DNA of 64,000 nt from Rhodocytophaga aerolata. GTDB taxonomy: Bacteria; Bacteroidota; Bacteroidia; Cytophagales; 172606-1. Shown here one piece after another: positions 1-64,000 of the stretch. Each line of letters starts with the position of its first letter. The first letter of the stretch is position 1. The notes under the pieces were generated by a model, which saw nothing but the letters and a program-made list of their open reading frames with translations, did no database searches and was not told the origin of the DNA. The position numbers and the translations under genes were made by a program. Location of the stretch: the NCBI RefSeq assembly GCF_030503435.1, contig NZ_JAUKPO010000012.1, positions 62,001 through 126,000 on the forward strand, read 5' to 3'.

Positions 1-287
1 CATACAAGTAGTAGTAATACTATTGACAGTATAATTCCTATTACCCATGAAGAACCTGTTACTGATCCTGTATCTTTCTGAGTTGAATGTTTAATAAGGG
101 CTGTATGAATGATACCAGAACGCAGCATATCACTAAAAGTAAAGGCTGTTATATATAACAGCCATTTACCCAATTCTTCTGCATTTAATATTCTGGCTAA
201 TGCCCATATATTAATAAAACCTGCAGTAGCACTAAGGATTGTCCCAGTTAATGAAAAAGCATTATTACTCACCAAAAACTTTTTCAC
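1..287 (-). CDS. Wzx-type polysaccharide flippase, N-terminal part (cut by window edge)
   Basis: The minus strand reads openly from a GTG at 287 to the window edge (95 codons seen). The peptide starts VKKFLVSNNAFSLTG, then a hydrophobic helix with an Asn-Ile-Trp, then ILNAEELGKW and a second and third hydrophobic stretch. This pattern, a short basic start followed by a helix and then an 'L..EE.G.W' loop, is that of the polysaccharide biosynthesis/oligosaccharide flippase family (MATE-like Wzx), which moves lipid-linked sugar repeats across the inner membrane. An in-frame TGA lies eight codons upstream and no ATG lies between, so GTG is the best start. It follows the glycosyltransferase by 64 nt in the same direction and would be the last gene of the exopolysaccharide locus seen here. 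The family call rests on the N-terminus only. Confidence 0.7.
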   Translation of the reverse strand, partial: MKKFLVSNNAFSLTGTILSATAGFINIWALARILNAEELGKWLLYITAFTFSDMLRSGIIHTALIKHSTQKDTGSVTGSSWVIGIILSIVLLLLV

Positions 288-351
288 ATCAAGCCATTTT
301 ATAGTTCAGATCATGCTTACAAGAGAGCTAGATTGAGCAGATGCCTGGCAA

Positions 352-1605
352 TCAAACCATAATACCTGCATGGTGAGTTGCCTCAGACATTACTCCTTTT
401 TTCACCAGTACACTGGCAACAGCAGCACCGAATTGCTCGCCTCTTTTCTCCCAGGAATTACCTTGTGCCAATGCTATTCGCTGCTTCCTTTTCTCAGGTG
501 TATCATTACAAAGGTTTTCAACTACACCCTGTACAAATGCATCCTGTCCGCTGGTAACAGAAATAAATGAACCAAATTCAGAGAATGATGCAAAATCCGT
601 AGAAATTACCGGTATACCGGCAGCCAAGTATTCATTCATTTTCATGGGATAAATACCTGCTGTTTGCTCATTTTTCAAAAATGGAATAATTCCGGCATCA
701 AATCTTTTTAAGAAGTCCGGTAATTCCTCCATTCTTTTAGAATCCCAGAATTTAGTATTTGGTAACTTATCTAGTTTAGCTACTTTACTCTTTTCTACAA
801 TTCGCCCGACAAACTCAAACTTTACGTCTGTTAGTTGTTCTGCTAAATGAGCTACTAAATCATAATCTATCCGGTTATCCAGGCTGCCTATATATCCTAC
901 AGTGATGTCAGCCGTTTTGTTCTTATTTCGTAAATCAGCGGCCTTATTAAAATGCGCAAAGTCTACCCCATTTTTTACTAGATAGCAGTTATCAGTGAGT
1001 AAACTTTTGGTTTGTAGTAAGCCATCAGAGGAAACAATTACGCCATCTACTTTGCTTATATATTCTTCCTCTAGGAGTTTCCCATGATTTTTCGTCCAGG
1101 TACATGCGCTTATTTCATCATAGCAGTAATACAGGGTAGCTGATTCTCCTATTTGATTAAGCATAGGCAATCCTACAAATGGATTGAATGCATTGATCAT
1201 CACAGGATTTTTAATATTCAATTTCCGCATAGCTTGCGTAACAGCTCTCTGGATTTTTCTACCATTTGAAAAAAGTAACCGCTTATACTTTGCAGGATTT
1301 TTAATGTGGTTGACAGAAAGTACGGGTGGAGGTGTTAATATATGGATAAAACTATTTTCTGGCAGACTAATCTTACGTAACCTGTTGCTAGTGCCAAGCA
1401 CCCTGCCTACCGGAGCCTGCTGCTTACCAAACCAGGTAGAAAATATATCTTTGTAAGTATATGCATACTCCACATACAATACCCGGTTACGTTTAGCCAA
1501 CTGAGACATAAGTTTTATGGTACTTTTCTCATAGTTGCCATCCCAGGCTGGTAAACCAATGCATACAATGTCTTTATCTTCAAGCATGAAGGTGTTCATT
1601 TTCAT
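352..1605 (-). CDS. Glycosyltransferase, GT4-like, exopolysaccharide locus
   Basis: A 417-residue protein with the two-domain layout of GT-B glycosyltransferases. The N-terminal half has a Rossmann-like start (DIVCIGLPAWDGNYEKST) and a cytoplasmic make-up with no signal peptide. The C-terminal half has the VGYIGSLDNRIDYDL strand-loop and the nucleotide-sugar segment ending PMKMNEYLAAGIPVISTD, where a Glu followed by hydrophobics and GIPV is typical of family 1/4 transferases. It should add a sugar from a nucleotide donor to a lipid-linked exopolysaccharide repeat on the inner face of the membrane. The sugar cannot be read from sequence. ATG at 1605 is used; a second Met two codons later is equally possible. 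It lies 130 nt downstream of the Wzz-type gene and 64 nt upstream of the flippase, all on the minus strand, so probably one operon. Confidence 0.85.
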   Translation of the reverse strand: MKMNTFMLEDKDIVCIGLPAWDGNYEKSTIKLMSQLAKRNRVLYVEYAYTYKDIFSTWFGKQQAPVGRVLGTSNRLRKISLPENSFIHILTPPPVLSVNHIKNPAKYKRLLFSNGRKIQRAVTQAMRKLNIKNPVMINAFNPFVGLPMLNQIGESATLYYCYDEISACTWTKNHGKLLEEEYISKVDGVIVSSDGLLQTKSLLTDNCYLVKNGVDFAHFNKAADLRNKNKTADITVGYIGSLDNRIDYDLVAHLAEQLTDVKFEFVGRIVEKSKVAKLDKLPNTKFWDSKRMEELPDFLKRFDAGIIPFLKNEQTAGIYPMKMNEYLAAGIPVISTDFASFSEFGSFISVTSGQDAFVQGVVENLCNDTPEKRKQRIALAQGNSWEKRGEQFGAAVASVLVKKGVMSEATHHAGIMV

Positions 1606-1735
1606 CTGTTAACTACTATCCGTCAATAGGGCCTTATCCACAAAGACTTAGCAACATCTGGCGCTATTGAATCATTAAGCAATTAACTAAATTTCTTATG
1701 AACCCTGGTTGTAATTTAGAGGCTAAAATTACATA

Positions 1736-3850
1736 TTACTTATGTCTACGGATTTTACCGATTATGCCTTCCAGATAAGAAATTTTAACTTTATTTAATA
1801 GCAATTGAACAGGATGAATGGCTACTTCTTTATACCGGGATAAGGAGTAGGCATCAGCATCTTCCCATACTCTATTAGCTGAAACTAGCAGCAAAGATAA
1901 ATTTGCTTGCCGGATCAACTCAACTGGCAATGCATGGTTGATAATGGATGGAATCTCTAGTATCACATAATCATAGGTGCTCAAACTCCGGTTTGTTAAA
2001 GTTTGTAAACTGGTAACCGAGCTAAAATTAGCAGGCACTTTGTATGGCAAGGTTGTATGGCCAGATTGGTTCAAACTATCAGCCGGTTCACACAGTATGG
2101 TTGAACTTCCACTACGGTTTAATTTTTCTGTTAAGCGGCTACCAAAATAAGTTTTTCCTTCTTCATCCAATATACTGAATAAAACAATAACAAATGGTTT
2201 TTCGCCGGAGTAGCTGTGCGACAAGGTTTTTATTTTTCCAATGCAATGGTTCAGTAGTTTGCGTTCAGTCTGGGTATAACGGGCACTCACATTTGTGGCA
2301 TCTGCTATTGGAAGTGCACCAGCAAAAGGCAAACCTATTAGTTTTTCTGCACGTTCAGGGTCGCGTAGAGTAGCATCAAAATATTCTTTGGTAAGTATAT
2401 AACCCATACAAAGAAATAAGCCTGCCAGAAGGGAGCCCAGTATCAGTATAAGGCGTTTAGAAGGATTGGCTTTAAGCGGAAAAACAGGTGAGTCAATAAT
2501 CCGGAGCTTAGAGGAAAACTCCAGATTCCTTTCCCGAAGTTTACTCATATTTAAACTATGAAGTATTTCCAGGTATTCTCTTTCCGCTACACCTACTTCT
2601 CTTTCTAACCGGTTCAAACCAGAACCTAACGGAGCAAATTGCTCATAGAACTTCTGGTAACCCCGTTTAACTTCATCCATCACTTTGATGCGGGCTTTTC
2701 CTTTGTCTACTGCCACTAAGGCATCTACCCAATCTTCAAATAAAGCTTTAGAAGGAATGCCCTCTTTGGAATTATTGGAATCATAAAGTGAAGATATATC
2801 TTGTTTCAGCTTATCTTCCAGCATACCAATCTCTCTTCTTAAATCTGAGAGTGACTGCATATCTGCTTCAGGATTTATTTCAAGAGTGGTTAGCTTGGAG
2901 CTTAGCTCAGAAATTTTATCACGGTCTTTATTAATCTGAGCACTTTTCAACGTAATTTCCTTACGAATAGATAGTTTATCATCTAATTTTTTGAAAGCTG
3001 CTTCTGCAGCTGCCAGGTTAGAGTACTCTTGCTGAATTTCCAGATCAATGTCACGCTGCTGAGCCGATATATACTTGGTTTGTTCATAATAATTGATAAT
3101 TTTATTCTTTGTAGAAAAGTCCTTTAGCCGGTCTTCGCCTGCCCTCAGGCGTTCCAAGGCTTTCTTTAACTCTTCTTCAAAGTAGGCGACTACCGAGCCT
3201 GTTTCTTCTGCTTTTATTTTACGGTAACGGCCAAGAAATATAGACGTAAGAATTTTAAGTGTATATTGAGACACAGCCGGATCGTAGGCTGTATAAGAGA
3301 TTTCCACCATATCACTGGTTCCAACCCGTTCAGCTTTCAGGCGGCTAGATATACCTAATTCGCTATAGTATCCATCTTTGGAGGTTAATATATCCACTAT
3401 TGATTTTTCACCCTTGTTATACGCTTGGTAAATATTTTGAACAGTTTTTGGAAATGATTTTTCATCAATCAATTGTGCTCTTATATGGGCAGGTACAGCA
3501 GCATATAACTCAGTAAGCGTTTCTTCTGAGGCAATTTTCGGATTTGATTGATTCATTAAAAGGTGTTGTGCTAGTAACCGCACACCTACTTCCTCTATTG
3601 TTATTCTGGAGCGTACAGTATTTATTAAATTATCAAAAGCATTATTAATTGCCAGATAATCTACACGGGAACCTTCCGCGGTTTCCAGTGTATAGCCAGA
3701 AACTAAGCCTGTATATACTACCGTTTTGGAAGTATATTGCCTGCGCATGCCACTAGTAAATGCAAAAACTAACAGGGCTAATGCAAGTGGAAACAACAGC
3801 AGCAACCATTTATGTTCTTTGAGTAATTTTTTAACGCGTAAAGGAGTCAT
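1736..3850 (-). CDS. Wzz/GumC-type polysaccharide export protein with degenerate BY-kinase domain
   Basis: A 704-residue inner-membrane protein. It has an N-terminal helix (about residues 15-33), a large periplasmic region with long coiled coils (about 215-345), a second helix (about 465-490) and a cytoplasmic C-terminal domain. That is the layout of polysaccharide co-polymerases fused to a bacterial tyrosine kinase, which set chain length and couple synthesis to export. The kinase domain is decayed. The Walker A region reads ILDEEGKTY (Gly565-Lys566-Thr567), keeping GKT but not the usual preceding Pro-Gly. The Walker B-like strand reads YDYVILEIPS with Glu in place of the usual Asp. There is no C-terminal Tyr cluster. 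It may bind nucleotide or act only as a scaffold. It lies 3 nt from the TolC-like gene, so they are co-translated. The family call is strong; the loss of kinase activity is inferred. Confidence 0.88.
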   Translation of the reverse strand: MTPLRVKKLLKEHKWLLLLFPLALALLVFAFTSGMRRQYTSKTVVYTGLVSGYTLETAEGSRVDYLAINNAFDNLINTVRSRITIEEVGVRLLAQHLLMNQSNPKIASEETLTELYAAVPAHIRAQLIDEKSFPKTVQNIYQAYNKGEKSIVDILTSKDGYYSELGISSRLKAERVGTSDMVEISYTAYDPAVSQYTLKILTSIFLGRYRKIKAEETGSVVAYFEEELKKALERLRAGEDRLKDFSTKNKIINYYEQTKYISAQQRDIDLEIQQEYSNLAAAEAAFKKLDDKLSIRKEITLKSAQINKDRDKISELSSKLTTLEINPEADMQSLSDLRREIGMLEDKLKQDISSLYDSNNSKEGIPSKALFEDWVDALVAVDKGKARIKVMDEVKRGYQKFYEQFAPLGSGLNRLEREVGVAEREYLEILHSLNMSKLRERNLEFSSKLRIIDSPVFPLKANPSKRLILILGSLLAGLFLCMGYILTKEYFDATLRDPERAEKLIGLPFAGALPIADATNVSARYTQTERKLLNHCIGKIKTLSHSYSGEKPFVIVLFSILDEEGKTYFGSRLTEKLNRSGSSTILCEPADSLNQSGHTTLPYKVPANFSSVTSLQTLTNRSLSTYDYVILEIPSIINHALPVELIRQANLSLLLVSANRVWEDADAYSLSRYKEVAIHPVQLLLNKVKISYLEGIIGKIRRHK

Positions 3851-3853
3851 AGA

Positions 3854-4609
3854 TTAAAATAATTTGGTACCTACCAGGTTTTCTAATACTTTAATGTTTC
3901 TATAGAACTCTTGCTTAGCTATTTCATATTCAGTGGCTGCTTTGGAAGATATTTCGATTATTCTGGAAAGTTCTGCCACTGGGATATTGGCCTCGTTAAA
4001 CTCTTTTTCAGCCATCGATCTATTCAAGCTGGTAGCATACTTGGTGTCGCTTTTAATTTTTAATATATTTTGTGACGCGATTAGGGCATAATATAGATCG
4101 GTTATCTCAGTTGTTACGTCACGAGCCATCAGGTCTTTCCGGTAGCGTGATTCTTCAAACTCACTTACGGCCATGCCTACTTCATTTTTTCTTCCAAACA
4201 GGTCATATAAAGATATACGCAGGGTGGCTCCTACCCGGTAGCCATTATTAAAATTATTGAAGTTCGTAACCTCTCCGGTGGGTTGTTGTACTAACAAGGT
4301 CTGATTTCCCATACCGGCGGTTATATCTGTTGCAATGGCATCACTCCATTGCCTTTTTTCACTTTTAATCATATAGGCATTCTTGCGCATTAAGGCCTCC
4401 TGGGACTTTATCATAGGAGAAGTTCTTAAAGCAATGGCAACTAATGTATCTAGTGGAGGTATTCTTAAGTCTGATTCATTTCCTACCTCAATCATAACCG
4501 GGGCTTTTGACTGCTTTGCTACAGGCTTCTGCTGGGCGTTTGCCAGTGAAATTTTACAGAGAAAGATTAGCAGAACAAATGTATATTTTACCGTAAAATT
4601 AATTTTCAT
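3854..4609 (-). CDS. Half-length TolC-family outer membrane protein
   Basis: A 251-residue exported protein. Its signal peptide has a hydrophobic core and ends SLANAQQ near residue 26. The rest has the amphipathic helix-strand-helix pattern of an outer membrane efflux protein (OEP) repeat: 'LDTLVAIALRTSPMIKSQEALM', a strand region with GYRVGATLRISLYDLFGRKNEV, then long helices ending RNIKVLENLVG. TolC-type proteins normally hold two such repeats in about 420-480 residues; this one holds one. Standing directly upstream of the Wzz/GumC-type gene (3 nt gap), it may replace or help the usual Wza outer-membrane channel for exopolysaccharide export. That role is inferred from position. It might also need to form a higher-order oligomer to make a closed barrel. 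Confidence 0.8.
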   Translation of the reverse strand: MKINFTVKYTFVLLIFLCKISLANAQQKPVAKQSKAPVMIEVGNESDLRIPPLDTLVAIALRTSPMIKSQEALMRKNAYMIKSEKRQWSDAIATDITAGMGNQTLLVQQPTGEVTNFNNFNNGYRVGATLRISLYDLFGRKNEVGMAVSEFEESRYRKDLMARDVTTEITDLYYALIASQNILKIKSDTKYATSLNRSMAEKEFNEANIPVAELSRIIEISSKAATEYEIAKQEFYRNIKVLENLVGTKLF

Positions 4610-4868
4610 AGTTCCTGTTTTAAAAAATCGAAGAGTAATTCAGAGAATTCAATAATATTACATTGTACTTTAATTAATACTTTTAAATCTGCAGATAGTA
4701 ACCATTGACCTTGAAAGCACCACTTGCGTAAGCCTCTGAGAATTATTTATATGTAAGAAGCTGATAGGTGTAGGGTTAGAAAATAAAGGTAAGAAGAAGG
4801 GATGCAGGCAATAACAGACTTCAGCAAGTTGTCATTTGTTCAAAACATGATTCTTAGCCTGTGAAATC

Positions 4869-6284
4869 TTACGTATGATGTATGCCTTTTGTGGAACTTG
4901 GCCCGCTTACCAGATTATAAATAATGGCAATACTCAGATAAAATAGAATGGCTGTAGGCATCTGGCCTAGTAACTGATTTCCATAATTAGCTACAAACAC
5001 ACCAGCAATACCAGCATACAAAGCAAGCAATGGCTGTTTTACCCGGTATTCGTTCAGTTTCCATAATTTTACCCCCAGATACAACAGAATGAATAAGGTA
5101 ATGAGCAGATACAGAGTAATACCTACAATCCCTGTTTCTACCCATATTTTTACATACCAGCTATCTACTGGTGTTTTTGCCAGAAATGTATCCGGACTGA
5201 ACCGTAACCCCCAGTATCCTGCTGAACCAATCCCTCCACCAAACGGACGGGTTTCTAGATACTCACTTAATTTTAGCTGATTTTTGATTCTTACCTGAAA
5301 AGAAGGATCATTGAAGTTAAAAGCACTGCGCATCCGCTGAATCTGATAATTACTATGGCCCACATAGGTAAATTTCAATAAGAAGAAGATTCCTCCTACT
5401 AAGCAGGCCCCCACAAGCAATGTTTTAAAGTTTTTGCTCAGCAATAGATAGCTGATAATTCCCACTAATAAAACAAATAAAGCCCCTCTGGTACCAGATA
5501 AAGACATTGCATATAGCACAATACCTGCACACACCAGATAAGCAAGCTTTCTCCCAATAGAATATTTTCCAAAAGCCAGAATGAGTGCTGCTAAAGCGGC
5601 ATGAGCCATGGCAGCTCCAAATTGTGCGGCATCTGAATAAAACGAAAATACCCGCAGGTTTCCAAACAACAGATGTGTAGACGCATTCTGACTTAACCAA
5701 AGCTTTTCTGCATCGTCCAACCCTATAAAATATTGTTTAAAACTATACAAAGCAGCCAGCACGGAAAATGCCAGCCATACATGTAATAGCCGTTCTACCT
5801 CCTGTAAGGTTTTTATAAACAACAAGCCAATAATCAAAGTAAAAAGCATATAAAATGCAGGGCTCCGGACGGCATAAACCCAGGCTTCGTAACTTACCAC
5901 TTCCGGATTGAAAAGCTGAAACACACAGTATAGTACCCAAATCACCACACTTGCGACTATCGGATTTTTTAACTCCTGCCAATTTTTTGAATCAAATCGT
6001 TGAAAGAACGTGGCTAACAGGGTAAGCGCCAGAAACACATCTATACTTAGTCCCAGAGGCGCATCTATATACCTGGTTAAGCCTGTGGCTACAAAACCTA
6101 AAAACAGACAGGTATACAGGCCAATAACAGGATATTTAAACAGAAAGAAAAAATAAGCGGCTATAAATGGTAGCAAAAGCATACCTACAACAGCCGTAAC
6201 CTGACCTGCAACAATAACAATGGCCAACACTACTAAACATAGGCCTATTTGTGAAAATTTAGTAAATCGGGCAGTAGTGATCAA
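4869..6284 (-). CDS. O-antigen ligase / Wzy-like polymerase family membrane protein
   Basis: A 471-residue integral membrane protein with roughly twelve hydrophobic segments spread over its length. A long soluble loop lies before the last helices and contains RPFGGGIGSAGYWG and PVDSWYVKIWVETGIVG. A Gly-rich 'P..G.G.GS' loop followed by 'E.G..G' and terminal helices is the signature of the O-antigen ligase (Wzy_C) family. These proteins polymerise or transfer lipid-linked glycans on the outer face of the inner membrane. Which of the two it does cannot be told from sequence. It heads the minus-strand exopolysaccharide locus, 259 nt upstream of the TolC-like gene and divergent from carB. No clear TAnnTTTG promoter is visible before it. 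Confidence 0.85.
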   Translation of the reverse strand: MITTARFTKFSQIGLCLVVLAIVIVAGQVTAVVGMLLLPFIAAYFFFLFKYPVIGLYTCLFLGFVATGLTRYIDAPLGLSIDVFLALTLLATFFQRFDSKNWQELKNPIVASVVIWVLYCVFQLFNPEVVSYEAWVYAVRSPAFYMLFTLIIGLLFIKTLQEVERLLHVWLAFSVLAALYSFKQYFIGLDDAEKLWLSQNASTHLLFGNLRVFSFYSDAAQFGAAMAHAALAALILAFGKYSIGRKLAYLVCAGIVLYAMSLSGTRGALFVLLVGIISYLLLSKNFKTLLVGACLVGGIFFLLKFTYVGHSNYQIQRMRSAFNFNDPSFQVRIKNQLKLSEYLETRPFGGGIGSAGYWGLRFSPDTFLAKTPVDSWYVKIWVETGIVGITLYLLITLFILLYLGVKLWKLNEYRVKQPLLALYAGIAGVFVANYGNQLLGQMPTAILFYLSIAIIYNLVSGPSSTKGIHHT

Positions 6285-6521
6285 CGTAGTATGTCAGGAA
6301 TAATGAGTTTCAGTCTATTAACCTATGGATAGTTACTGGCATTTTATAAACAGCCATTGAGAATAAGGGTAATACCCTGTGCGCTTTTGCGCAGTTTTGC
6401 CTTTAGAATAATTTGATTACAAAATCCCAAGTAAAACCTTACATAAATTCTTAAAACTATAATAATGTAAATTCCTGGTGAATTAACTCTCAATTATTTA
6501 TAATATCATAGCAAATTCTGC

Positions 6522-6529
6522 TACCTTTG
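6522..6529 (+). promoter_or_regulatory. Bacteroidota -7 promoter element of carB
   Basis: TACCTTTG matches the Bacteroidota sigma-ABfr -7 consensus TAnnTTTG. It ends 24 nt before the carB ATG, which gives a leader of about 18 nt. No convincing -33 TTG is visible. Confidence 0.65.
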
Positions 6530-6553
6530 CCCAATTTTAACTAAACCCTATCC

Positions 6554-9394
6554 ATGCCCAGAAATCAAAATATCAAATCTGTTTTAATTATTGGCTCAGG
6601 CCCTATTGTTATTGGTCAAGCATGTGAATTCGATTATGCAGGCTCACAGGCTGCCCGTTCTTTACGGGAAGAGGGAATTGAAGTAACCCTTATCAACTCC
6701 AATCCGGCTACTATTATGACGGATAGTGTAACAGCTGATAATATTTACCTTCGTCCGCTGGAGAAAAAGTACATAAAAGAGATCCTGGAAAAACACAAAA
6801 TTGATGCTGTACTTCCAACCATGGGCGGGCAAACAGCGCTGAATCTGGCTATAGAATGCGAAAAAGCTGGTTTGTGGAAGAAATACGGCGTGCAGATCAT
6901 TGGTGTGGATATCAAAGCCATTGAAACTACGGAAGACCGTGAGAAATTCCGCTTGAAAATGCTGGAATTAAACGTAAACGTATGTAAAGGGGCTACGGCC
7001 ACTTCTTTTCTGGAAGGGAAAGAAATAGCTCAGCAAATTGGCTTTCCGCTGGTTATTCGCCCATCCTTTACATTAGGTGGCACAGGTGGCGGCTTTGTAA
7101 ATGATGCTTCCAAATTTGACCAGGCGTTGAATGCTGGTTTGCATGCATCTCCTATTCATGAAGTGTTGGTAGAGCAAAGTATTATGGGATGGAAAGAGTA
7201 TGAGTTGGAATTATTAAGGGATAACCTAGGCAATGTGATAATTATCTGCTCTATTGAGAACTTCGATCCAATGGGCATCCATACCGGAGATTCTATTACA
7301 GTTGCTCCGGCAATGACTCTGCCAGATACCGTTTACCAGCAGATGCGTGATCTGGCCATAAAAATGATGAATGGTATTGGTCAGTTTGCCGGAGGGTGTA
7401 ATGTACAATTTGCCGTAAATCCGGTGGATGATACCATTGTTGGCATAGAAATAAATCCACGGGTTTCCCGGTCTTCGGCCTTAGCCTCCAAAGCTACCGG
7501 ATATCCAATTGCTAAGATTGCAGCAAAACTAGCCATCGGCTACAACCTGGATGAGCTAAATAATGCTATTACCAAAACAACTTCTGCTTACTTTGAACCG
7601 GCTCTGGATTATGTAATTGTAAAAATCCCCCGCTGGAACTTTGACAAATTCAAAGGCGCCGACCGGCATTTAGGCTTACAAATGAAGTCAGTAGGCGAAG
7701 TGATGGGAATTGGCCGCAACTTCCAGGAGGCTTTACAAAAGGCTTGTCAATCCCTAGAAATTAAGCGGAATGGCCTGGGAGCCGACGGACGGGAAGTAAC
7801 AAACCAGGAAGTATTGTTAGATAGCTTGGCAAACCCCAGCTGGAACCGCTTATTCCATATTTATGATGCTTTCAAGTTGGGTATTCCATTCAAGACTATT
7901 CAAAACCTGACTAAGATAGATAAATGGTTTTTACACCAGATAGAAGAACTTATTCTCCTGGAAAAAGAAATCAGAAAGCATGATTTAGATAGTCTTCCTT
8001 CTTCCTTACTGTTTGAAGCAAAACAAAAAGGGTATGCCGACCGTCAGATTGCTCACCTGCTGGAATGTTATGAAAGTGAGGTATACAAGAAGCGGAATGA
8101 TCTGGGAATAAAACGTGTATATAAGTGTGTGGATACCTGTGCCGCTGAATTTGAAGCAAAAACTCCTTATTATTATTCTACTTTTGTAGATGGAAGTCAT
8201 ACCTCTCCGCTGCACCTGGAAAATGAATCATTTGTATCAGACCGTAAAAAAGTAGTAGTATTAGGCTCCGGGCCAAACCGTATCGGGCAAGGAATTGAGT
8301 TTGATTACTCTTGCGTACATGGTGTGCTGGCAGCCAGAGAATGCGGCTATGAAACCATTATGATCAACTGCAATCCTGAAACGGTTTCTACCGATTTTGA
8401 CATTTCGGATAAGTTGTACTTTGAGCCTGTTTTCTGGGAACATATTTATGATATCATTCAGCATGAAAAGCCAGAAGGAGTAATTGTACAGTTGGGTGGA
8501 CAAACCGCCTTAAAAATTGCTGAGAAGTTGCACCGGTACGGCATTAAGATTATCGGTACCAGCTACGAAGCCTTAGACTTAGCTGAAGACCGCGGTAGTT
8601 TCTCTACATTATTAAAAGAGAACAACATACCTTATCCAAAATTTGGAGTGATTGAAAGTGCTGAGCAGGCGGTAGAATTATCACGTGAATTGGGCTTTCC
8701 GTTACTTGTACGTCCGTCCTATGTACTGGGTGGGCAAAGTATGAAGATTGTAATCAATGAGAAAGAACTAGAATCGCATGTAGTAGACATTCTGCGGGAT
8801 ATTCCGGATAACAAAATCCTGCTCGACCACTTCCTCGAAAGAGCTGTAGAGGCCGAAGCTGATGCCATTTGTGATGGAGAAGATGTATACATCATTGGGG
8901 TTATGGAACATATTGAGCCAGCGGGTATCCATTCCGGTGACTCGTATGCAGTGTTGCCAACCTTCGATCTGAGCGAAAATGTAGTAAGGCAGATTGAAGA
9001 ACACACAAAAAAGATTGCATTAGCCTTGAGAACAGTAGGGTTGATTAATATTCAGTTTGCAATTAAAGATGAAGTAGTATATGTAATTGAAGCCAACCCC
9101 CGTGCTTCCCGTACAGTACCATTTATTTGCAAAGCCTACGAAGAGCCGTATGTAAACTATGCTACTAAAGTTATGCTGGGTGAGAAAAAAGTAAAAGACT
9201 TTACCTTCAATCCTAAAAAACATGGCTATGCTATTAAGATACCTGTGTTTTCCTTTAACAAGTTCCCTAATGTAAATAAGGAGCTTGGCCCGGAAATGAA
9301 GTCTACCGGAGAAGCTATCTACTTTATAGAAGACCTGCAGGATGATTTCTTTGTACAGGTATATGGAGAAAGAAATTTGTATCTGAGCAGATAA
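6554..9394 (+). CDS. carB: Carbamoyl-phosphate synthase large subunit, lacking the MGS regulatory domain
   Basis: CarB makes carbamoyl phosphate from bicarbonate, ammonia (delivered by CarA) and two ATP, for pyrimidine and arginine synthesis. The protein has both homologous halves. The first begins with 'VLIIGSGPIVIGQACEFDYAG' and an ATP-grasp domain with the FTLGGTGGGF loop and ending VGIEINPRVSRSSALASKATG. The second starts near residue 560 with VVVLGSGPNRIGQGIEFDYS and ends with YVIEANPRASRTVPF. At 946 residues it is about 125 shorter than the E. coli enzyme (1073) and stops a few residues after 'GPEMKSTGEA', where the allosteric MGS-like domain would begin. The stop is followed by a strong terminator, so the shortness is not a window or frame artefact. 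carA is not in the window. Short CarB proteins are, from memory, usual in some Bacteroidota lineages. Confidence 0.97.
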   Translation: MPRNQNIKSVLIIGSGPIVIGQACEFDYAGSQAARSLREEGIEVTLINSNPATIMTDSVTADNIYLRPLEKKYIKEILEKHKIDAVLPTMGGQTALNLAIECEKAGLWKKYGVQIIGVDIKAIETTEDREKFRLKMLELNVNVCKGATATSFLEGKEIAQQIGFPLVIRPSFTLGGTGGGFVNDASKFDQALNAGLHASPIHEVLVEQSIMGWKEYELELLRDNLGNVIIICSIENFDPMGIHTGDSITVAPAMTLPDTVYQQMRDLAIKMMNGIGQFAGGCNVQFAVNPVDDTIVGIEINPRVSRSSALASKATGYPIAKIAAKLAIGYNLDELNNAITKTTSAYFEPALDYVIVKIPRWNFDKFKGADRHLGLQMKSVGEVMGIGRNFQEALQKACQSLEIKRNGLGADGREVTNQEVLLDSLANPSWNRLFHIYDAFKLGIPFKTIQNLTKIDKWFLHQIEELILLEKEIRKHDLDSLPSSLLFEAKQKGYADRQIAHLLECYESEVYKKRNDLGIKRVYKCVDTCAAEFEAKTPYYYSTFVDGSHTSPLHLENESFVSDRKKVVVLGSGPNRIGQGIEFDYSCVHGVLAARECGYETIMINCNPETVSTDFDISDKLYFEPVFWEHIYDIIQHEKPEGVIVQLGGQTALKIAEKLHRYGIKIIGTSYEALDLAEDRGSFSTLLKENNIPYPKFGVIESAEQAVELSRELGFPLLVRPSYVLGGQSMKIVINEKELESHVVDILRDIPDNKILLDHFLERAVEAEADAICDGEDVYIIGVMEHIEPAGIHSGDSYAVLPTFDLSENVVRQIEEHTKKIALALRTVGLINIQFAIKDEVVYVIEANPRASRTVPFICKAYEEPYVNYATKVMLGEKKVKDFTFNPKKHGYAIKIPVFSFNKFPNVNKELGPEMKSTGEAIYFIEDLQDDFFVQVYGERNLYLSR

Positions 9395-9703
9395 ATGCAC
9401 ATTTCAAAAACAAAAAAGGCGGATATTCCAATCCGCCTTTTTTGTTTACACAAGAAACGAATACATTTTTGGGAGCAAATGATGTTTTTTTGTGAAAGTG
9501 TATGCAAAGAAACAATAAGTATGGTTAGCTACTAACTAAGGTAAACTATCTTCGTAGCGGTAAGAAACAGCGTAAAATATAAAAAACGAGAAGTAAAACC
9601 TTCATAAGGATAGATGGTGTGCATAAAATGAGATAATACTTGTAATCCTTTATAAAGTATAATAACTTATCTGGCCAAACCTGATAGATCATTTTTAAAA
9701 TAC
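9395..9703. other. Intergenic stretch between carB and the GH127 gene
   Basis: A 309-nt gap. It holds the carB terminator and otherwise nothing I can name: no TAnnTTTG element stands out before the GH127 gene, and the small open frames here run through the terminator hairpin. Confidence 0.6.
9412..9443 (+). terminator. Intrinsic terminator after carB
   Basis: Perfect 13-bp arms (9412-9424 and 9431-9443, core GGCGGAT/ATCCGCC) with a 6-nt loop. The outer arms are A6 and T6, so it can work in both directions. It starts 17 nt after the carB stop. Confidence 0.92.
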
Positions 9704-11692
9704 ATGCGCTTATTTATTAAAAAAACGCTTTTGCTTTTTCCAAGCTTGCTTTCAGCTTCGCTGGTAATATCACAGGACTATCCCATTAATCCAGTAGAGT
9801 TTACCCAGGTACATTTGCAATCCAGGTTCTGGTCGCCTCGACTGGATACCAATCAGAAAGTAACTATTCCTTTTGCTTTTCAGAAATGTGAAGAAACCGG
9901 ACGGATAGATAATTTTGCCATAGCCGGAGGGTTAAAAGAGGGTAAATTTAAGGGAATTGCCTACGATGATTCGGATGTATTTAAAGTAATGGAAGCAGCC
10001 GCCTACTCGCTGGCTATACAACCCGACAAAAAACTAGATGCTTATCTGGACGACCTAATTACAAAGGTAGCAGCTGCACAGGAACCAGATGGGTATTTGT
10101 ATACCATTCGTACTATTCATCAAAAAAATCCTGCTCAACCAATAGACCAACGTGCAGGCAACCAGCGCTGGAGCAATTTGCAAGACAGCCATGAGCTATA
10201 TAATGTAGGCCATATGTATGAAGCCGCCGTAGCACATTACCTGGCCACTGGCAAAAAGAATTTCCTCAACGTAGCCATTAAAAATGCAGATTTTCTGGCA
10301 AACACTTTTGGTGAAGGAAAAAAATACGGTGTGCCCGGCCATGAAGAAATTGAAATAGGATTGGTTAAACTTTACAGAGTAACCGGAAACAAATCTTATT
10401 TAGAACTAGCCAAATTTTTTATTGATCAACGGGGCAACCACCAGCACCGCAAAATGTATATTGCCGATTGGGCCAATCCGGTAGACTCTGCCTATTACCA
10501 GGATCACATTCCGGTTACCCAGCAAAAAGAACCTGTAGGTCATGTGGTGAGAGCCGGTTACTTGTACTCAGGCATGGCCGATGTAGCCGCCATTACTGGT
10601 GAACAATCATATATTACTGCAATTAACCAGATCTGGGATTTTACATTCAACAAGAAGATGTATGTAACCGGTGGCCTGGGTGCCGAAAGAGGGACAGAAG
10701 GCTTCGGCAAGCCCTATGATTTACCAAACCTTACCGCTTATAATGAAACCTGTGCTGCCTTAGCCAGTATGTTATGGAACTACCGGCTGTTCCTGCTTTC
10801 GGGCAACTCACAATATCTGGATGTATTTGAACGGACACTGTATAATGGATTTTTATCTGGTGTTTCTCTGGAAGGGAATTTGTTTTTTTACCCAAACCCT
10901 TTGGAAGCAGATGGCCAACAGAAATTTAATCATGGCCATGCTACCCGCAGCTCCTGGTTTAGTACCTCTTGCTGCCCTACGAATGTAGCCCGGTTCTTGC
11001 CCTCTTTACCCGGTTATGTATATGCCACTAAAGCCAATGACATATATGCCAACTTATTTGTAGCCGGAACAGGCACTATCAAAACAGCCAATCAACAAGT
11101 GCAGATTACCCAGCAGACCGATTACCCCTGGAACGGCCAGGTTACCTTTACCTTGCAGCCAGAAAAATCTTCCCCATTTGCCTTCCATATCCGCATTCCT
11201 GGCTGGGCTACTAATCAGCCTGTGCCGGGAGACTTATATAGCTATACTGATTCTCAAAAACCAACCCTAACAATTACTGTAAATAAGAAGCCAGCTAAGT
11301 ACCAAATGCAAAATGGCTTTGCAGTGCTAAATCAAGTCTGGAAAAAAGGAGATAACGTTGAACTTACGTTAAGTATGCCCATCCGGCAAGTAATCAGCAA
11401 CCAGCAGGTGGAAGAAAACAGAGGAAAAGTGGCTTTAGAAAGAGGTCCGTTGGTATATTGCGTAGAAGGAGTAGATAATGGGGGAAGTATAGCTAATGCC
11501 GTAGTCTCCAGGAAAACAAAGCTAACGGCGGAGTTACAGCCAAAGCTATTACATGGCATAATGGTTCTAAAAGCGAGTGATACATCTTCTAAGGCTACTA
11601 AGCCTGAAGCAATTTTTACGGCTATTCCTTACTATGCCTGGTCGCATAGAGGTGCCGGCGAAATGGCCGTGTGGCTCCAAAAGCAAGATTAG
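9704..11692 (+). CDS. Glycoside hydrolase family 127 (beta-L-arabinofuranosidase-type)
   Basis: A 662-residue exported protein with a signal peptide (basic MRLFIKK, hydrophobic core, cleavage probably after VISQ near residue 23). The body is an alpha/alpha barrel followed by beta-sandwich domains. The zinc/cysteine site of the GH127 (former DUF1680) family is complete: Glu348 and Cys350 in YNETCA, and Cys423-Cys424 in SCCPTN. In the characterised family member HypBA1 the equivalent residues bind zinc and one of the paired Cys is the nucleophile. The enzyme is expected to release terminal beta-L-arabinofuranose in the periplasm. Substrates vary across the family, so the sugar is not certain. 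It stands alone, with no SusC/SusD pair or sugar regulator around it, so it is not part of a visible polysaccharide utilisation locus. Confidence 0.92.
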   Translation: MRLFIKKTLLLFPSLLSASLVISQDYPINPVEFTQVHLQSRFWSPRLDTNQKVTIPFAFQKCEETGRIDNFAIAGGLKEGKFKGIAYDDSDVFKVMEAAAYSLAIQPDKKLDAYLDDLITKVAAAQEPDGYLYTIRTIHQKNPAQPIDQRAGNQRWSNLQDSHELYNVGHMYEAAVAHYLATGKKNFLNVAIKNADFLANTFGEGKKYGVPGHEEIEIGLVKLYRVTGNKSYLELAKFFIDQRGNHQHRKMYIADWANPVDSAYYQDHIPVTQQKEPVGHVVRAGYLYSGMADVAAITGEQSYITAINQIWDFTFNKKMYVTGGLGAERGTEGFGKPYDLPNLTAYNETCAALASMLWNYRLFLLSGNSQYLDVFERTLYNGFLSGVSLEGNLFFYPNPLEADGQQKFNHGHATRSSWFSTSCCPTNVARFLPSLPGYVYATKANDIYANLFVAGTGTIKTANQQVQITQQTDYPWNGQVTFTLQPEKSSPFAFHIRIPGWATNQPVPGDLYSYTDSQKPTLTITVNKKPAKYQMQNGFAVLNQVWKKGDNVELTLSMPIRQVISNQQVEENRGKVALERGPLVYCVEGVDNGGSIANAVVSRKTKLTAELQPKLLHGIMVLKASDTSSKATKPEAIFTAIPYYAWSHRGAGEMAVWLQKQD

Positions 11693-11774
11693 TGCTTAAC
11701 ATATTATCTTAGGCTATAGGGTAAATAGCACTACCGCTTATATAAATTTATACTATAGTTTTTAGGGCTATTAG

Positions 11775-11782
11775 TATATTTG
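11775..11782 (+). promoter_or_regulatory. -7 promoter element upstream of the DUF4834 gene
   Basis: TATATTTG fits TAnnTTTG, 77 nt upstream of the ATG at 11859. It implies a leader of about 70 nt. Confidence 0.5.
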
Positions 11783-11858
11783 CCTGAACAAAAAAGTAAA
11801 AATTTCCATTAAATAGATAGATACTTGTTTCGTTAGAGTTAAAACATATTGCTAATCG

Positions 11859-12119
11859 ATGATACTCAAATTTTTAATAATAACCTTCCTTATCATTTTT
11901 GTACTTATCCGGATAGGTGGCTTTATTTTTAAAACACTTTTCTGGATGCTAGGTGCCCGTGCCGGTAACCGGAATATGTACAGGCAAAACGGACAACGTC
12001 CGCAACAACATAGAACTGCTGGCGATATTCATATAGACTATATTCCAGAGAATGATACCAAAAAAAATAAGACCAGCTTTAATGGAGGCGAATACGTAGA
12101 TTATGAAGAAGTAAAGTAA
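11859..12119 (+). CDS. DUF4834 family small membrane protein
   Basis: An 86-residue protein: one N-terminal membrane helix (about residues 1-30, rich in Ile/Leu/Phe), then a short basic, Gln-rich linker and an acidic tail with HIDYIPEND and YVDYEEVK. This layout and the tail pattern match the DUF4834 family of Bacteroidota, whose function is unknown. It sits 70 nt upstream of lgt on the same strand, a neighbourhood that points to an envelope role but proves nothing. No catalytic motif is visible. Confidence 0.75.
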   Translation: MILKFLIITFLIIFVLIRIGGFIFKTLFWMLGARAGNRNMYRQNGQRPQQHRTAGDIHIDYIPENDTKKNKTSFNGGEYVDYEEVK

Positions 12120-12158
12120 CCTATATCTTAACTTTACAGGGTCTTGTTTTTTTATACC

Positions 12159-12166
12159 TATCTTTG
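12159..12166 (+). promoter_or_regulatory. -7 promoter element of lgt
   Basis: TATCTTTG fits TAnnTTTG and ends 23 nt before the lgt ATG, giving a leader of about 17 nt. It implies lgt can be transcribed independently of the DUF4834 gene. Confidence 0.6.
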
Positions 12167-12189
12167 CTTCGTCAATTAATTTTCTAAAC

Positions 12190-13026
12190 ATGCTTCAATA
12201 CATAGTCTGGGATGTAAAGCCTGAAATTTTTACGTTAGAACTATTTGGGATGGAGTTTGCTCCCCGGTGGTACGGTTTATTGTTTGCCCTTGGTTTCCTT
12301 ATTGGACAGCAGATATTATTTCATATATTCAGAAAAGAAGGGAAGCCTGAAAGTGATGTAGAAACACTTACGGTATACATGGTATTGTCTACCATTATTG
12401 GAGCCAGGCTAGGCCATGTGTTGTTCTACGAACCTGCTGAATATCTACGGAACCCAATAGATATACTCAAAATCTGGGAAGGTGGCCTTGCCAGTCATGG
12501 AGCTACGATAGGTATTTTATTCGCCTTGTATTTATATGCCCGCAAGAAAAAAGACCAGACCTATTTGTGGGTTGTAGACAGAATAGTAATTACTGTTGCC
12601 TTCGCCGGTATGCTGATACGGCTCGGCAACCTGATGAACTCTGAAATTTATGGCTACCAGACCGATTTACCCTGGGGATTCATATTTGCCTTACGAGGAG
12701 AAACTGTTGCTAAACATCCTACTCAAATCTATGAAGCCTTGTTTTGCCTTGTTTTATTCATTACCCTTTTCCAGATATGGAAGAAAAGAAAAAGTGCCAT
12801 CCCCGATGGCTTATTACTAGGCATCTTTCTGGTAACGTTGTTTTCTTTCCGGTTCCTGGTTGAGTTTTTAAAAGAGCCTCAGGTAGAGTTTGAAGCAGAT
12901 ATGTTGTTGAATATGGGACAAATATTAAGTATACCTGCTGTAATTGCCGGCATAGTAATCTTGATGATCGCCCAGAAAAATGCGAAGAAACAAGCCCAAG
13001 GTATTACACAAAGTGCTGTAAGGTAA
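12190..13026 (+). CDS. lgt: Prolipoprotein diacylglyceryl transferase
   Basis: Lgt moves a diacylglyceryl group from phosphatidylglycerol to the lipobox cysteine of prolipoproteins, the first step of lipoprotein maturation, in the inner membrane. The 278-residue protein has about seven hydrophobic segments. It carries the Lgt signature from Arg144, RLGNLMNSEIYG, the nearest stretch to the canonical R-G-N-F-x-N-S-E. Other conserved parts are WEGGLASHGA (residues about 97-106) and HPTQIYEA. Length is normal. It has its own -7 element and converges with yidD, whose stop lies only 11 nt after the lgt stop. Confidence 0.96.
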   Translation: MLQYIVWDVKPEIFTLELFGMEFAPRWYGLLFALGFLIGQQILFHIFRKEGKPESDVETLTVYMVLSTIIGARLGHVLFYEPAEYLRNPIDILKIWEGGLASHGATIGILFALYLYARKKKDQTYLWVVDRIVITVAFAGMLIRLGNLMNSEIYGYQTDLPWGFIFALRGETVAKHPTQIYEALFCLVLFITLFQIWKKRKSAIPDGLLLGIFLVTLFSFRFLVEFLKEPQVEFEADMLLNMGQILSIPAVIAGIVILMIAQKNAKKQAQGITQSAVR

Positions 13027-13037
13027 GTAATAAACTT

Positions 13038-13250
13038 TTATTTCACAGGATCGTAGCCGCTCCCTCCCCACGGATGGCAGCGGCCTATTCTTTTTAGGCC
13101 TAGCCATGTTCCTTTTAGGGGTCCGTATTTCTGTATAGCCTCAATACTATATTGCGAACAAGTTGGCGTATACCGGCAAGCACCTGGCAGAAAAGGAGAA
13201 AGGGCATACTGATAAAACCGGATCAGTAGAATAAAAATTTTTCGCATCAT
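13038..13250 (-). CDS. yidD: Membrane protein insertion efficiency factor YidD
   Basis: A 70-residue protein with the full YidD pattern: an amphipathic N-terminus ([13 protein letters not shown]), then [15 protein letters not shown] with the two conserved Cys, [21 protein letters not shown] with a third Cys, and the GGSGYDPVK tail. YidD helps YidC/Sec insert inner-membrane proteins and lies at the inner face of the membrane. It is usually beside rnpA and yidC; here it instead converges on lgt, which happens in Bacteroidota. Start is the ATG at 13250 (MMRK) or the next codon. Confidence 0.95.
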
Positions 13251-13348
13251 AGCAATAGGCTGTTTTCTCTGTACACTAACAGGCAGCTTTGTTTATAAGT
13301 TTATTCAATGCCGTCTTGTTAACAAATTATTTATGATAAACTGATGGT

Positions 13349-13356
13349 TACCTTTG
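13349..13356 (+). promoter_or_regulatory. Possible -7 element upstream of the POTRA/barrel gene
   Basis: TACCTTTG fits TAnnTTTG, but it lies 180 nt upstream of the ATG at 13536 and would leave a long leader, so the link to this gene is uncertain. Confidence 0.35.
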
Positions 13357-13535
13357 TCCTCTAGGTAAATTAATTTAAATAAATAGCCGCCAGATATAAT
13401 TGCCAGTTAGCTATATATATGCTTATGGTTTCCGGAATGGCAGGCTAGGCACATTATAAATAAATTGCGTAACTTGTACAGCTTTACTCAAAAATTACCT
13501 GGTTTTGCAAGCAACTATTTCTCATTGAACAACGA

Positions 13536-14960
13536 ATGTTAGCCATATTATTAGCCTTGTTGCTAAACCTTCGTACCACACAGCCTGCGGTTGCCACAGT
13601 CGCAACTATAGCAGATAAAGATACTTTGGCAGCTGAATATGTCATTGTAAATCACATTATTATAGAGGGCAATGTAAAAACCAAAGAAGCCATGATTTTG
13701 CGGGAACTGGATATTACAGCCGGAGATACCTTGCATGCGGCTTCTGCCGACTTGGCTTTGCTCAGAAATAAGAATAAAATAGTCAACACGAATCTTTTCG
13801 TAACAGTAGACTTGCACATGCTGAAGGTGGATAAAAATGTTGCCTACCTGCTGGTAAAGGTTACGGAACGCTGGTATATATTTCCGATGCTGATTTTTGA
13901 ACTGGCTGATAGGAATTTCAACGAATGGTGGGTAGAACGCGGAAGAAGTTTAAAACGGGTAAATTATGGATTTAAAATTGCCCATAAAAACTTCCGCGGA
14001 CGGGGTGAGCAATTAAGAGCTACGGCGCAGTTTGGTTTTACCAAACGTTTTGAATTAGGCTACAGCATTCCTTATCTGGATAAAGCCCAGAAGACCGGAA
14101 TTGGATTTGATATATCCTATTCTCAAAATAAATCCGTTGCCTATGAAACACAGGCACATAAGTTAGACTACCTGGATTCAGAATCCGTTTTACGAAGTAG
14201 ATTCAGTGCCGGAATCCGGTTAACTCGCCGGAATAAATACTATTGTTTCCATACCCTGGAAGCCAAATACCACGACAGCCATATTGCCGATACATTAGCT
14301 ATACTCAATCCGGATTATTTCCTGAAAGGACGCACGCGGCAGCAGTATGTTCGTCTGGCTTACACACTCACCCTTGACCGCCGGGATATAGCGGCTTATC
14401 CCTTACACGGCCATTATTTTACCACGACAATAGCCCAGTCAGGTATTACTCCTAAAGAAGATCTTCATCTGACTACCCTACTGGCAGACATTGCTTTGTA
14501 CCGCCCCATTAGCCCCAAATACTTCTGGACAGCCAGCCTGCGTGGCAAAGTATCTTCTCCGGAACAGCAGCCATTTCATAATATCCGGGGATTCGGTTAT
14601 GGACAAGATTTTGTCAGAGGGTATGAGTATTACGTAGTAGACGGGCAAAATTATGGCCTGGCTAAGCTAACATTCAAAAGGGAGTTATTTAATGTTCAGG
14701 CAGATATATCGGAGTATATGCCCTTCCGCCAGTTTCAGACAATACCTATGGCTTTATACTTGAAAGTATATGGAGATGCCGGATATGTGCAAAACAAGAC
14801 CTATAATGTGGAAGATAACTTCCTGGCTAATAAACTCCTGTATGGATATGGCGTAGGGTTTGACTTTGTAACTTTCTATAACACAGTATTCCGTGTAGAT
14901 TTCTCTATGAACCGTCAGAAACAAGCAGGTTTTTTCTTCCATTTCGTACGGGATATTTAA
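13536..14960 (+). CDS. Outer membrane protein with POTRA domain and BamA/TamA-like beta-barrel
   Basis: A 474-residue protein. A short hydrophobic start (MLAILLALLLNL) probably serves for export. Residues about 37-115 form one POTRA domain (VNHIIIEGNVKTKEAMILREL... to VKVTERWYIFP). The remaining 350 residues alternate aromatic and polar residues in transmembrane beta-strands, include NFRGRGEQLRATAQFGFTKRFELGY, and end with a C-terminal aromatic, as BamA-type barrels do. The segment NIRGFGYGQDFVRGYEYYV holds the 'RGY/RGF' motif of the lid loop that is conserved in Omp85 proteins. BamA itself has five POTRAs and about 800 residues, so this is a short Omp85-superfamily member. It may insert or secrete other envelope proteins; its client is unknown. 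Confidence 0.85.
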   Translation: MLAILLALLLNLRTTQPAVATVATIADKDTLAAEYVIVNHIIIEGNVKTKEAMILRELDITAGDTLHAASADLALLRNKNKIVNTNLFVTVDLHMLKVDKNVAYLLVKVTERWYIFPMLIFELADRNFNEWWVERGRSLKRVNYGFKIAHKNFRGRGEQLRATAQFGFTKRFELGYSIPYLDKAQKTGIGFDISYSQNKSVAYETQAHKLDYLDSESVLRSRFSAGIRLTRRNKYYCFHTLEAKYHDSHIADTLAILNPDYFLKGRTRQQYVRLAYTLTLDRRDIAAYPLHGHYFTTTIAQSGITPKEDLHLTTLLADIALYRPISPKYFWTASLRGKVSSPEQQPFHNIRGFGYGQDFVRGYEYYVVDGQNYGLAKLTFKRELFNVQADISEYMPFRQFQTIPMALYLKVYGDAGYVQNKTYNVEDNFLANKLLYGYGVGFDFVTFYNTVFRVDFSMNRQKQAGFFFHFVRDI

Positions 14961-15016
14961 TTGTTGCAGAGGAGGTTTATCAAATCCGTATAGGTAGCTT
15001 ATTTACTTACAACAGA

Positions 15017-16642
15017 TTATTTACTCTCAATATACCTTTTCAAATCAGAAATACTCTCAATATGTAAGGCTTTGGCTTGTTCCTGCCGCATCAGCAAGGC
15101 ATAGGTATTGTTAAAGCCCAAAGGTGGTAACCAACGGATATTGAATTTCTTCTTGTACTCCCGATCTACATACGCATATAAATATTCCGGATTTTTGCTT
15201 ACTGAATCTGGCAGCAGGTGTTTCTGCTTCAGTATTACTTCCAAACCAGTGCCGGAATATTCGGGATACAGATCAATGGCTCCGCTAGCCAGGGCTTCAA
15301 AGCAAATCTGGGTACCACCCATGCCTGTTTTTACGTCTGCTTTCAAATTGGTATATCCTTCAATAAGCCTGGCTATCATTTCTGCCAGAATATATTGCTC
15401 AGTAAATATTTTGGAACCAATCCGGATCACCGCTATTGGTTTTTGCGTGGGCGGCCTGAATAAACCAATTCGCTTGAGATAATTTGTTGCCACACTAGCC
15501 GGAGATTTTTTCAGCACATCTACCTGGTAATTTAGCTGAATCATATCCGCATCTGTAAACTTGCTCGACAGTTGTTCTAATGCTGTTCTTATTTGAGGGT
15601 ATGTATCAAGTACCTCCTGCCGGATTGTAATTCCGGCATCATACGAAGGAAAATGCGATAAATCATCTTTCAAAGTAAAAAGCTTATATTCTTTAATCCG
15701 GCCATCGGTTGAATAGCCACTGATAACATCTACTGCTTTTGCATGCAAGGCATCATACATTAAACCAGATTGCAGCACTACCGTACTTAGCTGAAAATTA
15801 TATGTTTTTCGTAAGCCTGGGTAACCTTCCGACATGACCATAAACTCCGGAGCAAAACCTGCCCGGAAAGAATGGCTGACCGAAGAAAACAACATCCATA
15901 GGGTAATACCTGTTATGCTGAGCCATATACCCAGCCATGCTCCCGGCTGAATCCTTGCAACGTTCTTGCCTTGCAACCACCCAAGAAAATTATCTAACAC
16001 AATAGCCAGCAATGCCGCAGGAATAGCTCCAGCCAGAATCATGTACGTATTATTCAGGGCAATTCCCCCAAAAATAGATTCGCCCAGGCCGCCAGAGGCT
16101 ATTAAAGCGGCAAGCGTAGCAACCCCTACATTAATTACAGTAGCGGTGCGTACGCCTGCAAAAATTACTGGCAAGGCCAGTGGAAGTTCTACTTTTGTTA
16201 AAAGCTGTTTCCGGGAAAGGCCCATGCCTATAGCTGCCTCACGCACAGAAGGGTCCACCCCATGGATACCTGTAACTGTATTTCTGACGATAGGAAGCAA
16301 GGCATACAGAAACAATGCTATTATAGCCGGCAAAGCGCCTATACCTACTACCGGAATCATAAAACCTAATAAGGCAATACTCGGAATTGTTTGCAGCATT
16401 CCCGTAACTCCCAAAACTATGGTTGCTAACTTCCGGTAGTGCGTACATACTATTCCTAAAGGCACGCCGGTAAGTATGGCCATTGCTACCGATACGATAG
16501 TCAGGCCCAGGTGCTCGGCTGTTTGCTTAGCCAGAAGGGAACCATTTTCCATAAAATAGGCTAACAAGCCTGAAAGATAATCCATGTACAAAAGGCTAAT
16601 GCTCAAGTCCTGAAAGAAAAATAAACAACCTACCGGTGTCAA
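15017..16642 (-). CDS. Osmoprotectant-type ABC permease fused to a circularly permuted substrate-binding domain
   Basis: A 541-residue fusion. Residues about 20-255 are a binding-protein-dependent permease: several helices and the EAA loop REAAIGMGLSRKQLLTKVELP (133-153). Residues about 260-541 are an OpuBC/OpuCC-like binding domain for quaternary amines such as choline or glycine betaine. Its halves are in the reverse of the usual order. First comes the part normally second (EGYPGLRKTY at 272, DVISGYSTDGRIKEY at 305, LNYQVDV at 370), then a short linker (395-402), then the part normally first (IRIGSKIFTEQYILAEMIARL at 406, GGTQICFEALASGAIDLYPEYSGTG at 442, WLPPLGFNNTYAL at 504), ending ISDLKRYIESK. 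Both halves are complete, so this is one permuted domain rather than two broken ones. The ATG overlaps the ATPase stop by 4 nt; Met20 is an alternative start. Confidence 0.9.
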   Translation of the reverse strand: MTPVGCLFFFQDLSISLLYMDYLSGLLAYFMENGSLLAKQTAEHLGLTIVSVAMAILTGVPLGIVCTHYRKLATIVLGVTGMLQTIPSIALLGFMIPVVGIGALPAIIALFLYALLPIVRNTVTGIHGVDPSVREAAIGMGLSRKQLLTKVELPLALPVIFAGVRTATVINVGVATLAALIASGGLGESIFGGIALNNTYMILAGAIPAALLAIVLDNFLGWLQGKNVARIQPGAWLGIWLSITGITLWMLFSSVSHSFRAGFAPEFMVMSEGYPGLRKTYNFQLSTVVLQSGLMYDALHAKAVDVISGYSTDGRIKEYKLFTLKDDLSHFPSYDAGITIRQEVLDTYPQIRTALEQLSSKFTDADMIQLNYQVDVLKKSPASVATNYLKRIGLFRPPTQKPIAVIRIGSKIFTEQYILAEMIARLIEGYTNLKADVKTGMGGTQICFEALASGAIDLYPEYSGTGLEVILKQKHLLPDSVSKNPEYLYAYVDREYKKKFNIRWLPPLGFNNTYALLMRQEQAKALHIESISDLKRYIESK

Positions 16643-17610
16643 GCCTGTTGATCACTACTATGCTCATTCTTGTAGCTCAAAATAGTAGAAAGTGTAGTAT
16701 AATAAACAGAAGGTCCTTGTTTAATGCCCAACCACTGCTCTCCCGTTTTCACTTCTTGTAGTTTATTTACAACATTCCATAAGCTAACATCAGCGGCAAA
16801 AACCGGCACTTCCCTAGCATTTGGTAATTCATTTAGTGAAATTCCTGGCAGAATATCAGCTAAAGTTTGTACCATAAGCTCCAGCTGAAAACGGGTATGA
16901 TTGAAAAACTGCTGTACAAATGTATTAGCTGGGTTCAGCAAAAGTTCCTTTGCCGGACCTATTTGCTGAATACGTCCTTTATCCATCAGGCAAATGCGGT
17001 CAGCTAGCTGAATGGCTTCTGTTACATCGTGCGTTACCAGTATGGTGGTTTTGTCTTTTAACTCGTCCAGTTGCAGAAACTCTTGCCTGATGGTGTGACG
17101 GATAATTGGGTCTAAAGCGCCAAAAGGTTCATCCATCAGAATAATAGGCGGATTGGCTGCCAGAGCACGTGCCAGACCTACCCGTTGCTGCTGGCCACCG
17201 CTTAACTCATGCGGATACTTCCGGATAAATTGCTCTGGCGGTAAACCCAATGTTTCTAATAGTAAGGCTGTTCGCTGTTTAATTTTAGATTCAGGCCATT
17301 GCAGAAGTCCAGGTAGTAAGCCTATATTTTCCGCTACCGTATAATGCGGAAAAAGCCCTATTTGCTGAATGACATAGCCTATTTTTCTACGCAAGGCTAC
17401 TATTGGTAGTGTAGTAATATCTTTTCCATCAATCCATATCTTTCCAGCCGACGGCTCTACCAGGCGGTTCAGCATTTTTAAGGTGGTGGTTTTTCCACTG
17501 CCACTGCTGCCTAGTAAAACAAGTGTTTCTCCGGCAGCCACCTCAAATGACACATCGGCAACTGCAGCGGTTCCGCCAAAGTTTTTATACACATGTTCAA
17601 CCTGTACCAT
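16639..17610 (-). CDS. Osmoprotectant-type ABC transporter ATP-binding protein
   Basis: A 323-residue ATPase of the OpuCA/ProV group. It has Walker [10 protein letters not shown] (residues 34-42), Q-loop [14 protein letters not shown], the signature LSGGQQQR, Walker [14 protein letters not shown] and the switch VTHD. It would energise uptake of an osmoprotectant through the fused permease/binding protein encoded just downstream, with which it shares 4 nt (ATGA). The C-terminal 80 residues past the ATPase core look like a single weak CBS-like region; OpuCA/ProV proteins usually carry two CBS domains, which sense ionic strength. The gene follows the M14 peptidase by 21 nt on the same strand. 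Confidence 0.93.
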
Positions 17611-17631
17611 AAAAAGGTGAATTAGGCGGCC

Positions 17632-20208
17632 TTAATCTACCCGGCCTGCCGATGCATTAATCAGTGGAGCGAAGAAGATTGCATTCATAAACAGCTTATT
17701 GGTTCCATACCAGAACGCACGAAAATTAGGGTTGTCTGCCATCAGAATTACTCTGCCTGCTCCTAAATTGCTTACTACAATTCCTGCAGAATTTCGAAGC
17801 TGTTTCTCATTAGCCGGGTGTACATAGCCGCTGATTAAGGGGTTATTTGTATACATTAACGGTGCAGCGTAGGGGTTTTTAGGTTTTTCGATGAACAGGG
17901 TATGGTCACGGAAAACCGGAATGAGTTCCTCTGGGTACCCAAAAGCTAGCGGATGAGACCTGTCCAGCCTGGCCTGAAATATAGCCCCGGCAATTAGTTG
18001 GGCTCCCTGGAAACGTTCTAACTGTGCATAGCTCCGTTGCGCTGCTAAAGAATCTGTAGGAGCATTTTTTAGTTTTACCGTAGAAAATCCTTTGTTAATA
18101 ACCCATGAAATAGCATCCGTCATACTGATTAGCGAGCCGCCTGCTTGTATCCATGCCCGCAATTTATCTTCTTCCATTTTGCCTAATGAATTATAATTAC
18201 CTCCTACCATAACAACCGTGGTATACTTGCTTAAGTTAACCCGGTTTAGCGATTGAATGTCTACCATAGTAGGAGGCATGTTATACCGTTGATCCAGCAG
18301 GTGCCATACCTCGCCGGCATCGTTGGCATTAACCCCTGTTCCCACCAGTAATAATACTTTCGGTAAAGCCAGCTGGGCGAAGCTGGCACTTCCTAAATCT
18401 AATCCTTCCGGAGTTAAGCCGGTTTCTAGCCCATATATTTCTATGCCATCGCGTTTAGCCAGTTCCTGCAAATACGTATGTATCTCGCCTTTATCCTTTG
18501 TTTGTGTGCCAATCGGCAATAAAATAGATCCGTAGTCAAATAACTGCTGCTTCCCATTATTCATGGTTGTAATAGGCTCGGTAGCTACCCTTACTTGATA
18601 GCCTTGTTGCAATAAAGAATGTACCGCACGTGGAGCATAATAGCCTTTCCATGAAAACACATAGGCATAGGCCTCTGCACTGCCATAAAGCTTCCCTTCC
18701 GGATAAGATAGTTTCTCAACTTTTTTTCCTACTGTTGGTGCTGATTTAGCTTCTATATAGGGCATATTAAACGCCATAGGCAATGACCAAGCCGATATAT
18801 CATAAAACAAACTGTCTTCAAAGGTGGTGGTTAGATCGAAAATACCCCGCAGAAGGCGGTACTTAGGTTGATTAGTTGGGATTGCATATGCCCACTGCGG
18901 ATCAAATGTTTTTCCATTTTGCGACATACTTTTGCCTAGCTGGTACACCTCTATCTGATGCTGTTGCAGAATTTTCAGCATCTGATAGGTACGAACCGGA
19001 TCATCTTTGCTACCAAACACATATCCTTTTATAGCGGATGCAGCACCCTCCTTGGCAGAGGATTTATAAAAATCCCGTTGGAAATTGAGCAATTCTAACC
19101 TCAACGCACGGACGGCTGCCAATGTAGAAAAAGACGTAGTAACCTGGTTACGGATGGTAAAAGGAAAACGCAACACTCCATTTACACTTTCCTGGGCATG
19201 CCCACGGGAACTTGCCTGTTCAAATAGAATCCCCACGGCCCCATTTACATCAGGGAAAGTAGATCCCTTCCCATAATAAAAATCATCATAATTTTCACCA
19301 GTAAAGTATAACGAGCCAATTTTGTCTAGAGCTTTTGCATGAAAATCACCCATGCGGGCTGTTAACTCTCTGTTTTTTTGCGGTGTAAGGGGGTTAATAC
19401 GGGTTGGTTCCCCGGGCTGGAAGAAGAAGGTAGAATTTGTACCCATCTCATGGTGATCGGTAAGTACATTCGGCTTCCATTCATGAAATTTAGCTATTCT
19501 ACCCTGGCTCTCCGGATGCTGCACATATAACCAGTCGCGGTTCAAATCAAACCAGTAATGGTTGGTGCGGCCATTAGGCCAAACTTCATTTAACTCGCGG
19601 TTATAAGGATCAGTTACCAGATTTTTGCTTTTATGTGTATTTACCCAGCTGGCAAAACGGTTCATGCCATCCGGGTTGAAACTTGGATCGAGCAGAATAA
19701 CAGTTTCGTTGAGTAACGAATCTATAGTCGGTCCTTTAGCCGCTGCCAGATGGTAAGCTACCACTAAGGATGCGTTGGTGCCACTAGGCTCATTGCCATG
19801 CACACTATATCCCATCCAAACGACTGCTGGCATGTGCTGCACATTCAGACTACTAGCCTTTGCCGGATCTGAAAGATCCCGGTGCTGCGCTTTTATCTGA
19901 TCAATATTTGTGTGGTTCTGAGGTGAAGAAATGGTTAGCAACAGCAACGGCCTAAATTCGTAGGTTCGGGCATACTGTACCAACGTAATTCTATCTGATA
20001 CCCTGTCCAGCTCACGCATGTAGGCTACCAACTGGTCATGCGTAACGTGCCACTCACCTACCTGGTATCCTAAAAAAGCTTCCGGTGTTGGAATAGCTGG
20101 ATCATACGAAGTCTGCCCTGGCAGATAATAACTTAACTCTATCTGTTGTGCGAAAGCTGATAAATAGACTGAAAAGTAAAAGAAAACAAACAGGTACAGG
20201 TATTTCAT
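17632..20208 (-). CDS. Exported M14-family zinc carboxypeptidase-like protein
   Basis: An 858-residue protein with a signal peptide (MKYLYLFVFFYFSVYLSAFAQ). The M14 peptidase domain occupies about residues 40-380. It has HxxE as His137-Gly-Asn-Glu140 in YSVHGNEPSG, the substrate-binding LDPSFNPDGMNRF segment, and a pair of histidines at 252-253 (TDHHEMG), one of which fits the third zinc ligand at the usual distance. The enzyme should trim peptides outside the cytoplasm. The C-terminal part (about 480-820) resembles a glutamine-amidotransferase-like fold (VVMVGGNYNSLGKMEEDKLRAWIQAGGSLISM) of unknown role, common in large Bacteroidota M14 proteins. It lies 71 nt downstream of the arginase-family gene and 21 nt upstream of the ABC ATPase, so it may be co-transcribed with both. 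Confidence 0.9.
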   Translation of the reverse strand: MKYLYLFVFFYFSVYLSAFAQQIELSYYLPGQTSYDPAIPTPEAFLGYQVGEWHVTHDQLVAYMRELDRVSDRITLVQYARTYEFRPLLLLTISSPQNHTNIDQIKAQHRDLSDPAKASSLNVQHMPAVVWMGYSVHGNEPSGTNASLVVAYHLAAAKGPTIDSLLNETVILLDPSFNPDGMNRFASWVNTHKSKNLVTDPYNRELNEVWPNGRTNHYWFDLNRDWLYVQHPESQGRIAKFHEWKPNVLTDHHEMGTNSTFFFQPGEPTRINPLTPQKNRELTARMGDFHAKALDKIGSLYFTGENYDDFYYGKGSTFPDVNGAVGILFEQASSRGHAQESVNGVLRFPFTIRNQVTTSFSTLAAVRALRLELLNFQRDFYKSSAKEGAASAIKGYVFGSKDDPVRTYQMLKILQQHQIEVYQLGKSMSQNGKTFDPQWAYAIPTNQPKYRLLRGIFDLTTTFEDSLFYDISAWSLPMAFNMPYIEAKSAPTVGKKVEKLSYPEGKLYGSAEAYAYVFSWKGYYAPRAVHSLLQQGYQVRVATEPITTMNNGKQQLFDYGSILLPIGTQTKDKGEIHTYLQELAKRDGIEIYGLETGLTPEGLDLGSASFAQLALPKVLLLVGTGVNANDAGEVWHLLDQRYNMPPTMVDIQSLNRVNLSKYTTVVMVGGNYNSLGKMEEDKLRAWIQAGGSLISMTDAISWVINKGFSTVKLKNAPTDSLAAQRSYAQLERFQGAQLIAGAIFQARLDRSHPLAFGYPEELIPVFRDHTLFIEKPKNPYAAPLMYTNNPLISGYVHPANEKQLRNSAGIVVSNLGAGRVILMADNPNFRAFWYGTNKLFMNAIFFAPLINASAGRVD

Positions 20209-20279
20209 CAGGGTGTATAGTTAATCCGTAAAGCCCACTTTTCCTACAAGTTTTAGTGTTTGTGAAGGACGGAAAGAAG

Positions 20280-21431
20280 TTAAATCAGTTTTGCATAGCG
20301 GTTTATCCAACGTTGAGGCAGTTCGCCCTTTAGTGCCATCTGGTAATCGTTGTAACTGCATGGGATAACAGAATTCTTCTCAGGTTTGCTGGGATAAGGC
20401 ACTTCCATCCACCACTTTTCATTAAACTTATTTTTATAAAAAACAATCTGCTGCGACTCTGATTCTGACATAGGCACGACATACCGGGTATACGTTTTGT
20501 CTGAAAACTCTACTTCTTTCTTGCGGTGATAATAGCCTTCTACAAAATACCAGATCATGGTTGCAAGCACTTCTGCTGTCTGGCTCCGGTTATCATAATC
20601 TGGGTTGTATTCATAAAAACCCACCGAAGCCATTCTTTCGTTCAAACCTGCATACCAGCAAATCTGACAAGCCTCTTCAGCGGTGAGGCCAAACACATGG
20701 GCATTGGCATTCCCTGGCGCATCTGCCATTTTGATAGCTTTTATATCAAAGCTCATCATGTTCGCTTCCCGGATAACTGGCTCTATTTCTGCCAGATTCT
20801 CGCGTAACTGACCTAAGCGGTGAGCATCAAAATATAATTTTTCAAGAATAGCTAAATCGTGTGCTGAAGTAAGGTAAGACTGATAAGCCAGGTGGCTGAA
20901 GGTGAATAAATAATTAGGCTCATGCACGAGTATTTCATGTATGTGCCGTTCACTCATGGTATAGGCATCACTTTCCTGCATATCCAGGGTAGCATCTATA
21001 TTCAGCAATGAAACCCGCATAGGAATGTGCTCATAGGCTAAGTACTGTCCATAATCCAGATCATGGGAGCCGCCAATAATGAGTGGCACTACATTATTCC
21101 GCATGAGGGTTTCGCATACTTCCCGCAGCCGCAAATAGGTATCTGCTAAAGTAATACCAGGCCGCAAATCTCCCAGATCAGTAATTTTATAGGCTTTGTT
21201 GCCTTTCTTTAGGTTGTATAGTTTCTTTCTCACACCCCACATGGCTTTATGCGTTCCTTTATTGGTAGGTGTTCCTCTGTCTTCTGGCACGCCAATAATA
21301 GCGATGTCACTATTTTTCCACGAAGGCATACGTTCAATATGGCTATTTATATATTGCTGCAGGGTATCTGGAGCCGCATGAGGCAAGAGCAGGCTTTCGT
21401 CTAATGGATCGAAGAAAATGGTTAAATCCAT
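20280..21431 (-). CDS. Arginase/ureohydrolase-family protein with altered metal-binding residues
   Basis: A 383-residue protein with the arginase-fold landmarks: AIIGVPEDRGTPTNKGT near 44-60, GGSHD at 120-124 (His123 kept), NIDATLD at 144-150 and SFDIKAI at 227-233. In active arginases and formimidoylglutamases the two-manganese site is GGxH, DAHxD and SFDxD. Here the His of DAHxD is Thr148 and the last Asp of SFDxD is Lys231, so two metal ligands are missing. In Bacteroidota such proteins are often annotated as formimidoylglutamase, but no other histidine-degradation gene is nearby. It could be a one-metal enzyme, an enzyme with another chemistry, or a non-catalytic relative. The fold call is good, the function is open. 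It probably starts a minus-strand group with the M14 peptidase and the ABC importer. Confidence 0.82.
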   Translation of the reverse strand: MDLTIFFDPLDESLLLPHAAPDTLQQYINSHIERMPSWKNSDIAIIGVPEDRGTPTNKGTHKAMWGVRKKLYNLKKGNKAYKITDLGDLRPGITLADTYLRLREVCETLMRNNVVPLIIGGSHDLDYGQYLAYEHIPMRVSLLNIDATLDMQESDAYTMSERHIHEILVHEPNYLFTFSHLAYQSYLTSAHDLAILEKLYFDAHRLGQLRENLAEIEPVIREANMMSFDIKAIKMADAPGNANAHVFGLTAEEACQICWYAGLNERMASVGFYEYNPDYDNRSQTAEVLATMIWYFVEGYYHRKKEVEFSDKTYTRYVVPMSESESQQIVFYKNKFNEKWWMEVPYPSKPEKNSVIPCSYNDYQMALKGELPQRWINRYAKLI

Positions 21432-21544
21432 AGGATAATCAGGTGAAATGGTAAGTATGTATTACTAATAGCTTCTGTGCAATATAGAGAAGAATGTAAT
21501 GAGAAACCACCAGCCTACAGATAATTTAACCAGCTATAACAAAA

Positions 21545-21577
21545 ACACCTCACAGGTTTTGAAAACCTGTGAGGTGT
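21545..21577 (-). terminator. Terminator-like palindrome after nqrF; copy A of a repeated element
   Basis: Perfect 16-bp arms (21545-21560 and 21562-21577) around a single G. On the minus strand it lies about 23 nt past the nqrF stop and is followed by T5, which fits an intrinsic terminator. Its inner 27 nt match the palindrome at 33613-33639 at all but two central positions, so it is also a member of a dispersed repeat. Confidence 0.75.
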
Positions 21578-21599
21578 ACCTCTGCAATTATTTCTAATT

Positions 21600-22865
21600 C
21601 TACCCTCCGAAGTCGTCGAAGCGGATGTTATCTTTAGGAACACCTAAGTCATCTAACATCTTTAATACAGCGGCGTTCATCATTGGCGGGCCGCATAGGT
21701 AATATTCTATTTCTTCTGGATCTGGGTGTGTTTTCAGATAGTTTTCAAACAACACTTGGTGAATAAATCCTTTATACCCTGTCCAGTTGTCTTCTGGTAA
21801 TGGTTCAGAAAGAGCAATATTGTATTTGAAGTTTGGAAACTCTTGTTCGATTGCCCGGAAATGCTCTGTGTAAAACAACTCCCTCACTGAACGGCCCCCA
21901 TACCAGTAGGATACTTTCCGGTTGGTTTTCTCTGTATGAAACAGGTGGAAAATATGTGAACGTAACGGAGCCATACCAGCACCACCACCAATGTAGATCA
22001 TTTCCCGGTTAGTTGGGTTGATATGGAATTCACCATACGGACCAGAGATGGTAACTTTATCGCCAGGTTTTCTGGAAAATACATACGATGAACACACACC
22101 AGGATTTACATCCATAAAGCGGTTATTTGCCCGGTCCCAGGGTGGGGTAGCAATACGGATGTTCAACATAATAATATTGCCTTCTGCCGGATGGTTGGCC
22201 ATTGAATAGGCTCTGAATAATGGCTCCGGATTTTTCATCTTCAGGTCCCAAATTTTCAGCTTATCCCAATCAGGGCGGAACTTGTCTACATTGGTATCTA
22301 CTTTAGGATCTGGCTTAATATCCATGGTCTTAAAGTCTACATCAATGGCTGGCACATCTATCTGGATGTATCCGCCAGATTCAAAGTTCAGAAATTCTCC
22401 CTCTGGTAACCGTACCACAAACTCTTTAATAAAGGTAGCTACGTTATAGTTAGAGACTACTTCGCACTCCCATTTCTTGATACCAAATACTTGCTCTGGT
22501 ACCCGTATTTTCATATCCTGCTTCACCTTTACCTGGCAAGCTAAACGGACATGATCCTGCTGTTCTTTTCTGGATAAATGACCTGTTTCTGTGGGCAGCA
22601 CATCTCCTCCACCTTCTTCTACTACGCAGCGGCACATAGCACATGTACCACCACCACCACAGGCAGAAGGCAAAAAGATTTTATCGTTGGCAAGTGTGGA
22701 TAATAACGACGAGCCAGCAGGAGTTACCAGCTTTTTCTCATTATTAATCAGAATTGTAACATCTCCACTTTGAACGAGTTTTTTCTGCGCATACAACAGG
22801 GCAAATACCAATAACAGAATTACAAGCGTAAAAGCAACTATTGATGTAATTACAACTGGCGCCAT
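21600..22865 (-). CDS. nqrF: Na+-translocating NADH:quinone reductase subunit F
   Basis: NqrF takes electrons from NADH through FAD and a [2Fe-2S] cluster into the sodium-pumping Nqr complex. The 421-residue protein has one N-terminal membrane helix (about 5-27). A ferredoxin domain follows with cluster cysteines 69, 75, 78 and 110 ([11 protein letters not shown]...LAC). Then come the FAD-binding RAYSMAN motif and the NAD-binding region with [27 protein letters not shown] and YLCGPPMMN, and the C-terminal FDDFGG. It is full-length. Nqr genes normally run nqrA-F in one operon; here the gene upstream is an unrelated radical SAM gene and nqrF has its own -7 element, so this copy stands alone in the window. 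Confidence 0.96.
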
Positions 22866-22910
22866 TGAACTATTAATTTAGATAATTAAGTTTTGCTTGA
22901 TTAGCAGCCG

Positions 22911-22918
22911 CAAATATA
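22911..22918 (-). promoter_or_regulatory. -7 promoter element of nqrF
   Basis: Read on the minus strand it is TATATTTG, matching TAnnTTTG, 46 nt upstream of the ATG. It supports a separate nqrF transcript. Confidence 0.55.
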
Positions 22919-23090
22919 TTGATATTTCCTAAAAAGGATGAACGCTTTTTTACATTTTATTTAGCTTTTCTACCTGATTGCAGCTAAGTTTTTCGTAAAA
23001 AATGCAAAGCCCACCAAATTATATCAACAAGCCTTTGCCTGATAGCTGTTGCTATTAAACCTCTTGCACAGCCTATATGGTATAACTCGG

Positions 23091-24071
23091 TCAGGTAAAT
23101 AATTGTTTCCAGGTTCCTTTGGTAATAGTATACTTCCAGGTACTGGGCAAAGCTTTCCACCAATATTTATTCATCTCTACAGCAAAAGAGGGCTGCATAT
23201 AGCAGTTAATGGTACAGCCTTCACAGGCAGGAAGCCGGCCTTCCATCGTAATAAGCTTCTGCACAGGAGCTGAGTGATATAAAGTATACAGATCGTTTTC
23301 TATGTTAAATGCTTCTGTTCCCAAATGGTAGCAAGGCACAACCAGTTTGTTATCCGGCGATATGACGATGGTAGAACTACCCGCCCGGCAAACAGGCTTA
23401 TCTGTATGATTGCCTCCATCTTGCCTCAAGGAAATAAATGCTTCATTCAAGTAAATGTTTTTCTGCTTTGCCCAGTAGGAAAGTTTCTGTAAGGTTTGAG
23501 TGGATAATTTAGTGCCAGTCTGTACGGCATTGTACTCAAAAACCGGATTAAGAATAAGAACTAACTTGTTAGGCAAGCATATATCCCTCCATATCACTTC
23601 TATTTGATCTGTGTTGTGTTCAAAGACGGTAAAAAGTATATCTGGCCGTTCGCCCAAGTTTCGGGCAATCCGGATAGATTCCATTACAAAGTCGAAGCAT
23701 TTTACTCCCCTAAGCCGGTCGTGCTCTTCTTTATCGGCCGAATCCAGGGAGAAATGTAGCATATCTACTTTCCCTTTTAATTTTTCAGCATATTTTGGAT
23801 AGAGCAAGCCATTGGTAGTAAGGGTGGTAATAAAGTTGTGTTGTTTTGCGAGAGAGACTAACTGATCTATTTGCCGGTGTAGGAGTGGTTCGCCCCCTGT
23901 AAAATCTATTACTTTTACACCAAGTTTTTTTAAGTGTTGCAGATTTTGAGTTACCGATTCCAGAGTAACATAGGGCGAAGGCTTTTCCCATATATCACAA
24001 AAACTACAGGTTGCATTACAACGGTAGGTAACATAGTAATTGCACAAGACCGGATGATGAACTAACCGCAT
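23091..24071 (-). CDS. Radical SAM protein with SPASM-type C-terminal cysteines
   Basis: A 326-residue enzyme. The radical SAM [4Fe-4S] motif is Cys18-x3-Cys22-x2-Cys25 (CNATCSFC), followed by FTGGEPLL (the GGE motif that binds SAM) and TLTTNGLLYP. A C-terminal auxiliary cluster region holds KPVCRAGSSTIVISPDNKLVVPC and CEGCTINC, in the manner of SPASM/Twitch domains. Such proteins modify peptides, or build cofactors and lipids; the best known relatives in this size class include HpnH-like and NirJ/PqqE-like enzymes. No small precursor peptide gene is visible beside it, so the substrate is unknown. It lies 37 nt downstream of the DUF1003 gene on the same strand. Confidence 0.88.
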   Translation of the reverse strand: MRLVHHPVLCNYYVTYRCNATCSFCDIWEKPSPYVTLESVTQNLQHLKKLGVKVIDFTGGEPLLHRQIDQLVSLAKQHNFITTLTTNGLLYPKYAEKLKGKVDMLHFSLDSADKEEHDRLRGVKCFDFVMESIRIARNLGERPDILFTVFEHNTDQIEVIWRDICLPNKLVLILNPVFEYNAVQTGTKLSTQTLQKLSYWAKQKNIYLNEAFISLRQDGGNHTDKPVCRAGSSTIVISPDNKLVVPCYHLGTEAFNIENDLYTLYHSAPVQKLITMEGRLPACEGCTINCYMQPSFAVEMNKYWWKALPSTWKYTITKGTWKQLFT

Positions 24072-24108
24072 ATTTTTATCTACTGTTGAGATGAATTGTT
24101 TACCTGCC

Positions 24109-24663
24109 CTATTTAACAGATAGGTTTTTCATCTTCTTTTCCAGCTCTTCCAGCATTTCCAGCTGCAATTTTTGGACGACATGCAAGTTCTTAAACTCTT
24201 CAGCTATTAGCAAATCAATTTTGCGGTGCAGGTTTCTGATTTCCAGTTCCGCTTTTAAGTTTATCTGATAGTCATTTTCTGCACGTTTTCTATCTTTTTC
24301 CTCTTTCCGGTTTTGGCTCATCATAATAATAGGAGCTTGTAGAGCAGCCACAGTGGATAATATCAGATTTAGTAAAATAAAGGGATATGGATCGAAAGGA
24401 TGCGCAATAAGAACAACCGTATTTATACTAATCCATATAAACAAGCCTAAAGAGAAGCTGATAATAAACTTCCAGCTTCCTCCAAACTCGGCTACTTTAT
24501 CTGACAGCCGTTCGCCTAATGTTGGTTTATCTGCAGATTGTCCATATAACTTCTGCGTAATCAGTTGTTCTTCCTGAATAGCATCTACAACAATCTCATT
24601 CAGGCGCTGGATATGCTCATCTTCAGAAGCTAATAATTCTTTTATGTGATCTTCACTAGCCAT
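24109..24663 (-). CDS. DUF1003 domain membrane protein
   Basis: A 184-residue protein with a charged N-terminus, a conserved GERLSDKVAEFGGSWKFI segment, two membrane helices (about residues 66-85 and 95-113) and a long charged C-terminal helix that is likely a coiled coil (RKRAENDYQINLKAELEIR). This is the DUF1003 layout: two helices joined by a short loop containing FDPYPFILLNLILS. The molecular role of the family is unknown. It is 37 nt upstream of the radical SAM gene and may be co-transcribed with it. The accD terminator lies just upstream. Confidence 0.88.
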   Translation of the reverse strand: MASEDHIKELLASEDEHIQRLNEIVVDAIQEEQLITQKLYGQSADKPTLGERLSDKVAEFGGSWKFIISFSLGLFIWISINTVVLIAHPFDPYPFILLNLILSTVAALQAPIIMMSQNRKEEKDRKRAENDYQINLKAELEIRNLHRKIDLLIAEEFKNLHVVQKLQLEMLEELEKKMKNLSVK

Positions 24664-24740
24664 TTTTCAAATGCTTAAAATCAGTTAATCTGGTTCTGAA
24701 TGCCGGATAAGTTGCATCAGTTGCAAGGTTAATAAAATAA

Positions 24741-24774
24741 AAAACCTTCTGTAGCTAAACAAACAGAAGGTTTT
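24741..24774 (-). terminator. Intrinsic terminator after accD
   Basis: 12-bp arms (24741-24752 and 24763-24774, core AACCTTCTGT/ACAGAAGGTT) with a 10-nt loop. On the minus strand the run TTTTTTATTTTATT follows. It starts 20 nt past the accD stop. Confidence 0.9.
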
Positions 24775-24793
24775 AAAAAGAGTAAAAGTATTA

Positions 24794-25645
24794 TCATTTC
24801 AACATTCCTACTAATGTCGCAATTTTGGTTTTAAGCTCCTTCCGGTCGACTATAAAATCCAGAAAGCCATGTTCCAGAACAAACTCTGCACTCTGAAAAT
24901 CTTTAGGCAGGTCTTTACCGATGGTTTCACGGATTACGCGTGGGCCGGCAAAGCCAATTAAGGCACCCGGCTCGGCTATATTAAAATCGCCAAGCATGGC
25001 ATAGGAAGCCGTTACACCACCTGTGGTAGGGTCTGTCAGCAGGGAAATGTAGGGTATTTTAGCTTCAGCAAGTAAGGCCAGTTTAGCAGAAGTTTTAGCC
25101 ATCTGCATCAAAGAAAAGCCTGCTTCCATCATCCGTGCACCACCCGAACGGGATATCATCAGAAAAGGAATTTTATGGGTAATGGAATAGTCAATAGCTC
25201 TTGCAATTTTCTCGCCTACTACCGAGCCCATGGAGCCCCCAATAAAGTCAAAATCCATACAACTGATTACCAGATCATAGCCATTTACCGGGCCATAAGC
25301 CGAACGGACAGCATCTTTCAGGTTGGTTTTTTTCTGGGTAGCTACTATACGGCCGGTATAGGGTTTGGTATCTACAAAGTGAAGCGGATCTGAGGAACTC
25401 ATATTTGCATCCAGCTCCGTAAACTGATTTTTATCAAATAGCAGTTCATAATACTCTGCCGAACCTATTTTTTCGTGGTAATTACAATGGATACAGGTAT
25501 ACGCATTTGTTTTGTGTTCACGTGTATGCATCACTTTCTTGCAGGAAGGGCATTTGTACCATAATCCATCAGGAGTTTCTTTTTTAAGCTCTGTGGGGGT
25601 ATGTATACCTTTTTCTTTTCTGGTAAACCAAGACATAATCTCCAA
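24794..25645 (-). CDS. accD: Acetyl-CoA carboxylase carboxyltransferase subunit beta
   Basis: AccD is the beta half of the carboxyltransferase that moves CO2 from carboxybiotin to acetyl-CoA, giving malonyl-CoA for fatty acid synthesis. The 283-residue protein has the zinc ribbon Cys32-x2-Cys35...Cys51-x2-Cys54 and the crotonase-like core with [23 protein letters not shown], the glycine-rich loop [18 protein letters not shown] and [13 protein letters not shown]. Length is normal. The ATG at 25645 or the Met four codons on (MSWFTRK) can be the start; the second matches other AccD proteins better. accA and accBC are not in the window. Confidence 0.97.
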
Positions 25646-25780
25646 TAATGAATGTTGAATGAATAATAAGCAGCACCAGAGTTACTCCATCAGAGTGATC
25701 GTTGGAAACTGTTCATTAAAATTGACTAGTAATCCTTCCGTGACATAACATGTATGAATGTATTTTTCAGAGAAGAATAG

Positions 25781-25788
25781 CAAAGATA
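25781..25788 (-). promoter_or_regulatory. Possible -7 promoter element of accD
   Basis: On the minus strand it reads TATCTTTG (TAnnTTTG), about 135 nt upstream of the accD ATG, so it leaves a leader of roughly 130 nt. Confidence 0.45.
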
Positions 25789-25868
25789 TTTATAATTTAC
25801 AAAACCCTATCAGCCCAGACGGATATTTTATATCGCCAGATACACAGGCTGTGGCTCAAAAAATAATA

Positions 25869-26495
25869 TTATCTTTTAAAAAACTCTTTCTCCTGGAGTA
25901 TACTGGCGGCCTTTTCGCGGTAAGGATGGTGCGGCTGGCGGCTGATCTTCTCAAAAAGCACTTTGGCTTCTGCAGATTTTTCAGCTTTGAGTAGAGATAA
26001 TCCTAACCTGAATTGCGCTTTCTGCTCCCATACGCTCTGGGGCTGGCGCATAACCGTACGGAAATTACGAATGGCGTTTACCGGATCGTCCATTTGGTAA
26101 TAACAAACGCCCAGGTAATAATGCAAGGTATCGTTTGTGGGTTTGTGGATAAGTTGCTTGTACAGCGGTTGCAGATAGTGAGCAGGATCAGATTTGGAAG
26201 TAAACGTGGTACTGGCAGCGGCTAGTTGCTCGGTTAGCGAAATAGGCAGTACCTGAGAAAAATCTTCCTTCTCATCATAATAATATAACAAACTCTGCGA
26301 ATGCTCAAAACGGGTAAAAACTAATAACGCAATACCAGCCAGAATAAATAAAATAACTGTAGCGGAAAGTGTAGTGGCAGGCTTTACCGTAGATGATAAA
26401 TCATAATCTTGTACCCCTTCGGCAGAAGGAATAGAAGACGACTCACTTCCTCGATCAGGTACATTTTCGCCATCAATTAAATTATTTGTTGCCAT
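25869..26495 (-). CDS. Membrane-anchored tetratricopeptide repeat protein
   Basis: A 208-residue protein. An acidic, Ser-rich N-terminal tail (1-38) comes before a single membrane helix (about 43-61). The region after it contains TPR-type helix pairs: LHYYLGVCYYQMDDPVNAIRNFRTVM and QKAQFRLGLSLLKAEKSAEAKVLFEKI. The layout resembles YfgM/YbgF-like adaptor proteins that hold other envelope proteins together. No enzyme motif is seen. The frame ends 224 nt before the accD start, on the same strand. The specific partner is unknown. Confidence 0.78.
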   Translation of the reverse strand: MATNNLIDGENVPDRGSESSSIPSAEGVQDYDLSSTVKPATTLSATVILFILAGIALLVFTRFEHSQSLLYYYDEKEDFSQVLPISLTEQLAAASTTFTSKSDPAHYLQPLYKQLIHKPTNDTLHYYLGVCYYQMDDPVNAIRNFRTVMRQPQSVWEQKAQFRLGLSLLKAEKSAEAKVLFEKISRQPHHPYREKAASILQEKEFFKR

Positions 26496-26808
26496 GCTAC
26501 GCTGATTTAAAAGAATTAATTCAAAACCAATCAGTTAAGTTCCCTAGCTGCCTTCTGTAAAAATACATTTTATCAGAAGATATTATTTGAAATCAATTCT
26601 TTTACTCCACATCTAAGGATGGATAAAAGAACAAATAATATAAATTGCTTTTAATTGTTTTTTTATTTCACCTGGCTCCTTAAAATATAGGTCCGTTAAA
26701 ATAAAGGCTGTTAAGTTATAAATAATCTACTAAAAAATCAATAAAACAGGCAGGAAGTTTCAAGTGATGAGAAACTTCCTGCCTGTTGGCATAGGGTGTA
26801 GTTGAAAT
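26496..26808. other. Intergenic stretch between the TPR and small lipoprotein genes
   Basis: A 313-nt gap, AT-rich. The terminator at 26745-26787 lies at its right end. Near-matches to the -7 motif exist before the TPR gene but none is clean. No ORF of note. Confidence 0.55.
26745..26787 (-). terminator. Intrinsic terminator after the small lipoprotein gene
   Basis: Perfect 17-bp arms (26745-26761 and 26771-26787) with a 9-nt loop. On the minus strand it is followed by TTTTATTGATTTTTT. It starts 22 nt past the stop of the lipoprotein gene. Confidence 0.9.
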
Positions 26809-27108
26809 TTATTGTCCTGGATTGTTCTGTTGTACTCCTGCTTCAGCACCAGTGGGGCTACCAAACATTTTATCGCGTAGCCCATTTATACGTGCTCCTA
26901 CTTCAGGATCTGCCTCGTATTGATGGTTTGCCTGCAAGGGCGGGCCATCTATGTTTCCATATACATAATCACTTCCAGCATTAGGATCTGATATATCTAT
27001 TGTATTGTATTTAGACTGAGGGCCGGTACAAGCAACCGTACTGATTAACACCAGCAGGAAAGCAGCCTGTACAAATTTCGATTTGATATGGGAAATCTTT
27101 ATAATCAT
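26809..27108 (-). CDS. Small hypothetical lipoprotein
   Basis: The frame is open from 27135, but I set the start at its tenth codon, Met at 27108 (MIIKISHIKSK), giving 99 residues. Two facts support this. The signal peptide then begins normally with a short basic end, a hydrophobic core and the lipobox LISTVAC. And a TAnnTTTG promoter element covers 27135-27142, which puts transcription start inside the extra nine codons. The mature part, CTGPQSKYNTIDIS onward, is about 70 residues, polar, Gly/Pro/Asn-rich, and matches no family I know. It should be lipidated by Lgt and held in the envelope. Function unknown. Confidence 0.65.
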   Translation of the reverse strand: MIIKISHIKSKFVQAAFLLVLISTVACTGPQSKYNTIDISDPNAGSDYVYGNIDGPPLQANHQYEADPEVGARINGLRDKMFGSPTGAEAGVQQNNPGQ

Positions 27109-27134
27109 ACCGTTGTATTTAATTAATATTGCCA

Positions 27135-27142
27135 CAAAAATA
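27135..27142 (-). promoter_or_regulatory. -7 promoter element of the small lipoprotein gene
   Basis: On the minus strand it is TATTTTTG (TAnnTTTG), 26 nt before the ATG at 27108. It decides between the two possible starts of that gene. Confidence 0.55.
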
Positions 27143-27257
27143 GACAGCTTTTGCTAACTACATAACTCCTTCCTGTAATTTTTTGTTAGAATTTAATTAC
27201 CTGACCATAAAATTGCCCGGATACTATATAAATTATGTAGGGAGAAAGTATTGTTCA

Positions 27258-27289
27258 TTGCCAGCATAAACTCTGGATTCATACCTTTG
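27258..27289 (+). promoter_or_regulatory. Promoter of the RND/MMPL gene
   Basis: TACCTTTG at 27282-27289 fits the -7 element and TTG at 27258-27260 sits 21 nt upstream, as expected for the -33 element. The ATG at 27309 follows with a leader of about 15 nt. Confidence 0.68.
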
Positions 27290-27308
27290 CTTTCATATTT
27301 CCTACCAT

Positions 27309-29717
27309 ATGTGGACCAGATTAGCCCATATTATACTTAAATACCGCCTTACCCTCATTCTTATTATAGGAGTGCTTACTATATGTATGGGTTTGCTAGG
27401 CAGAAAAGCAGAGATGAGCTATGACTTTGCTGCTGTTGTTCCTAAAGAAGACCCAGACTTTATTTATTTTCAACAATTTAAAAAGCAATTCGGCGAAGAC
27501 AGTAACATACTGGCTATAGGCATGCAGGATAGCCAAGTATATGCATTACGTAATTTCATTGAGCTAAAAACCTTATCCGATCAGATTGCCGGGCAAACAG
27601 GCATTGTTACTGTACTATCTCTGCCCCGCTTACAATATCTGGCAAAAGACACTGCTACCAGAAAATTGATACCCCGTCCACTTTTCAGCCCTCTCCCTCA
27701 GAACCAAGCTGAATTGGATAGTTTGCTGGCGGAGGCTAATAAGCTGGAGTTTTACAAAGGACAAGTAATCAATCAGCAAACAGGAGCCACCATTCTGCTG
27801 GTAGCCATAGAAAAAAGTATGCTCAACTCTGAGAACCGGATTGGTCTGGTAAATGAGATAGAAAAACTGGGAGAACAATTTACGCAGCAAACAGGTATCC
27901 GGCTGCATTATGCCGGTGTGCCTTACGTACGTACTATTATGACCACACAGGTAAAAGCAGAGTTAAGCCGCTTCCTGGTGTTTTCTTTGGTAATTACAGC
28001 TCTTATTCTTTTTATCTTCTTCCGGTCTTTTTATGCCGTTTTTTTTCCATTGATCGTAGTTGGTGTAGTAGTGGTATGGGTGCTAGGCACCATTGTTCTG
28101 TTTGGGTACAAAATAACGTTGCTTACCGGGTTATTGCCTTCTATTATTGTTGTAATCGGGATTCCTAACTGCATCTATCTGCTGACTAAGTACCACCAGG
28201 AAATACGGGCGCATGGCAATAAGATTAAAGCCCTCAGCCGGATTATCCGCAAAATTGGCATCGTCACTTTAATGACCAATGCTACTACAGCCATTGGATT
28301 TATTGTGTTAGGTTTTGCCAATATCTCTATCCTGCGGGAGTTTGGTATTATTGCTGGTATCAACATTCTGAATACTTTTCTGATTAGCCTTATTCTTATT
28401 CCGGCGGTATTTTCGTATTTACCCTCTCCTACAGCCCGCCAGACCAGGCATCTGGACGCCCGGATGCTAAATGGCGTACTCCGCTTTTTTCATCATAGCA
28501 TTCATCATAACCGTGTAGCTATTTATGTATTTACAAGTCTGGTAGTTGTTGTTTCTCTGGCAGGCGTATTAAAAATAAAGGCTCTGGCCTACATGGTAGA
28601 CGACTTACCGGAAACAAGTTCTGTAAAAAAAGATCTGGCTTTTTTTGAAGCTAATTTTAAAGGAATAATGCCTCTGGAAATTGTAGTAGATACAGGTAAA
28701 AAACGGGGAGTACTGCGCCTGGAAAATCTTAAGCAGATAGAATCTTTAGAAGATACGCTGGCCCGGATTCCGGCACTATCTAAACCTGTTTCGGTAGTAA
28801 GTTTTGTTAAGGCATCTACACAAGCCTTTTTTAATGGCAACACCCAATATTACCGCCTGCCTACCAATCAAGAAAAAAACTTTTTACTGCGGTACTTAAG
28901 CAATCAGGATGACCAGTCTGGGTTACTCAAATCATTTGTAGATTCTACCGGCCAAGTAGTGCGGATTTCGGTAAAAATAGCCGATATGGGTTCTATTAAA
29001 ATGGATTCCCTGGTGAAGCATGAGATAAACCCCAAATTACAGGCCACTCTGGCAGGTACAGCTATGAAAGCCTATGTAACCGGAACCACGTTGCTATTTA
29101 TTAAAGGAAACGATTATCTGATCAAAAACCTGCAGTCCAGCCTCCTCATTGCCTTTGTGCTAATAGCTTGTATTATGGCCATTTTGTTCAAATCGCCGCG
29201 CATGATTATTATTTCGTTAATCCCTAATATTATTCCGTTGCTTATTACCGGGGGCCTAATGGGGTATTTTAACATTCCGTTGAAACCCAGTACAGCTCTC
29301 ATTTTCAGCATTGCATTTGGAATTTCGGTAGACGATACAATTCATTTTTTGGCTAAGTACCGGCAGGAACTATTGCTGCATAAATTAAACGTACCCAAAG
29401 CCGTAAGTGCCAGCTTATTTGAAACCGGCTCCAGCATGATTTATACATCCATCATTCTGTTTTCGGGCTTTATCATCTTTGCGGGCTCCGACTTTGGCGG
29501 TACGGTAGCTTTGGGTTTCCTTACCTCCAGTACCCTGCTCTGTGCTATGTTTACCAACCTTATTCTGTTACCTTCCCTGTTAATTAGTTTTGATACAGGT
29601 AAAATTAAAAAAGGAGAATATGGCTGGATTGAAGAGTACAATGAATTTTATCTGGAAGATGAAGACGAGGAAATAGATTTATCTTTACTTGGCGTAAAAG
29701 CCGGTAAATCAGCCTGA
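27309..29717 (+). CDS. RND-superfamily (MMPL/SSD) transporter
   Basis: An 802-residue inner-membrane protein with two repeats, each made of one helix, a periplasmic domain and a block of five helices. First repeat: helix at 13-31, periplasmic part to about 215, then helices with LLPSIIVVIGIPNCIYLLTKYHQE. Second repeat: helix near 403, periplasmic part to about 620, then FSIAFGISVDDTIHFLAKYRQE, in which the Asp-Asp pair is the likely proton-relay site. This is the MMPL/sterol-sensing-domain branch of RND proteins, which export lipids or other hydrophobic substances by proton flow. No membrane-fusion protein or outer-membrane partner is next to it, which suits this branch. The C-terminal tail is acidic. 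Substrate unknown. Confidence 0.88.
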   Translation: MWTRLAHIILKYRLTLILIIGVLTICMGLLGRKAEMSYDFAAVVPKEDPDFIYFQQFKKQFGEDSNILAIGMQDSQVYALRNFIELKTLSDQIAGQTGIVTVLSLPRLQYLAKDTATRKLIPRPLFSPLPQNQAELDSLLAEANKLEFYKGQVINQQTGATILLVAIEKSMLNSENRIGLVNEIEKLGEQFTQQTGIRLHYAGVPYVRTIMTTQVKAELSRFLVFSLVITALILFIFFRSFYAVFFPLIVVGVVVVWVLGTIVLFGYKITLLTGLLPSIIVVIGIPNCIYLLTKYHQEIRAHGNKIKALSRIIRKIGIVTLMTNATTAIGFIVLGFANISILREFGIIAGINILNTFLISLILIPAVFSYLPSPTARQTRHLDARMLNGVLRFFHHSIHHNRVAIYVFTSLVVVVSLAGVLKIKALAYMVDDLPETSSVKKDLAFFEANFKGIMPLEIVVDTGKKRGVLRLENLKQIESLEDTLARIPALSKPVSVVSFVKASTQAFFNGNTQYYRLPTNQEKNFLLRYLSNQDDQSGLLKSFVDSTGQVVRISVKIADMGSIKMDSLVKHEINPKLQATLAGTAMKAYVTGTTLLFIKGNDYLIKNLQSSLLIAFVLIACIMAILFKSPRMIIISLIPNIIPLLITGGLMGYFNIPLKPSTALIFSIAFGISVDDTIHFLAKYRQELLLHKLNVPKAVSASLFETGSSMIYTSIILFSGFIIFAGSDFGGTVALGFLTSSTLLCAMFTNLILLPSLLISFDTGKIKKGEYGWIEEYNEFYLEDEDEEIDLSLLGVKAGKSA

Positions 29718-29893
29718 CTTGCATTATCCACTTCCTAACTTAATTGCTGTAAACAGGCACTATTTGCTTAACTTACCTTAATAATAGTCCAAACTTACTG
29801 TCTTACCTTACACACACAACCTGGTTACTTTTTTCTACGTTAGTTACCGTATCTGAAATCAAGGTTATAGAGGAGTATATAATTATCAGGTGT

Positions 29894-30042
29894 ATGGAAA
29901 GGATAACCATAAATATTATTAAACTAGCTATAATAGCCGGCGCTGCTATATTCACTTTCTAGGCCAACCGGCAAAGCAACCCGCTAGATTTATAGAAGAA
30001 GACTATCCTGCTCAACAGTGGGAGGCAGACAACCATACGTAG
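29894..30042 (+). pseudogene. Possible frameshifted remnant of a small exported protein
   Basis: An ATG at 29894 opens a 22-codon frame, MERITINIIKLAIIAGAAIFTF, that looks like a signal-peptide start and then hits TAG at 29960. Another frame of the same strand continues from there: GQPAKQPARFIEEDYPAQQW and a stop at 30040. The joined product would be a tiny secreted or periplasmic peptide of about 48 residues. No relative is recognised. It may be a decayed gene, a sequencing slip, or chance. Confidence 0.25.
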
Positions 30043-30077
30043 CTGCATCTTATCTTTCGCCTTACTACAATTTTTCA

Positions 30078-30085
30078 TACCTTTG
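30078..30085 (+). promoter_or_regulatory. -7 promoter element of ileS
   Basis: TACCTTTG (TAnnTTTG) lies 23 nt before the GTG start, leaving a leader of about 17 nt. It supports the GTG start rather than a later one. Confidence 0.62.
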
Positions 30086-30108
30086 CAGCTTATTTAAAGG
30101 GCATTAAG

Positions 30109-33100
30109 GTGAAATATAAGGAATATAAAAATCTAGATTACGCCAAGGTAGGTGAATCTGTATTGACCTATTGGAAAGAGAATAAAATTTTTGAACAGTC
30201 CGTCAGTTCACGCGAAGGCAAACCCAGCTTTACTTTCTTTGAAGGCCCTCCTTCAGCCAATGGTACGCCTGGCATACACCACGTAATGGCCCGCACCATT
30301 AAGGATATTTTCTGCCGATATAAGACATTGCAAGGTTTTCAGGTAAAACGCAAAGGCGGCTGGGACACACATGGGCTTCCTATTGAGTTACAAGTAGAAA
30401 AAGAACTCGGTATTACCAAAGATGATATAGGCAAAACTATCTCCATTGAAGACTACAATAAGAAATGCCGGGAAGCGGTAATGAAGTACACGGACCAGTG
30501 GAACGATCTTACGGAGAAAATAGGCTACTGGGTAGACCTGGAACATCCCTATGTTACCTATCATACCGAATATATTGAATCAGTCTGGTTTCTGCTCAAG
30601 AAACTGTATGAAAAAGGACTTCTCTATAAAGGATATACTATTCAACCCTACTCTCCTTCTGATGGTACCGGCTTAAGTTCGCATGAATTAAACCAGCCAG
30701 GCTGCTATAAGGAAGTGAAGGATACCTCTATTGTGGCCCAGTTTAAAGTAGTGAATGATTCAAAATCAGCCTTTCTTTTTACCAAGCCTGTAGGCGATGT
30801 ATTTATTCTTGCCTGGACAACTACACCCTGGACGTTGCCATCAAACACAGCTCTGGCTATCGGTGAAAAAATAACGTATGTGCAGGTAAACACATTCAAC
30901 GCCTATACACATAAACCAGTAAGTGTGGTATTGGCAAAAGAGTTGGTAGGAAAGTATTTCTCGGAAAAGAATAAAGACCTGAAACTATCAGCATACAAAC
31001 CTGGCGATAAAGCCATCCCTTTTGAAGTGGTGCAGGAATTTACGGGTAAGCAATTAATTGGAACCCGCTACGAGCAATTAATGCCGTACCTGCAACCATT
31101 CTATGATGCCGACAAAGCTTTTCAGGTAATTGCCGGAGATTTTGTTACCACAGAAGATGGAACCGGGGTAGTGCATACCTCCCCTACCTTTGGTGCCGAT
31201 GACTTCCGGGTAGCCAAACAACACGGTATTCCTGCATTAACTATACAAGATGAAGCTGGCAACGAACTGCCTACCGTTGATAGAAAAGGGAAATTCATCC
31301 GGGAAGTTGGCATAAAACTTCAGGAAGGAGTTGAGAAGTATAAAATTAAAACACATAAGCCGCTTAGCCCGGATGACTTCTATGTGAAGAATTATACTAA
31401 TGAAGATGAAAGCCATCCCGATTATAAAACTACGGATGTAATTATCTCTATTATCCTCAAAGAAGAGAACAAAGCGTTTAAGGTTGAAAAATACGAACAC
31501 ACCTATCCGCACTCCTGGCGGACAGATAAACCAGTATTATATTATCCCTTGGATGCCTGGTTCATCAAAACGACGGCAGTAAAAGACCGCCTGGTTGAAC
31601 TGAATAAAACTATTAACTGGAAACCAGAGTCCACCGGTTCAGGCCGGTTTGGCAATTGGCTTGAAAACTTGGTAGACTGGAACTTATCCCGTTCCCGGTA
31701 TTGGGGTACACCTCTGCCTATCTGGCGAACAGAAGATGGGTCAGAAGAAACATGTATTGGTTCCTTAACAGAACTAAAAGAAAAGCTTGCCGAAAGCCTG
31801 AATGCGAAGGAACTGACAGCAGAGCAGAAACAAAGAAATACATCGTTTATTGAACGTATCAACAAAGGCAATATAGATCTGCACCGCCCCTATGTTGATG
31901 ACATAGTAATTGTTTCACCTAAAGGAAAACGCATGTTCCGCGAAGCAGACCTCATAGATGTGTGGTTTGATTCTGGAGCTATGCCGTATGCCCAGTGGCA
32001 CTATCCTTTCGAAAATCAAGAGGTGTTCAATAATAATTATCCGGCAGACTTTATTTCGGAAGGTGTAGACCAGACCCGTGGATGGTTCTTTACCCTCCAT
32101 GCCATTGCCGGAATGTTATTTGATAGTGTAGCTTTCAAAAATGTGGTTTCTACCGGACTAGTGTTAGACAAGAATGGCAACAAAATGTCTAAACGGTTAG
32201 GTAACGTTATTAATCCCTTTGAAACGTTGAAATCTTTTGGTCCGGATGCTACTAGGTGGTACATGATTGTGAATGCACCCCCTTGGGATAACCTGAAATT
32301 TAATTTGGAGGGTATTACAGAAGTACAGCGGCGTTTCTTTGGAACCTTGCATAATACTTATTCTTTCTTTGCTCTGTATGCGAATCTGGATAATTTCACT
32401 TACCAGGAGAAAGAGATACCTCTGGCCCAGCGAACGGAAAGTGACCGGTGGATTATCTCTAAACTCAATAGCCTGATCAAGAAAACGGCACAAGCCTATG
32501 ATGAATACGAACCCACCAGAGCCGCCAGAGCTATCCAGGATTTTGTGACGGATGACTTAAGCAACTGGTATGTACGTCTCAATAGAAAGCGTTTCTGGAA
32601 AGGAGAGTACAATGAAGATAAAAAAGCAGCCTATCAAACTTTGTACGCCTGTCTGGAAACGGTAGCTAAACTAATTTCACCCATTGCGCCTTTCTATGCT
32701 GAGCAATTGTTCCTGGATCTGAATAAGGTAAGCAAACGCGAAGAGGTAGTGTCTGTTCATTTAAGCCACTTCCCCAAGGTAGATGCACCAGCAATAGATC
32801 AGAACCTGGAAGAGAAGATGGCACTGGCACAAAATATCTCTTCACTGGTGCATTCTTTACGGAAAAAACATACCATTAAAGTGCGCCAACCATTGTCTAG
32901 AATTCTTATTCCGGTGTTGCAAGCAAAAGTAAAAGCGCAAATACAGGATGTAGAAGACCTTATTTTGTCAGAGGTGAATATTAAGCAGGTAGAATATATT
33001 GATGATACATCCGGCATACTGGTCAAAAAAATCAAGCCTAACTTCAAAAAATTAGGTAAAGAGTATGGGCCAAAAATGAAAGAAATTGCCGCTCTAATTC

Positions 33101-33549
33101 AGGCCTTTGGCCAGGAAGAAATAAAGAAACTGGAAAAGGATAAAACGCTTTCTGTTTCGTTGAATGGACAAGCAGTAAATCTGACGTTAGAAGATGTAGA
33201 GATAACTTCTGAAGACATTCCAGGATGGATCGTGGCCAGTGAAAATGGCTTAACCGTAGCTCTGGACATTACTATTACTGAAGAGTTGAAAAAAGAAGGA
33301 ATTTCCCGTGATGTAGTAAACCGGGTTCAAAACCTACGGAAAGATATGGGCCTGGAAGTACAAGACAAAATTAAGATTGATGTACAACTATCCAATGATC
33401 TGGTAAATGCTGCCCTGGAATCCAATAAAGAATATATCTGTGCCGAAACTCAGGCATTGGAGCTTAATTTACAAGATCAGGTAGAAGGCGCCAACGCACT
33501 GGATATGGATGATTTCATACTAAATCTGAAGATAACTGTGGTGAACTAA
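30109..33549 (+). CDS. ileS: Isoleucine--tRNA ligase
   Basis: IleRS charges tRNA-Ile. The 1146-residue protein starts at GTG (KYKEYKNLDYAKV follows the initiator). It has the HIGH-like motif PPSANGTPGIHHVMART (residues 48-64), the CP1 editing domain with WTTTPWTLPSNTALA and GTGVVHTSPTFGADDF, the tRNA-acceptor region SRSRYWGTPLPIW, and KMSKR at 692-696. A long anticodon-binding C-terminus follows. The length and C-terminal part match the long IleRS type of Bacteroidota, which is related to the eukaryotic/type II enzymes often tied to mupirocin resistance. That last point is family knowledge, not seen here. A strong terminator follows 59 nt after the stop. Confidence 0.97.
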   Translation: MKYKEYKNLDYAKVGESVLTYWKENKIFEQSVSSREGKPSFTFFEGPPSANGTPGIHHVMARTIKDIFCRYKTLQGFQVKRKGGWDTHGLPIELQVEKELGITKDDIGKTISIEDYNKKCREAVMKYTDQWNDLTEKIGYWVDLEHPYVTYHTEYIESVWFLLKKLYEKGLLYKGYTIQPYSPSDGTGLSSHELNQPGCYKEVKDTSIVAQFKVVNDSKSAFLFTKPVGDVFILAWTTTPWTLPSNTALAIGEKITYVQVNTFNAYTHKPVSVVLAKELVGKYFSEKNKDLKLSAYKPGDKAIPFEVVQEFTGKQLIGTRYEQLMPYLQPFYDADKAFQVIAGDFVTTEDGTGVVHTSPTFGADDFRVAKQHGIPALTIQDEAGNELPTVDRKGKFIREVGIKLQEGVEKYKIKTHKPLSPDDFYVKNYTNEDESHPDYKTTDVIISIILKEENKAFKVEKYEHTYPHSWRTDKPVLYYPLDAWFIKTTAVKDRLVELNKTINWKPESTGSGRFGNWLENLVDWNLSRSRYWGTPLPIWRTEDGSEETCIGSLTELKEKLAESLNAKELTAEQKQRNTSFIERINKGNIDLHRPYVDDIVIVSPKGKRMFREADLIDVWFDSGAMPYAQWHYPFENQEVFNNNYPADFISEGVDQTRGWFFTLHAIAGMLFDSVAFKNVVSTGLVLDKNGNKMSKRLGNVINPFETLKSFGPDATRWYMIVNAPPWDNLKFNLEGITEVQRRFFGTLHNTYSFFALYANLDNFTYQEKEIPLAQRTESDRWIISKLNSLIKKTAQAYDEYEPTRAARAIQDFVTDDLSNWYVRLNRKRFWKGEYNEDKKAAYQTLYACLETVAKLISPIAPFYAEQLFLDLNKVSKREEVVSVHLSHFPKVDAPAIDQNLEEKMALAQNISSLVHSLRKKHTIKVRQPLSRILIPVLQAKVKAQIQDVEDLILSEVNIKQVEYIDDTSGILVKKIKPNFKKLGKEYGPKMKEIAALIQAFGQEEIKKLEKDKTLSVSLNGQAVNLTLEDVEITSEDIPGWIVASENGLTVALDITITEELKKEGISRDVVNRVQNLRKDMGLEVQDKIKIDVQLSNDLVNAALESNKEYICAETQALELNLQDQVEGANALDMDDFILNLKITVVN

Positions 33550-33608
33550 GTGTTGACCGACCTGTTTAGGTGCTAAACCTAACAGTTCTAACAGATTAGC
33601 CAAGTGAG

Positions 33609-33643
33609 AAGGCCTCACAGGTTTTAGAAACCTGTGAGGCCTT
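33609..33643. terminator. Bidirectional terminator between ileS and the AlbA_2 gene; copy B of a repeated palindrome
   Basis: Perfect 16-bp arms (33609-33624 and 33628-33643) around a TAG loop. T-runs exist on the plus side after the hairpin. It separates convergent genes. Its inner 27 nt differ from the palindrome at 21548-21574 at two central positions only. Confidence 0.78.
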
Positions 33644-33657
33644 TTGTTTAGTCTATC

Positions 33658-34311
33658 TTAAGCTACTTCAGTAGAAGCTATAAAATAATCTTGTACTTCG
33701 TTGGGAAGAATTTTGAGCACATTGGCTAACACTAATAGAACCAGCGTTCGAGAGGCAATGGCTCTGGGTATCTGAGCGGCTTTAGAGAACTCATCTACCG
33801 TAATCATCCCTTTTACGGCTAAGTGCTGCATGAGCGTACGTTCTTTATCTCCATATGTGAAGCGGATGTTCCGGGCTTTGCGTTCGCCTTTCAATACTTC
33901 CCGCATTTCTTTACTGGCTTGCACACTTCTGTCTTTTACCCGTACATATACTTTTCCAAGGTTATTCTCAAAATCGTAAATAACGGAGTGGGGTTTCTGT
34001 ACACTAGCAGCAATAGCTAAAATAAGCACTTCCCGTTCAGGTTGTACCATTATCCTGCGTAAGGTGTAGGAAATAGCAGGCTTGCAATATTTCTCGATGG
34101 CTCGGGTCAGTATGTATTCGTCTTCATCGGCAAATTTTAATCCCGGTATGGATTTATCATCGCCTACTCCCACCAGTAGCAGACCTCCTTCTGTATTGGC
34201 AAAGGCTACTATCTCCCGGACAATTTTTTCCGGATGAGTAGCCTTAAATTTAAATTCCAAATGCAACCCCTCCCCTTTCTTCACTAATGCTTTTAACTCT
34301 TTCAAATCCAT
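33658..34311 (-). CDS. AlbA_2/Schlafen-type domain protein with C-terminal winged helix
   Basis: A 217-residue protein. The N-terminal domain, residues about 1-125, has EFKFKATHPEKIVREIVAFANTEGGLLLVGVGDD, the landmark of the AlbA_2 (formerly AAA_4) putative DNA-binding domain shared with Schlafen proteins. The C-terminal part (about 150-205) looks like a winged helix-turn-helix (RTLMQHLAVKGMITVDEFSKAAQIPRAIASRTLVLLVLANVL). Such proteins are often transcriptional regulators, but some belong to phage defence. Nothing else here suggests defence. It lies downstream of the tandem rhomboid genes by 88 nt and converges on ileS. Confidence 0.8.
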   Translation of the reverse strand: MDLKELKALVKKGEGLHLEFKFKATHPEKIVREIVAFANTEGGLLLVGVGDDKSIPGLKFADEDEYILTRAIEKYCKPAISYTLRRIMVQPEREVLILAIAASVQKPHSVIYDFENNLGKVYVRVKDRSVQASKEMREVLKGERKARNIRFTYGDKERTLMQHLAVKGMITVDEFSKAAQIPRAIASRTLVLLVLANVLKILPNEVQDYFIASTEVA

Positions 34312-34399
34312 GGCCTTTGGTGAATGAGTTTACTATAAACGATTGACTTAGATAAGTGTGTTAATTCTACTCATCTATTCGTGCACACCAATACCATGC

Positions 34400-35296
34400 T
34401 TAATTCTTCTGACTTGCGCGGAATAGCTTTTGCTTTTCCTCCTTTGTCAGGCTCTCGTAGCCAGACCGTGAAATTTTATCTAAGATGGCATCTATCTCGT
34501 CTTGGTTTGGTGTATACGAATTTGGATTGTACGATGCCTTGTTTACATCGCGCCGGTGGTAGGTTACCTTCATGGCAGGCTTACGGGAAAACAATTTTCT
34601 AATGCTTTCTGCTACATTGGTTAGTGGCTGGCCCAGATCAGTGCCTTTTTTCAATTGCTTAACAAAAATAAACCCTAACAAGGCGCCTCCCAGGTGAGCT
34701 ATATTTCCGCCGGCATTGCTGCCAATAGATTGAGCAAAAGATAGAATTACATAAAACGCAGCTATGTATTTAATCCGTACCGGACCCAGCAGAAACAAAA
34801 AGAAAGTATAATTAGGCATTAAGGTGGCTGCCCCAACTACTACGGCATATACCGCTGCCGAAGCACCAATCATTCCGGGAAATGAGGAGCGCACCTGGTA
34901 ATACGGTATTAAGTTATAAATAAGCAGATAGATAATGCCCCCAGCCAAACCTCCCAGAATATATAGATTAATCAAACGCCTGTTGCCCAGATACTCATCT
35001 ACCAGTTTACCGAACCAATACAGAAACAACATATTGAACAGTATATGAAAAATCTCTTCGTGGGTAAAGAAATAAGTAAATACTGTCCAGGGTTTATAGA
35101 TAAAATTCCTGATCAACGGAGGAATCATCAACTGATTCGTAATGGTAGAATATACTTCTGGAACTTCAGAAATACTTAGTATCACTCGTAGCAGAATCAG
35201 TACAAGAAATACGATCACATTTATCAGGATGATCTGAATGAGTCCGTTATTGGGTTTGCTGAAAGCTCCTTTAAAATCGTCCAGTAGTCCGTTCAT
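34400..35296 (-). CDS. Rhomboid intramembrane serine protease (first of two)
   Basis: A 298-residue integral membrane protein. It has the catalytic Ser146 in GASAAVY (the usual GxSG/A) and His201 in GNIAHLGGALLGF, on two helices of a six-helix core; FHILFNMLFLYWFG holds the conserved His-Asn near residues 84-88. It cleaves transmembrane segments within the membrane. The C-terminal 80 residues are cytoplasmic, charged and end EEKQKLFRASQKN. Its stop lies 88 nt from the AlbA_2 gene; 5 nt separate it from the second rhomboid, so the two are co-transcribed with mutL. Natural substrates are unknown. Confidence 0.9.
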   Translation of the reverse strand: MNGLLDDFKGAFSKPNNGLIQIILINVIVFLVLILLRVILSISEVPEVYSTITNQLMIPPLIRNFIYKPWTVFTYFFTHEEIFHILFNMLFLYWFGKLVDEYLGNRRLINLYILGGLAGGIIYLLIYNLIPYYQVRSSFPGMIGASAAVYAVVVGAATLMPNYTFFLFLLGPVRIKYIAAFYVILSFAQSIGSNAGGNIAHLGGALLGFIFVKQLKKGTDLGQPLTNVAESIRKLFSRKPAMKVTYHRRDVNKASYNPNSYTPNQDEIDAILDKISRSGYESLTKEEKQKLFRASQKN

Positions 35297-35301
35297 GGGT
35301 A

Positions 35302-36093
35302 TTAATAAAATTTATTCCGCTGGCTTCCCCAGTATCTGATAAGAATATACGCAAAAAACATTCCGCCGATGTGTGCAAAGTGGGCTACGCTATCGCCCGG
35401 GGTGCGGCCAAAACCGGCGTACAGTTCATATAACCCATAAAAAGCTACGATATACTTTGCTTTTATGGGAAAAAGAAAATATAAAAATATTTCTGTGTTA
35501 GGAAAAAGCAAACCGAATGCCATCAATATTCCAAATATAGCACCCGAGGCACCTACTGTTGGAATATTAGCCCGGCCATTAAACACTTCTGCTACAACCC
35601 TTTTAGAATAATCCAAATATTCAGAACTGGTCGGATTTTCTTCAAAGTCGTTCAGAAAATTATATAACGAGTTATAAGAGTTAGACGCATATTTACTGAT
35701 AAAAGATACAAACTTTGTAGGAGTAGGCGCCTCTATGTAGGCCTCTGTTGCATTACGCAGCTGGGAAGTTTCATAATAAGTAACACCTGAATGAAGTACG
35801 CCTGCACCAATACCTGTAAAAAAGTAAAAAAACAAAAACCGTTTAGGTCCCCAGAAACGTTCCAGCAGCGGCCCGAAAATAAGTAAGCCAAACATATTAC
35901 CAAAAATATGTCCCCAACCATTTGTATCATGCAAAAACATGTAGGTGACAAACTGGTGAGGCATAAAATAGTCAGAAGTAACCGGATACAACTGCATATA
36001 CCTCATAAACGGCAAATCCAATGATTGCAAAATAAATATTGCTATAGTAAGCAATAATAAATTCCTAACCATTGGCGTCAAATTAAATCCCAT
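35302..36093 (-). CDS. Rhomboid intramembrane serine protease (second of two)
   Basis: A 263-residue rhomboid with Ser183 in TVGASGAIFGIL and His241 in AHFAHIGGMFFAYI. It has a longer insertion between the early helices (about 105-172, hydrophilic, probably outside the core). GHIFGNMFGLLIFG provides the usual His-Asn of helix 2. It starts just downstream of mutL (125 nt) and ends 5 nt before the next rhomboid. The pairing of two rhomboids behind mutL is common in Bacteroidota, which supports the call. The pair may form a hetero-complex or cut different substrates. Confidence 0.9.
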   Translation of the reverse strand: MGFNLTPMVRNLLLLTIAIFILQSLDLPFMRYMQLYPVTSDYFMPHQFVTYMFLHDTNGWGHIFGNMFGLLIFGPLLERFWGPKRFLFFYFFTGIGAGVLHSGVTYYETSQLRNATEAYIEAPTPTKFVSFISKYASNSYNSLYNFLNDFEENPTSSEYLDYSKRVVAEVFNGRANIPTVGASGAIFGILMAFGLLFPNTEIFLYFLFPIKAKYIVAFYGLYELYAGFGRTPGDSVAHFAHIGGMFFAYILIRYWGSQRNKFY

Positions 36094-36218
36094 GCGATAC
36101 GATGATGTCTTAAGTGTATAATTGTTTTTGGTACAAATTGTTAGAATGAAATAAACGATGTTGAGAAATTTACTTGCTTTCTGCTGCTAAAATACATAGA
36201 GCTTTGGCCCTAACATAG

Positions 36219-38069
36219 TTATTTAGCAAAAAAACTATTAATCTTTTCCAGGTTCAATACAACCAGGGTCGGACTTCCATCCGGCGCATAATTGGGATTG
36301 GTAGAAGAAAAAAGCTGTTCGATCAGCTTGTGCATTTCTTCAGAGGAGAGCTTTACACCTTTTTTTACGGCAGAACGCCTGGCTAGAGCACGTACAATAT
36401 TTTCTTTAGCTGTCAGGTCAATTTGTGCTTTATTCCATTTAAACTGCTCAATTAACCCTTCTATGAGGTCTTTTTCGTTCCCTGTAGGTACATCGGCCGG
36501 TATCCCTTCTATAACTACCGTGTTTTTTCCCAACAGACGAAAGACAAAGCCCAGTTTAATAATCTCCTGTTGAATCTCCATCAAAATCAAAAAATCAGAC
36601 GGATTCAAGTCTATCGTCACTGGAAAAAGTAGTTGCTGGGCTGTTGCTGTACTTTCATGCAGGTTCATAATAAACCGGTCGTACAAAATCCGTTCGTGTG
36701 CGGCATGTTGGTCTATCAGCATCATACCGCTTTTTACCTGGGCTACAATAAAGCGGTTGTGCAACTGGAATGTAGCTATTTCTTTTTCCGTAGGAATTAC
36801 TGTAGAAGCAGACTTAGCCATGGGTAAATCGTTGGCTTTGCTTTCGAAGGTAAGAGAAGTAGTTTCTTCCTTACGCTCCTCTGGTATATCCTGCTTTGGA
36901 AAATTATTCTGAAATTCCTGATATAAGGCTTTCCAGTTATTCAAATTAGATTTTTCCAGAGGAGACTTTGTGTATGAACCAGCGGCACTCTTAAAACTAT
37001 CAGCAGATGGCGAAGAAGCAGGCATAGTATCTAATCCCGGAAAATTTACATTAAAGCCAAAATCCAGAGAAGGAGAAATATTATGCGTACCCAAAGCCTT
37101 TTTTACAGAAGCTAGAATAATAGCATACACCGACCGTTCATCATCAAATTTAATTTCTGTTTTTGTCGGATGCACATTAATATCTATGTGTACCGGATCA
37201 ATGTCTATAAACAGCACATAAAAAGGATAGCTTTCATCGGGCAACAAACCTTCAAAAGCTGCCATTACTGCATGATGCAGATAATTGTGGCGTATGTAGC
37301 GGTTGTTTACAAAAAAGAACTGTTCGCCCCTGGTTTTCTTGGCAAACTCTGGCTTACCAATGTACCCTGTTACGGATACAAAAGGTGTTTCTTCCTGGCA
37401 GGGAGCTAACTGTTCGCGGTAACTTTTCCCATAGATACCTACAATCCGGTGGCTTAACTTACCAGCTTGCAAATTGTATACTTCCTGGTCGTTGTGGTAA
37501 AGCGAAAAATTGATTTGTGGATTAGCCAGAGCCACCCGCTGAAACTCGTCCAGAATATGGCGCATCTCCACCGGGTTGGAACGCAGAAAATTCCTCCGGG
37601 CTGGTACATTAAAGAACAAATTTTTTACGGCAATGTTGGTACCTGGCAAACTAGCTACCGCTTCTTGTGCTTTGAGTTGCGAGGCCTCCATCCGGATTAA
37701 GGTGCCTAATTCTTCGTTTTCCCGGCGTGTACGCAACTCTACTTGCGCTACAGCAGCAATAGACGCTAGCGCTTCGCCCCGGAACCCTAAGGTCCGTATG
37801 GCAAATAAGTCATCGGATTGTTTAATTTTAGAGGTAGCATGCCGTTCAAAACTCATGCGGGCATCCGTTTCCGACATACCCGATCCATCGTCAATCACCT
37901 GCACCAGAGATTTACCCGCTTCTCTAACAATTAGCTGAATAGTGGTACTGCCGGCATCTATGGCATTTTCCAGCAATTCTTTCACAACAGAGGCTGGTCT
38001 CTGCACTACTTCCCCTGCTGCTATCTGGTTAGCGAGTGCATCGGGCAGCAGACGGATAATATCAGACAT
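36219..38069 (-). CDS. mutL: DNA mismatch repair protein MutL with degenerate endonuclease zinc site
   Basis: MutL links MutS mismatch recognition to strand removal. The 616-residue protein has the GHKL ATPase core (ELLENAIDAGS, DDGSGM, TLGFRGEALASIAAV) and a C-terminal dimerisation domain. The endonuclease motif DQHAx2Ex4E is present in part: Asp453-Gln-His-Ala-Ala-His-Glu459 then RILY and Asp464 where Glu is expected. The other zinc ligands of endonuclease-type MutL are changed. The ACK/ACR motif reads ARRSAV (Arg564 for Cys), and the CPHGRP motif reads APDGSP (Ala595 for Cys, Asp597 for His). Spacing matches B. subtilis MutL exactly, so these are substitutions, not misalignment. The protein probably cannot nick DNA in the usual way. 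The upstream gene's stop overlaps its ATG by 1 nt. Confidence 0.96.
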   Translation of the reverse strand: MSDIIRLLPDALANQIAAGEVVQRPASVVKELLENAIDAGSTTIQLIVREAGKSLVQVIDDGSGMSETDARMSFERHATSKIKQSDDLFAIRTLGFRGEALASIAAVAQVELRTRRENEELGTLIRMEASQLKAQEAVASLPGTNIAVKNLFFNVPARRNFLRSNPVEMRHILDEFQRVALANPQINFSLYHNDQEVYNLQAGKLSHRIVGIYGKSYREQLAPCQEETPFVSVTGYIGKPEFAKKTRGEQFFFVNNRYIRHNYLHHAVMAAFEGLLPDESYPFYVLFIDIDPVHIDINVHPTKTEIKFDDERSVYAIILASVKKALGTHNISPSLDFGFNVNFPGLDTMPASSPSADSFKSAAGSYTKSPLEKSNLNNWKALYQEFQNNFPKQDIPEERKEETTSLTFESKANDLPMAKSASTVIPTEKEIATFQLHNRFIVAQVKSGMMLIDQHAAHERILYDRFIMNLHESTATAQQLLFPVTIDLNPSDFLILMEIQQEIIKLGFVFRLLGKNTVVIEGIPADVPTGNEKDLIEGLIEQFKWNKAQIDLTAKENIVRALARRSAVKKGVKLSSEEMHKLIEQLFSSTNPNYAPDGSPTLVVLNLEKINSFFAK

Positions 38070-38701
38070 TAAGCTTTGTTAGATTCCTTGATAAATAAAA
38101 TAAGCAAGATAAAAATCATCAGCAACGACATAATGCCGTTAAGCTGGAAAATATAATAGGCAAGAGCTACACCTCCGGTAGCAAACAAAATAAGCATTTT
38201 ATACCACCCATTGCGGCTAACAGTCCGGCTTCTGCCAAAATATCTACCCTCCCGCATATGACCGGAAATGCGGCTGGCAGGCGATAGTATATCTTCTTCA
38301 GCTTCTTTTTCCTCAGATGCTTTACTAAAAAAATTGAAGGAAAGTAACCCCTTTTGCTGTAGAATATACAAACAAATAATTACACCTGTAATAATTAAAG
38401 CCGGAAAACCTATATAGAGAAACCCCACAAACGTGGCACTCAGCAGTAAGACCAGAAACAGTTGTAAGCCATTCATTTTTCCACCACTCCTGCGCTTGTC
38501 ACGTACAAAAGCTTCAGAAATTCGTTGTTTAACTTGAAGTTCGTTCACAGAATCGGTAGAAACTGTATTTTCTGAACTATTTAATTCGCTTTTGATTCTT
38601 TCAGTACGATTTTTGATTTCCTCCTTTACAGGGTCATAATGCCTGGGTTCGAAGTTGAAACGCTTGTATTTTGGTACACGGACTAAAGATGGTAATTTCA
38701 T
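38069..38701 (-). CDS. Conserved membrane protein upstream of mutL
   Basis: A 210-residue protein. The N-terminus (PKYKRFNFEPRHYDPVKEEIKNRTERIKSEL) is charged and probably cytoplasmic. Two hydrophobic zones follow, about 78-112 and 168-205, and the segment between them holds an acidic stretch (EEKEAEEDILS). The start pattern 'KRF.F.PR.YDP.KEE' recurs in Bacteroidota proteins placed directly before mutL; the function is unknown. It shares 1 nt with mutL (TAATG), so the two are translationally coupled. It has its own TAnnTTTG promoter and probably heads the operon with mutL and the rhomboids. Confidence 0.7.
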   Translation of the reverse strand: MKLPSLVRVPKYKRFNFEPRHYDPVKEEIKNRTERIKSELNSSENTVSTDSVNELQVKQRISEAFVRDKRRSGGKMNGLQLFLVLLLSATFVGFLYIGFPALIITGVIICLYILQQKGLLSFNFFSKASEEKEAEEDILSPASRISGHMREGRYFGRSRTVSRNGWYKMLILFATGGVALAYYIFQLNGIMSLLMIFILLILFIKESNKA

Positions 38702-38732
38702 ACAGGTGATCAGAGAATATCTAAAATTTATA

Positions 38733-38740
38733 CAAAAATA
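38733..38740 (-). promoter_or_regulatory. -7 promoter element of the mutL-rhomboid operon
   Basis: TATTTTTG on the minus strand (TAnnTTTG), 31 nt before the ATG at 38701. Confidence 0.58.
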
Positions 38741-38789
38741 CTTAATTTAAAGCCTCAATAGTATAGCCTTATAGTTTACAAACCCTACT

Positions 38790-41774
38790 ATGTTGAAAAA
38801 AGTTTTTGCGCTGTTTCTTTTGCCTTCTATTATATTTTTATCTGTAGCCTCTGAGCATTCCCGTGAACCTTATGTATACAAAGCCAAAGAAAATAAATGG
38901 ATAGACAGCGTTTTCAACGCTATGTCACCCGATGAGCGTCTGGGCCAGCTGTTTATGGTGGCTGCTTATTCTAACCAGAACGAAAAACACCAAAAAGATA
39001 TTGAATCGCTTATACAGGAATACAACATAGGAGGGCTGATCTTCTTCCAAGGAGGCCCTGTACGCCAGGCTAATCTTACGAACCGTTACCAGCATGCTGC
39101 TAAAGTTCCTTTGTTCATTGGCATGGATGCGGAATGGGGACTCGGTATGCGCTTAGACAGCACCATCAGCTACCCACGCCAGATGACACTTGGCGCTATT
39201 ACCGATAACGAACAAATTTACCGCATGGGTGCCGAAATAGCCCGTCAGAGTAAAAGGCTGGGTGTACATATTAACTTTGCACCAGTAGTAGATATCAACA
39301 GCAATCCTGAAAATCCGGTAATAGGCACCCGTTCGTTCGGCGAAGAGAAAGAAAATGTAGCTGCCAAAGGCATTGCCTATATGCACGGCTTACAATACAA
39401 TGGCGTAATGGCCAATGCCAAACATTTTCCTGGACATGGAGACACCGGTTCCGATTCGCATGTTACGCTGCCAGTAGTGGCACACTCCAAGCAGCGCATG
39501 AGTGAAACAGAATTATTCCCCTTCAAAAAGCTTTTTGCAGACAGCCTAATGAGTGTAATGGTTGCCCATATGCATATTCCTGCGTATGACGCTACTAAAA
39601 ATCAGGCTTCTACCCTTTCTAAAGCTATTGTAACAGACCTTCTTAAGAAAGAACTGGGTTTTAAAGGGCTTGTTTTTACAGATGCCCTGAATATGAAAGG
39701 AGTAAGCCAGTACTATAAGCCTGGCGAGGTAGATGTACAAGCTTTACTAGCCGGTAATGATGTATTACTTTACTCAGAGGATGTACCAGAGGCCATTAAA
39801 GGCATAAAGAAAGCCATTAAAACTAAGAAAATTTCACAATCCGAAGTAGATGCCAAAGTAAAAAGAATTCTTGCCGGTAAATATTGGGCAGGTTTACATT
39901 CGCCTGCTCGCATAGATCCAACTAATTTACATCAGGACCTGAACAATCCGCAGGCAGAACTGGTAAAGCGTAATTTATATGAACAAGCTATTACGCTGGT
40001 AGCTAATGAAAGCAAACTTGTTCCTTTTCAGGTATTAGATACTAATACTTTTGCTTCTGTCTCTATTGGCCTTCCTACAGGGAACGAATTTCAGGCAACC
40101 TTAGATAATTATGCTTCATTCCAGCATTATGCGGTAACAGCCGAGAATGCTACCGAACAATACTATCATACACTGGCTGAAAAACTAAGCCATTTTAAGG
40201 TAGTGGTAGTAAGTCTGCATAAGATGAACAATGCAGCAACCAAGTCTTATGGTATTAGCTTACAGACACGTACATTCATTGAACGGTTGCGCACGAAAAC
40301 GCAGGTAGTAGTAGCTGTCTTTGGCAATCCATATAGCTTAAAGTATTTCGATAAAATTAAGCATTTGGTGTGCGCCTATGAAGACAATGAAATTACCCAA
40401 AGCTTAGTCCCACAAATGCTGTTTGGCGCAGTTGAAATGAAAGGGAAATTGCCTGTTTCAGCTGCTCCCTTTAAACAAGGGACAGGCATACAAACGGCTT
40501 CCCTTAAACGGCTAAGTTACTCAGTTCCAGAAAGTGTGGGCATGAGTGCTGCGTACCTCAACGAAGGCATTGACAGCCTGATAAACTGGGCTATTAAAGA
40601 CAAAAACATGCCTGGTTGCCAGATACTGGTTGCCAAACAGGGAAAAGTTATATTCAGCAAATCATACGGGCATCTGACCTATGACTCTGTAGAGCAAGTT
40701 AAACCTCATACCATTTACGACATTGCTTCAGTAACTAAAGTAGCAGCTACCTTACAGGCCGTAATGTTCCTGCACGAACGGCAATTGCTAGATGTAAATC
40801 AGAAAGCATCGTATTATCTACCTGAACTGAAAGGGTCGAACAAAGAAAATATGCTGATACGCGATATTCTGATGCACCAGGCTGGATTGATTGCGTATCT
40901 GGCACACTGGGAAAAAACCAGAACTTCCGGCAAGGGTCTTAATTCGAGCTATTATAGTCAGATTCAAAACAACCTGCACTCCCTGGAAATTGCCCCAGGA
41001 TTGTATGGGATTGAATCTATGAAAGATTCGTTGTGGAAGTGGACAATTGATTCCAGATTATTATACAAACCCCGGAATCAGACGCAACACCGGTTTGAGT
41101 ATAGTGATCTGGGATTTTATATTATGCAGAAAGTAGCTGAAAGGTTGCTTAACCAGCCCATTGAAGATTTCCTGATGCAAAACTTCTATAGTCCGTTGGG
41201 TTTATACCGCCTTACCTTCAATCCTCTCTGCAACTTCGATGAATCGTGTATTGCGCCTACTGAGCAGGACAGAGTATTCCGGGGCCGGCAAATACGGGGA
41301 AGTGTACACGACCAGGGAGCAGCTATGATGGGTGGCGTGGCCGGCCATGCAGGGTTATTCAGCAATGCTAATAATCTGGCTATTCTTATGCAAATGAACT
41401 TGCAAAAAGGCTACTATGGTGGCAGACGTTATTTACTGGAGCCTACACTACCTACGTTTACCAAAAGCTACAATGCAGGTAACCGCAGAGGGCTAGGTTG
41501 GGATAGACCAAGACCAGAAGGCGGCGGCCTGGTATCGGATTTTGCTTCGAGGAATTCATACGGCCATACAGGGTTTACCGGTACGTTTGCCTGGGTTGAT
41601 CCGGATGAAGAATTGGTCTATATCTTCTTATCTAACCGGATATATCCTAGTGCACATAATGAAAAGCTAATGAAAAACAATATCCGCCGGCGTGTACAAG
41701 ATATTATATACAAATCTATTATTAACTATCAGGCTACCCATCAGACCAGTTTAACCAGTATCAAAAAAAGATAA
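38790..41774 (+). CDS. GH3 beta-N-acetylglucosaminidase fused to a beta-lactamase-like serine hydrolase
   Basis: A 994-residue exported protein; signal peptide MLKKVFALFLLPSIIFLSVAS. Residues about 40-370 form a GH3 domain with the NagZ-type loop AKHFPGHGDTGSDSH (Lys211-His212) and catalytic Asp298 in VFTDALNM. A GH3 C-terminal domain follows to about residue 575. The last 400 residues are a beta-lactamase/esterase domain: Ser647-Val-Thr-Lys650 (SxxK), YSDLGFY as the second motif and YGHTGFTG (HTG in place of KTG). The likely substrates are cell-wall fragments: the first domain removes GlcNAc, the second may hydrolyse an ester or peptide bond. This two-domain fusion is seen in Bacteroidota. 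It ends well before a strong hairpin at 41856. Confidence 0.92.
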   Translation: MLKKVFALFLLPSIIFLSVASEHSREPYVYKAKENKWIDSVFNAMSPDERLGQLFMVAAYSNQNEKHQKDIESLIQEYNIGGLIFFQGGPVRQANLTNRYQHAAKVPLFIGMDAEWGLGMRLDSTISYPRQMTLGAITDNEQIYRMGAEIARQSKRLGVHINFAPVVDINSNPENPVIGTRSFGEEKENVAAKGIAYMHGLQYNGVMANAKHFPGHGDTGSDSHVTLPVVAHSKQRMSETELFPFKKLFADSLMSVMVAHMHIPAYDATKNQASTLSKAIVTDLLKKELGFKGLVFTDALNMKGVSQYYKPGEVDVQALLAGNDVLLYSEDVPEAIKGIKKAIKTKKISQSEVDAKVKRILAGKYWAGLHSPARIDPTNLHQDLNNPQAELVKRNLYEQAITLVANESKLVPFQVLDTNTFASVSIGLPTGNEFQATLDNYASFQHYAVTAENATEQYYHTLAEKLSHFKVVVVSLHKMNNAATKSYGISLQTRTFIERLRTKTQVVVAVFGNPYSLKYFDKIKHLVCAYEDNEITQSLVPQMLFGAVEMKGKLPVSAAPFKQGTGIQTASLKRLSYSVPESVGMSAAYLNEGIDSLINWAIKDKNMPGCQILVAKQGKVIFSKSYGHLTYDSVEQVKPHTIYDIASVTKVAATLQAVMFLHERQLLDVNQKASYYLPELKGSNKENMLIRDILMHQAGLIAYLAHWEKTRTSGKGLNSSYYSQIQNNLHSLEIAPGLYGIESMKDSLWKWTIDSRLLYKPRNQTQHRFEYSDLGFYIMQKVAERLLNQPIEDFLMQNFYSPLGLYRLTFNPLCNFDESCIAPTEQDRVFRGRQIRGSVHDQGAAMMGGVAGHAGLFSNANNLAILMQMNLQKGYYGGRRYLLEPTLPTFTKSYNAGNRRGLGWDRPRPEGGGLVSDFASRNSYGHTGFTGTFAWVDPDEELVYIFLSNRIYPSAHNEKLMKNNIRRRVQDIIYKSIINYQATHQTSLTSIKKR

Positions 41775-41855
41775 TTCCGGAAATCCAGACAGTAAAATAT
41801 GGGAATACGGGTATCCTCTAAGTAATACTCATACTTCTATAGATAGATACAAAGG

Positions 41856-41893
41856 CAAAGAAGCCGCTTGCAAGGTTGCAAGCGGCTTCTTTG
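41856..41893 (+). terminator. Terminator after the GH3 fusion gene
   Basis: Perfect 18-bp arms (41856-41873 and 41876-41893, core AAGCCGCTTGC/GCAAGCGGCTT) with a 2-nt loop. The T-run afterwards is weak (GGTTATTT), so strength is uncertain. Confidence 0.75.
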
Positions 41894-42023
41894 GTTATTT
41901 ATATAAAGCAAATTCCATTATGGAAAATTAGAACCAACTCTGCGGCTTATTGGTTAAATAGGTGTAATTTGCGAAAACTGTTAAACATCGCAATATACTG
42001 TTATATAAACAGCCACTTAATAC

Positions 42024-42083
42024 ATGAAATAGCCATGCGTTATTATATATTTGGAATCAATTATTTGAATTCGGCTATTTCAT
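42024..42083. promoter_or_regulatory. bshA promoter bracketed by an inverted repeat
   Basis: The -7 element TATATTTG lies at 42046-42053, 58 nt before the bshA ATG. Perfect 11-bp inverted repeats (ATGAAATAGCC at 42024-42034 and GGCTATTTCAT at 42073-42083) flank it. They could be an operator. A repeat this short and widely spaced may also arise by chance. Confidence 0.4.
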
Positions 42084-42111
42084 CTGTCCATCTAAAATCC
42101 ATTATTAGCAG

Positions 42112-43275
42112 ATGAAAATAGGCATTGTTTGTTATCCTACCTTTGGTGGAAGTGGCGTAGTAGCTACTGAGCTTGGTAAAGCCCTAGCAAGTGAAGGACA
42201 CGAGATTCATTTTATCACCTATACGCAGCCTGCCCGGCTCGATTTTATCAGTGAGAATTTGTTCTACCATGAAGTACCGATCTCTTCTTATCCACTTTTT
42301 GAATATCCCCCGTATGAACTGGCATTAGCCAGCAAAATGGTAAACGTAGTTAAGTACGAGCAACTGGATTTGCTGCACGTACACTATGCTATCCCCCATG
42401 CTTCAGCCGCCTATATGGCCAAACAAATTTTAAAAACACAGGGAATATACATACCTGTGGTAACCACGCTGCATGGCACTGATATTACCTTAGTTGGTAA
42501 AGATCCTTCATACGAACCTGTAGTTACGTTTAGTATCAATGAATCGGATGGTGTAACGGCCGTCTCTGAAAACTTAAAGCAGGATACCTATAATCATTTC
42601 AATATAAAAAAAGAGATTGAAGTTATACCCAACTTTATAGATCTGGATAGGTTTAAGAAGCAGAAGAAAGAGCATTTTAAGAAGGCAATAGCCCCACATG
42701 GCGAAAAACTGCTGATTCACACTTCTAACTTCCGCAAGGTAAAACGCATAGAAGATGTTATTCTGGTATTTAACGAAGTGCGGAAAAAAATTCCCAGCAA
42801 GTTGTTACTGGTAGGCGATGGCCCGGAACGGACAGCTATGGAAAGTCTGTGCCGCCAACTGGGTACCTGTGATGATGTTCGTTTTTTAGGAAAGCTAGAT
42901 GCAGTGGAAGAAGTACTTTCTGTATGCGATTTGTTTTTAATGCCTTCTGAGAAAGAAAGCTTTGGACTGGCTGCTCTGGAAGCTATGGCTTGCGAGGTGC
43001 CCGTTATTTCTTCCAATGCAGGCGGCATACCTGAATTAAACATACACGGCAAAACCGGCCTGATCAGCGAAATAGGTGATATTGCGGATATGGTGCAAAA
43101 TGCCTTGTATATTCTGAAAGATGAAAACCTACCCGTTTTTAAGAAGAATGCCATTGAACGGGCCAAAGAATTTGATGTAACAAGCATTCGTCCTAAGTAT
43201 GAGGCATTTTACCAGAAAGTGCTAGAACAATATAAAAATAAAAACCTGCTACCCCATACGAACGAAACTATATAA
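42112..43275 (+). CDS. bshA: N-acetyl-alpha-D-glucosaminyl L-malate synthase
   Basis: BshA transfers GlcNAc from UDP-GlcNAc to L-malate, the first step of bacillithiol synthesis. The 387-residue GT4-type enzyme opens with MKIGIVCYPTFGGSGVVATELGKAL, the glycine-rich BshA start, and has LLHVHYAIPHA, TTLHGTDITLVG, VTAVSENLKQDT, VIPNFIDLDRF and, in the C-terminal half, LMPSEKESFGLAALEAMACEVPVISSNAGG, which holds the Glu-x7-Glu donor motif. Length is typical. Partner genes bshB and bshC are not in the window. The start is set by the MKIG motif, 336 nt after the GH3 fusion. The fatty acid hydroxylase gene follows 90 nt later, with its own -7 element. Confidence 0.95.
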   Translation: MKIGIVCYPTFGGSGVVATELGKALASEGHEIHFITYTQPARLDFISENLFYHEVPISSYPLFEYPPYELALASKMVNVVKYEQLDLLHVHYAIPHASAAYMAKQILKTQGIYIPVVTTLHGTDITLVGKDPSYEPVVTFSINESDGVTAVSENLKQDTYNHFNIKKEIEVIPNFIDLDRFKKQKKEHFKKAIAPHGEKLLIHTSNFRKVKRIEDVILVFNEVRKKIPSKLLLVGDGPERTAMESLCRQLGTCDDVRFLGKLDAVEEVLSVCDLFLMPSEKESFGLAALEAMACEVPVISSNAGGIPELNIHGKTGLISEIGDIADMVQNALYILKDENLPVFKKNAIERAKEFDVTSIRPKYEAFYQKVLEQYKNKNLLPHTNETI

Positions 43276-43277
43276 AC

Positions 43278-43285
43278 TATTTTTG
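43278..43285 (+). promoter_or_regulatory. -7 promoter element of the fatty acid hydroxylase gene
   Basis: TATTTTTG (TAnnTTTG), directly after the bshA stop and 80 nt before the ATG at 43366. Confidence 0.45.
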
Positions 43286-43365
43286 TACAATAACAAGCTT
43301 TACATTCCCGATTAATTACCTTATATTCGCCTTGATTATCTTGGATAGCTACTAAAAAAGTTATT

Positions 43366-43986
43366 ATGGCAACAACACATTCCACACCTATAAGACCAAA
43401 AAATAAAGGTCAGAAAGTAATTTTCAAAAACCCTATTCTAGAAAGACTGACCAGAACTCATATTGCTGTACCTATCTCTATATTTTCAGTATTTTCTGCA
43501 GGCTTAATCTATTATGCGTTTACCTATGCTCAGTTGCCGGCCTATTTAATAGGCACATTATTTTTGAGTGGTTTGTTGATTTTTTCATTTATTGAATATT
43601 TGGTTCACCGGTATGCATTCCATATGGATACGGATACTGAATTAAAGCAAAAACTCCAATACAATCTGCATGGCGTTCACCATGAATATCCAAAAGATAA
43701 AGGCCGCCTGGCTATGCCACCAGTAGTAAGTGTGTTATTAGCTGTGGGGTTGTTAGTTGCTTTTAATTTTGTGATTGGTGAATATACGTATGCTTTTTTG
43801 CCTGGCTTTATTATGGGCTATGCTTCTTATTTATTTGTACATTTTATTGTGCACGCGTATCAGCCGCCCAAAAATCTTTTTAAGATCCTTTGGATAAACC
43901 ATAGCATTCATCATTATAAAGACAACAACAAGGCTTTTGGCGTTTCCTCACCGTTATGGGATTATGTATTCCGTACATTGCCTTAA
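43366..43986 (+). CDS. Fatty acid hydroxylase superfamily protein (2-hydroxylase-like)
   Basis: A 206-residue membrane protein with four or five hydrophobic segments and the di-iron histidine boxes of the fatty acid hydroxylase superfamily: HRYAFH (about 84-89), HGVHHEYPKDKGR (about 105-117), a later His in FVHFIVHAY and HSIHHY (about 180-185). It should insert a hydroxyl on an acyl chain; the pattern HGVHHEYPKDKGRLAMPP is closest to fatty acid 2-hydroxylases acting on sphingolipid or other amide-linked chains. Sphingolipids and hydroxy fatty acids are known in Bacteroidota. A 21-bp-arm hairpin follows 21 nt after the stop. Confidence 0.88.
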   Translation: MATTHSTPIRPKNKGQKVIFKNPILERLTRTHIAVPISIFSVFSAGLIYYAFTYAQLPAYLIGTLFLSGLLIFSFIEYLVHRYAFHMDTDTELKQKLQYNLHGVHHEYPKDKGRLAMPPVVSVLLAVGLLVAFNFVIGEYTYAFLPGFIMGYASYLFVHFIVHAYQPPKNLFKILWINHSIHHYKDNNKAFGVSSPLWDYVFRTLP

Positions 43987-44007
43987 TGAGTGTATGTTCG
44001 CAAAACA

Positions 44008-44055
44008 GTATCATAAAAAAGCCTGGAATTTTACTTCCAGGCTTTTTTATGATAC
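44008..44055. terminator. Bidirectional terminator with long arms
   Basis: Perfect 21-bp arms (44008-44028 and 44035-44055) with a 6-nt loop. The inner core is GCCTGGAA/TTCCAGGC flanked by A6/T6. It lies between the convergent hydroxylase and PRC-barrel genes and serves both. Confidence 0.93.
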
Positions 44056-44067
44056 TTCAATTTGACA

Positions 44068-44589
44068 TTATGATTTGGAGGAAGGTCTGCCTTCCAGCTT
44101 ATCCGTGTCTACATCCTCTGTAAATTTATTGTTATCAACCGGATTCCTTCGTGGGTCACTTATCTGGTATGAACCTTCATATTGTTCATGGTCATTTGCT
44201 TTGGTTTCTTTATACACAGGATCTTGGGTATCAAAATTAATATTCTGATCCCAGTAAGCAGGCATCCCATAATATTTGAATAGTTCATTCAGTTTCTTAT
44301 AATCCGTTACGTCGCTGGCATCCATTTTTGGCGCATCTTCTATCACATCTTTACCAATAGTAATCTGGTAATCAAACGTATTGGGGTTCATCTGTAAGGC
44401 TTCAAAAGGAATAACTTTGTGCGTATCTCCTAACCCAAGCACGCCTCCAAAAGACAATACAGCCAAGGCAATTTTACCATTCGAAGGGTCTACCAACAGG
44501 TCCGTAATGTGGCCGTAAGGCTCTCCTAATTTATCTGTTACCTTACCAGAACTCATTTTACTGGTAGGTACAAAACTCATATATCTCAT
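44068..44589 (-). CDS. PRC-barrel domain protein
   Basis: A 173-residue soluble protein. Residues about 10-75 match the PRC-barrel: SSGKVTDKLGEPYGHITDLLVDPSNGKIALAVLSFGG then HKVIPFEALQ. PRC barrels act as small beta-sheet modules in RNA processing factors and in stress-type proteins of unknown function. The C-terminal half is acidic and polar, with no known domain. It starts 149 nt downstream of the MutS-like gene on the same strand and converges on the hydroxylase. Confidence 0.85.
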   Translation of the reverse strand: MRYMSFVPTSKMSSGKVTDKLGEPYGHITDLLVDPSNGKIALAVLSFGGVLGLGDTHKVIPFEALQMNPNTFDYQITIGKDVIEDAPKMDASDVTDYKKLNELFKYYGMPAYWDQNINFDTQDPVYKETKANDHEQYEGSYQISDPRRNPVDNNKFTEDVDTDKLEGRPSSKS

Positions 44590-44738
44590 AACTAGTTAGC
44601 GTTTAATGCGTAATTAAATTTTATGTATAGTAATGTACGGGTAAATGAGATAGTAGGTTGGAGAAGTTTTGCCAGCCCTGCAAAAGCAAAAGAAGTTTTA
44701 TTCCTACTGAATATACTGGCTAAGCATGAAATCGTAAC

Positions 44739-46055
44739 TCATTCAAATATCTTTTCATTTTCCAGTATTAGCAAGCCTAAGCGTTCTTTGGAAACGCCTT
44801 CAGCAAGTTTATAGGTGAATACTGGCTTGTTGCCTTCTATAGCAGATTCCATATACCGGAATAAAACATTTGGGTAAAGCTTTATTTCTGCTGCCAGCTC
44901 AGTGATATGAGAAGAAACAATAAATACACTATTCTTCCATTGCTGCAACCCATCTATTACCAGCTTAGAGCAATCATAGGCATCTTTTACATTGGTTCCC
45001 CGGAATAACTCATCAAAAATAAAAAATACAGAAGTATTGTCTTTTAGCTTATCTACTGCCTCCTTTACCCGCATAACTTCACTATAAAAGTAACTGTACC
45101 CCGCTGACAAATTATCTGAAGGGCTAATGCTACTAAATATGCCTGTAAACACACTTAACTTTGCACTACCCGCTGGTATGCCCATCCCAATATGAGCCAG
45201 ATACATAGCCGTTCCAACAGCCTTCAGTAATGTGGTTTTGCCTGCCGTATTTGGGCCTGTTAAAAACAAAAAATTTGTTTGTGAATCAAAGCGAAGATCA
45301 TTGCTGACGGGTGAGTTAATATACAGATGGTATAGATTATCAAAAACTATATAGGGAGTTTCGGTAGCAACAAATTCCGGAAAAACCAGTTGGTAGTTCC
45401 GGATACTTTGAGCCATGGATAAGAATGCATCCATTTCTGCCAATAAATCCAACAGCACAATAATTTGATCTTTTAACTGTACTCTAAAGAGGCGGTCGTA
45501 CTCTATCACTTCTACAAAATTCATTGTGTTGTGCGCATAATTAGTTAGGGCCCGGCTTATACGTTCTTGCCTCAACACTTCCTGTACTTTCTCTACCCAC
45601 TGACCTAGCAAATGTGGCAGTGTTTCTTCTTTCAATGAGTCTGTATATTTCTGGATAGTATGCAGAAAAGACAATAGCCTAAAGGTTCCCCCTCTGATAT
45701 AGGCATATTCACTTTGGTATAGGAGCTGGTAACGGGCAATCTGAAGCAAGGTATCCAGCTTCGTATTAGAGAAAATGGGAGATATATTTGAATAAAAATA
45801 GTTTTCCAGGTTAAAAATCTCCTCCTCATGCACCTTAAAAGTACATTTTTCGATATCGGCTACTAAAAACCGTAAGCAGCTCTGTACCGCATATATTTCT
45901 TCCTGGCTGGTACAGTAATGGGATAGTTTTTCCCGTAGCTTTATCTTTCCTCTTCTGGTTTTGGTAAAATCAAGCTTAGTTAACAAAGAAGTGTTACCTG
46001 ATCCGGATTCAAAAATTTCCAGTTCTTTTAAGGTCTGGTTATCGGTTTTTTGCAT
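44739..46055 (-). CDS. MutS-family ATPase of short, non-MutS1/MutS2 type
   Basis: A 438-residue protein. Residues about 1-250 are the helical lever/clamp region of MutS proteins; the N-terminal mismatch-binding domain is absent. The ATPase has Walker A TGPNTAGKTT (Lys273), the SPSDNLSAGYSYFYSEVMRV signature, Walker B FFIFDELFRGTN (Asp348-Glu349) and FIVSSHITELA as the switch His. There is no C-terminal Smr nuclease, so it is not MutS2, and it is too short for MutS1. Homologues of this size in Bacteroidota are simply called DNA mismatch repair ATPases and have no assigned role. It lies downstream of the AAA+/VWA pair but behind a terminator. The true mutS gene is not in the window. Confidence 0.87.
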   Translation of the reverse strand: MQKTDNQTLKELEIFESGSGNTSLLTKLDFTKTRRGKIKLREKLSHYCTSQEEIYAVQSCLRFLVADIEKCTFKVHEEEIFNLENYFYSNISPIFSNTKLDTLLQIARYQLLYQSEYAYIRGGTFRLLSFLHTIQKYTDSLKEETLPHLLGQWVEKVQEVLRQERISRALTNYAHNTMNFVEVIEYDRLFRVQLKDQIIVLLDLLAEMDAFLSMAQSIRNYQLVFPEFVATETPYIVFDNLYHLYINSPVSNDLRFDSQTNFLFLTGPNTAGKTTLLKAVGTAMYLAHIGMGIPAGSAKLSVFTGIFSSISPSDNLSAGYSYFYSEVMRVKEAVDKLKDNTSVFFIFDELFRGTNVKDAYDCSKLVIDGLQQWKNSVFIVSSHITELAAEIKLYPNVLFRYMESAIEGNKPVFTYKLAEGVSKERLGLLILENEKIFE

Positions 46056-46094
46056 GAATTTTTACCTGCTGCGAAAACATCTTCCATAATATAC

Positions 46095-46133
46095 AAAAAC
46101 CGGAGTAAATGCATCTGCCTTACTCCGGTTTTT
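46095..46133 (-). terminator. Intrinsic terminator after the AAA+ ATPase gene
   Basis: 14-bp arms (46095-46108 and 46120-46133, core ACCGGAGTAA/TTACTCCGGT) with an 11-nt loop. The outer T-run on the minus strand follows, 28 nt past the stop. It separates the AAA+/VWA unit from the MutS-like gene. Confidence 0.88.
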
Positions 46134-46161
46134 TATCAGCTCCTTAAAGAACGCTTTATCG

Positions 46162-47724
46162 TTACCTATATCTCTTGCCTCTGCCTTTGTCGTCTGTATC
46201 ATCTTCATCGTCGTCGTCGCCAAAGGAGCCCGGCCCGGAAAACATACTGCTGAGCAGATCTTTAAACTGTAATCCTGCAGTCAACATATTTTTGCTGATC
46301 ATGGAGTATTCAGCCAGGCCATGTAGAGCAAATTCCATCAGAAACAACTTGGTAGCTTCATCCTGACGGGCATGATACGCATCTATTAGTTCTCTCAAGC
46401 CTTTTACATTGTTCAGCGCAGCTTTATAATCTTTGTTAGACAGGTCGTTTAGCAAATCTATGGTATTACCCTCCCCAAACCAGTCGGTTATGCGGCGATA
46501 AGGATTGTCTGTTTTATTTTTTTGCTGTTTTTTTAGTTTTTCCGGGTCCGGAAAATACAGCAGGAATTGCGTACGTAATGCTTTGCCAATCAGATTCTGG
46601 GCTACAATCACGGGGCCTTCTTGTTCTCCTTCATATACCAGTTCTACCTTCCCGGTAATAGAAGGAATTATACCCCATAAATCACTTACGCGAACATAGG
46701 TATCTTTCTCACTGTTTAATAATGTTCTGCGTTCAGCCGCACTTAATAAATTTTCATAGGCCGAAATGGTCAAACGAGCCGATACCCCACTTTTGGCATC
46801 TACATATTCACTTTTACGTGCTTCAAAAGCAATCTGCTCAATCAGGTCAGCCACGAGTTCGTTGATCTGTACTTTATCTACTTGCTCCTCTTTTACAATG
46901 GCTTCTTGTCTGGTAATTTTCTTACCTATTTCAATGCTCTTCGGATAATGGGTTACAATCTGGCTATCTATCCGGTCTTTTAATGGTGTAACGATACTTC
47001 CGCGGTTGGTGTAATCTTCCGGATTAGCTGTAAACACAAATTGTATGTCTAAGGGCAAACGTATTTTAAAGCCACGGATCTGGATATCGCCTTCCTGAAG
47101 AATATTAAATAAAGATACCTGTATTCTTGCCTGCAAATCTGGAAGTTCATTTATCACAAATATTCCCCGGTGCGAACGTGGAATCAACCCGAAATGAATT
47201 ACGCGTTCATCCGAATAAGGTAATTTCAGCGTAGCCGCCTTTATTGGGTCAGCATCGCCAATCAGGTCAGCTACCGATACATCTGGAGTAGCTAGTTTTT
47301 CGGTATATCTTTCTGACCGGTGCATCCATTCAATAGGCGTTTTATCCCCGTGTTCGGCAATCAGGTCTATCGCATATCTGGAAAGTGGCTGCAAGGGATC
47401 GTCATTTAGCTCAGAACCTTTTACTACCGGAATATACTCATCCAGCAGATTAATCATCATACGGGCCAGGCGGGTTTTAGCTTGTCCACGTAACCCAAGC
47501 AGGTTAATGTGGTGCATAGATAATATGGCCCGTTCCATATCCGGAATTACGGTTTCTTCATAGCCCCAGATACCTGGAAAAACTTCTTCTTTGTTCCGTA
47601 ACCTGGCGATAAGATTATTCCGCAGTTCCTGCCGGATAGGGGTTGGCTGGTAACCCGTAGCCCTTAGTTCTCCTAAAGTCTTTACTTTTACTAATTGTTC
47701 TGTTGAGAGATCCTTATATTTCAT
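46162..47724 (-). CDS. MoxR/Mg-chelatase-I-like AAA+ ATPase partner of a VWA protein
   Basis: A 520-residue AAA+ protein. The P-loop is GLRGQAKT (Gly77 to Thr84) with Ala82 where Gly is usual. Walker B is GIFVINELPDL with Asn192 before the catalytic Glu193. Sensor 1 is VFTANPEDY and the arginine-finger region is TPLKDRI. The family is close to the ChlI/MoxR branch, which pairs with VWA proteins to remodel other proteins or insert metals. The C-terminal region (about 380-500) is helical, and the last residues are an Asp-rich stretch then a basic end (KGRGKRYR). It lies 133 nt downstream of the VWA gene on the same strand, so the two are a unit. No chlorophyll or cobalamin genes are nearby, so a chelatase role is unlikely. 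Confidence 0.87.
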   Translation of the reverse strand: MKYKDLSTEQLVKVKTLGELRATGYQPTPIRQELRNNLIARLRNKEEVFPGIWGYEETVIPDMERAILSMHHINLLGLRGQAKTRLARMMINLLDEYIPVVKGSELNDDPLQPLSRYAIDLIAEHGDKTPIEWMHRSERYTEKLATPDVSVADLIGDADPIKAATLKLPYSDERVIHFGLIPRSHRGIFVINELPDLQARIQVSLFNILQEGDIQIRGFKIRLPLDIQFVFTANPEDYTNRGSIVTPLKDRIDSQIVTHYPKSIEIGKKITRQEAIVKEEQVDKVQINELVADLIEQIAFEARKSEYVDAKSGVSARLTISAYENLLSAAERRTLLNSEKDTYVRVSDLWGIIPSITGKVELVYEGEQEGPVIVAQNLIGKALRTQFLLYFPDPEKLKKQQKNKTDNPYRRITDWFGEGNTIDLLNDLSNKDYKAALNNVKGLRELIDAYHARQDEATKLFLMEFALHGLAEYSMISKNMLTAGLQFKDLLSSMFSGPGSFGDDDDEDDTDDKGRGKRYR

Positions 47725-47857
47725 GTTCCGATTTATCGTTGGTTTGATTTGAATGCATTGATATTAACTAGTAAAAAATGGGATGCAATCTAGCTTAGCT
47801 CCTTCTGCACAATGACACAAAGCAGCTTATAGCAAATAGCATAATACATCTTATCCT

Positions 47858-48952
47858 TTACACATTTTTCCGGCGGTTGCGCTGGTAGTCTTCAAAAATA
47901 TAATTGCCTAATCCTTTGAGGCTGCTGTAATAGGCTCTGCCCTGGTTTACTTCGGTGAATTCGCGAACAAACTGCTGTAAATAAGGGTCGGTAGCAATCA
48001 TAAATGTAGTGATGGGTATTTTTATACGGCGGCATTGGGCAGCCAGGTTCAAGGTACGGTTAAGTATTTTTCTATCTAAACCAAAGCTATTTTTATAATA
48101 CCGGATACCCTCTTTTAAGCAAGTAGGCTTTCCATCGGTAATCATAAAAATCTGCTTATTCTTATTTTTCTGCCTCCGCAAGATGTCCATAGCCAGTTCT
48201 AAACCTGCTACCGTGTTGGTATGGTAGGGGCCTACTTCCAGGTAAGGCAGATCTTTGATTTGTACTTTCCAGGCATCGTTTCCGAAAACAATAATGTCCA
48301 GGGTATCTTTTGGATATTTCGTGGTAATGAGTTCGGCTAAGGCCATCGCTACCTTTTTGGCAGGCGTAATCCGGTCTTCTCCGTAAAGAATCATGGAATG
48401 GGAAATATCTATCATTAGTACAGTAGACGTCTGGGACTTAAACTCCGTCTCCATTATTTCCAGGTCGTCTTCCATGAGCATGAACTCATTAATCCCATGG
48501 TTGATCTGCGCATTGCGGATAGATTCCGTCATGGATATTTGCTCTAAAGTATCCCCAAACTGGAAGTTTCGTTTATCGGAACTTAGTTCATCACCAGTGC
48601 CGGAGAAGGGAGTGTGATGGTTACCGCTCTGCGTTTTCTTCAGTTTGCCGAAGATTTCTTCCAGGGCACTCTTCCGGATAGATTGCTCACTTTTAGCGGT
48701 CATCACAATTTTACCGCCGGGTGTTTCTTCCGTAATGTATCCTTTATCTTTCAGCTCCTGAATAAAATCGCCCATGCCGTACTCATCGGTAGTCATGCCG
48801 TATTGTTTGTCTAGTTCATTCATCCACTGCAAGGTTTCACTTACGTCGCCGGAAGTGACTACCATTAGTTGCATGAATACTTTCAGTAAATTATCAAAGG
48901 TGCTTTTTCCCTCTTCCGAAGGAGAAAATTGGGAGAATCTGTAACCAAGCAT
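47858..48952 (-). CDS. VWA domain protein, partner of the AAA+ ATPase
   Basis: A 364-residue protein with no signal peptide. Residues about 175-340 are a von Willebrand A domain with an intact metal-ion-dependent adhesion site: Asp182-Ile-Ser184-His-Ser186 (DISHS), Thr in HTNTVAGLEL and the Asp in MITDGKPT. Residues 1-170 are helical with a charged region and no recognised fold. VWA proteins encoded beside MoxR/ChlI-type ATPases form complexes that bind and remodel a target. The target here is unknown. The gene is first in the pair, 133 nt ahead of the ATPase gene, and no clean -7 element is seen upstream. Confidence 0.87.
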   Translation of the reverse strand: MLGYRFSQFSPSEEGKSTFDNLLKVFMQLMVVTSGDVSETLQWMNELDKQYGMTTDEYGMGDFIQELKDKGYITEETPGGKIVMTAKSEQSIRKSALEEIFGKLKKTQSGNHHTPFSGTGDELSSDKRNFQFGDTLEQISMTESIRNAQINHGINEFMLMEDDLEIMETEFKSQTSTVLMIDISHSMILYGEDRITPAKKVAMALAELITTKYPKDTLDIIVFGNDAWKVQIKDLPYLEVGPYHTNTVAGLELAMDILRRQKNKNKQIFMITDGKPTCLKEGIRYYKNSFGLDRKILNRTLNLAAQCRRIKIPITTFMIATDPYLQQFVREFTEVNQGRAYYSSLKGLGNYIFEDYQRNRRKNV

Positions 48953-49166
48953 AAGTCAGTGGAATTTGTAAACTAACGTTACCAGGTTAACAATAGTTTA
49001 CGGGATTTGGTTGTAAAATAAAGCGGTAAATGTAATTTATTGAAATTGAGTATTTTTTACAAGCTTACTAAAAAAATAAGTTGATTTTAATTGCAAGCTG
49101 CTGCGCTAAGCAAACACGAGTTGTTCTAACCAGCATATCTCTTCACCATTCATTTAATATACCTTT

Positions 49167-50201
49167 TCAGGAAGATGCAAGATAGTGCACTGATTTTCTG
49201 TTGCGGAGTATAGTCATAGCTTTCAAAAGTGGTGTAAACGAATGACCTTTTTTATGGTTCTGCATGCTTATGTTAAACAAAATGTGCCAATGCCGAAAAA
49301 GATGTTTATAGGCATGTGAAATACGCATCTGCGGATCGTAAATATGTGCAGGCTCTGAGTTAGCTCCATTCAGTTCAAGTATTTTTATATTCCGTCCTGC
49401 ATACAGATCTTCCAGACCAGGTACTCTGATATCATATCTGCCAAAGTAAAACCCATCTATAGTTCTACTGATGTTGTCGAAAACCTGTACAAGCCCAGGT
49501 GTAATCAGATGATTGGCATTCAGAAAGGTAGTGCCCCGCGCATGATTGCCAATGCTTACTAATTCAAGTACTTCTCCTGGCTTCAACACTTTCGTGAGTT
49601 CCCCTTTATACAGCTTCAGCAACATAGGCAAATGGTACTTTGTCCGGGTAAACCGGTTAAACAATTCCTGTAAGGTAGACTTTCCATCGCCAGTGACAGA
49701 CAAAAATTCTTTTTGTACGATAGAGGTTATATAACCCCGAGCCTGTCCAGGCATCCGATGATACATTATTCCAAATTCAAGCGGATAATCGATATATTCC
49801 TGTATCAATAATTTTTGGCGGTTCTGGCTCAGGTATTCCATAAACGCTTGACTGTGATTGATCTTCTCTACTTTCCACCCCCGTTCGCCTACATCTGGTT
49901 TAATAATTAACGGGAAAGACAGGCCCTGACTTTTGATTTGCTTAAGAAGTTCTTCCGGATCACTGACGGCTGAGTTTATCAATACTGTCTTCGGAATAAG
50001 TTCGCTAGAAAACTGCTTGATTACGTTGTATTTGGAATACCCCCCAAAACCTCCTAACTCCATTCTGGGATTGGCCGCACTAAAAAAAACAAAAGACCGG
50101 GCACGGATACTCAACCAGATCCAATAAAAGTAAATAGGTGTATAAAACAACCAGAATGGCCAGAATTCCCATTTCGTTAATTTTATCCAGGAGTTACTCA
50201 T
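49167..50201 (-). CDS. ATP-grasp ligase with N-terminal membrane helix
   Basis: A 344-residue protein. It begins with a hydrophobic aromatic helix (about 12-32, WPFWLFYTPIYFYWIWLSI) and then shows ATP-grasp features: FPLIIKPDVGERGWKVEKI (nucleotide-binding strand and loop), LLIQEYIDYPLEFGIMYHR, FGRYDIRV and KILELNGANSEPAHIYDP, which holds the metal-binding Glu and Asn of D-Ala-D-Ala ligase-like enzymes. It should join a carboxylate to an amine through an acyl-phosphate. The substrate is unknown. It overlaps the NRDE gene by 4 nt (ATGA), so the two are tightly coupled. The family occurs in Bacteroidota as a hypothetical protein. A transporter role for the helix is unlikely; it is more probably a membrane tether. 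Confidence 0.82.
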   Translation of the reverse strand: MSNSWIKLTKWEFWPFWLFYTPIYFYWIWLSIRARSFVFFSAANPRMELGGFGGYSKYNVIKQFSSELIPKTVLINSAVSDPEELLKQIKSQGLSFPLIIKPDVGERGWKVEKINHSQAFMEYLSQNRQKLLIQEYIDYPLEFGIMYHRMPGQARGYITSIVQKEFLSVTGDGKSTLQELFNRFTRTKYHLPMLLKLYKGELTKVLKPGEVLELVSIGNHARGTTFLNANHLITPGLVQVFDNISRTIDGFYFGRYDIRVPGLEDLYAGRNIKILELNGANSEPAHIYDPQMRISHAYKHLFRHWHILFNISMQNHKKGHSFTPLLKAMTILRNRKSVHYLASS

Positions 50202-50938
50202 ATTATTTGTGGGTACGCTAGCCGGCGGAAGGTTTGTTGCGCCAGTGTGTTAGTAGCTAAATCTTCATAATACATCCTGAGTAAAGATATTTCAACTTCT
50301 ACACTAGTAATGCTCACGGTAGAAACGAGTCCTGGACGATTCATCCGGATATTATAGGATGTATCAGTTCCCTTGCCACCACTTTGATGAAAGCCTCTAA
50401 TGGATTCTACGTTAAAAGCCTTTTCCTGTAGCCACTGTGAAAACCACAAAGTCCGTTCTTCTATCATTTGACGGTCGTACAAAGTTACCGATGACCATAT
50501 ATATGGCTGTTGAGAATTTGTTTTACTGATATGTTTTTCTTTCCCATCCCAGCGGAGTTCGGTTAGTATTACTGTGCTGGCATGTTGCACCATAATCATG
50601 GTAAAGGGTTCTATTCCCTGGAAATTATAAGCATGGATAAATTCATCTACAGATGCATAATCAAAAACGGATACTACTACCAGCCCGCGGCTTAGCCGGT
50701 ATGGAGGTTCTGGTACATGATTTTCGAAAGCCCCATTCAGTAAACACACCGTTAATGTGCTGCTGCTAGCTATCCAGGTACCACCTTTGTCGCCGTCTTG
50801 TGGAAACAAAACCTTGGCATGGAAAGGGGTGTGTTTATATACAGGAAAAAGTGCAGGCTTACGGGCTATCCGTTCGTCGCGGCTGGACGTAAGAATAAAC
50901 GTAGTATCGCTTGTTGGCAGATAGGTAACTGTACACAT
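50198..50938 (-). CDS. NRDE family protein (TANGO2-like)
   Basis: A 246-residue protein with the TANGO2 start MCTVTYLP and, at residues 19-22, Ser-Arg-Asp-Glu in the position of the family's NRDE motif. The second residue, Cys2, would be the N-terminal residue after Met removal, as in Ntn hydrolases, to which the family is distantly related. GGTWIASS and LLNGAFENH are further family landmarks. In eukaryotes TANGO2 has been linked to haem and lipid handling; no bacterial function is settled. It is the first gene of a two-gene unit with the ATP-grasp ligase and has its own -7 element. Confidence 0.85.
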   Translation of the reverse strand: MCTVTYLPTSDTTFILTSSRDERIARKPALFPVYKHTPFHAKVLFPQDGDKGGTWIASSSTLTVCLLNGAFENHVPEPPYRLSRGLVVVSVFDYASVDEFIHAYNFQGIEPFTMIMVQHASTVILTELRWDGKEKHISKTNSQQPYIWSSVTLYDRQMIEERTLWFSQWLQEKAFNVESIRGFHQSGGKGTDTSYNIRMNRPGLVSTVSITSVEVEISLLRMYYEDLATNTLAQQTFRRLAYPQII

Positions 50939-50967
50939 TACGGTAAAACAAGTAATAGCTTAAAAAG

Positions 50968-50975
50968 CAAAGGTA
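50968..50975 (-). promoter_or_regulatory. -7 promoter element of the NRDE/ATP-grasp unit
   Basis: TACCTTTG on the minus strand (TAnnTTTG), 29 nt before the ATG at 50938. It lies only 10 nt from the rodA terminator hairpin, so the two units are separate. Confidence 0.62.
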
Positions 50976-50985
50976 TATAAAAAAA

Positions 50986-51018
50986 ATTCCACCAGGCTTA
51001 CAAGCAACCTGGTGGAAT
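50986..51018 (-). terminator. Intrinsic terminator after rodA
   Basis: 11-bp arms (50986-50996 and 51008-51018, ATTCCACCAGG/CCTGGTGGAAT) with an 11-nt loop. On the minus strand an eight-T run follows. It starts 27 nt past the rodA stop. Confidence 0.92.
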
Positions 51019-51044
51019 AGATGAATTACCTTCAATTACCTATG

Positions 51045-52322
51045 TTAATACCTGGCTGTCATCTGATTGCGGTGTGCATCCAATTTCAAGAAAATAAACA
51101 GCAAGATAGTAAATGACCACAAGGATGAACCTCCGTAGCTGAAGAATGGCAAAGGAATACCAATTACGGGCAGCAACCCAATAGCCATGCCTATATTTAC
51201 AAAGAAGTGAATAAATATAATAGAGGCTACTGAATAACCATAAATACGTGCAAAACGGTCTTTTTGCCTTTCAGCTAAATAGATAATCCGGCAAAACAAA
51301 CCTATAAATAGGCTGATAATAATTAAACTTCCAATCCAGCCGTGTTCTTCACCAATTGTACAGAATATAAAGTCAGTACTTTGCTCAGGTACATAGTTCA
51401 GTTTGGTTTGTGTACCTTCCAGAAACCCTTTACCTGCCAGACCGCCAGAACCAATTGCAATTTTTGATTGAATTACCTGCCAGCCTACGCCATGTAAGTC
51501 GACCATTGGATCGAAAAGCACCATAATTCTGGCCCGCTGGTGAGGAAGCATTACATCATTTACTATTTTATCTACTCCTATCGCTACACCAGCTATCAGC
51601 AAGCATCCTGCTAACACTAAGGCTATATTCTTAAATGTTTTTTTAGGAGTAAGCCCGATCACAATAAGGCCAACGGCTGCTATGCCTAGCACCAGATATA
51701 ACTGAGGAACAATTAATGCCAGTACGAATACAAAAATGGCAAATGCACCCAAAATCAACACCCAGGGCGTAAGGCCTTCGCGGTACAACACCAATATAAA
51801 AGCAGAAAACACCATGGTTGATCCTGTATCGTTCTGGATCAGAATCAGTAAAGCCGGCACGCCTAAAAGAATGGCACAAGTAATTTGCGTACGCAACTGA
51901 TCGAAGCGTACTCCTACCCGGCCCATGTATTTTGCCAGGGCAAGTGCTGTAGCAAACTTAGCAAATTCAGAAGGCTGAATACGTATGCTGCCTATCTCAA
52001 ACCAGGATTTAGCGCCATTTACGTCCCGGGCAAGCGCCAGTACGCCTATTAATGCTATAAGCACTACGCCATAAATTATATAAGCAAAGAACTCGTAAAA
52101 TTTATAATCTAAGAGCAAAATCACTAGAATAATAAAAACGGCACACCCAATCCATAACAACTGCCGGCCTGAGTTTAGTGACATGCTGAAAATATTCTGC
52201 TTGGCCTCCGGATCATACACCGCAGCAAATATATTGAGCCATCCAGCTATTACGCAGATGGCAAACAGTAGCACCGTCAGCCAATCTATCGTTCTGGAAA
52301 CACTATCTCTGTCGTCGTACAT
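51045..52322 (-). CDS. rodA: Rod shape-determining peptidoglycan glycosyltransferase RodA
   Basis: RodA is the SEDS polymerase that builds glycan strands during cell elongation, together with PBP2. The 425-residue protein has about ten helices. It has the SEDS landmarks GAKSWFEIGSIRIQPSEFAKFATALALAKYM (residues about 106-136), LIQNDTGSTMVFSAFIL with the catalytic Asp, QSKIAIGSGGLAGKGFLEGTQTKLNYVPEQSTDFIFCTIGEEHGWIGS and, near the end, PLPFFSYGGSSLWSF. The ATG at 52322 lies 21 nt after the mrdA stop, so the two are co-transcribed. A strong terminator follows. Confidence 0.97.
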   Translation of the reverse strand: MYDDRDSVSRTIDWLTVLLFAICVIAGWLNIFAAVYDPEAKQNIFSMSLNSGRQLLWIGCAVFIILVILLLDYKFYEFFAYIIYGVVLIALIGVLALARDVNGAKSWFEIGSIRIQPSEFAKFATALALAKYMGRVGVRFDQLRTQITCAILLGVPALLILIQNDTGSTMVFSAFILVLYREGLTPWVLILGAFAIFVFVLALIVPQLYLVLGIAAVGLIVIGLTPKKTFKNIALVLAGCLLIAGVAIGVDKIVNDVMLPHQRARIMVLFDPMVDLHGVGWQVIQSKIAIGSGGLAGKGFLEGTQTKLNYVPEQSTDFIFCTIGEEHGWIGSLIIISLFIGLFCRIIYLAERQKDRFARIYGYSVASIIFIHFFVNIGMAIGLLPVIGIPLPFFSYGGSSLWSFTILLFIFLKLDAHRNQMTARY

Positions 52323-52343
52323 CTCCTGTATAAAATTTAATAA

Positions 52344-54302
52344 TTATCGGTTGCTTTTTATTTCTCTTACCAGTACTGGTTCTTCTGCTTGCTTAACCAC
52401 CGTATCTTTCTTCACCACTTTCATTTCCTTTTTCACAATCGTTGTATCTTTTTTAGAGACTACTATGGAAGTCGGTTTAGGCAGTTCAGGCATAAAGCTT
52501 TTCTCAATTAATGATTTCTCTAAGGGCTTCCGCTTCTTGTTAACTTCACCTTTGATATATTTTTCCATAATCAGTGAGGCAATTGGAGCAGCTATTACCC
52601 CACCAAACCCTGCATTTTCTACATACACAGCCACTGCTATTTTAGGATTGTCTTTTGGAGCAAAACAAATGAATACGGAGTGATCTTTGCCTTTTTTATT
52701 TTCGGAGGTACCCGTTTTTCCACATACGGTTATACTGTCGATAATCGCTAACCTGGCCGTACCTGCACGTACCACATCGGCCATAGCATCTACTACCACC
52801 TGGAATTTATCACTTTCTACCCCCACATAGTTCCGGGTAGTATATTTGGAATCTATCTTGCCTTCTTTACCAACGCCTTTGATTAAATGAGGGGTATAAT
52901 AATAGCCGCGGTTAGCAATAATGGCTGCTAAGTTAGCCATTTGCAGCGGTACTACCCCTAACTCACCTTCGCCAATAGCCATGGAATACCAGTTGGAGAA
53001 TTTCCAGCTGCCTTTTCCATATACCCGGTTGAAGAAACTCGTATCTGGTACAAAGCCCCGTTTTTCATTAGGAAGATCAATACCTAACGTACGGCCAAAT
53101 CCAAACTTACTAATGGCATCACGCCAGCGCATTAAGCCTCTTTCTGAATCTTTAAAAGTATTTCCTGTCTCTTTATGATAGATATACTGCCGGAAGGCCT
53201 GGTAGAAATAAACATTGCAGGAAAATTGAATAGCATTGTGCAACCCATTATGCGCCCCTGAATGGTGATGGCACCCCATAGGGCCAACATCAGGCAAATG
53301 TGCCGTAGTAGTAAGTGAACCTTGCTGCAAACCTACCAATGACTGCACCAGCTTAAAGATAGAACCCGGCCGGTATACTGCTTGTATCGGACGGTTGTAT
53401 AGTGGAATTAAAGGATCTTTCTGCAATGGACCGAAATTTATCGGAAATTCACGCCCGGTAAGCATATTCGGATCATAGGTAGGCGAAGATACCATGGTAA
53501 GAATTTCACCTGTAGATGGTTCTATAGCTACTACACTTCCCACCTTGTTCATCATTAAAGTTTCTGCATACTGTTGCAGGTCAATATCTATACTGGAGGT
53601 AAGTGCCTCCCCGGAAACAGCTGAGGTATCCATCTGGCCACTTTTGAAGGAGCCTTTTTCTACGCCTTTTACATCTACCAATACATACCGGACACCACGT
53701 TTCCCACGTAATTCCTCCTCATAGGAAGATTCAATTCCGCTAATACCCACATAGTCACCTTGCTTATAATAGGTCTGTCCTGGAGCTTCCAGTTTCTTCT
53801 TGCTGATTTCTCCGATATAGCCTAATGTATTAGCCATTACCTTTTTAGGATACGACCGGATTGTACGGGCAGTAGCATAAAACCCAGGATAATCTACTAG
53901 GGCACCCTGGATTCTGGCAAAATCCACATTAGATACTTGCTTGAGAAAAGGATAAGGTTTTACCCGTGAATATGCTTTAGACGCTCTGGCTACCCGGAAT
54001 AATGAATCGAATCCGGATCTGGTAAGACCCATTACGCGGCAAAAAGCCAACGTATCTTCAATCTTAACCTTTTTCGGAATCATCATGATATCGTATACCG
54101 GAGCATTGATTACAATAAGCTTACCCTTGCGGTCGTAAATCTGCCCACGTGTGGGGTATTGCGTAACCTTTAATATAGCATTGTTCTCCGCTGCTGAACG
54201 GTAGCTTGTGTCTACTACTTGCAGAAAAAACAACCGGATCAGGAACACCACTCCGACGGCTATAAAAATACCCATTACGACATATTGTCTACCTTCTCTC
54301 AT
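52344..54302 (-). CDS. mrdA: Penicillin-binding protein 2
   Basis: PBP2 is the transpeptidase of the elongation machinery. The 652-residue protein has an N-terminal membrane helix (about 8-27), a pedestal region, and a transpeptidase domain. Its catalytic residues are Ser314-x-x-Lys317 (PGSIFK), Ser361-Cys-Asn363 (SxN), and Lys529-Thr-Gly531 (KTGTSEN). The C-terminal 80 residues are Lys-rich (VSKKDTTIVKKEMKVVKKDTVV) and probably disordered; this tail is unusual in length for a PBP2. The gene lies directly upstream of rodA. Its usual upstream neighbour mreD is here separated by a TonB receptor gene on the other strand. Confidence 0.97.
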   Translation of the reverse strand: MREGRQYVVMGIFIAVGVVFLIRLFFLQVVDTSYRSAAENNAILKVTQYPTRGQIYDRKGKLIVINAPVYDIMMIPKKVKIEDTLAFCRVMGLTRSGFDSLFRVARASKAYSRVKPYPFLKQVSNVDFARIQGALVDYPGFYATARTIRSYPKKVMANTLGYIGEISKKKLEAPGQTYYKQGDYVGISGIESSYEEELRGKRGVRYVLVDVKGVEKGSFKSGQMDTSAVSGEALTSSIDIDLQQYAETLMMNKVGSVVAIEPSTGEILTMVSSPTYDPNMLTGREFPINFGPLQKDPLIPLYNRPIQAVYRPGSIFKLVQSLVGLQQGSLTTTAHLPDVGPMGCHHHSGAHNGLHNAIQFSCNVYFYQAFRQYIYHKETGNTFKDSERGLMRWRDAISKFGFGRTLGIDLPNEKRGFVPDTSFFNRVYGKGSWKFSNWYSMAIGEGELGVVPLQMANLAAIIANRGYYYTPHLIKGVGKEGKIDSKYTTRNYVGVESDKFQVVVDAMADVVRAGTARLAIIDSITVCGKTGTSENKKGKDHSVFICFAPKDNPKIAVAVYVENAGFGGVIAAPIASLIMEKYIKGEVNKKRKPLEKSLIEKSFMPELPKPTSIVVSKKDTTIVKKEMKVVKKDTVVKQAEEPVLVREIKSNR

Positions 54303-54894
54303 GTATATATTGGTTGAAGTTAGTAGCTAGTTGATGACTCCGAAAGTCAGAAGGAAACGATAGCAAAAAGTCGTTCAGAAGATTTATAATCTGTAAAATT
54401 TTAGTCAACTTTTTATTATTTTCTATATCAAAAATCCAAAATAGTTATTGAATACACAACAAGTCCAGTGAAAAAAAAGATTCTTTTCTGTACCTCCTGT
54501 GTATGTTTTAACATAAAATGTACCAATCTATTAGCCTCTTCCTAAGAACCTGTTTTTATATTTCATCACCGCTGGCTCTGCTTATTTTTGTCATATTTAC
54601 TTATCTGAAACGGACCAGACTAAGGCCAAAACAGAAACAGCTTTTATAACTGCTACAAGGCAAAAAGCCGGAAATCATAAATGCAGCATCGGTATTTGCC
54701 AGAAGATTTTTAAACTGAGTAATTGTTTTTTATCTATATTTAATGATACAACCTAAAAACCTGCTTATTATTTTTTGTATGTAGGGTTTATTGTAAAAAA
54801 TATCCACTTTACTGCTTTACTCAACCAGCCTATTTTCAGCAGTATTTTTCATAGGAATATATCTGTTTTCTTTATTACAAAAGTCTCACAGTGT
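54303..54894. other. Intergenic stretch upstream of mrdA and the TonB receptor
   Basis: A 592-nt divergent region, AT-rich. A TATTTTTG match to the -7 motif lies at 54583-54590, but it would leave a 300-nt leader for the receptor. A longer frame starts with TTG at 54775 but adds no sensible signal sequence. No clear promoter for mrdA was found. I see no hairpins or ORFs of note. Confidence 0.5.
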
Positions 54895-57294
54895 ATGCGA
54901 AATAGTTATACATATTCCATAATAGCTCTCCTATTCTTTTGTTTTCTGCTGGGTGTTGGCACAGCTTACTCTCAGACAGGCACTCAAATAATTAGAGGTA
55001 GAATTACTGATAAAGATTCAAAGATCGGGCTTCCTGGAGCAGCCATTGTCTTACTGGACAATTCTCCTGAGATGAAAGGAACTGTAACGGATACTGATGG
55101 CTATTTTAAACTTGCTAATGTTCCACTGGGTAAACATAGCATCCGGGTTAGTTATATTGGCTATCAGGAGTTAGTGATTCCTACTATTGTGGTTAACGCC
55201 GGAAAAGAGGTAGTATTAGCCTTGGAGCTGGAAACTTCCATTATTACCATGACTGAAGTGGTAGTAAATGCGAATAGCAAAGACGGCTCTGTGAATGAAA
55301 TGGCTACTGTCAGTGCCCGCACCTTTTCTTTGGAAGAAACGGAACGCTATGCTGGCAGCCGCCAGGACCCCGCCCGGATGGCCTCTAATTTTGCAGGTGT
55401 ACAAGGCTCCGACGATTCGCGGAACGACATTGTGATCCGGGGCAATTCGCCAGCCGGGGTACTTTACCGGCTAGAAGATGTAAATATTCCCAACCCTAAC
55501 CATTTTGCCATTGCCGGAACAACAGGTGGCCCGGTAAGCATACTCAATAACAAGGTACTGGGCACTTCTGACTTTATGACTGGGGCTTTTCCAGCGGAAT
55601 ATGGTAACTCTCTGGCAGGTGTTTTTGATCTAAAAATGCGTAATGGCAATAATACTACCCATGAATTTACCGGGCAGTTTGGTATTCTAGGTACAGAACT
55701 AGCTGCAGAAGGCCCTATCTCCAGGAAGAACCGTTCATCGTATCTGGCCACTTACCGGTATTCTACCTTGCGCATGTTTCAGGCAATAGGAATTAATATT
55801 GGCACCACAGCCGTACCAAATTACCAGGATGCTTCTTTCAAACTGAACTTCCCAGTGAGTAAAAAGAGTAATTTTTCCGTGTTTGGTATTGGGGGAACTA
55901 GCAAAGTAGATATTATTGTGAGCAAATTTACAGAGCCTCCAACCGACCTGTATGGCGATATAGACCGGGATCAGTATTTCCGCTCAAATATGGGTGTAGC
56001 AGGTGCTTCTTTTAGCCATACGTTCAATGCTTCTACTTTCGCCAAAGTTTCTTTATCCGCTTCCCACTCTAAGAGCTGGGCTTTCCATGATCTGGTTTTC
56101 CGCTATGTGGATAATACAGACCTAGTTCCATGTTTAGGCTACACATTCACTCAAGGAATTACTTCTTTGGCAGGCTACGTTACACACAAACTTTCGGCCA
56201 GGCACACATTAAATGCAGGTTTATTTGCAGACAGGTATCAATTTAATTTTATAGACAGTGTGCTAAATGAAAATACTAATGCCTTCGAAAACCGCTTCGA
56301 TTATAGAGGAAACTCTTATTTACTTCAGCCATATGTGCAATCTAAATACCGCATTACTGAAAATTTAACCTTGAACTCAGGCTTGCATAGTCAATGGTTT
56401 TTGCTCAACAATAGTTTTTCTTTAGAACCAAGGCTAGGAATGAAATGGAAATTTTCTCCCCGTAAGGCATTCAGTGCTGGGTATGGTCTGCATAGCCAGA
56501 TGCAACCAACCTATATTTATTTTTATCATATACCCGGTACAAACGCCAATGCACTGCATAATAAAAATTTGGGTTTTACCCGCAGCCACCATTTCGTACT
56601 TTCCTACGACCATTCTTTATCCAGGCAGGTGCGTGTAAAAGCAGAAGCTTATTACCAATCTTTATTTAAGGTACCAGTTAGTATCGTTCCTTCTTCGTTT
56701 TCTTTGCTCAACCAGGGTTCTACATTTGAACGGTTTTTCCCAGATACCTTAACTAATGCGGGAACTGGCGAAAACTATGGCATAGAGCTTACACTGGAGA
56801 AATTTTTTAATAATCATTATTTCTTTATGCTCACCGGTTCCTTATTTGAATCTACCTACAAAGGCAGCGATGGCGTAAAGAGGAATACAGACTTTAATGG
56901 AAATTTTGCCCTGAACCTGTTAGGTGGCACCGAATACACAGTAAAAAATAAAACTTTCACGCTGGGTGGTAAACTTACCTGGGCTGGGGGCAGGAGGCAT
57001 TCACCTGTAGATGAAATAGCTACCCAGAAAGCAAATGATGTAGTAATTATTGATGAACTGAGAAACACCCTACAATTCCCGAATTATTTTAGGGCTGATA
57101 TCAGGCTAGGGTTTAAACTGAATTCCAAACGGCTTACCCATGAGATAGCACTAGATCTGGTAAACTTATTTAATATAAAAAATATGCTGTCTGTCACGTA
57201 TGTCCCCGACCGTCTAAATCCGGAAGCCGGCTATTTAAGACAGGAATACCAATTGGGCTTTTTACCTTTATTTTATTATAAAATAGATTTTTGA
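54895..57294 (+). CDS. TonB-dependent outer membrane receptor with CarboxypepD regulatory-like domain
   Basis: I set the start at the ATG at 54895 (MRNSYTYSIIALLFFCFLLG), because it begins a proper signal peptide ending AYSQ near residue 26. The 799-residue product has an N-terminal CarboxypepD_reg-like beta-sandwich (about 31-115: IIRGRITDKDSKIGLPGAAIVLLD... to VVVNANS), a plug domain (about 125-235, with DDSRNDIVIRGNSPAGVLYRLEDVNIPNP) and a beta-barrel of roughly 560 residues ending in LGFLPLFYYKIDF, an aromatic C-terminus. It imports an unknown substrate using TonB energy. No SusD gene or other partner flanks it. It lies between mreD and mrdA on the opposite strand, interrupting a conserved cell-shape cluster. 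Confidence 0.9.
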   Translation: MRNSYTYSIIALLFFCFLLGVGTAYSQTGTQIIRGRITDKDSKIGLPGAAIVLLDNSPEMKGTVTDTDGYFKLANVPLGKHSIRVSYIGYQELVIPTIVVNAGKEVVLALELETSIITMTEVVVNANSKDGSVNEMATVSARTFSLEETERYAGSRQDPARMASNFAGVQGSDDSRNDIVIRGNSPAGVLYRLEDVNIPNPNHFAIAGTTGGPVSILNNKVLGTSDFMTGAFPAEYGNSLAGVFDLKMRNGNNTTHEFTGQFGILGTELAAEGPISRKNRSSYLATYRYSTLRMFQAIGINIGTTAVPNYQDASFKLNFPVSKKSNFSVFGIGGTSKVDIIVSKFTEPPTDLYGDIDRDQYFRSNMGVAGASFSHTFNASTFAKVSLSASHSKSWAFHDLVFRYVDNTDLVPCLGYTFTQGITSLAGYVTHKLSARHTLNAGLFADRYQFNFIDSVLNENTNAFENRFDYRGNSYLLQPYVQSKYRITENLTLNSGLHSQWFLLNNSFSLEPRLGMKWKFSPRKAFSAGYGLHSQMQPTYIYFYHIPGTNANALHNKNLGFTRSHHFVLSYDHSLSRQVRVKAEAYYQSLFKVPVSIVPSSFSLLNQGSTFERFFPDTLTNAGTGENYGIELTLEKFFNNHYFFMLTGSLFESTYKGSDGVKRNTDFNGNFALNLLGGTEYTVKNKTFTLGGKLTWAGGRRHSPVDEIATQKANDVVIIDELRNTLQFPNYFRADIRLGFKLNSKRLTHEIALDLVNLFNIKNMLSVTYVPDRLNPEAGYLRQEYQLGFLPLFYYKIDF

Positions 57295-57437
57295 CATAGC
57301 CTTTATACTTTACCCCATGTACACCTTGATGATTCTTTTGTAGATTCCTAAAAGGTATACAATAACACCATTAAACTAAAAATCTCGTGAAAGTTATTTC
57401 AGGAGATGTGTAGGTATGTACCTTGCCTGTATAATGT

Positions 57438-57956
57438 CTAATTACGGCCTTTGGAAAAAAACAGGTATTGGATAAGTGTGACTAACACAAACGTAAAAGC
57501 TGTACTAGCTACTGTTTTGAGCAGGGTAAAAAAGAATAAATTAAACTGGCTAGCCTCCACAAAAAACAGCACCGCATGATGTAGAAATATCAATATCAAA
57601 GCATAGGGAGCAAACCATTCCATGCCCATGCTTTGCAGAGTTAACCTGGCATTTTGTTCATAACCGCCACGGGGTGTGTTCAGCCGGATAACATATGGCC
57701 TAAAATAAGCTACAACCGTACTGGCCGCCGCATGTATACCTAAGGTATCATAGAAAACATCTATCAGCAGACCGGTACTGAACCCTACAAAGAGTAAAAA
57801 AACCGGACTGGTATCGAAGGGCAGCAGCAGGATAAAAGCAATGTATACAAAGCAGAACGCCACATCAAACAACACCATATTGCGCACCAGGAATACCTGC
57901 AACGCCAAATAGACCACGAAATAAAAAATCTGTAAAATATAATCCCTGCTATTCAT
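57438..57956 (-). CDS. mreD: Rod shape-determining protein MreD
   Basis: A 172-residue protein with five hydrophobic segments and the MreD-like stretches IAFILLLPFDTSPVFLLFVGFSTGLLIDVFYDTLGIHAAASTVVAYFRP. MreD is an inner-membrane part of the elongasome that works with MreC to control the RodA/PBP2 synthase. It overlaps mreC by 8 nt and is 143 nt from the convergent TonB receptor end. Confidence 0.88.
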   Translation of the reverse strand: MNSRDYILQIFYFVVYLALQVFLVRNMVLFDVAFCFVYIAFILLLPFDTSPVFLLFVGFSTGLLIDVFYDTLGIHAAASTVVAYFRPYVIRLNTPRGGYEQNARLTLQSMGMEWFAPYALILIFLHHAVLFFVEASQFNLFFFTLLKTVASTAFTFVLVTLIQYLFFSKGRN

Positions 57957-58794
57957 TTAACCCGGTTAATGTACGTCTCTCTAAGGAATCCTGTTCTGTC
58001 TGTAACAGGTTCTCAACTATATATACATAAGAAAGCCGATAAAAATCTATGGAAAGATCCAGATTAATATCGTAAAAAGCATCGTCTCCTTTCAGGGAGA
58101 AATTTTTAACAGTACCTACCATAACTCCTTCCGGGAAGATCGTATTGTAGCTGGTCGTAACGACCGTATCTCCTTTCTGCAACTCCACATGGCGTGGAAT
58201 ATACAGCAAGTCTATTTCCTTGGCATTTTTGCCAATCCAGCGGGCTGTACCAAAGGTGCCATTTTTCTTAATCTGGGAAGAAACCTGCATTTCTGTGTGC
58301 AGCAGTGATACCACATTCGAGAAATGATCTGAGCAATATTTTATTTTACCTACCACTCCTTCCGGCGACACAACCCCCATGCCGGGCTTTATACCATCCA
58401 GGGTGCCTTTATCTAAGGTAAGATAATTATTAGTGCGGCTGGTAGAATTGTTGATTACTTTGGCTACTTTAAACCGGTAACGCTGGGCTACTAAAGAATC
58501 GAGCCAGTACCCTTTGGGTATAGCAGAGTCTCCCTGCTGCACTAGCCGGGCATTCAGGTTATTCAATTTGGCATTTTCATGGGCAAGGTCTGCATTTACC
58601 TTTCTTAAATTCACAAATTCAATTACCGTATTTGTAGCAGCCATCATCTGGGCTGCATACCGGTTAGTTGAGTTAAGAAAAGCCGCATTCTGGTAACGGT
58701 TGTTTTTTACAATCAGCCAGGCACAGAGCAGCTCTATCAGTATAAAAAATATAAATGCCCTGTATTGGTAAAAGAAAAGAAATAACCTTTGCAT
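57949..58794 (-). CDS. mreC: Rod shape-determining protein MreC
   Basis: A 281-residue bitopic protein: one N-terminal helix (about 10-27, YRAFIFFILIELLCAWLIV), a coiled coil (about 60-95) and the MreC beta-domains with VAKVINNSTSRTNNYLTLDKGTLDGIKPGMGVVSPEGVVGKI and KKNGTFGTARWIGKNAKEIDLLYIPRHVELQKGDTVVTTSYNTIFPEGVMVGTV. MreC binds PBP2 and switches on wall synthesis. The gene overlaps mreD by 8 nt and follows mreB by 77 nt. Confidence 0.95.
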   Translation of the reverse strand: MQRLFLFFYQYRAFIFFILIELLCAWLIVKNNRYQNAAFLNSTNRYAAQMMAATNTVIEFVNLRKVNADLAHENAKLNNLNARLVQQGDSAIPKGYWLDSLVAQRYRFKVAKVINNSTSRTNNYLTLDKGTLDGIKPGMGVVSPEGVVGKIKYCSDHFSNVVSLLHTEMQVSSQIKKNGTFGTARWIGKNAKEIDLLYIPRHVELQKGDTVVTTSYNTIFPEGVMVGTVKNFSLKGDDAFYDINLDLSIDFYRLSYVYIVENLLQTEQDSLERRTLTGLNE

Positions 58795-58817
58795 GGAGAA
58801 AGAATAATGAATAATGA

Positions 58818-58851
58818 CGAACGATTAATGTAACTTTTCATTAATCATTCG
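58818..58851 (-). terminator. Weak hairpin between mreB and mreC
   Basis: 13-nt arms (58818-58830 and 58839-58851) with one G-T mismatch and an 8-nt loop. There is no T-run, so it may be an RNA processing or attenuation site inside the mre operon, or chance. Confidence 0.3.
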
Positions 58852-58871
58852 CCATCAGTCACTGATTTGTA

Positions 58872-59900
58872 TTATGTTATTAAAACAGCTTTGAAATTCT
58901 TTAAGTTCTTCAGGGCTACACCTGTGCCTCTTACTACGGCTCTTAAAGGATCGTCGGCTATATGAATTGGTAACTTAGTTTTAGCTGCAAGCCTTTTATC
59001 CAGACCACGCAGCAAAGCTCCTCCACCGGTTAAGTGGATACCATTTACATAAATATCTGCTGATAATTCTGGCGGAGACATCTCCAGTGCTTTCAGTACA
59101 GCTTCTTCGATTTTAGAAACAGATTTATCCAGAGCAAACGCAATTTCACCATAGGTTACTTTAATTACTTTTGGAATACCGGTCATTAAATCGCGTCCGC
59201 GGATTTCATAGTCAGGTGGAGGATTTTCCAGTTCGGTTAATGCCGCGCCAACTTCTATTTTCACCTTTTCTGCAGAACGTTCCCCAATCAGCAGGTTGTG
59301 CTGGCGGCGCATATAATCCAGAATGTCTTTTGTAAATACATCACCAGCAATCCGGATAGATTGTTCACAAACAATACCAGATAAAGCAATTACGGCAATT
59401 TCTGTGGTTCCCCCGCCAATATCTACAATCATAGAACCCATGGGCTGCTCTATATCTATTCCAATACCGATAGCAGCAGCTATAGGTTCATGAATCATAT
59501 ATACTTCCTTAGCACCAGCATGCTCACATGAATCTTTTACCGCCCGTTTTTCAACTTCAGTAATACCAGAGGGAATGCACACTACCATCCGGTGAGAAGG
59601 CGTAAACAAATTGCTCCCTGTATTAATCATCTTGATCATACCCCGGATCATCTGCTCGGCAGCTGTAAAGTCAGCTATCACCCCGTCTTTCAGTGGCCTG
59701 ATCGTTTTAATATTTTCATGGGTTTTCTCATGCATCTGCATAGCCTCTTTCCCAATCGCTAATACCCGGCTGGGCAGGTTCCTGTCTATAGCAATAATAG
59801 AAGGCTCATCAATAACGATTTTATCTTTATAAATAATGAGTGTGTTAGCGGTACCAAGATCAATAGCAATATCGCTGCTAAGAAAATTAAATAATCCCAT
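58872..59900 (-). CDS. mreB: Rod shape-determining protein MreB
   Basis: MreB is the bacterial actin that orients cell-wall synthesis. The 342-residue protein has the actin-fold nucleotide motifs: DIAIDLGTANTLIY (phosphate 1), VVCIPSGITEVEKRAVKDS, MIVDIGGGTTEIAVIALSG (phosphate 2) and VNGIHLTGGGALLRGLDKRL (adenosine). The N-terminal MGLFNFLSSD region is amphipathic, as needed for membrane binding. Length is typical. It heads mreB-mreC-mreD. A near match to the -7 motif (TA-3nt-TTTG) lies in the 240-nt gap before it. Confidence 0.97.
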   Translation of the reverse strand: MGLFNFLSSDIAIDLGTANTLIIYKDKIVIDEPSIIAIDRNLPSRVLAIGKEAMQMHEKTHENIKTIRPLKDGVIADFTAAEQMIRGMIKMINTGSNLFTPSHRMVVCIPSGITEVEKRAVKDSCEHAGAKEVYMIHEPIAAAIGIGIDIEQPMGSMIVDIGGGTTEIAVIALSGIVCEQSIRIAGDVFTKDILDYMRRQHNLLIGERSAEKVKIEVGAALTELENPPPDYEIRGRDLMTGIPKVIKVTYGEIAFALDKSVSKIEEAVLKALEMSPPELSADIYVNGIHLTGGGALLRGLDKRLAAKTKLPIHIADDPLRAVVRGTGVALKNLKNFKAVLIT

Positions 59901-60140
59901 TTTAAAGAAATCTCCTGTTTAAAACCTACGTAGAGGAATAATATTTAGTAATTGTATATCAGGTTAACAAATAGCCAATTGAGCATTAGCGAAATTAAAT
60001 CTATCTTTTTGTCTACTAAATCGCAAAGAGTAACATTTAATTTTATGCAATATCACTCTAATTATTGGTTATTATATATTTTGAAATGAAAAAAACATTA
60101 CATTGATAACAAATAAAAGATATTTGCTTTAAATACCTGA

Positions 60141-61667
60141 TTAATGTTTGAAATGCCTGATTCCGGTGAAAGCCATAGCTAGCCCATTGCTGTTACAATA
60201 GTCTATGGAATCCTGGTCTTTTACAGAGCCACCTGGTTGCACAATTGCCTGTATGCCAACTTTATGTGCAATTTCTACGCAGTCAGGGAAAGGAAAAAAG
60301 GCATCAGAAGCCATCACCGCGCCTTGTAGATCGAAGCCAAACGATTTAGCCTTTTCTATAGCTTGCCGCAAGGCATCAACCCGTGACGTCTGCCCAACAC
60401 CACTTGCCAGTAATTGCCCTTTTTTGGCTAAAACAATGGTATTTGATTTGGTATGTTTAGCAATCTTAGCAGCAAACACAAGAGCATCTTTCTCCTCGGT
60501 GGTTACCTCGCGTTGTGTTACAGAGCGCAAATCAGCTGGCGACTCAGTACGGTTATCAATGTCTTGCCGGATTACCCCATTAAGTAATGTTTTCACAGAA
60601 ACACTAGGCAAAGCTACCTCTTTGCGCTTCAACAGAATACGGTTCTTCTTCCCCTTTAAAATCTGAAGGGCTTCTTCTGTAAAACTTGGGGCAACTAATA
60701 CTTCAAAAAATAATTTATTTAACTCTTCGGCTGTTTCTTTATCTACTGCTGAATTGGTAATAAGCACCCCGCCAAAAGCCGAAACAGGATCTGCCGCCAG
60801 TGCTTTTAAATAGGCTTCTTTTACGGTAGAAGCTGTTGCGGCCCCACAGGCATTGGTATGTTTGAGTATAGCAAAAGCCTTATCTCCTTCAAATTCATTA
60901 ATAAGTAACACCGCTGCATCAATATCTACCAGGTTGTTATAAGAAAGCTCCTTGCCATGCAACTGCTCAAACATGGCCTCTAGGTCGCCATGAAAATACC
61001 CGGCTTGATGTGGATTTTCGCCATACCTTAATTTTTTTGTCTGACTAAGGCTTTGCTTAAAAACCGGAATTTCTGCTTCGTTATTGAAGTAATTGAATAT
61101 GGCTGTATCGTAGTGAGACGTAACTTCAAAAGCAAGGGCCGCAAACTTTTTACGGTCAGCCAGGTCAGTAGTACAGTTTTTTTCTCTGAGCAAACTTTCT
61201 ACATCGGCATATTGATTTCTGGACGATACAATAAGCACATCTCTAAAATTCTTTGCTGCCCCTCTAATTAAGGATATCCCACCTATGTCTATTTTCTCTA
61301 TAATATCTTCTTCACCGGCACCAGAAGCAAGGGTTTCTTCAAACGGGTAAAGATCCACAATAACTAGATCGATGGATGGAATATCATACTCTTTTACCTG
61401 CGATTGATCTTCGGCTTCTTCCCGTCTGAACAGAATACCGCCAAACACTTTCGGATGCAGCGTTTTTACGCGGCCTCCCAAAATAGAAGGATACCCAGTG
61501 AGATTTTCAACAGCTGTAACAGGTAATTGCAGGTTTTGCAGAAAGGTTTGGGTACCTCCGGTGGAATATAATTTTACGCCTTGTTCGTGTAGTAACTTAG
61601 CAATAGGCGCTAAGCCATCTTTATAAAAAACAGAAATTAATGCCGACTCAATTTTTCTGGAATACAT
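60141..61667 (-). CDS. purH: Bifunctional AICAR formyltransferase/IMP cyclohydrolase
   Basis: PurH catalyses the last two steps of IMP synthesis. The 508-residue protein has an N-terminal MGS-like cyclohydrolase domain (about 1-195: KLYSTGGTQTFLQN, GYPSILGGRVKTLHPKVFGGIL, DLVIVDLYPFE) and a C-terminal transformylase domain with LRYGENPHQAGYF, AILKHTNACGAATA, DPVSAFGGVLITN and VMASDAFFPFPDCVEIAHKVGIQAIVQPGGSVKDQDSIDYCN. Length is normal. It lies 94 nt downstream of purN on the same strand, so the two purine genes are probably co-transcribed. mreB follows 240 nt later. Confidence 0.97.
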   Translation of the reverse strand: MYSRKIESALISVFYKDGLAPIAKLLHEQGVKLYSTGGTQTFLQNLQLPVTAVENLTGYPSILGGRVKTLHPKVFGGILFRREEAEDQSQVKEYDIPSIDLVIVDLYPFEETLASGAGEEDIIEKIDIGGISLIRGAAKNFRDVLIVSSRNQYADVESLLREKNCTTDLADRKKFAALAFEVTSHYDTAIFNYFNNEAEIPVFKQSLSQTKKLRYGENPHQAGYFHGDLEAMFEQLHGKELSYNNLVDIDAAVLLINEFEGDKAFAILKHTNACGAATASTVKEAYLKALAADPVSAFGGVLITNSAVDKETAEELNKLFFEVLVAPSFTEEALQILKGKKNRILLKRKEVALPSVSVKTLLNGVIRQDIDNRTESPADLRSVTQREVTTEEKDALVFAAKIAKHTKSNTIVLAKKGQLLASGVGQTSRVDALRQAIEKAKSFGFDLQGAVMASDAFFPFPDCVEIAHKVGIQAIVQPGGSVKDQDSIDYCNSNGLAMAFTGIRHFKH

Positions 61668-61761
61668 TGGTTAGGATAAGGTAAAAGTAAAAGTTGGTAG
61701 GGTGATATGGATAAATGGGTTTACTATTTTTTTGCGAAATTACGTTTTAATCAAAACATAT

Positions 61762-62337
61762 TCAAAGATGAGGCTCTGAAATTAATTTTTCTATAACCGG
61801 GGCAAAATGAGCATGTTCTAGTGCTTGTACTTTGTGTGCCACTTCTTCTGGCGTATCTGTAGATGTTACCGGGCAAGATGCCTGAAATATAATTTTTCCT
61901 TTATCATATTCTTCATTTACCAAGTGAATGGTAATACCAGAATTGACCTCTCCTGCCTCTACTACCGCCTGGTGAACTCTTGCCCCATACATGCCTTTGC
62001 CGCCATATTTGGGTAATAACGCCGGGTGTATGTTCACTATTTTATCTGGAAAATGCCGGATGAGGTTTACCGGAATCAGCCATAAGAAACCTGCTAGCAC
62101 CACCCAGGTAACCTGGTGTTTTTGCAGGATATGAATTACTTCGTCGGTTTCATAAAACTGGCTACGGGTAAAGGTAATAGCAGGTATATTAAATTGTTGA
62201 GCAACAGTTAAAACCTTAGCTTGGCTGTTGTTACTTAATACTAAGGAAATACGAACACTAGGATGCTGAGCAAAATACTCCATTATTTTTTGTGCATTAG
62301 ACCCGGTACCCGATGCGAAGATAGCTATATTGATCAC
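61762..62337 (-). CDS. purN: Phosphoribosylglycinamide formyltransferase
   Basis: PurN formylates GAR with 10-formyl-THF. The 191-residue protein has the start NIAIFASGTGSNAQKIMEYF, the folate/catalytic region VLAGFLWLIPVNLIRHFPDKIVNIHPALLPKYGGKGMYG (Asn, His of 'NIHP') and SGITIHLVNEEYDKGKIIFQ, in which the catalytic Asp is the one in YDKG. Length is typical. It lies immediately upstream of purH. Confidence 0.96.
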   Translation of the reverse strand: MINIAIFASGTGSNAQKIMEYFAQHPSVRISLVLSNNSQAKVLTVAQQFNIPAITFTRSQFYETDEVIHILQKHQVTWVVLAGFLWLIPVNLIRHFPDKIVNIHPALLPKYGGKGMYGARVHQAVVEAGEVNSGITIHLVNEEYDKGKIIFQASCPVTSTDTPEEVAHKVQALEHAHFAPVIEKLISEPHL

Positions 62338-62415
62338 TTATTTTGTTGGTTTTAGTTGATAAGACTCACAGGGAGCAGGCGTATATTCTTCTCTATGCTA
62401 TAGATTTTCATGTGA

Positions 62416-63294
62416 TTACACCAGTGCCATGCTGAGTATACCGCTTAGCATTATCAGTTTGCAGAACTTACTTAAATAGGAAAACTCCCTTTTGGTATCT
62501 GCCCAAAATAATTTATAGGTGAGCCAGCCGACTGGCACTAAAATAAAAAAACAAAAGTACATAACTACCACATTTTGCAGATAGGCTGAGAGGGAAAATA
62601 ATACAAGCAGGAAACAAAAAATCAGGATATATAACAATATTTTTGTCCGGCGTATGCCCCATATAATGGGCAACGTCTGGCAACCAAAGGTTGCATCTCC
62701 CCTTACATCTTCCATGTCTTTAATAATCTCGCGGATTAGTGAGATGAAAAAAGCAAAGGCTGCAAACGTGTACACCAGAAACTCATTTCTCGGCTGGTAT
62801 ATCCATACCACTAGCAGAGAGGCTGCTGTTAATAACGCAATAGTAAAATTTCCTGTAAACGGCTGCCTTTTTAACTGGTTCGAATAAAGCCACAGTAAAA
62901 AGCCAGAAACAAAAGTAACTAGCCCTACCTTCCAGTCTACCATAAAGGCCAACAGAATGCCGGTTACATTCAGTAACAGGTGTGAGATCATCGCCCATCG
63001 GCGGCGCAGAATCCTCCCAACCACTACCCGTTTAGGTTTGTTAATGGTATCTATTTTTATGTCGTAATAGTCATTAATAATATAGCCGGCAGCCGCTACC
63101 AGTACAGTCGAAAGGGTCAGCATCAGAAACCGTACATCCATGAAATGACTTACCCAGGCATCTCTGGGCCCAACCAGGAAGATTCGGACAAAGTATTGAG
63201 TAAGGATGATAAATAGCAAATTAGGCCACCGGATAAGCCTTAGAAAGCCCATTAATAATATTCGCCTGATCCGTAATCTGCGGGATATGCCCAT
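62416..63294 (-). CDS. UbiA-family prenyltransferase
   Basis: A 292-residue membrane protein with eight or nine helices and both Asp-rich motifs of UbiA prenyltransferases: NDYYDIKIDTINKPKR (NDxxDxxxD) and KDMEDVRGD (DxxxD). It should move a prenyl chain onto an acceptor. Related Bacteroidota proteins are annotated as geranylgeranylglycerol-phosphate geranylgeranyltransferase; ubiquinone/menaquinone or haem O acceptors are other options. A near match to the -7 motif (CGAAGTTA read as TAACTTCG) lies at 63309-63316, which would favour the later Met at 63252 (MGFLRLIRW) as start. It lies 78 nt upstream of purN. Confidence 0.87.
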   Translation of the reverse strand: MGISRRLRIRRILLMGFLRLIRWPNLLFIILTQYFVRIFLVGPRDAWVSHFMDVRFLMLTLSTVLVAAAGYIINDYYDIKIDTINKPKRVVVGRILRRRWAMISHLLLNVTGILLAFMVDWKVGLVTFVSGFLLWLYSNQLKRQPFTGNFTIALLTAASLLVVWIYQPRNEFLVYTFAAFAFFISLIREIIKDMEDVRGDATFGCQTLPIIWGIRRTKILLYILIFCFLLVLFSLSAYLQNVVVMYFCFFILVPVGWLTYKLFWADTKREFSYLSKFCKLIMLSGILSMALV

Positions 63295-63668
63295 ACATTG
63301 ATTTTGTACGAAGTTACTCGTCTTTTGCAGGAATTACAATGTGCAGGCATTTATTGATGCAGCTAACAACGGACGTTAGAAACGAAGATCTAAATCTGCA
63401 TTTGATTCAGAGAAAGATATATCTTTTAAAAGAAGTTTCCGTACAACCTGGATAGTACTTCCCTGCTAATAAACCAAGGAAAGTCTGTTTCAGCAGGCTG
63501 AAGAACTTATTTTTCAGTGGTATGCTAAAGGGGAGCCGTATTATCCTGCCAGTTAAAAGAGGTTGTAGGGTAAGTGAATTTACCAGCGAATGTATTAGTA
63601 GGCAGGAGACACTCTTCATCATCGTTTCTGTTTATATTCTTAATCAATTCTAATTATACTAATAACCT
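63295..63668. other. Divergent intergenic stretch before the SDR gene
   Basis: A 374-nt gap. A 71-codon minus frame at 63407-63622 has no family features and is not called. No clear promoter or hairpin is visible. Confidence 0.5.
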
Positions 63669-64000
63669 ATGCAAAAGTTAAAAGGTCAATCTGCATTAGT
63701 TACCGGTGCCAGTTCTGGTATCGGAAAAGCCATTGCCATAGAACTAGGGCGGGCAGGCGCTCAGGTAATCGTAAATTATCATAGCAGTGAAGACGGAGCA
63801 AAAGACACCGTAAAAGAGATTGAAGCGGCTGGAGGCAAAGCCATTGCTATTAAGGCAGATGTAAGCAAGGAAGATCAGGTGCAACGCATGTTCAAGCAGA
63901 TGTTTGAAGCCTTTGGCACGATTGATATTCTGATAAATAATTCAGGCTTGCAAAAAGATGCCCCTTTCCTGGAAATGTCTCTGGATGACTGGCAAAAAGT
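63669..64000 (+). CDS. SDR-family oxidoreductase, N-terminal part (cut by window edge)
   Basis: The ATG at 63669 opens a frame of 110 codons to the window edge. It has the classical short-chain dehydrogenase features: cofactor motif TGASSGIG (residues 12-19), VNYHSS with a basic surround for NADP+, ADVSKEDQ and the NNSG loop (usually NNAG) after DILI. Such proteins with VIVNYHSSEDGA are often annotated as glucose 1-dehydrogenase or 3-oxoacyl-ACP reductase-like. The active-site Ser-Tyr-Lys lies outside the window. Function is therefore at family level only. Confidence 0.85.
   Translation, partial: MQKLKGQSALVTGASSGIGKAIAIELGRAGAQVIVNYHSSEDGAKDTVKEIEAAGGKAIAIKADVSKEDQVQRMFKQMFEAFGTIDILINNSGLQKDAPFLEMSLDDWQK

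Follow-up and report, generated by a model that had tools for sequence, protein, structure and literature searches.

The gene pair examined here raises the question of what a bacterial protein of the NRDE/TANGO2 family does together with an ATP-grasp ligase whose gene overlaps its own. Loss of TANGO2 causes severe disease in humans, and the biochemical reaction of the protein is disputed. The pair is located in a window of 64,000 nucleotides from Rhodocytophaga aerolata, a member of the Bacteroidota, and the coordinates of its features are listed in Table 1.

Organization of the gene pair

Both open reading frames are located on the minus strand, and the 4-nt ATGA overlap described in the initial annotation was confirmed. 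Genes for RodA and a PBP2-like protein (51045-54302, minus strand) are placed upstream of the pair. The strong terminator between rodA and the pair makes co-transcription of the two genes likely and read-through from rodA unlikely, and the two genes probably form a transcription unit of their own, as judged from these signals. Of the earlier suggestion of a shared promoter, only this likely co-transcription is retained; promoter-like matches near the pair were no more frequent than in shuffled sequence. Elsewhere in the window (46162-48952, minus strand), genes for a ChlI/MoxR-like AAA ATPase and, next, a von Willebrand A domain protein form a pair that recalls chelatase-like chaperones, and a short MutS-like protein of 438 amino acids with domains III and V only (44739-46055, minus strand) partly matches the model of a MutS-related aminomutase reactivase ATPase.

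Table 1. Coordinates of the gene pair and associated features in the window.
Feature	Position	Strand	Description
NRDE/TANGO2-like gene	50198..50938	-	246 aa, MCTVTYLP...SSRDER; first gene of the pair; predicted Cys-Ntn fold
ATP-grasp amide ligase gene	49167..50201	-	344 aa; second gene; aromatic N-terminal membrane segment
ATGA stop/start overlap, NRDE/ATP-grasp	50198..50201	-	Sequence
Intrinsic terminator between rodA and the pair	50986..51018	-	13-pair stem followed by a T-run; MFE z -5.4 versus shuffles
Cys2 codon of NRDE, candidate N-terminal nucleophile	50933..50935	-	Invariant in 62/62 homologs, four Vibrionaceae included
Ser150 codon of NRDE	50489..50491	-	Aligns with TANGO2 Asn157 (proposed oxyanion residue); Ser in 62/62
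ATP-grasp metal-binding motif E276-L-N278	49368..49376	-	E276 and N278 invariant in 163/163
Aromatic-rich membrane-associating segment, ligase residues 13-42	50076..50165	-	Hydropathy; conserved E12, P22 and N44 around the segment

The NRDE protein

Proteins with a match to the Pfam TANGO2 profile (PF05742) fall into two sets, the canonical NRDEs with scores of 200+ bits and a divergent set with scores of about 30-60 bits. The window protein scores 35.7 bits (cut-off 22.6), and the NRDE genes located beside the ligase belong to the divergent subfamily. Its AlphaFold model (pLDDT 90.8) has TANGO2 as the best structural match (9bwa; Z 23.0 over 230 residues, rmsd 3.2), and further fold neighbors with Z of about 16-18 include NAAA, acid ceramidase, bile salt hydrolase and isopenicillin N acyltransferase. 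The model thus predicts an Ntn fold with a cysteine immediately after Met1 (Z 16-23 to TANGO2, NAAA and bile salt hydrolase). Since TANGO2 has a Cys-Ntn fold, this bears out the distant kinship to the Ntn hydrolases that had been proposed. Sequence searches of the PDB yielded no match, whether started from the single proteins or from the NRDE profile.

The crystal structure of TANGO2 suggests a Cys-Ntn hydrolase with an active site composed of Cys2, Asp27, Asn157 and Lys166 (PMC13044924). In the 62 NRDE homologs, which were gathered by profile so that invariance is somewhat inflated, the cysteine pointed out at residue 2 is invariant, as are R20, D21, D48, N68, S83-R84-G85, S150, H184, T207 and S209. 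Within the NRDE motif, E22 is present in 61 of the 62 proteins, while the Asn position is occupied by Asn in 42 and by Ser in 20; the window protein retains three of the four letters and has a Ser at the Asn position. The correspondence of Ser150 to Asn157 comes from a profile-profile alignment with canonical bacterial NRDEs rather than from coordinates. The position aligned with TANGO2 Lys166 is variable, and the nearby R162 is Arg in 58 and Lys in 4 of the 62 sequences, also by alignment only. Compared with TANGO2, the active site thus appears to be partly kept and partly changed, and the Ser at the Asn157 position together with the variable Lys166-aligned position makes hydrolase activity uncertain.

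The ATP-grasp ligase

The ATP-grasp protein shows a partial match to the Pfam RimK domain (PF08443; 24.9 bits, cut-off 21, residues 80-138). Its AlphaFold model (pLDDT 94.6) is most similar to cyanophycin synthetase in the PDB (Z 16.5), and further fold matches include LysX and D-Ala-D-Ala ligases. K101, E142, R255, D257, E276 and N278 are invariant in all 163 ligases, a set likewise gathered by profile with the same slight inflation. The predicted ATP-grasp fold and the catalytic residues, including the Glu and Asn (Glu276 and Asn278) whose conservation was in question, agree with the amide/peptide ligase class given in the initial annotation. Homologs in Salinivibrio are annotated as D-alanine--D-alanine ligase, an annotation that was rejected for the window protein, which has no match to the corresponding Pfam domain (PF07478) at E 0.1.

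The N-terminal segment of the ligase contains 13 Phe, Trp or Tyr residues between residues 14 and 42, with an octanol-scale sum of -21 kcal/mol over 19 residues and a Kyte-Doolittle value of about 0.8-1.0, and in the model the N-terminal helix is broken near Pro22. Of the membrane helix that had been proposed, the membrane-loving aromatic segment is retained, but a spanning helix is called into question by the low Kyte-Doolittle value and the break. In view of the model, a membrane-interface anchor seems as likely as a spanning helix, and because the aromatic, octanol-favorable segment is broken near Pro22, "membrane-associated" is a safer label than "transmembrane".

Co-occurrence and evolution of the pair

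The ligase is present in 29 of 59 related genomes and PF05742 proteins in 30. In a set of 395 Bacteroidota genomes, 72 contain the ligase, 40 the divergent NRDE and 34 both proteins (Fisher odds ratio 47, p 5e-23, a value that overstates independence as the genomes are related). In 24 of these genomes the two genes are encoded on the same strand and within 200 nt of each other, and in 28 they are within 6 kb, so that the pairing extends far beyond chance. Neither of the two outcomes that had been named as arguments against the pairing, a neighborhood unique to this genome or an unconserved Cys2, was observed. In 80 loci from named organisms, 29 contain an NRDE gene, which in 25 of the 29 is directly upstream of the ligase gene and overlaps or nearly touches it, the arrangement also seen in the window. 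The two proteins are fused into one open reading frame in two genomes (596 and 589 aa), and a single LysE-ATP-grasp fusion was identified. The divergence of NRDE correlates with that of the ligase (r 0.78, Mantel 0/2000), a result that shared ancestry alone could give. These results show that the functional coupling of NRDE and ligase is real and conserved. A tblastn search of viral contigs yielded no homolog.

A parsimony reconstruction on the ligase tree, inferred with FastTree from uneven sampling, suggests that the NRDE neighbor was gained or lost 16 times, and at least 11 of these events are forced by well-supported branches. The closest relatives of the window ligase lack an NRDE neighbor. 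Another genome of the same genus (G001) contains one ligase copy directly after rodA without NRDE and a second copy, accompanied by NRDE, in a full cassette. By these comparisons, the association is labile and has been repeatedly formed or lost.

In locus L188 (4533-8175), two ligase genes flank one NRDE gene and are followed by LysE, which suggests a duplication around NRDE. In L183 (6175-7885) and L186 (6330-7663), the divergent NRDE is located beside a protein with a TseH-like Pfam match, which in L183 carries a DUF6695 domain, and the ligase was not found in these genomes.

The wider cassette

The ligase genes have recurrent neighbors that encode Crp, YHS, DM13, DoxX, YceI, DinB, LysE and alpha/beta hydrolase proteins, as well as a 245-aa protein without a Pfam match. 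Within 6 kb of 43 short-form ligase genes, DinB is present in 29 loci, NRDE in 28, LysE (PF01810) in 23, YHS in 22 and DoxX in 16. The recurring core of the cassette consists of DinB, NRDE, ATP-grasp and either LysE or VTT/DedA as the transporter-like protein, and YHS and DoxX often accompany it. Histidine residues of DinB that resemble a metal site are kept in 116 of 116 proteins. Thus, while the initial view of the pair as a unit captured a real pairing, it missed the larger cassette of DinB, the transporter-like protein, YHS and DoxX, in which NRDE is optional.

A second form, found in 30 loci from one branch of the Bacteroidota, has a VTT/DedA domain fused to the ligase. An OlsB-like gene is adjacent in all 30 of these loci and an OlsA-like gene in 29, and DinB is linked in 21. 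The OlsB- and OlsA-like examples that were scanned score 140 and 121 bits against the NCBIfam models, below the equivalog cut-offs, so that the head-group amino acid is not fixed by these names. NRDE is absent from all 30 genomes. An alpha/beta hydrolase domain precedes the VTT-ligase fusion in 8 of the 30 as judged by profile; of three proteins scanned with Pfam, two have this domain. It may, as a guess, take the place of NRDE in this form. In the Bacteroidota, NRDE and OlsBA were never observed in the same locus; they were found together only in Vibrionaceae (as OlsF). Some ligase genes are located in contexts unrelated to the cassette. In four loci (L250, L251, L256 and L261), the ligase gene follows a conserved gene for 272-279 amino acids, etherase-like by eye, and a gene for a small membrane protein of 78-91 amino acids.

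Outside the Bacteroidota, megaplasmids of Salinivibrio contain genes for VTT, ligase, DinB and NRDE in a row, and Vibrio sp. THAF191d and Photobacterium sp. GJ3 contain VTT, ATP-grasp, NRDE, YHS, DoxX and an OlsF-like gene in a row. The OlsF-like genes score 428 and 407 bits (cut-off 620), and DinB is present in the Vibrio locus but was not recovered by the gene calls in Photobacterium. In Variovorax, the ligase gene adjoins an OlsB-like gene, in Azospirillum VTT is fused to the ligase, and in Paracoccus the ligase is found with an alpha/beta hydrolase and VTT. That the same kinds of genes recur across phyla is the strongest argument that they form one functional module. A correlation between the presence of OlsF and ATP-grasp across the phylum was dropped as evidence, as it is confounded by kinship. 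On a conjugative plasmid of Komagataeibacter, a divergent ligase gene is located beside genes for a methyltransferase and an iron-containing redox enzyme (L196, 5079-8011).

In the window, no DinB, LysE or VTT gene flanks the pair. The sole match to DinB in the genome is an unlinked homolog (40% identity, E 1e-32), and single-protein queries for LysE and DoxX, run with no positive control, were empty. No match to the OlsB/GlsB N-acyltransferase domain (PF13444) was found in this genome or in most of the family, which makes an ornithine or glycine lipid produced by that route an unlikely substrate here, and any lipid substrate would have to come from another route. One alternative route is provided by a GH3-like enzyme that makes N-acyl ornithine in a planctomycete (PMC12493201). 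GH3-like enzymes are present in the R. aerolata genome and near-universal in the order, and with 56 of 59 relatives containing them they were set aside as non-discriminating evidence for the substrate supply.

Proposed function

The fusions to VTT or LysE and the linkage to OlsB/OlsA- or OlsF-like genes in three unrelated lineages speak for a lipid substrate rather than a small soluble product. The initial annotation had left both open, as a small amide-linked product or a membrane-associated substrate, and it is the latter that gains from these data. We infer, with chances that we regard as about even, that the pair represents, in two genes, a lipid-tailoring cassette that recurs in bacteria, in which the reactions, their direction and the part played by each protein may be as follows. 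ATP-grasp enzymes form an acyl-phosphate that is then attacked by an amine, from which the lipid-carboxylate chemistry of the ligase is deduced. At the inner membrane, the ATP-grasp protein would use ATP to activate a free carboxylate on a lipid of the acylated amino-acid type and join it through an amide bond to an amine (for instance an amino acid). Removal of Met1 would expose Cys2 of NRDE, the TANGO2-fold Cys-Ntn enzyme, which may then cleave or transfer the acyl-amide end of the same lipid; the N-acyl amide hydrolases and acyltransferases among its fold neighbors were counted in favor of such tailoring. In the larger cassettes, DinB is a predicted metal enzyme, and LysE or VTT/DedA may move the lipid product across the membrane.

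In fold, the ligase is closest to peptide ligases (cyanophycin synthetase and LysX are examples), and it could be argued that its product is a soluble dipeptide or amino-acid conjugate, exported by LysE and trimmed or recycled by NRDE acting as a hydrolase, the nearby lipid genes being incidental. The frequency of LysE (PF01810) within 6 kb of the short-form genes (23 of 43), its single fusion and the lack of OlsB/GlsB in the R. aerolata genome are consistent with this. We nevertheless consider it unlikely, given that a VTT/DedA membrane protein replaces LysE in other lineages, that the Ols-like genes are adjacent in three unrelated lineages, and that the conserved aromatic membrane segment is of no obvious use with a soluble substrate. 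That NRDE is instead a carrier of acyl-CoA or acyl-lipid, which hands an acyl substrate to the membrane ligase, also seems improbable. Purified TANGO2 binds acyl-CoA and loses this ability upon mutation of the NRDE motif (PMC11867700), and the replacement of Asn157 by Ser150 in the subfamily is in line with a carrier, but the invariance of Cys2, R20, D21 and N68 in 62 of 62 proteins is not obviously needed for pure binding.

An action of the pair on peptidoglycan precursors or another cell-wall compound is suggested by rodA and PBP2, which are located upstream of the pair in the window and of the NRDE-less ligase copy in G001, by the D-Ala-D-Ala ligases among the fold matches and by the etherase-like gene that precedes the ligase in four loci. 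However, the link to rodA is seen in this genus only, a terminator separates rodA from the pair, and the window protein has no D-Ala-D-Ala ligase Pfam domain at E 0.1, which leaves a cell-wall role with a very small probability.

Beyond the tailoring of a lipid, it is conceivable, as a more tentative reading, that the cassette represents an undescribed aminolipid-extension pathway, in which the ligase would be one of the missing enzymes that convert single-amino-acid lipids to di- or tripeptide lipids and NRDE would perform the ancestral job of TANGO2, an N-acyl amide reaction on membrane lipids. To our knowledge, no ligase has been assigned to the assembly of lipids with several amino acids, among them flavolipin and the Gly-Ser-Orn lipids, and the ATP-grasp family is a candidate for one such step. 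We do not equate the ligase with the flavolipin Ser ligase of Bacteroides or with the Ser-joining enzyme of the Gly-Ser lipids. The existence of a bacterial TANGO2 subfamily encoded in one operon with an amide ligase, and in some cases fused to it, provides a genetically tractable partner and a substrate class for testing.

Comparison with known systems

As initially thought, no named pathway with this pair was found in the literature searched, which contains no description of an NRDE-ATP-grasp cassette and no paper that combines "NRDE family protein" with ATP-grasp; for ornithine lipid together with ATP-grasp, only a review with ATP-grasp confined to its reference list was retrieved. Orn-taurine lipids exist, and the Gly-Ser, Gly-Ser-Orn and Orn-taurine lipids resemble the proposed product in that they need an amide-forming step. 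Gly-Ser and Gly-Ser-Orn lipids occur in the Bacteroidota (PMC8433624), and for the Gly-Ser lipids the Ser-joining gene is marked as unknown (PMC12746155) and the pathway is likewise called unknown (PMC10191378). Genes similar to those of the OlsBA, OlsF and GlsBA lipid synthesis systems adjoin the cassette in three lineages, whereas the window has no such neighbor and PF13444 is absent from its genome.

Similar to cyanophycin synthetase and the RimK/LysX-type ligases, the window ligase has the ATP-grasp fold and catalytic residues, but it differs from them by its aromatic N-terminal membrane segment and by relatives that are fused to VTT or LysE. NRDE shares the N-terminal Met-Cys, the Arg-Asp motif and the fold over 230 residues with the TANGO2/NRDE family (PF05742; human TANGO2 8sv7 and 9bwa), and its Asn68 probably corresponds to TANGO2 Asn75, while it belongs to a separate divergent subfamily with a Ser at the Asn157 position and an ATP-grasp ligase as partner. 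With the Cys-Ntn N-acyl amide hydrolases and acyltransferases it has in common the fold (Z about 16-18), the N-terminal Cys and a conserved Arg and Asp, but the sequence identity is about 7-13% and the Asn oxyanion residue of these enzymes is apparently a Ser in the NRDE subfamily.
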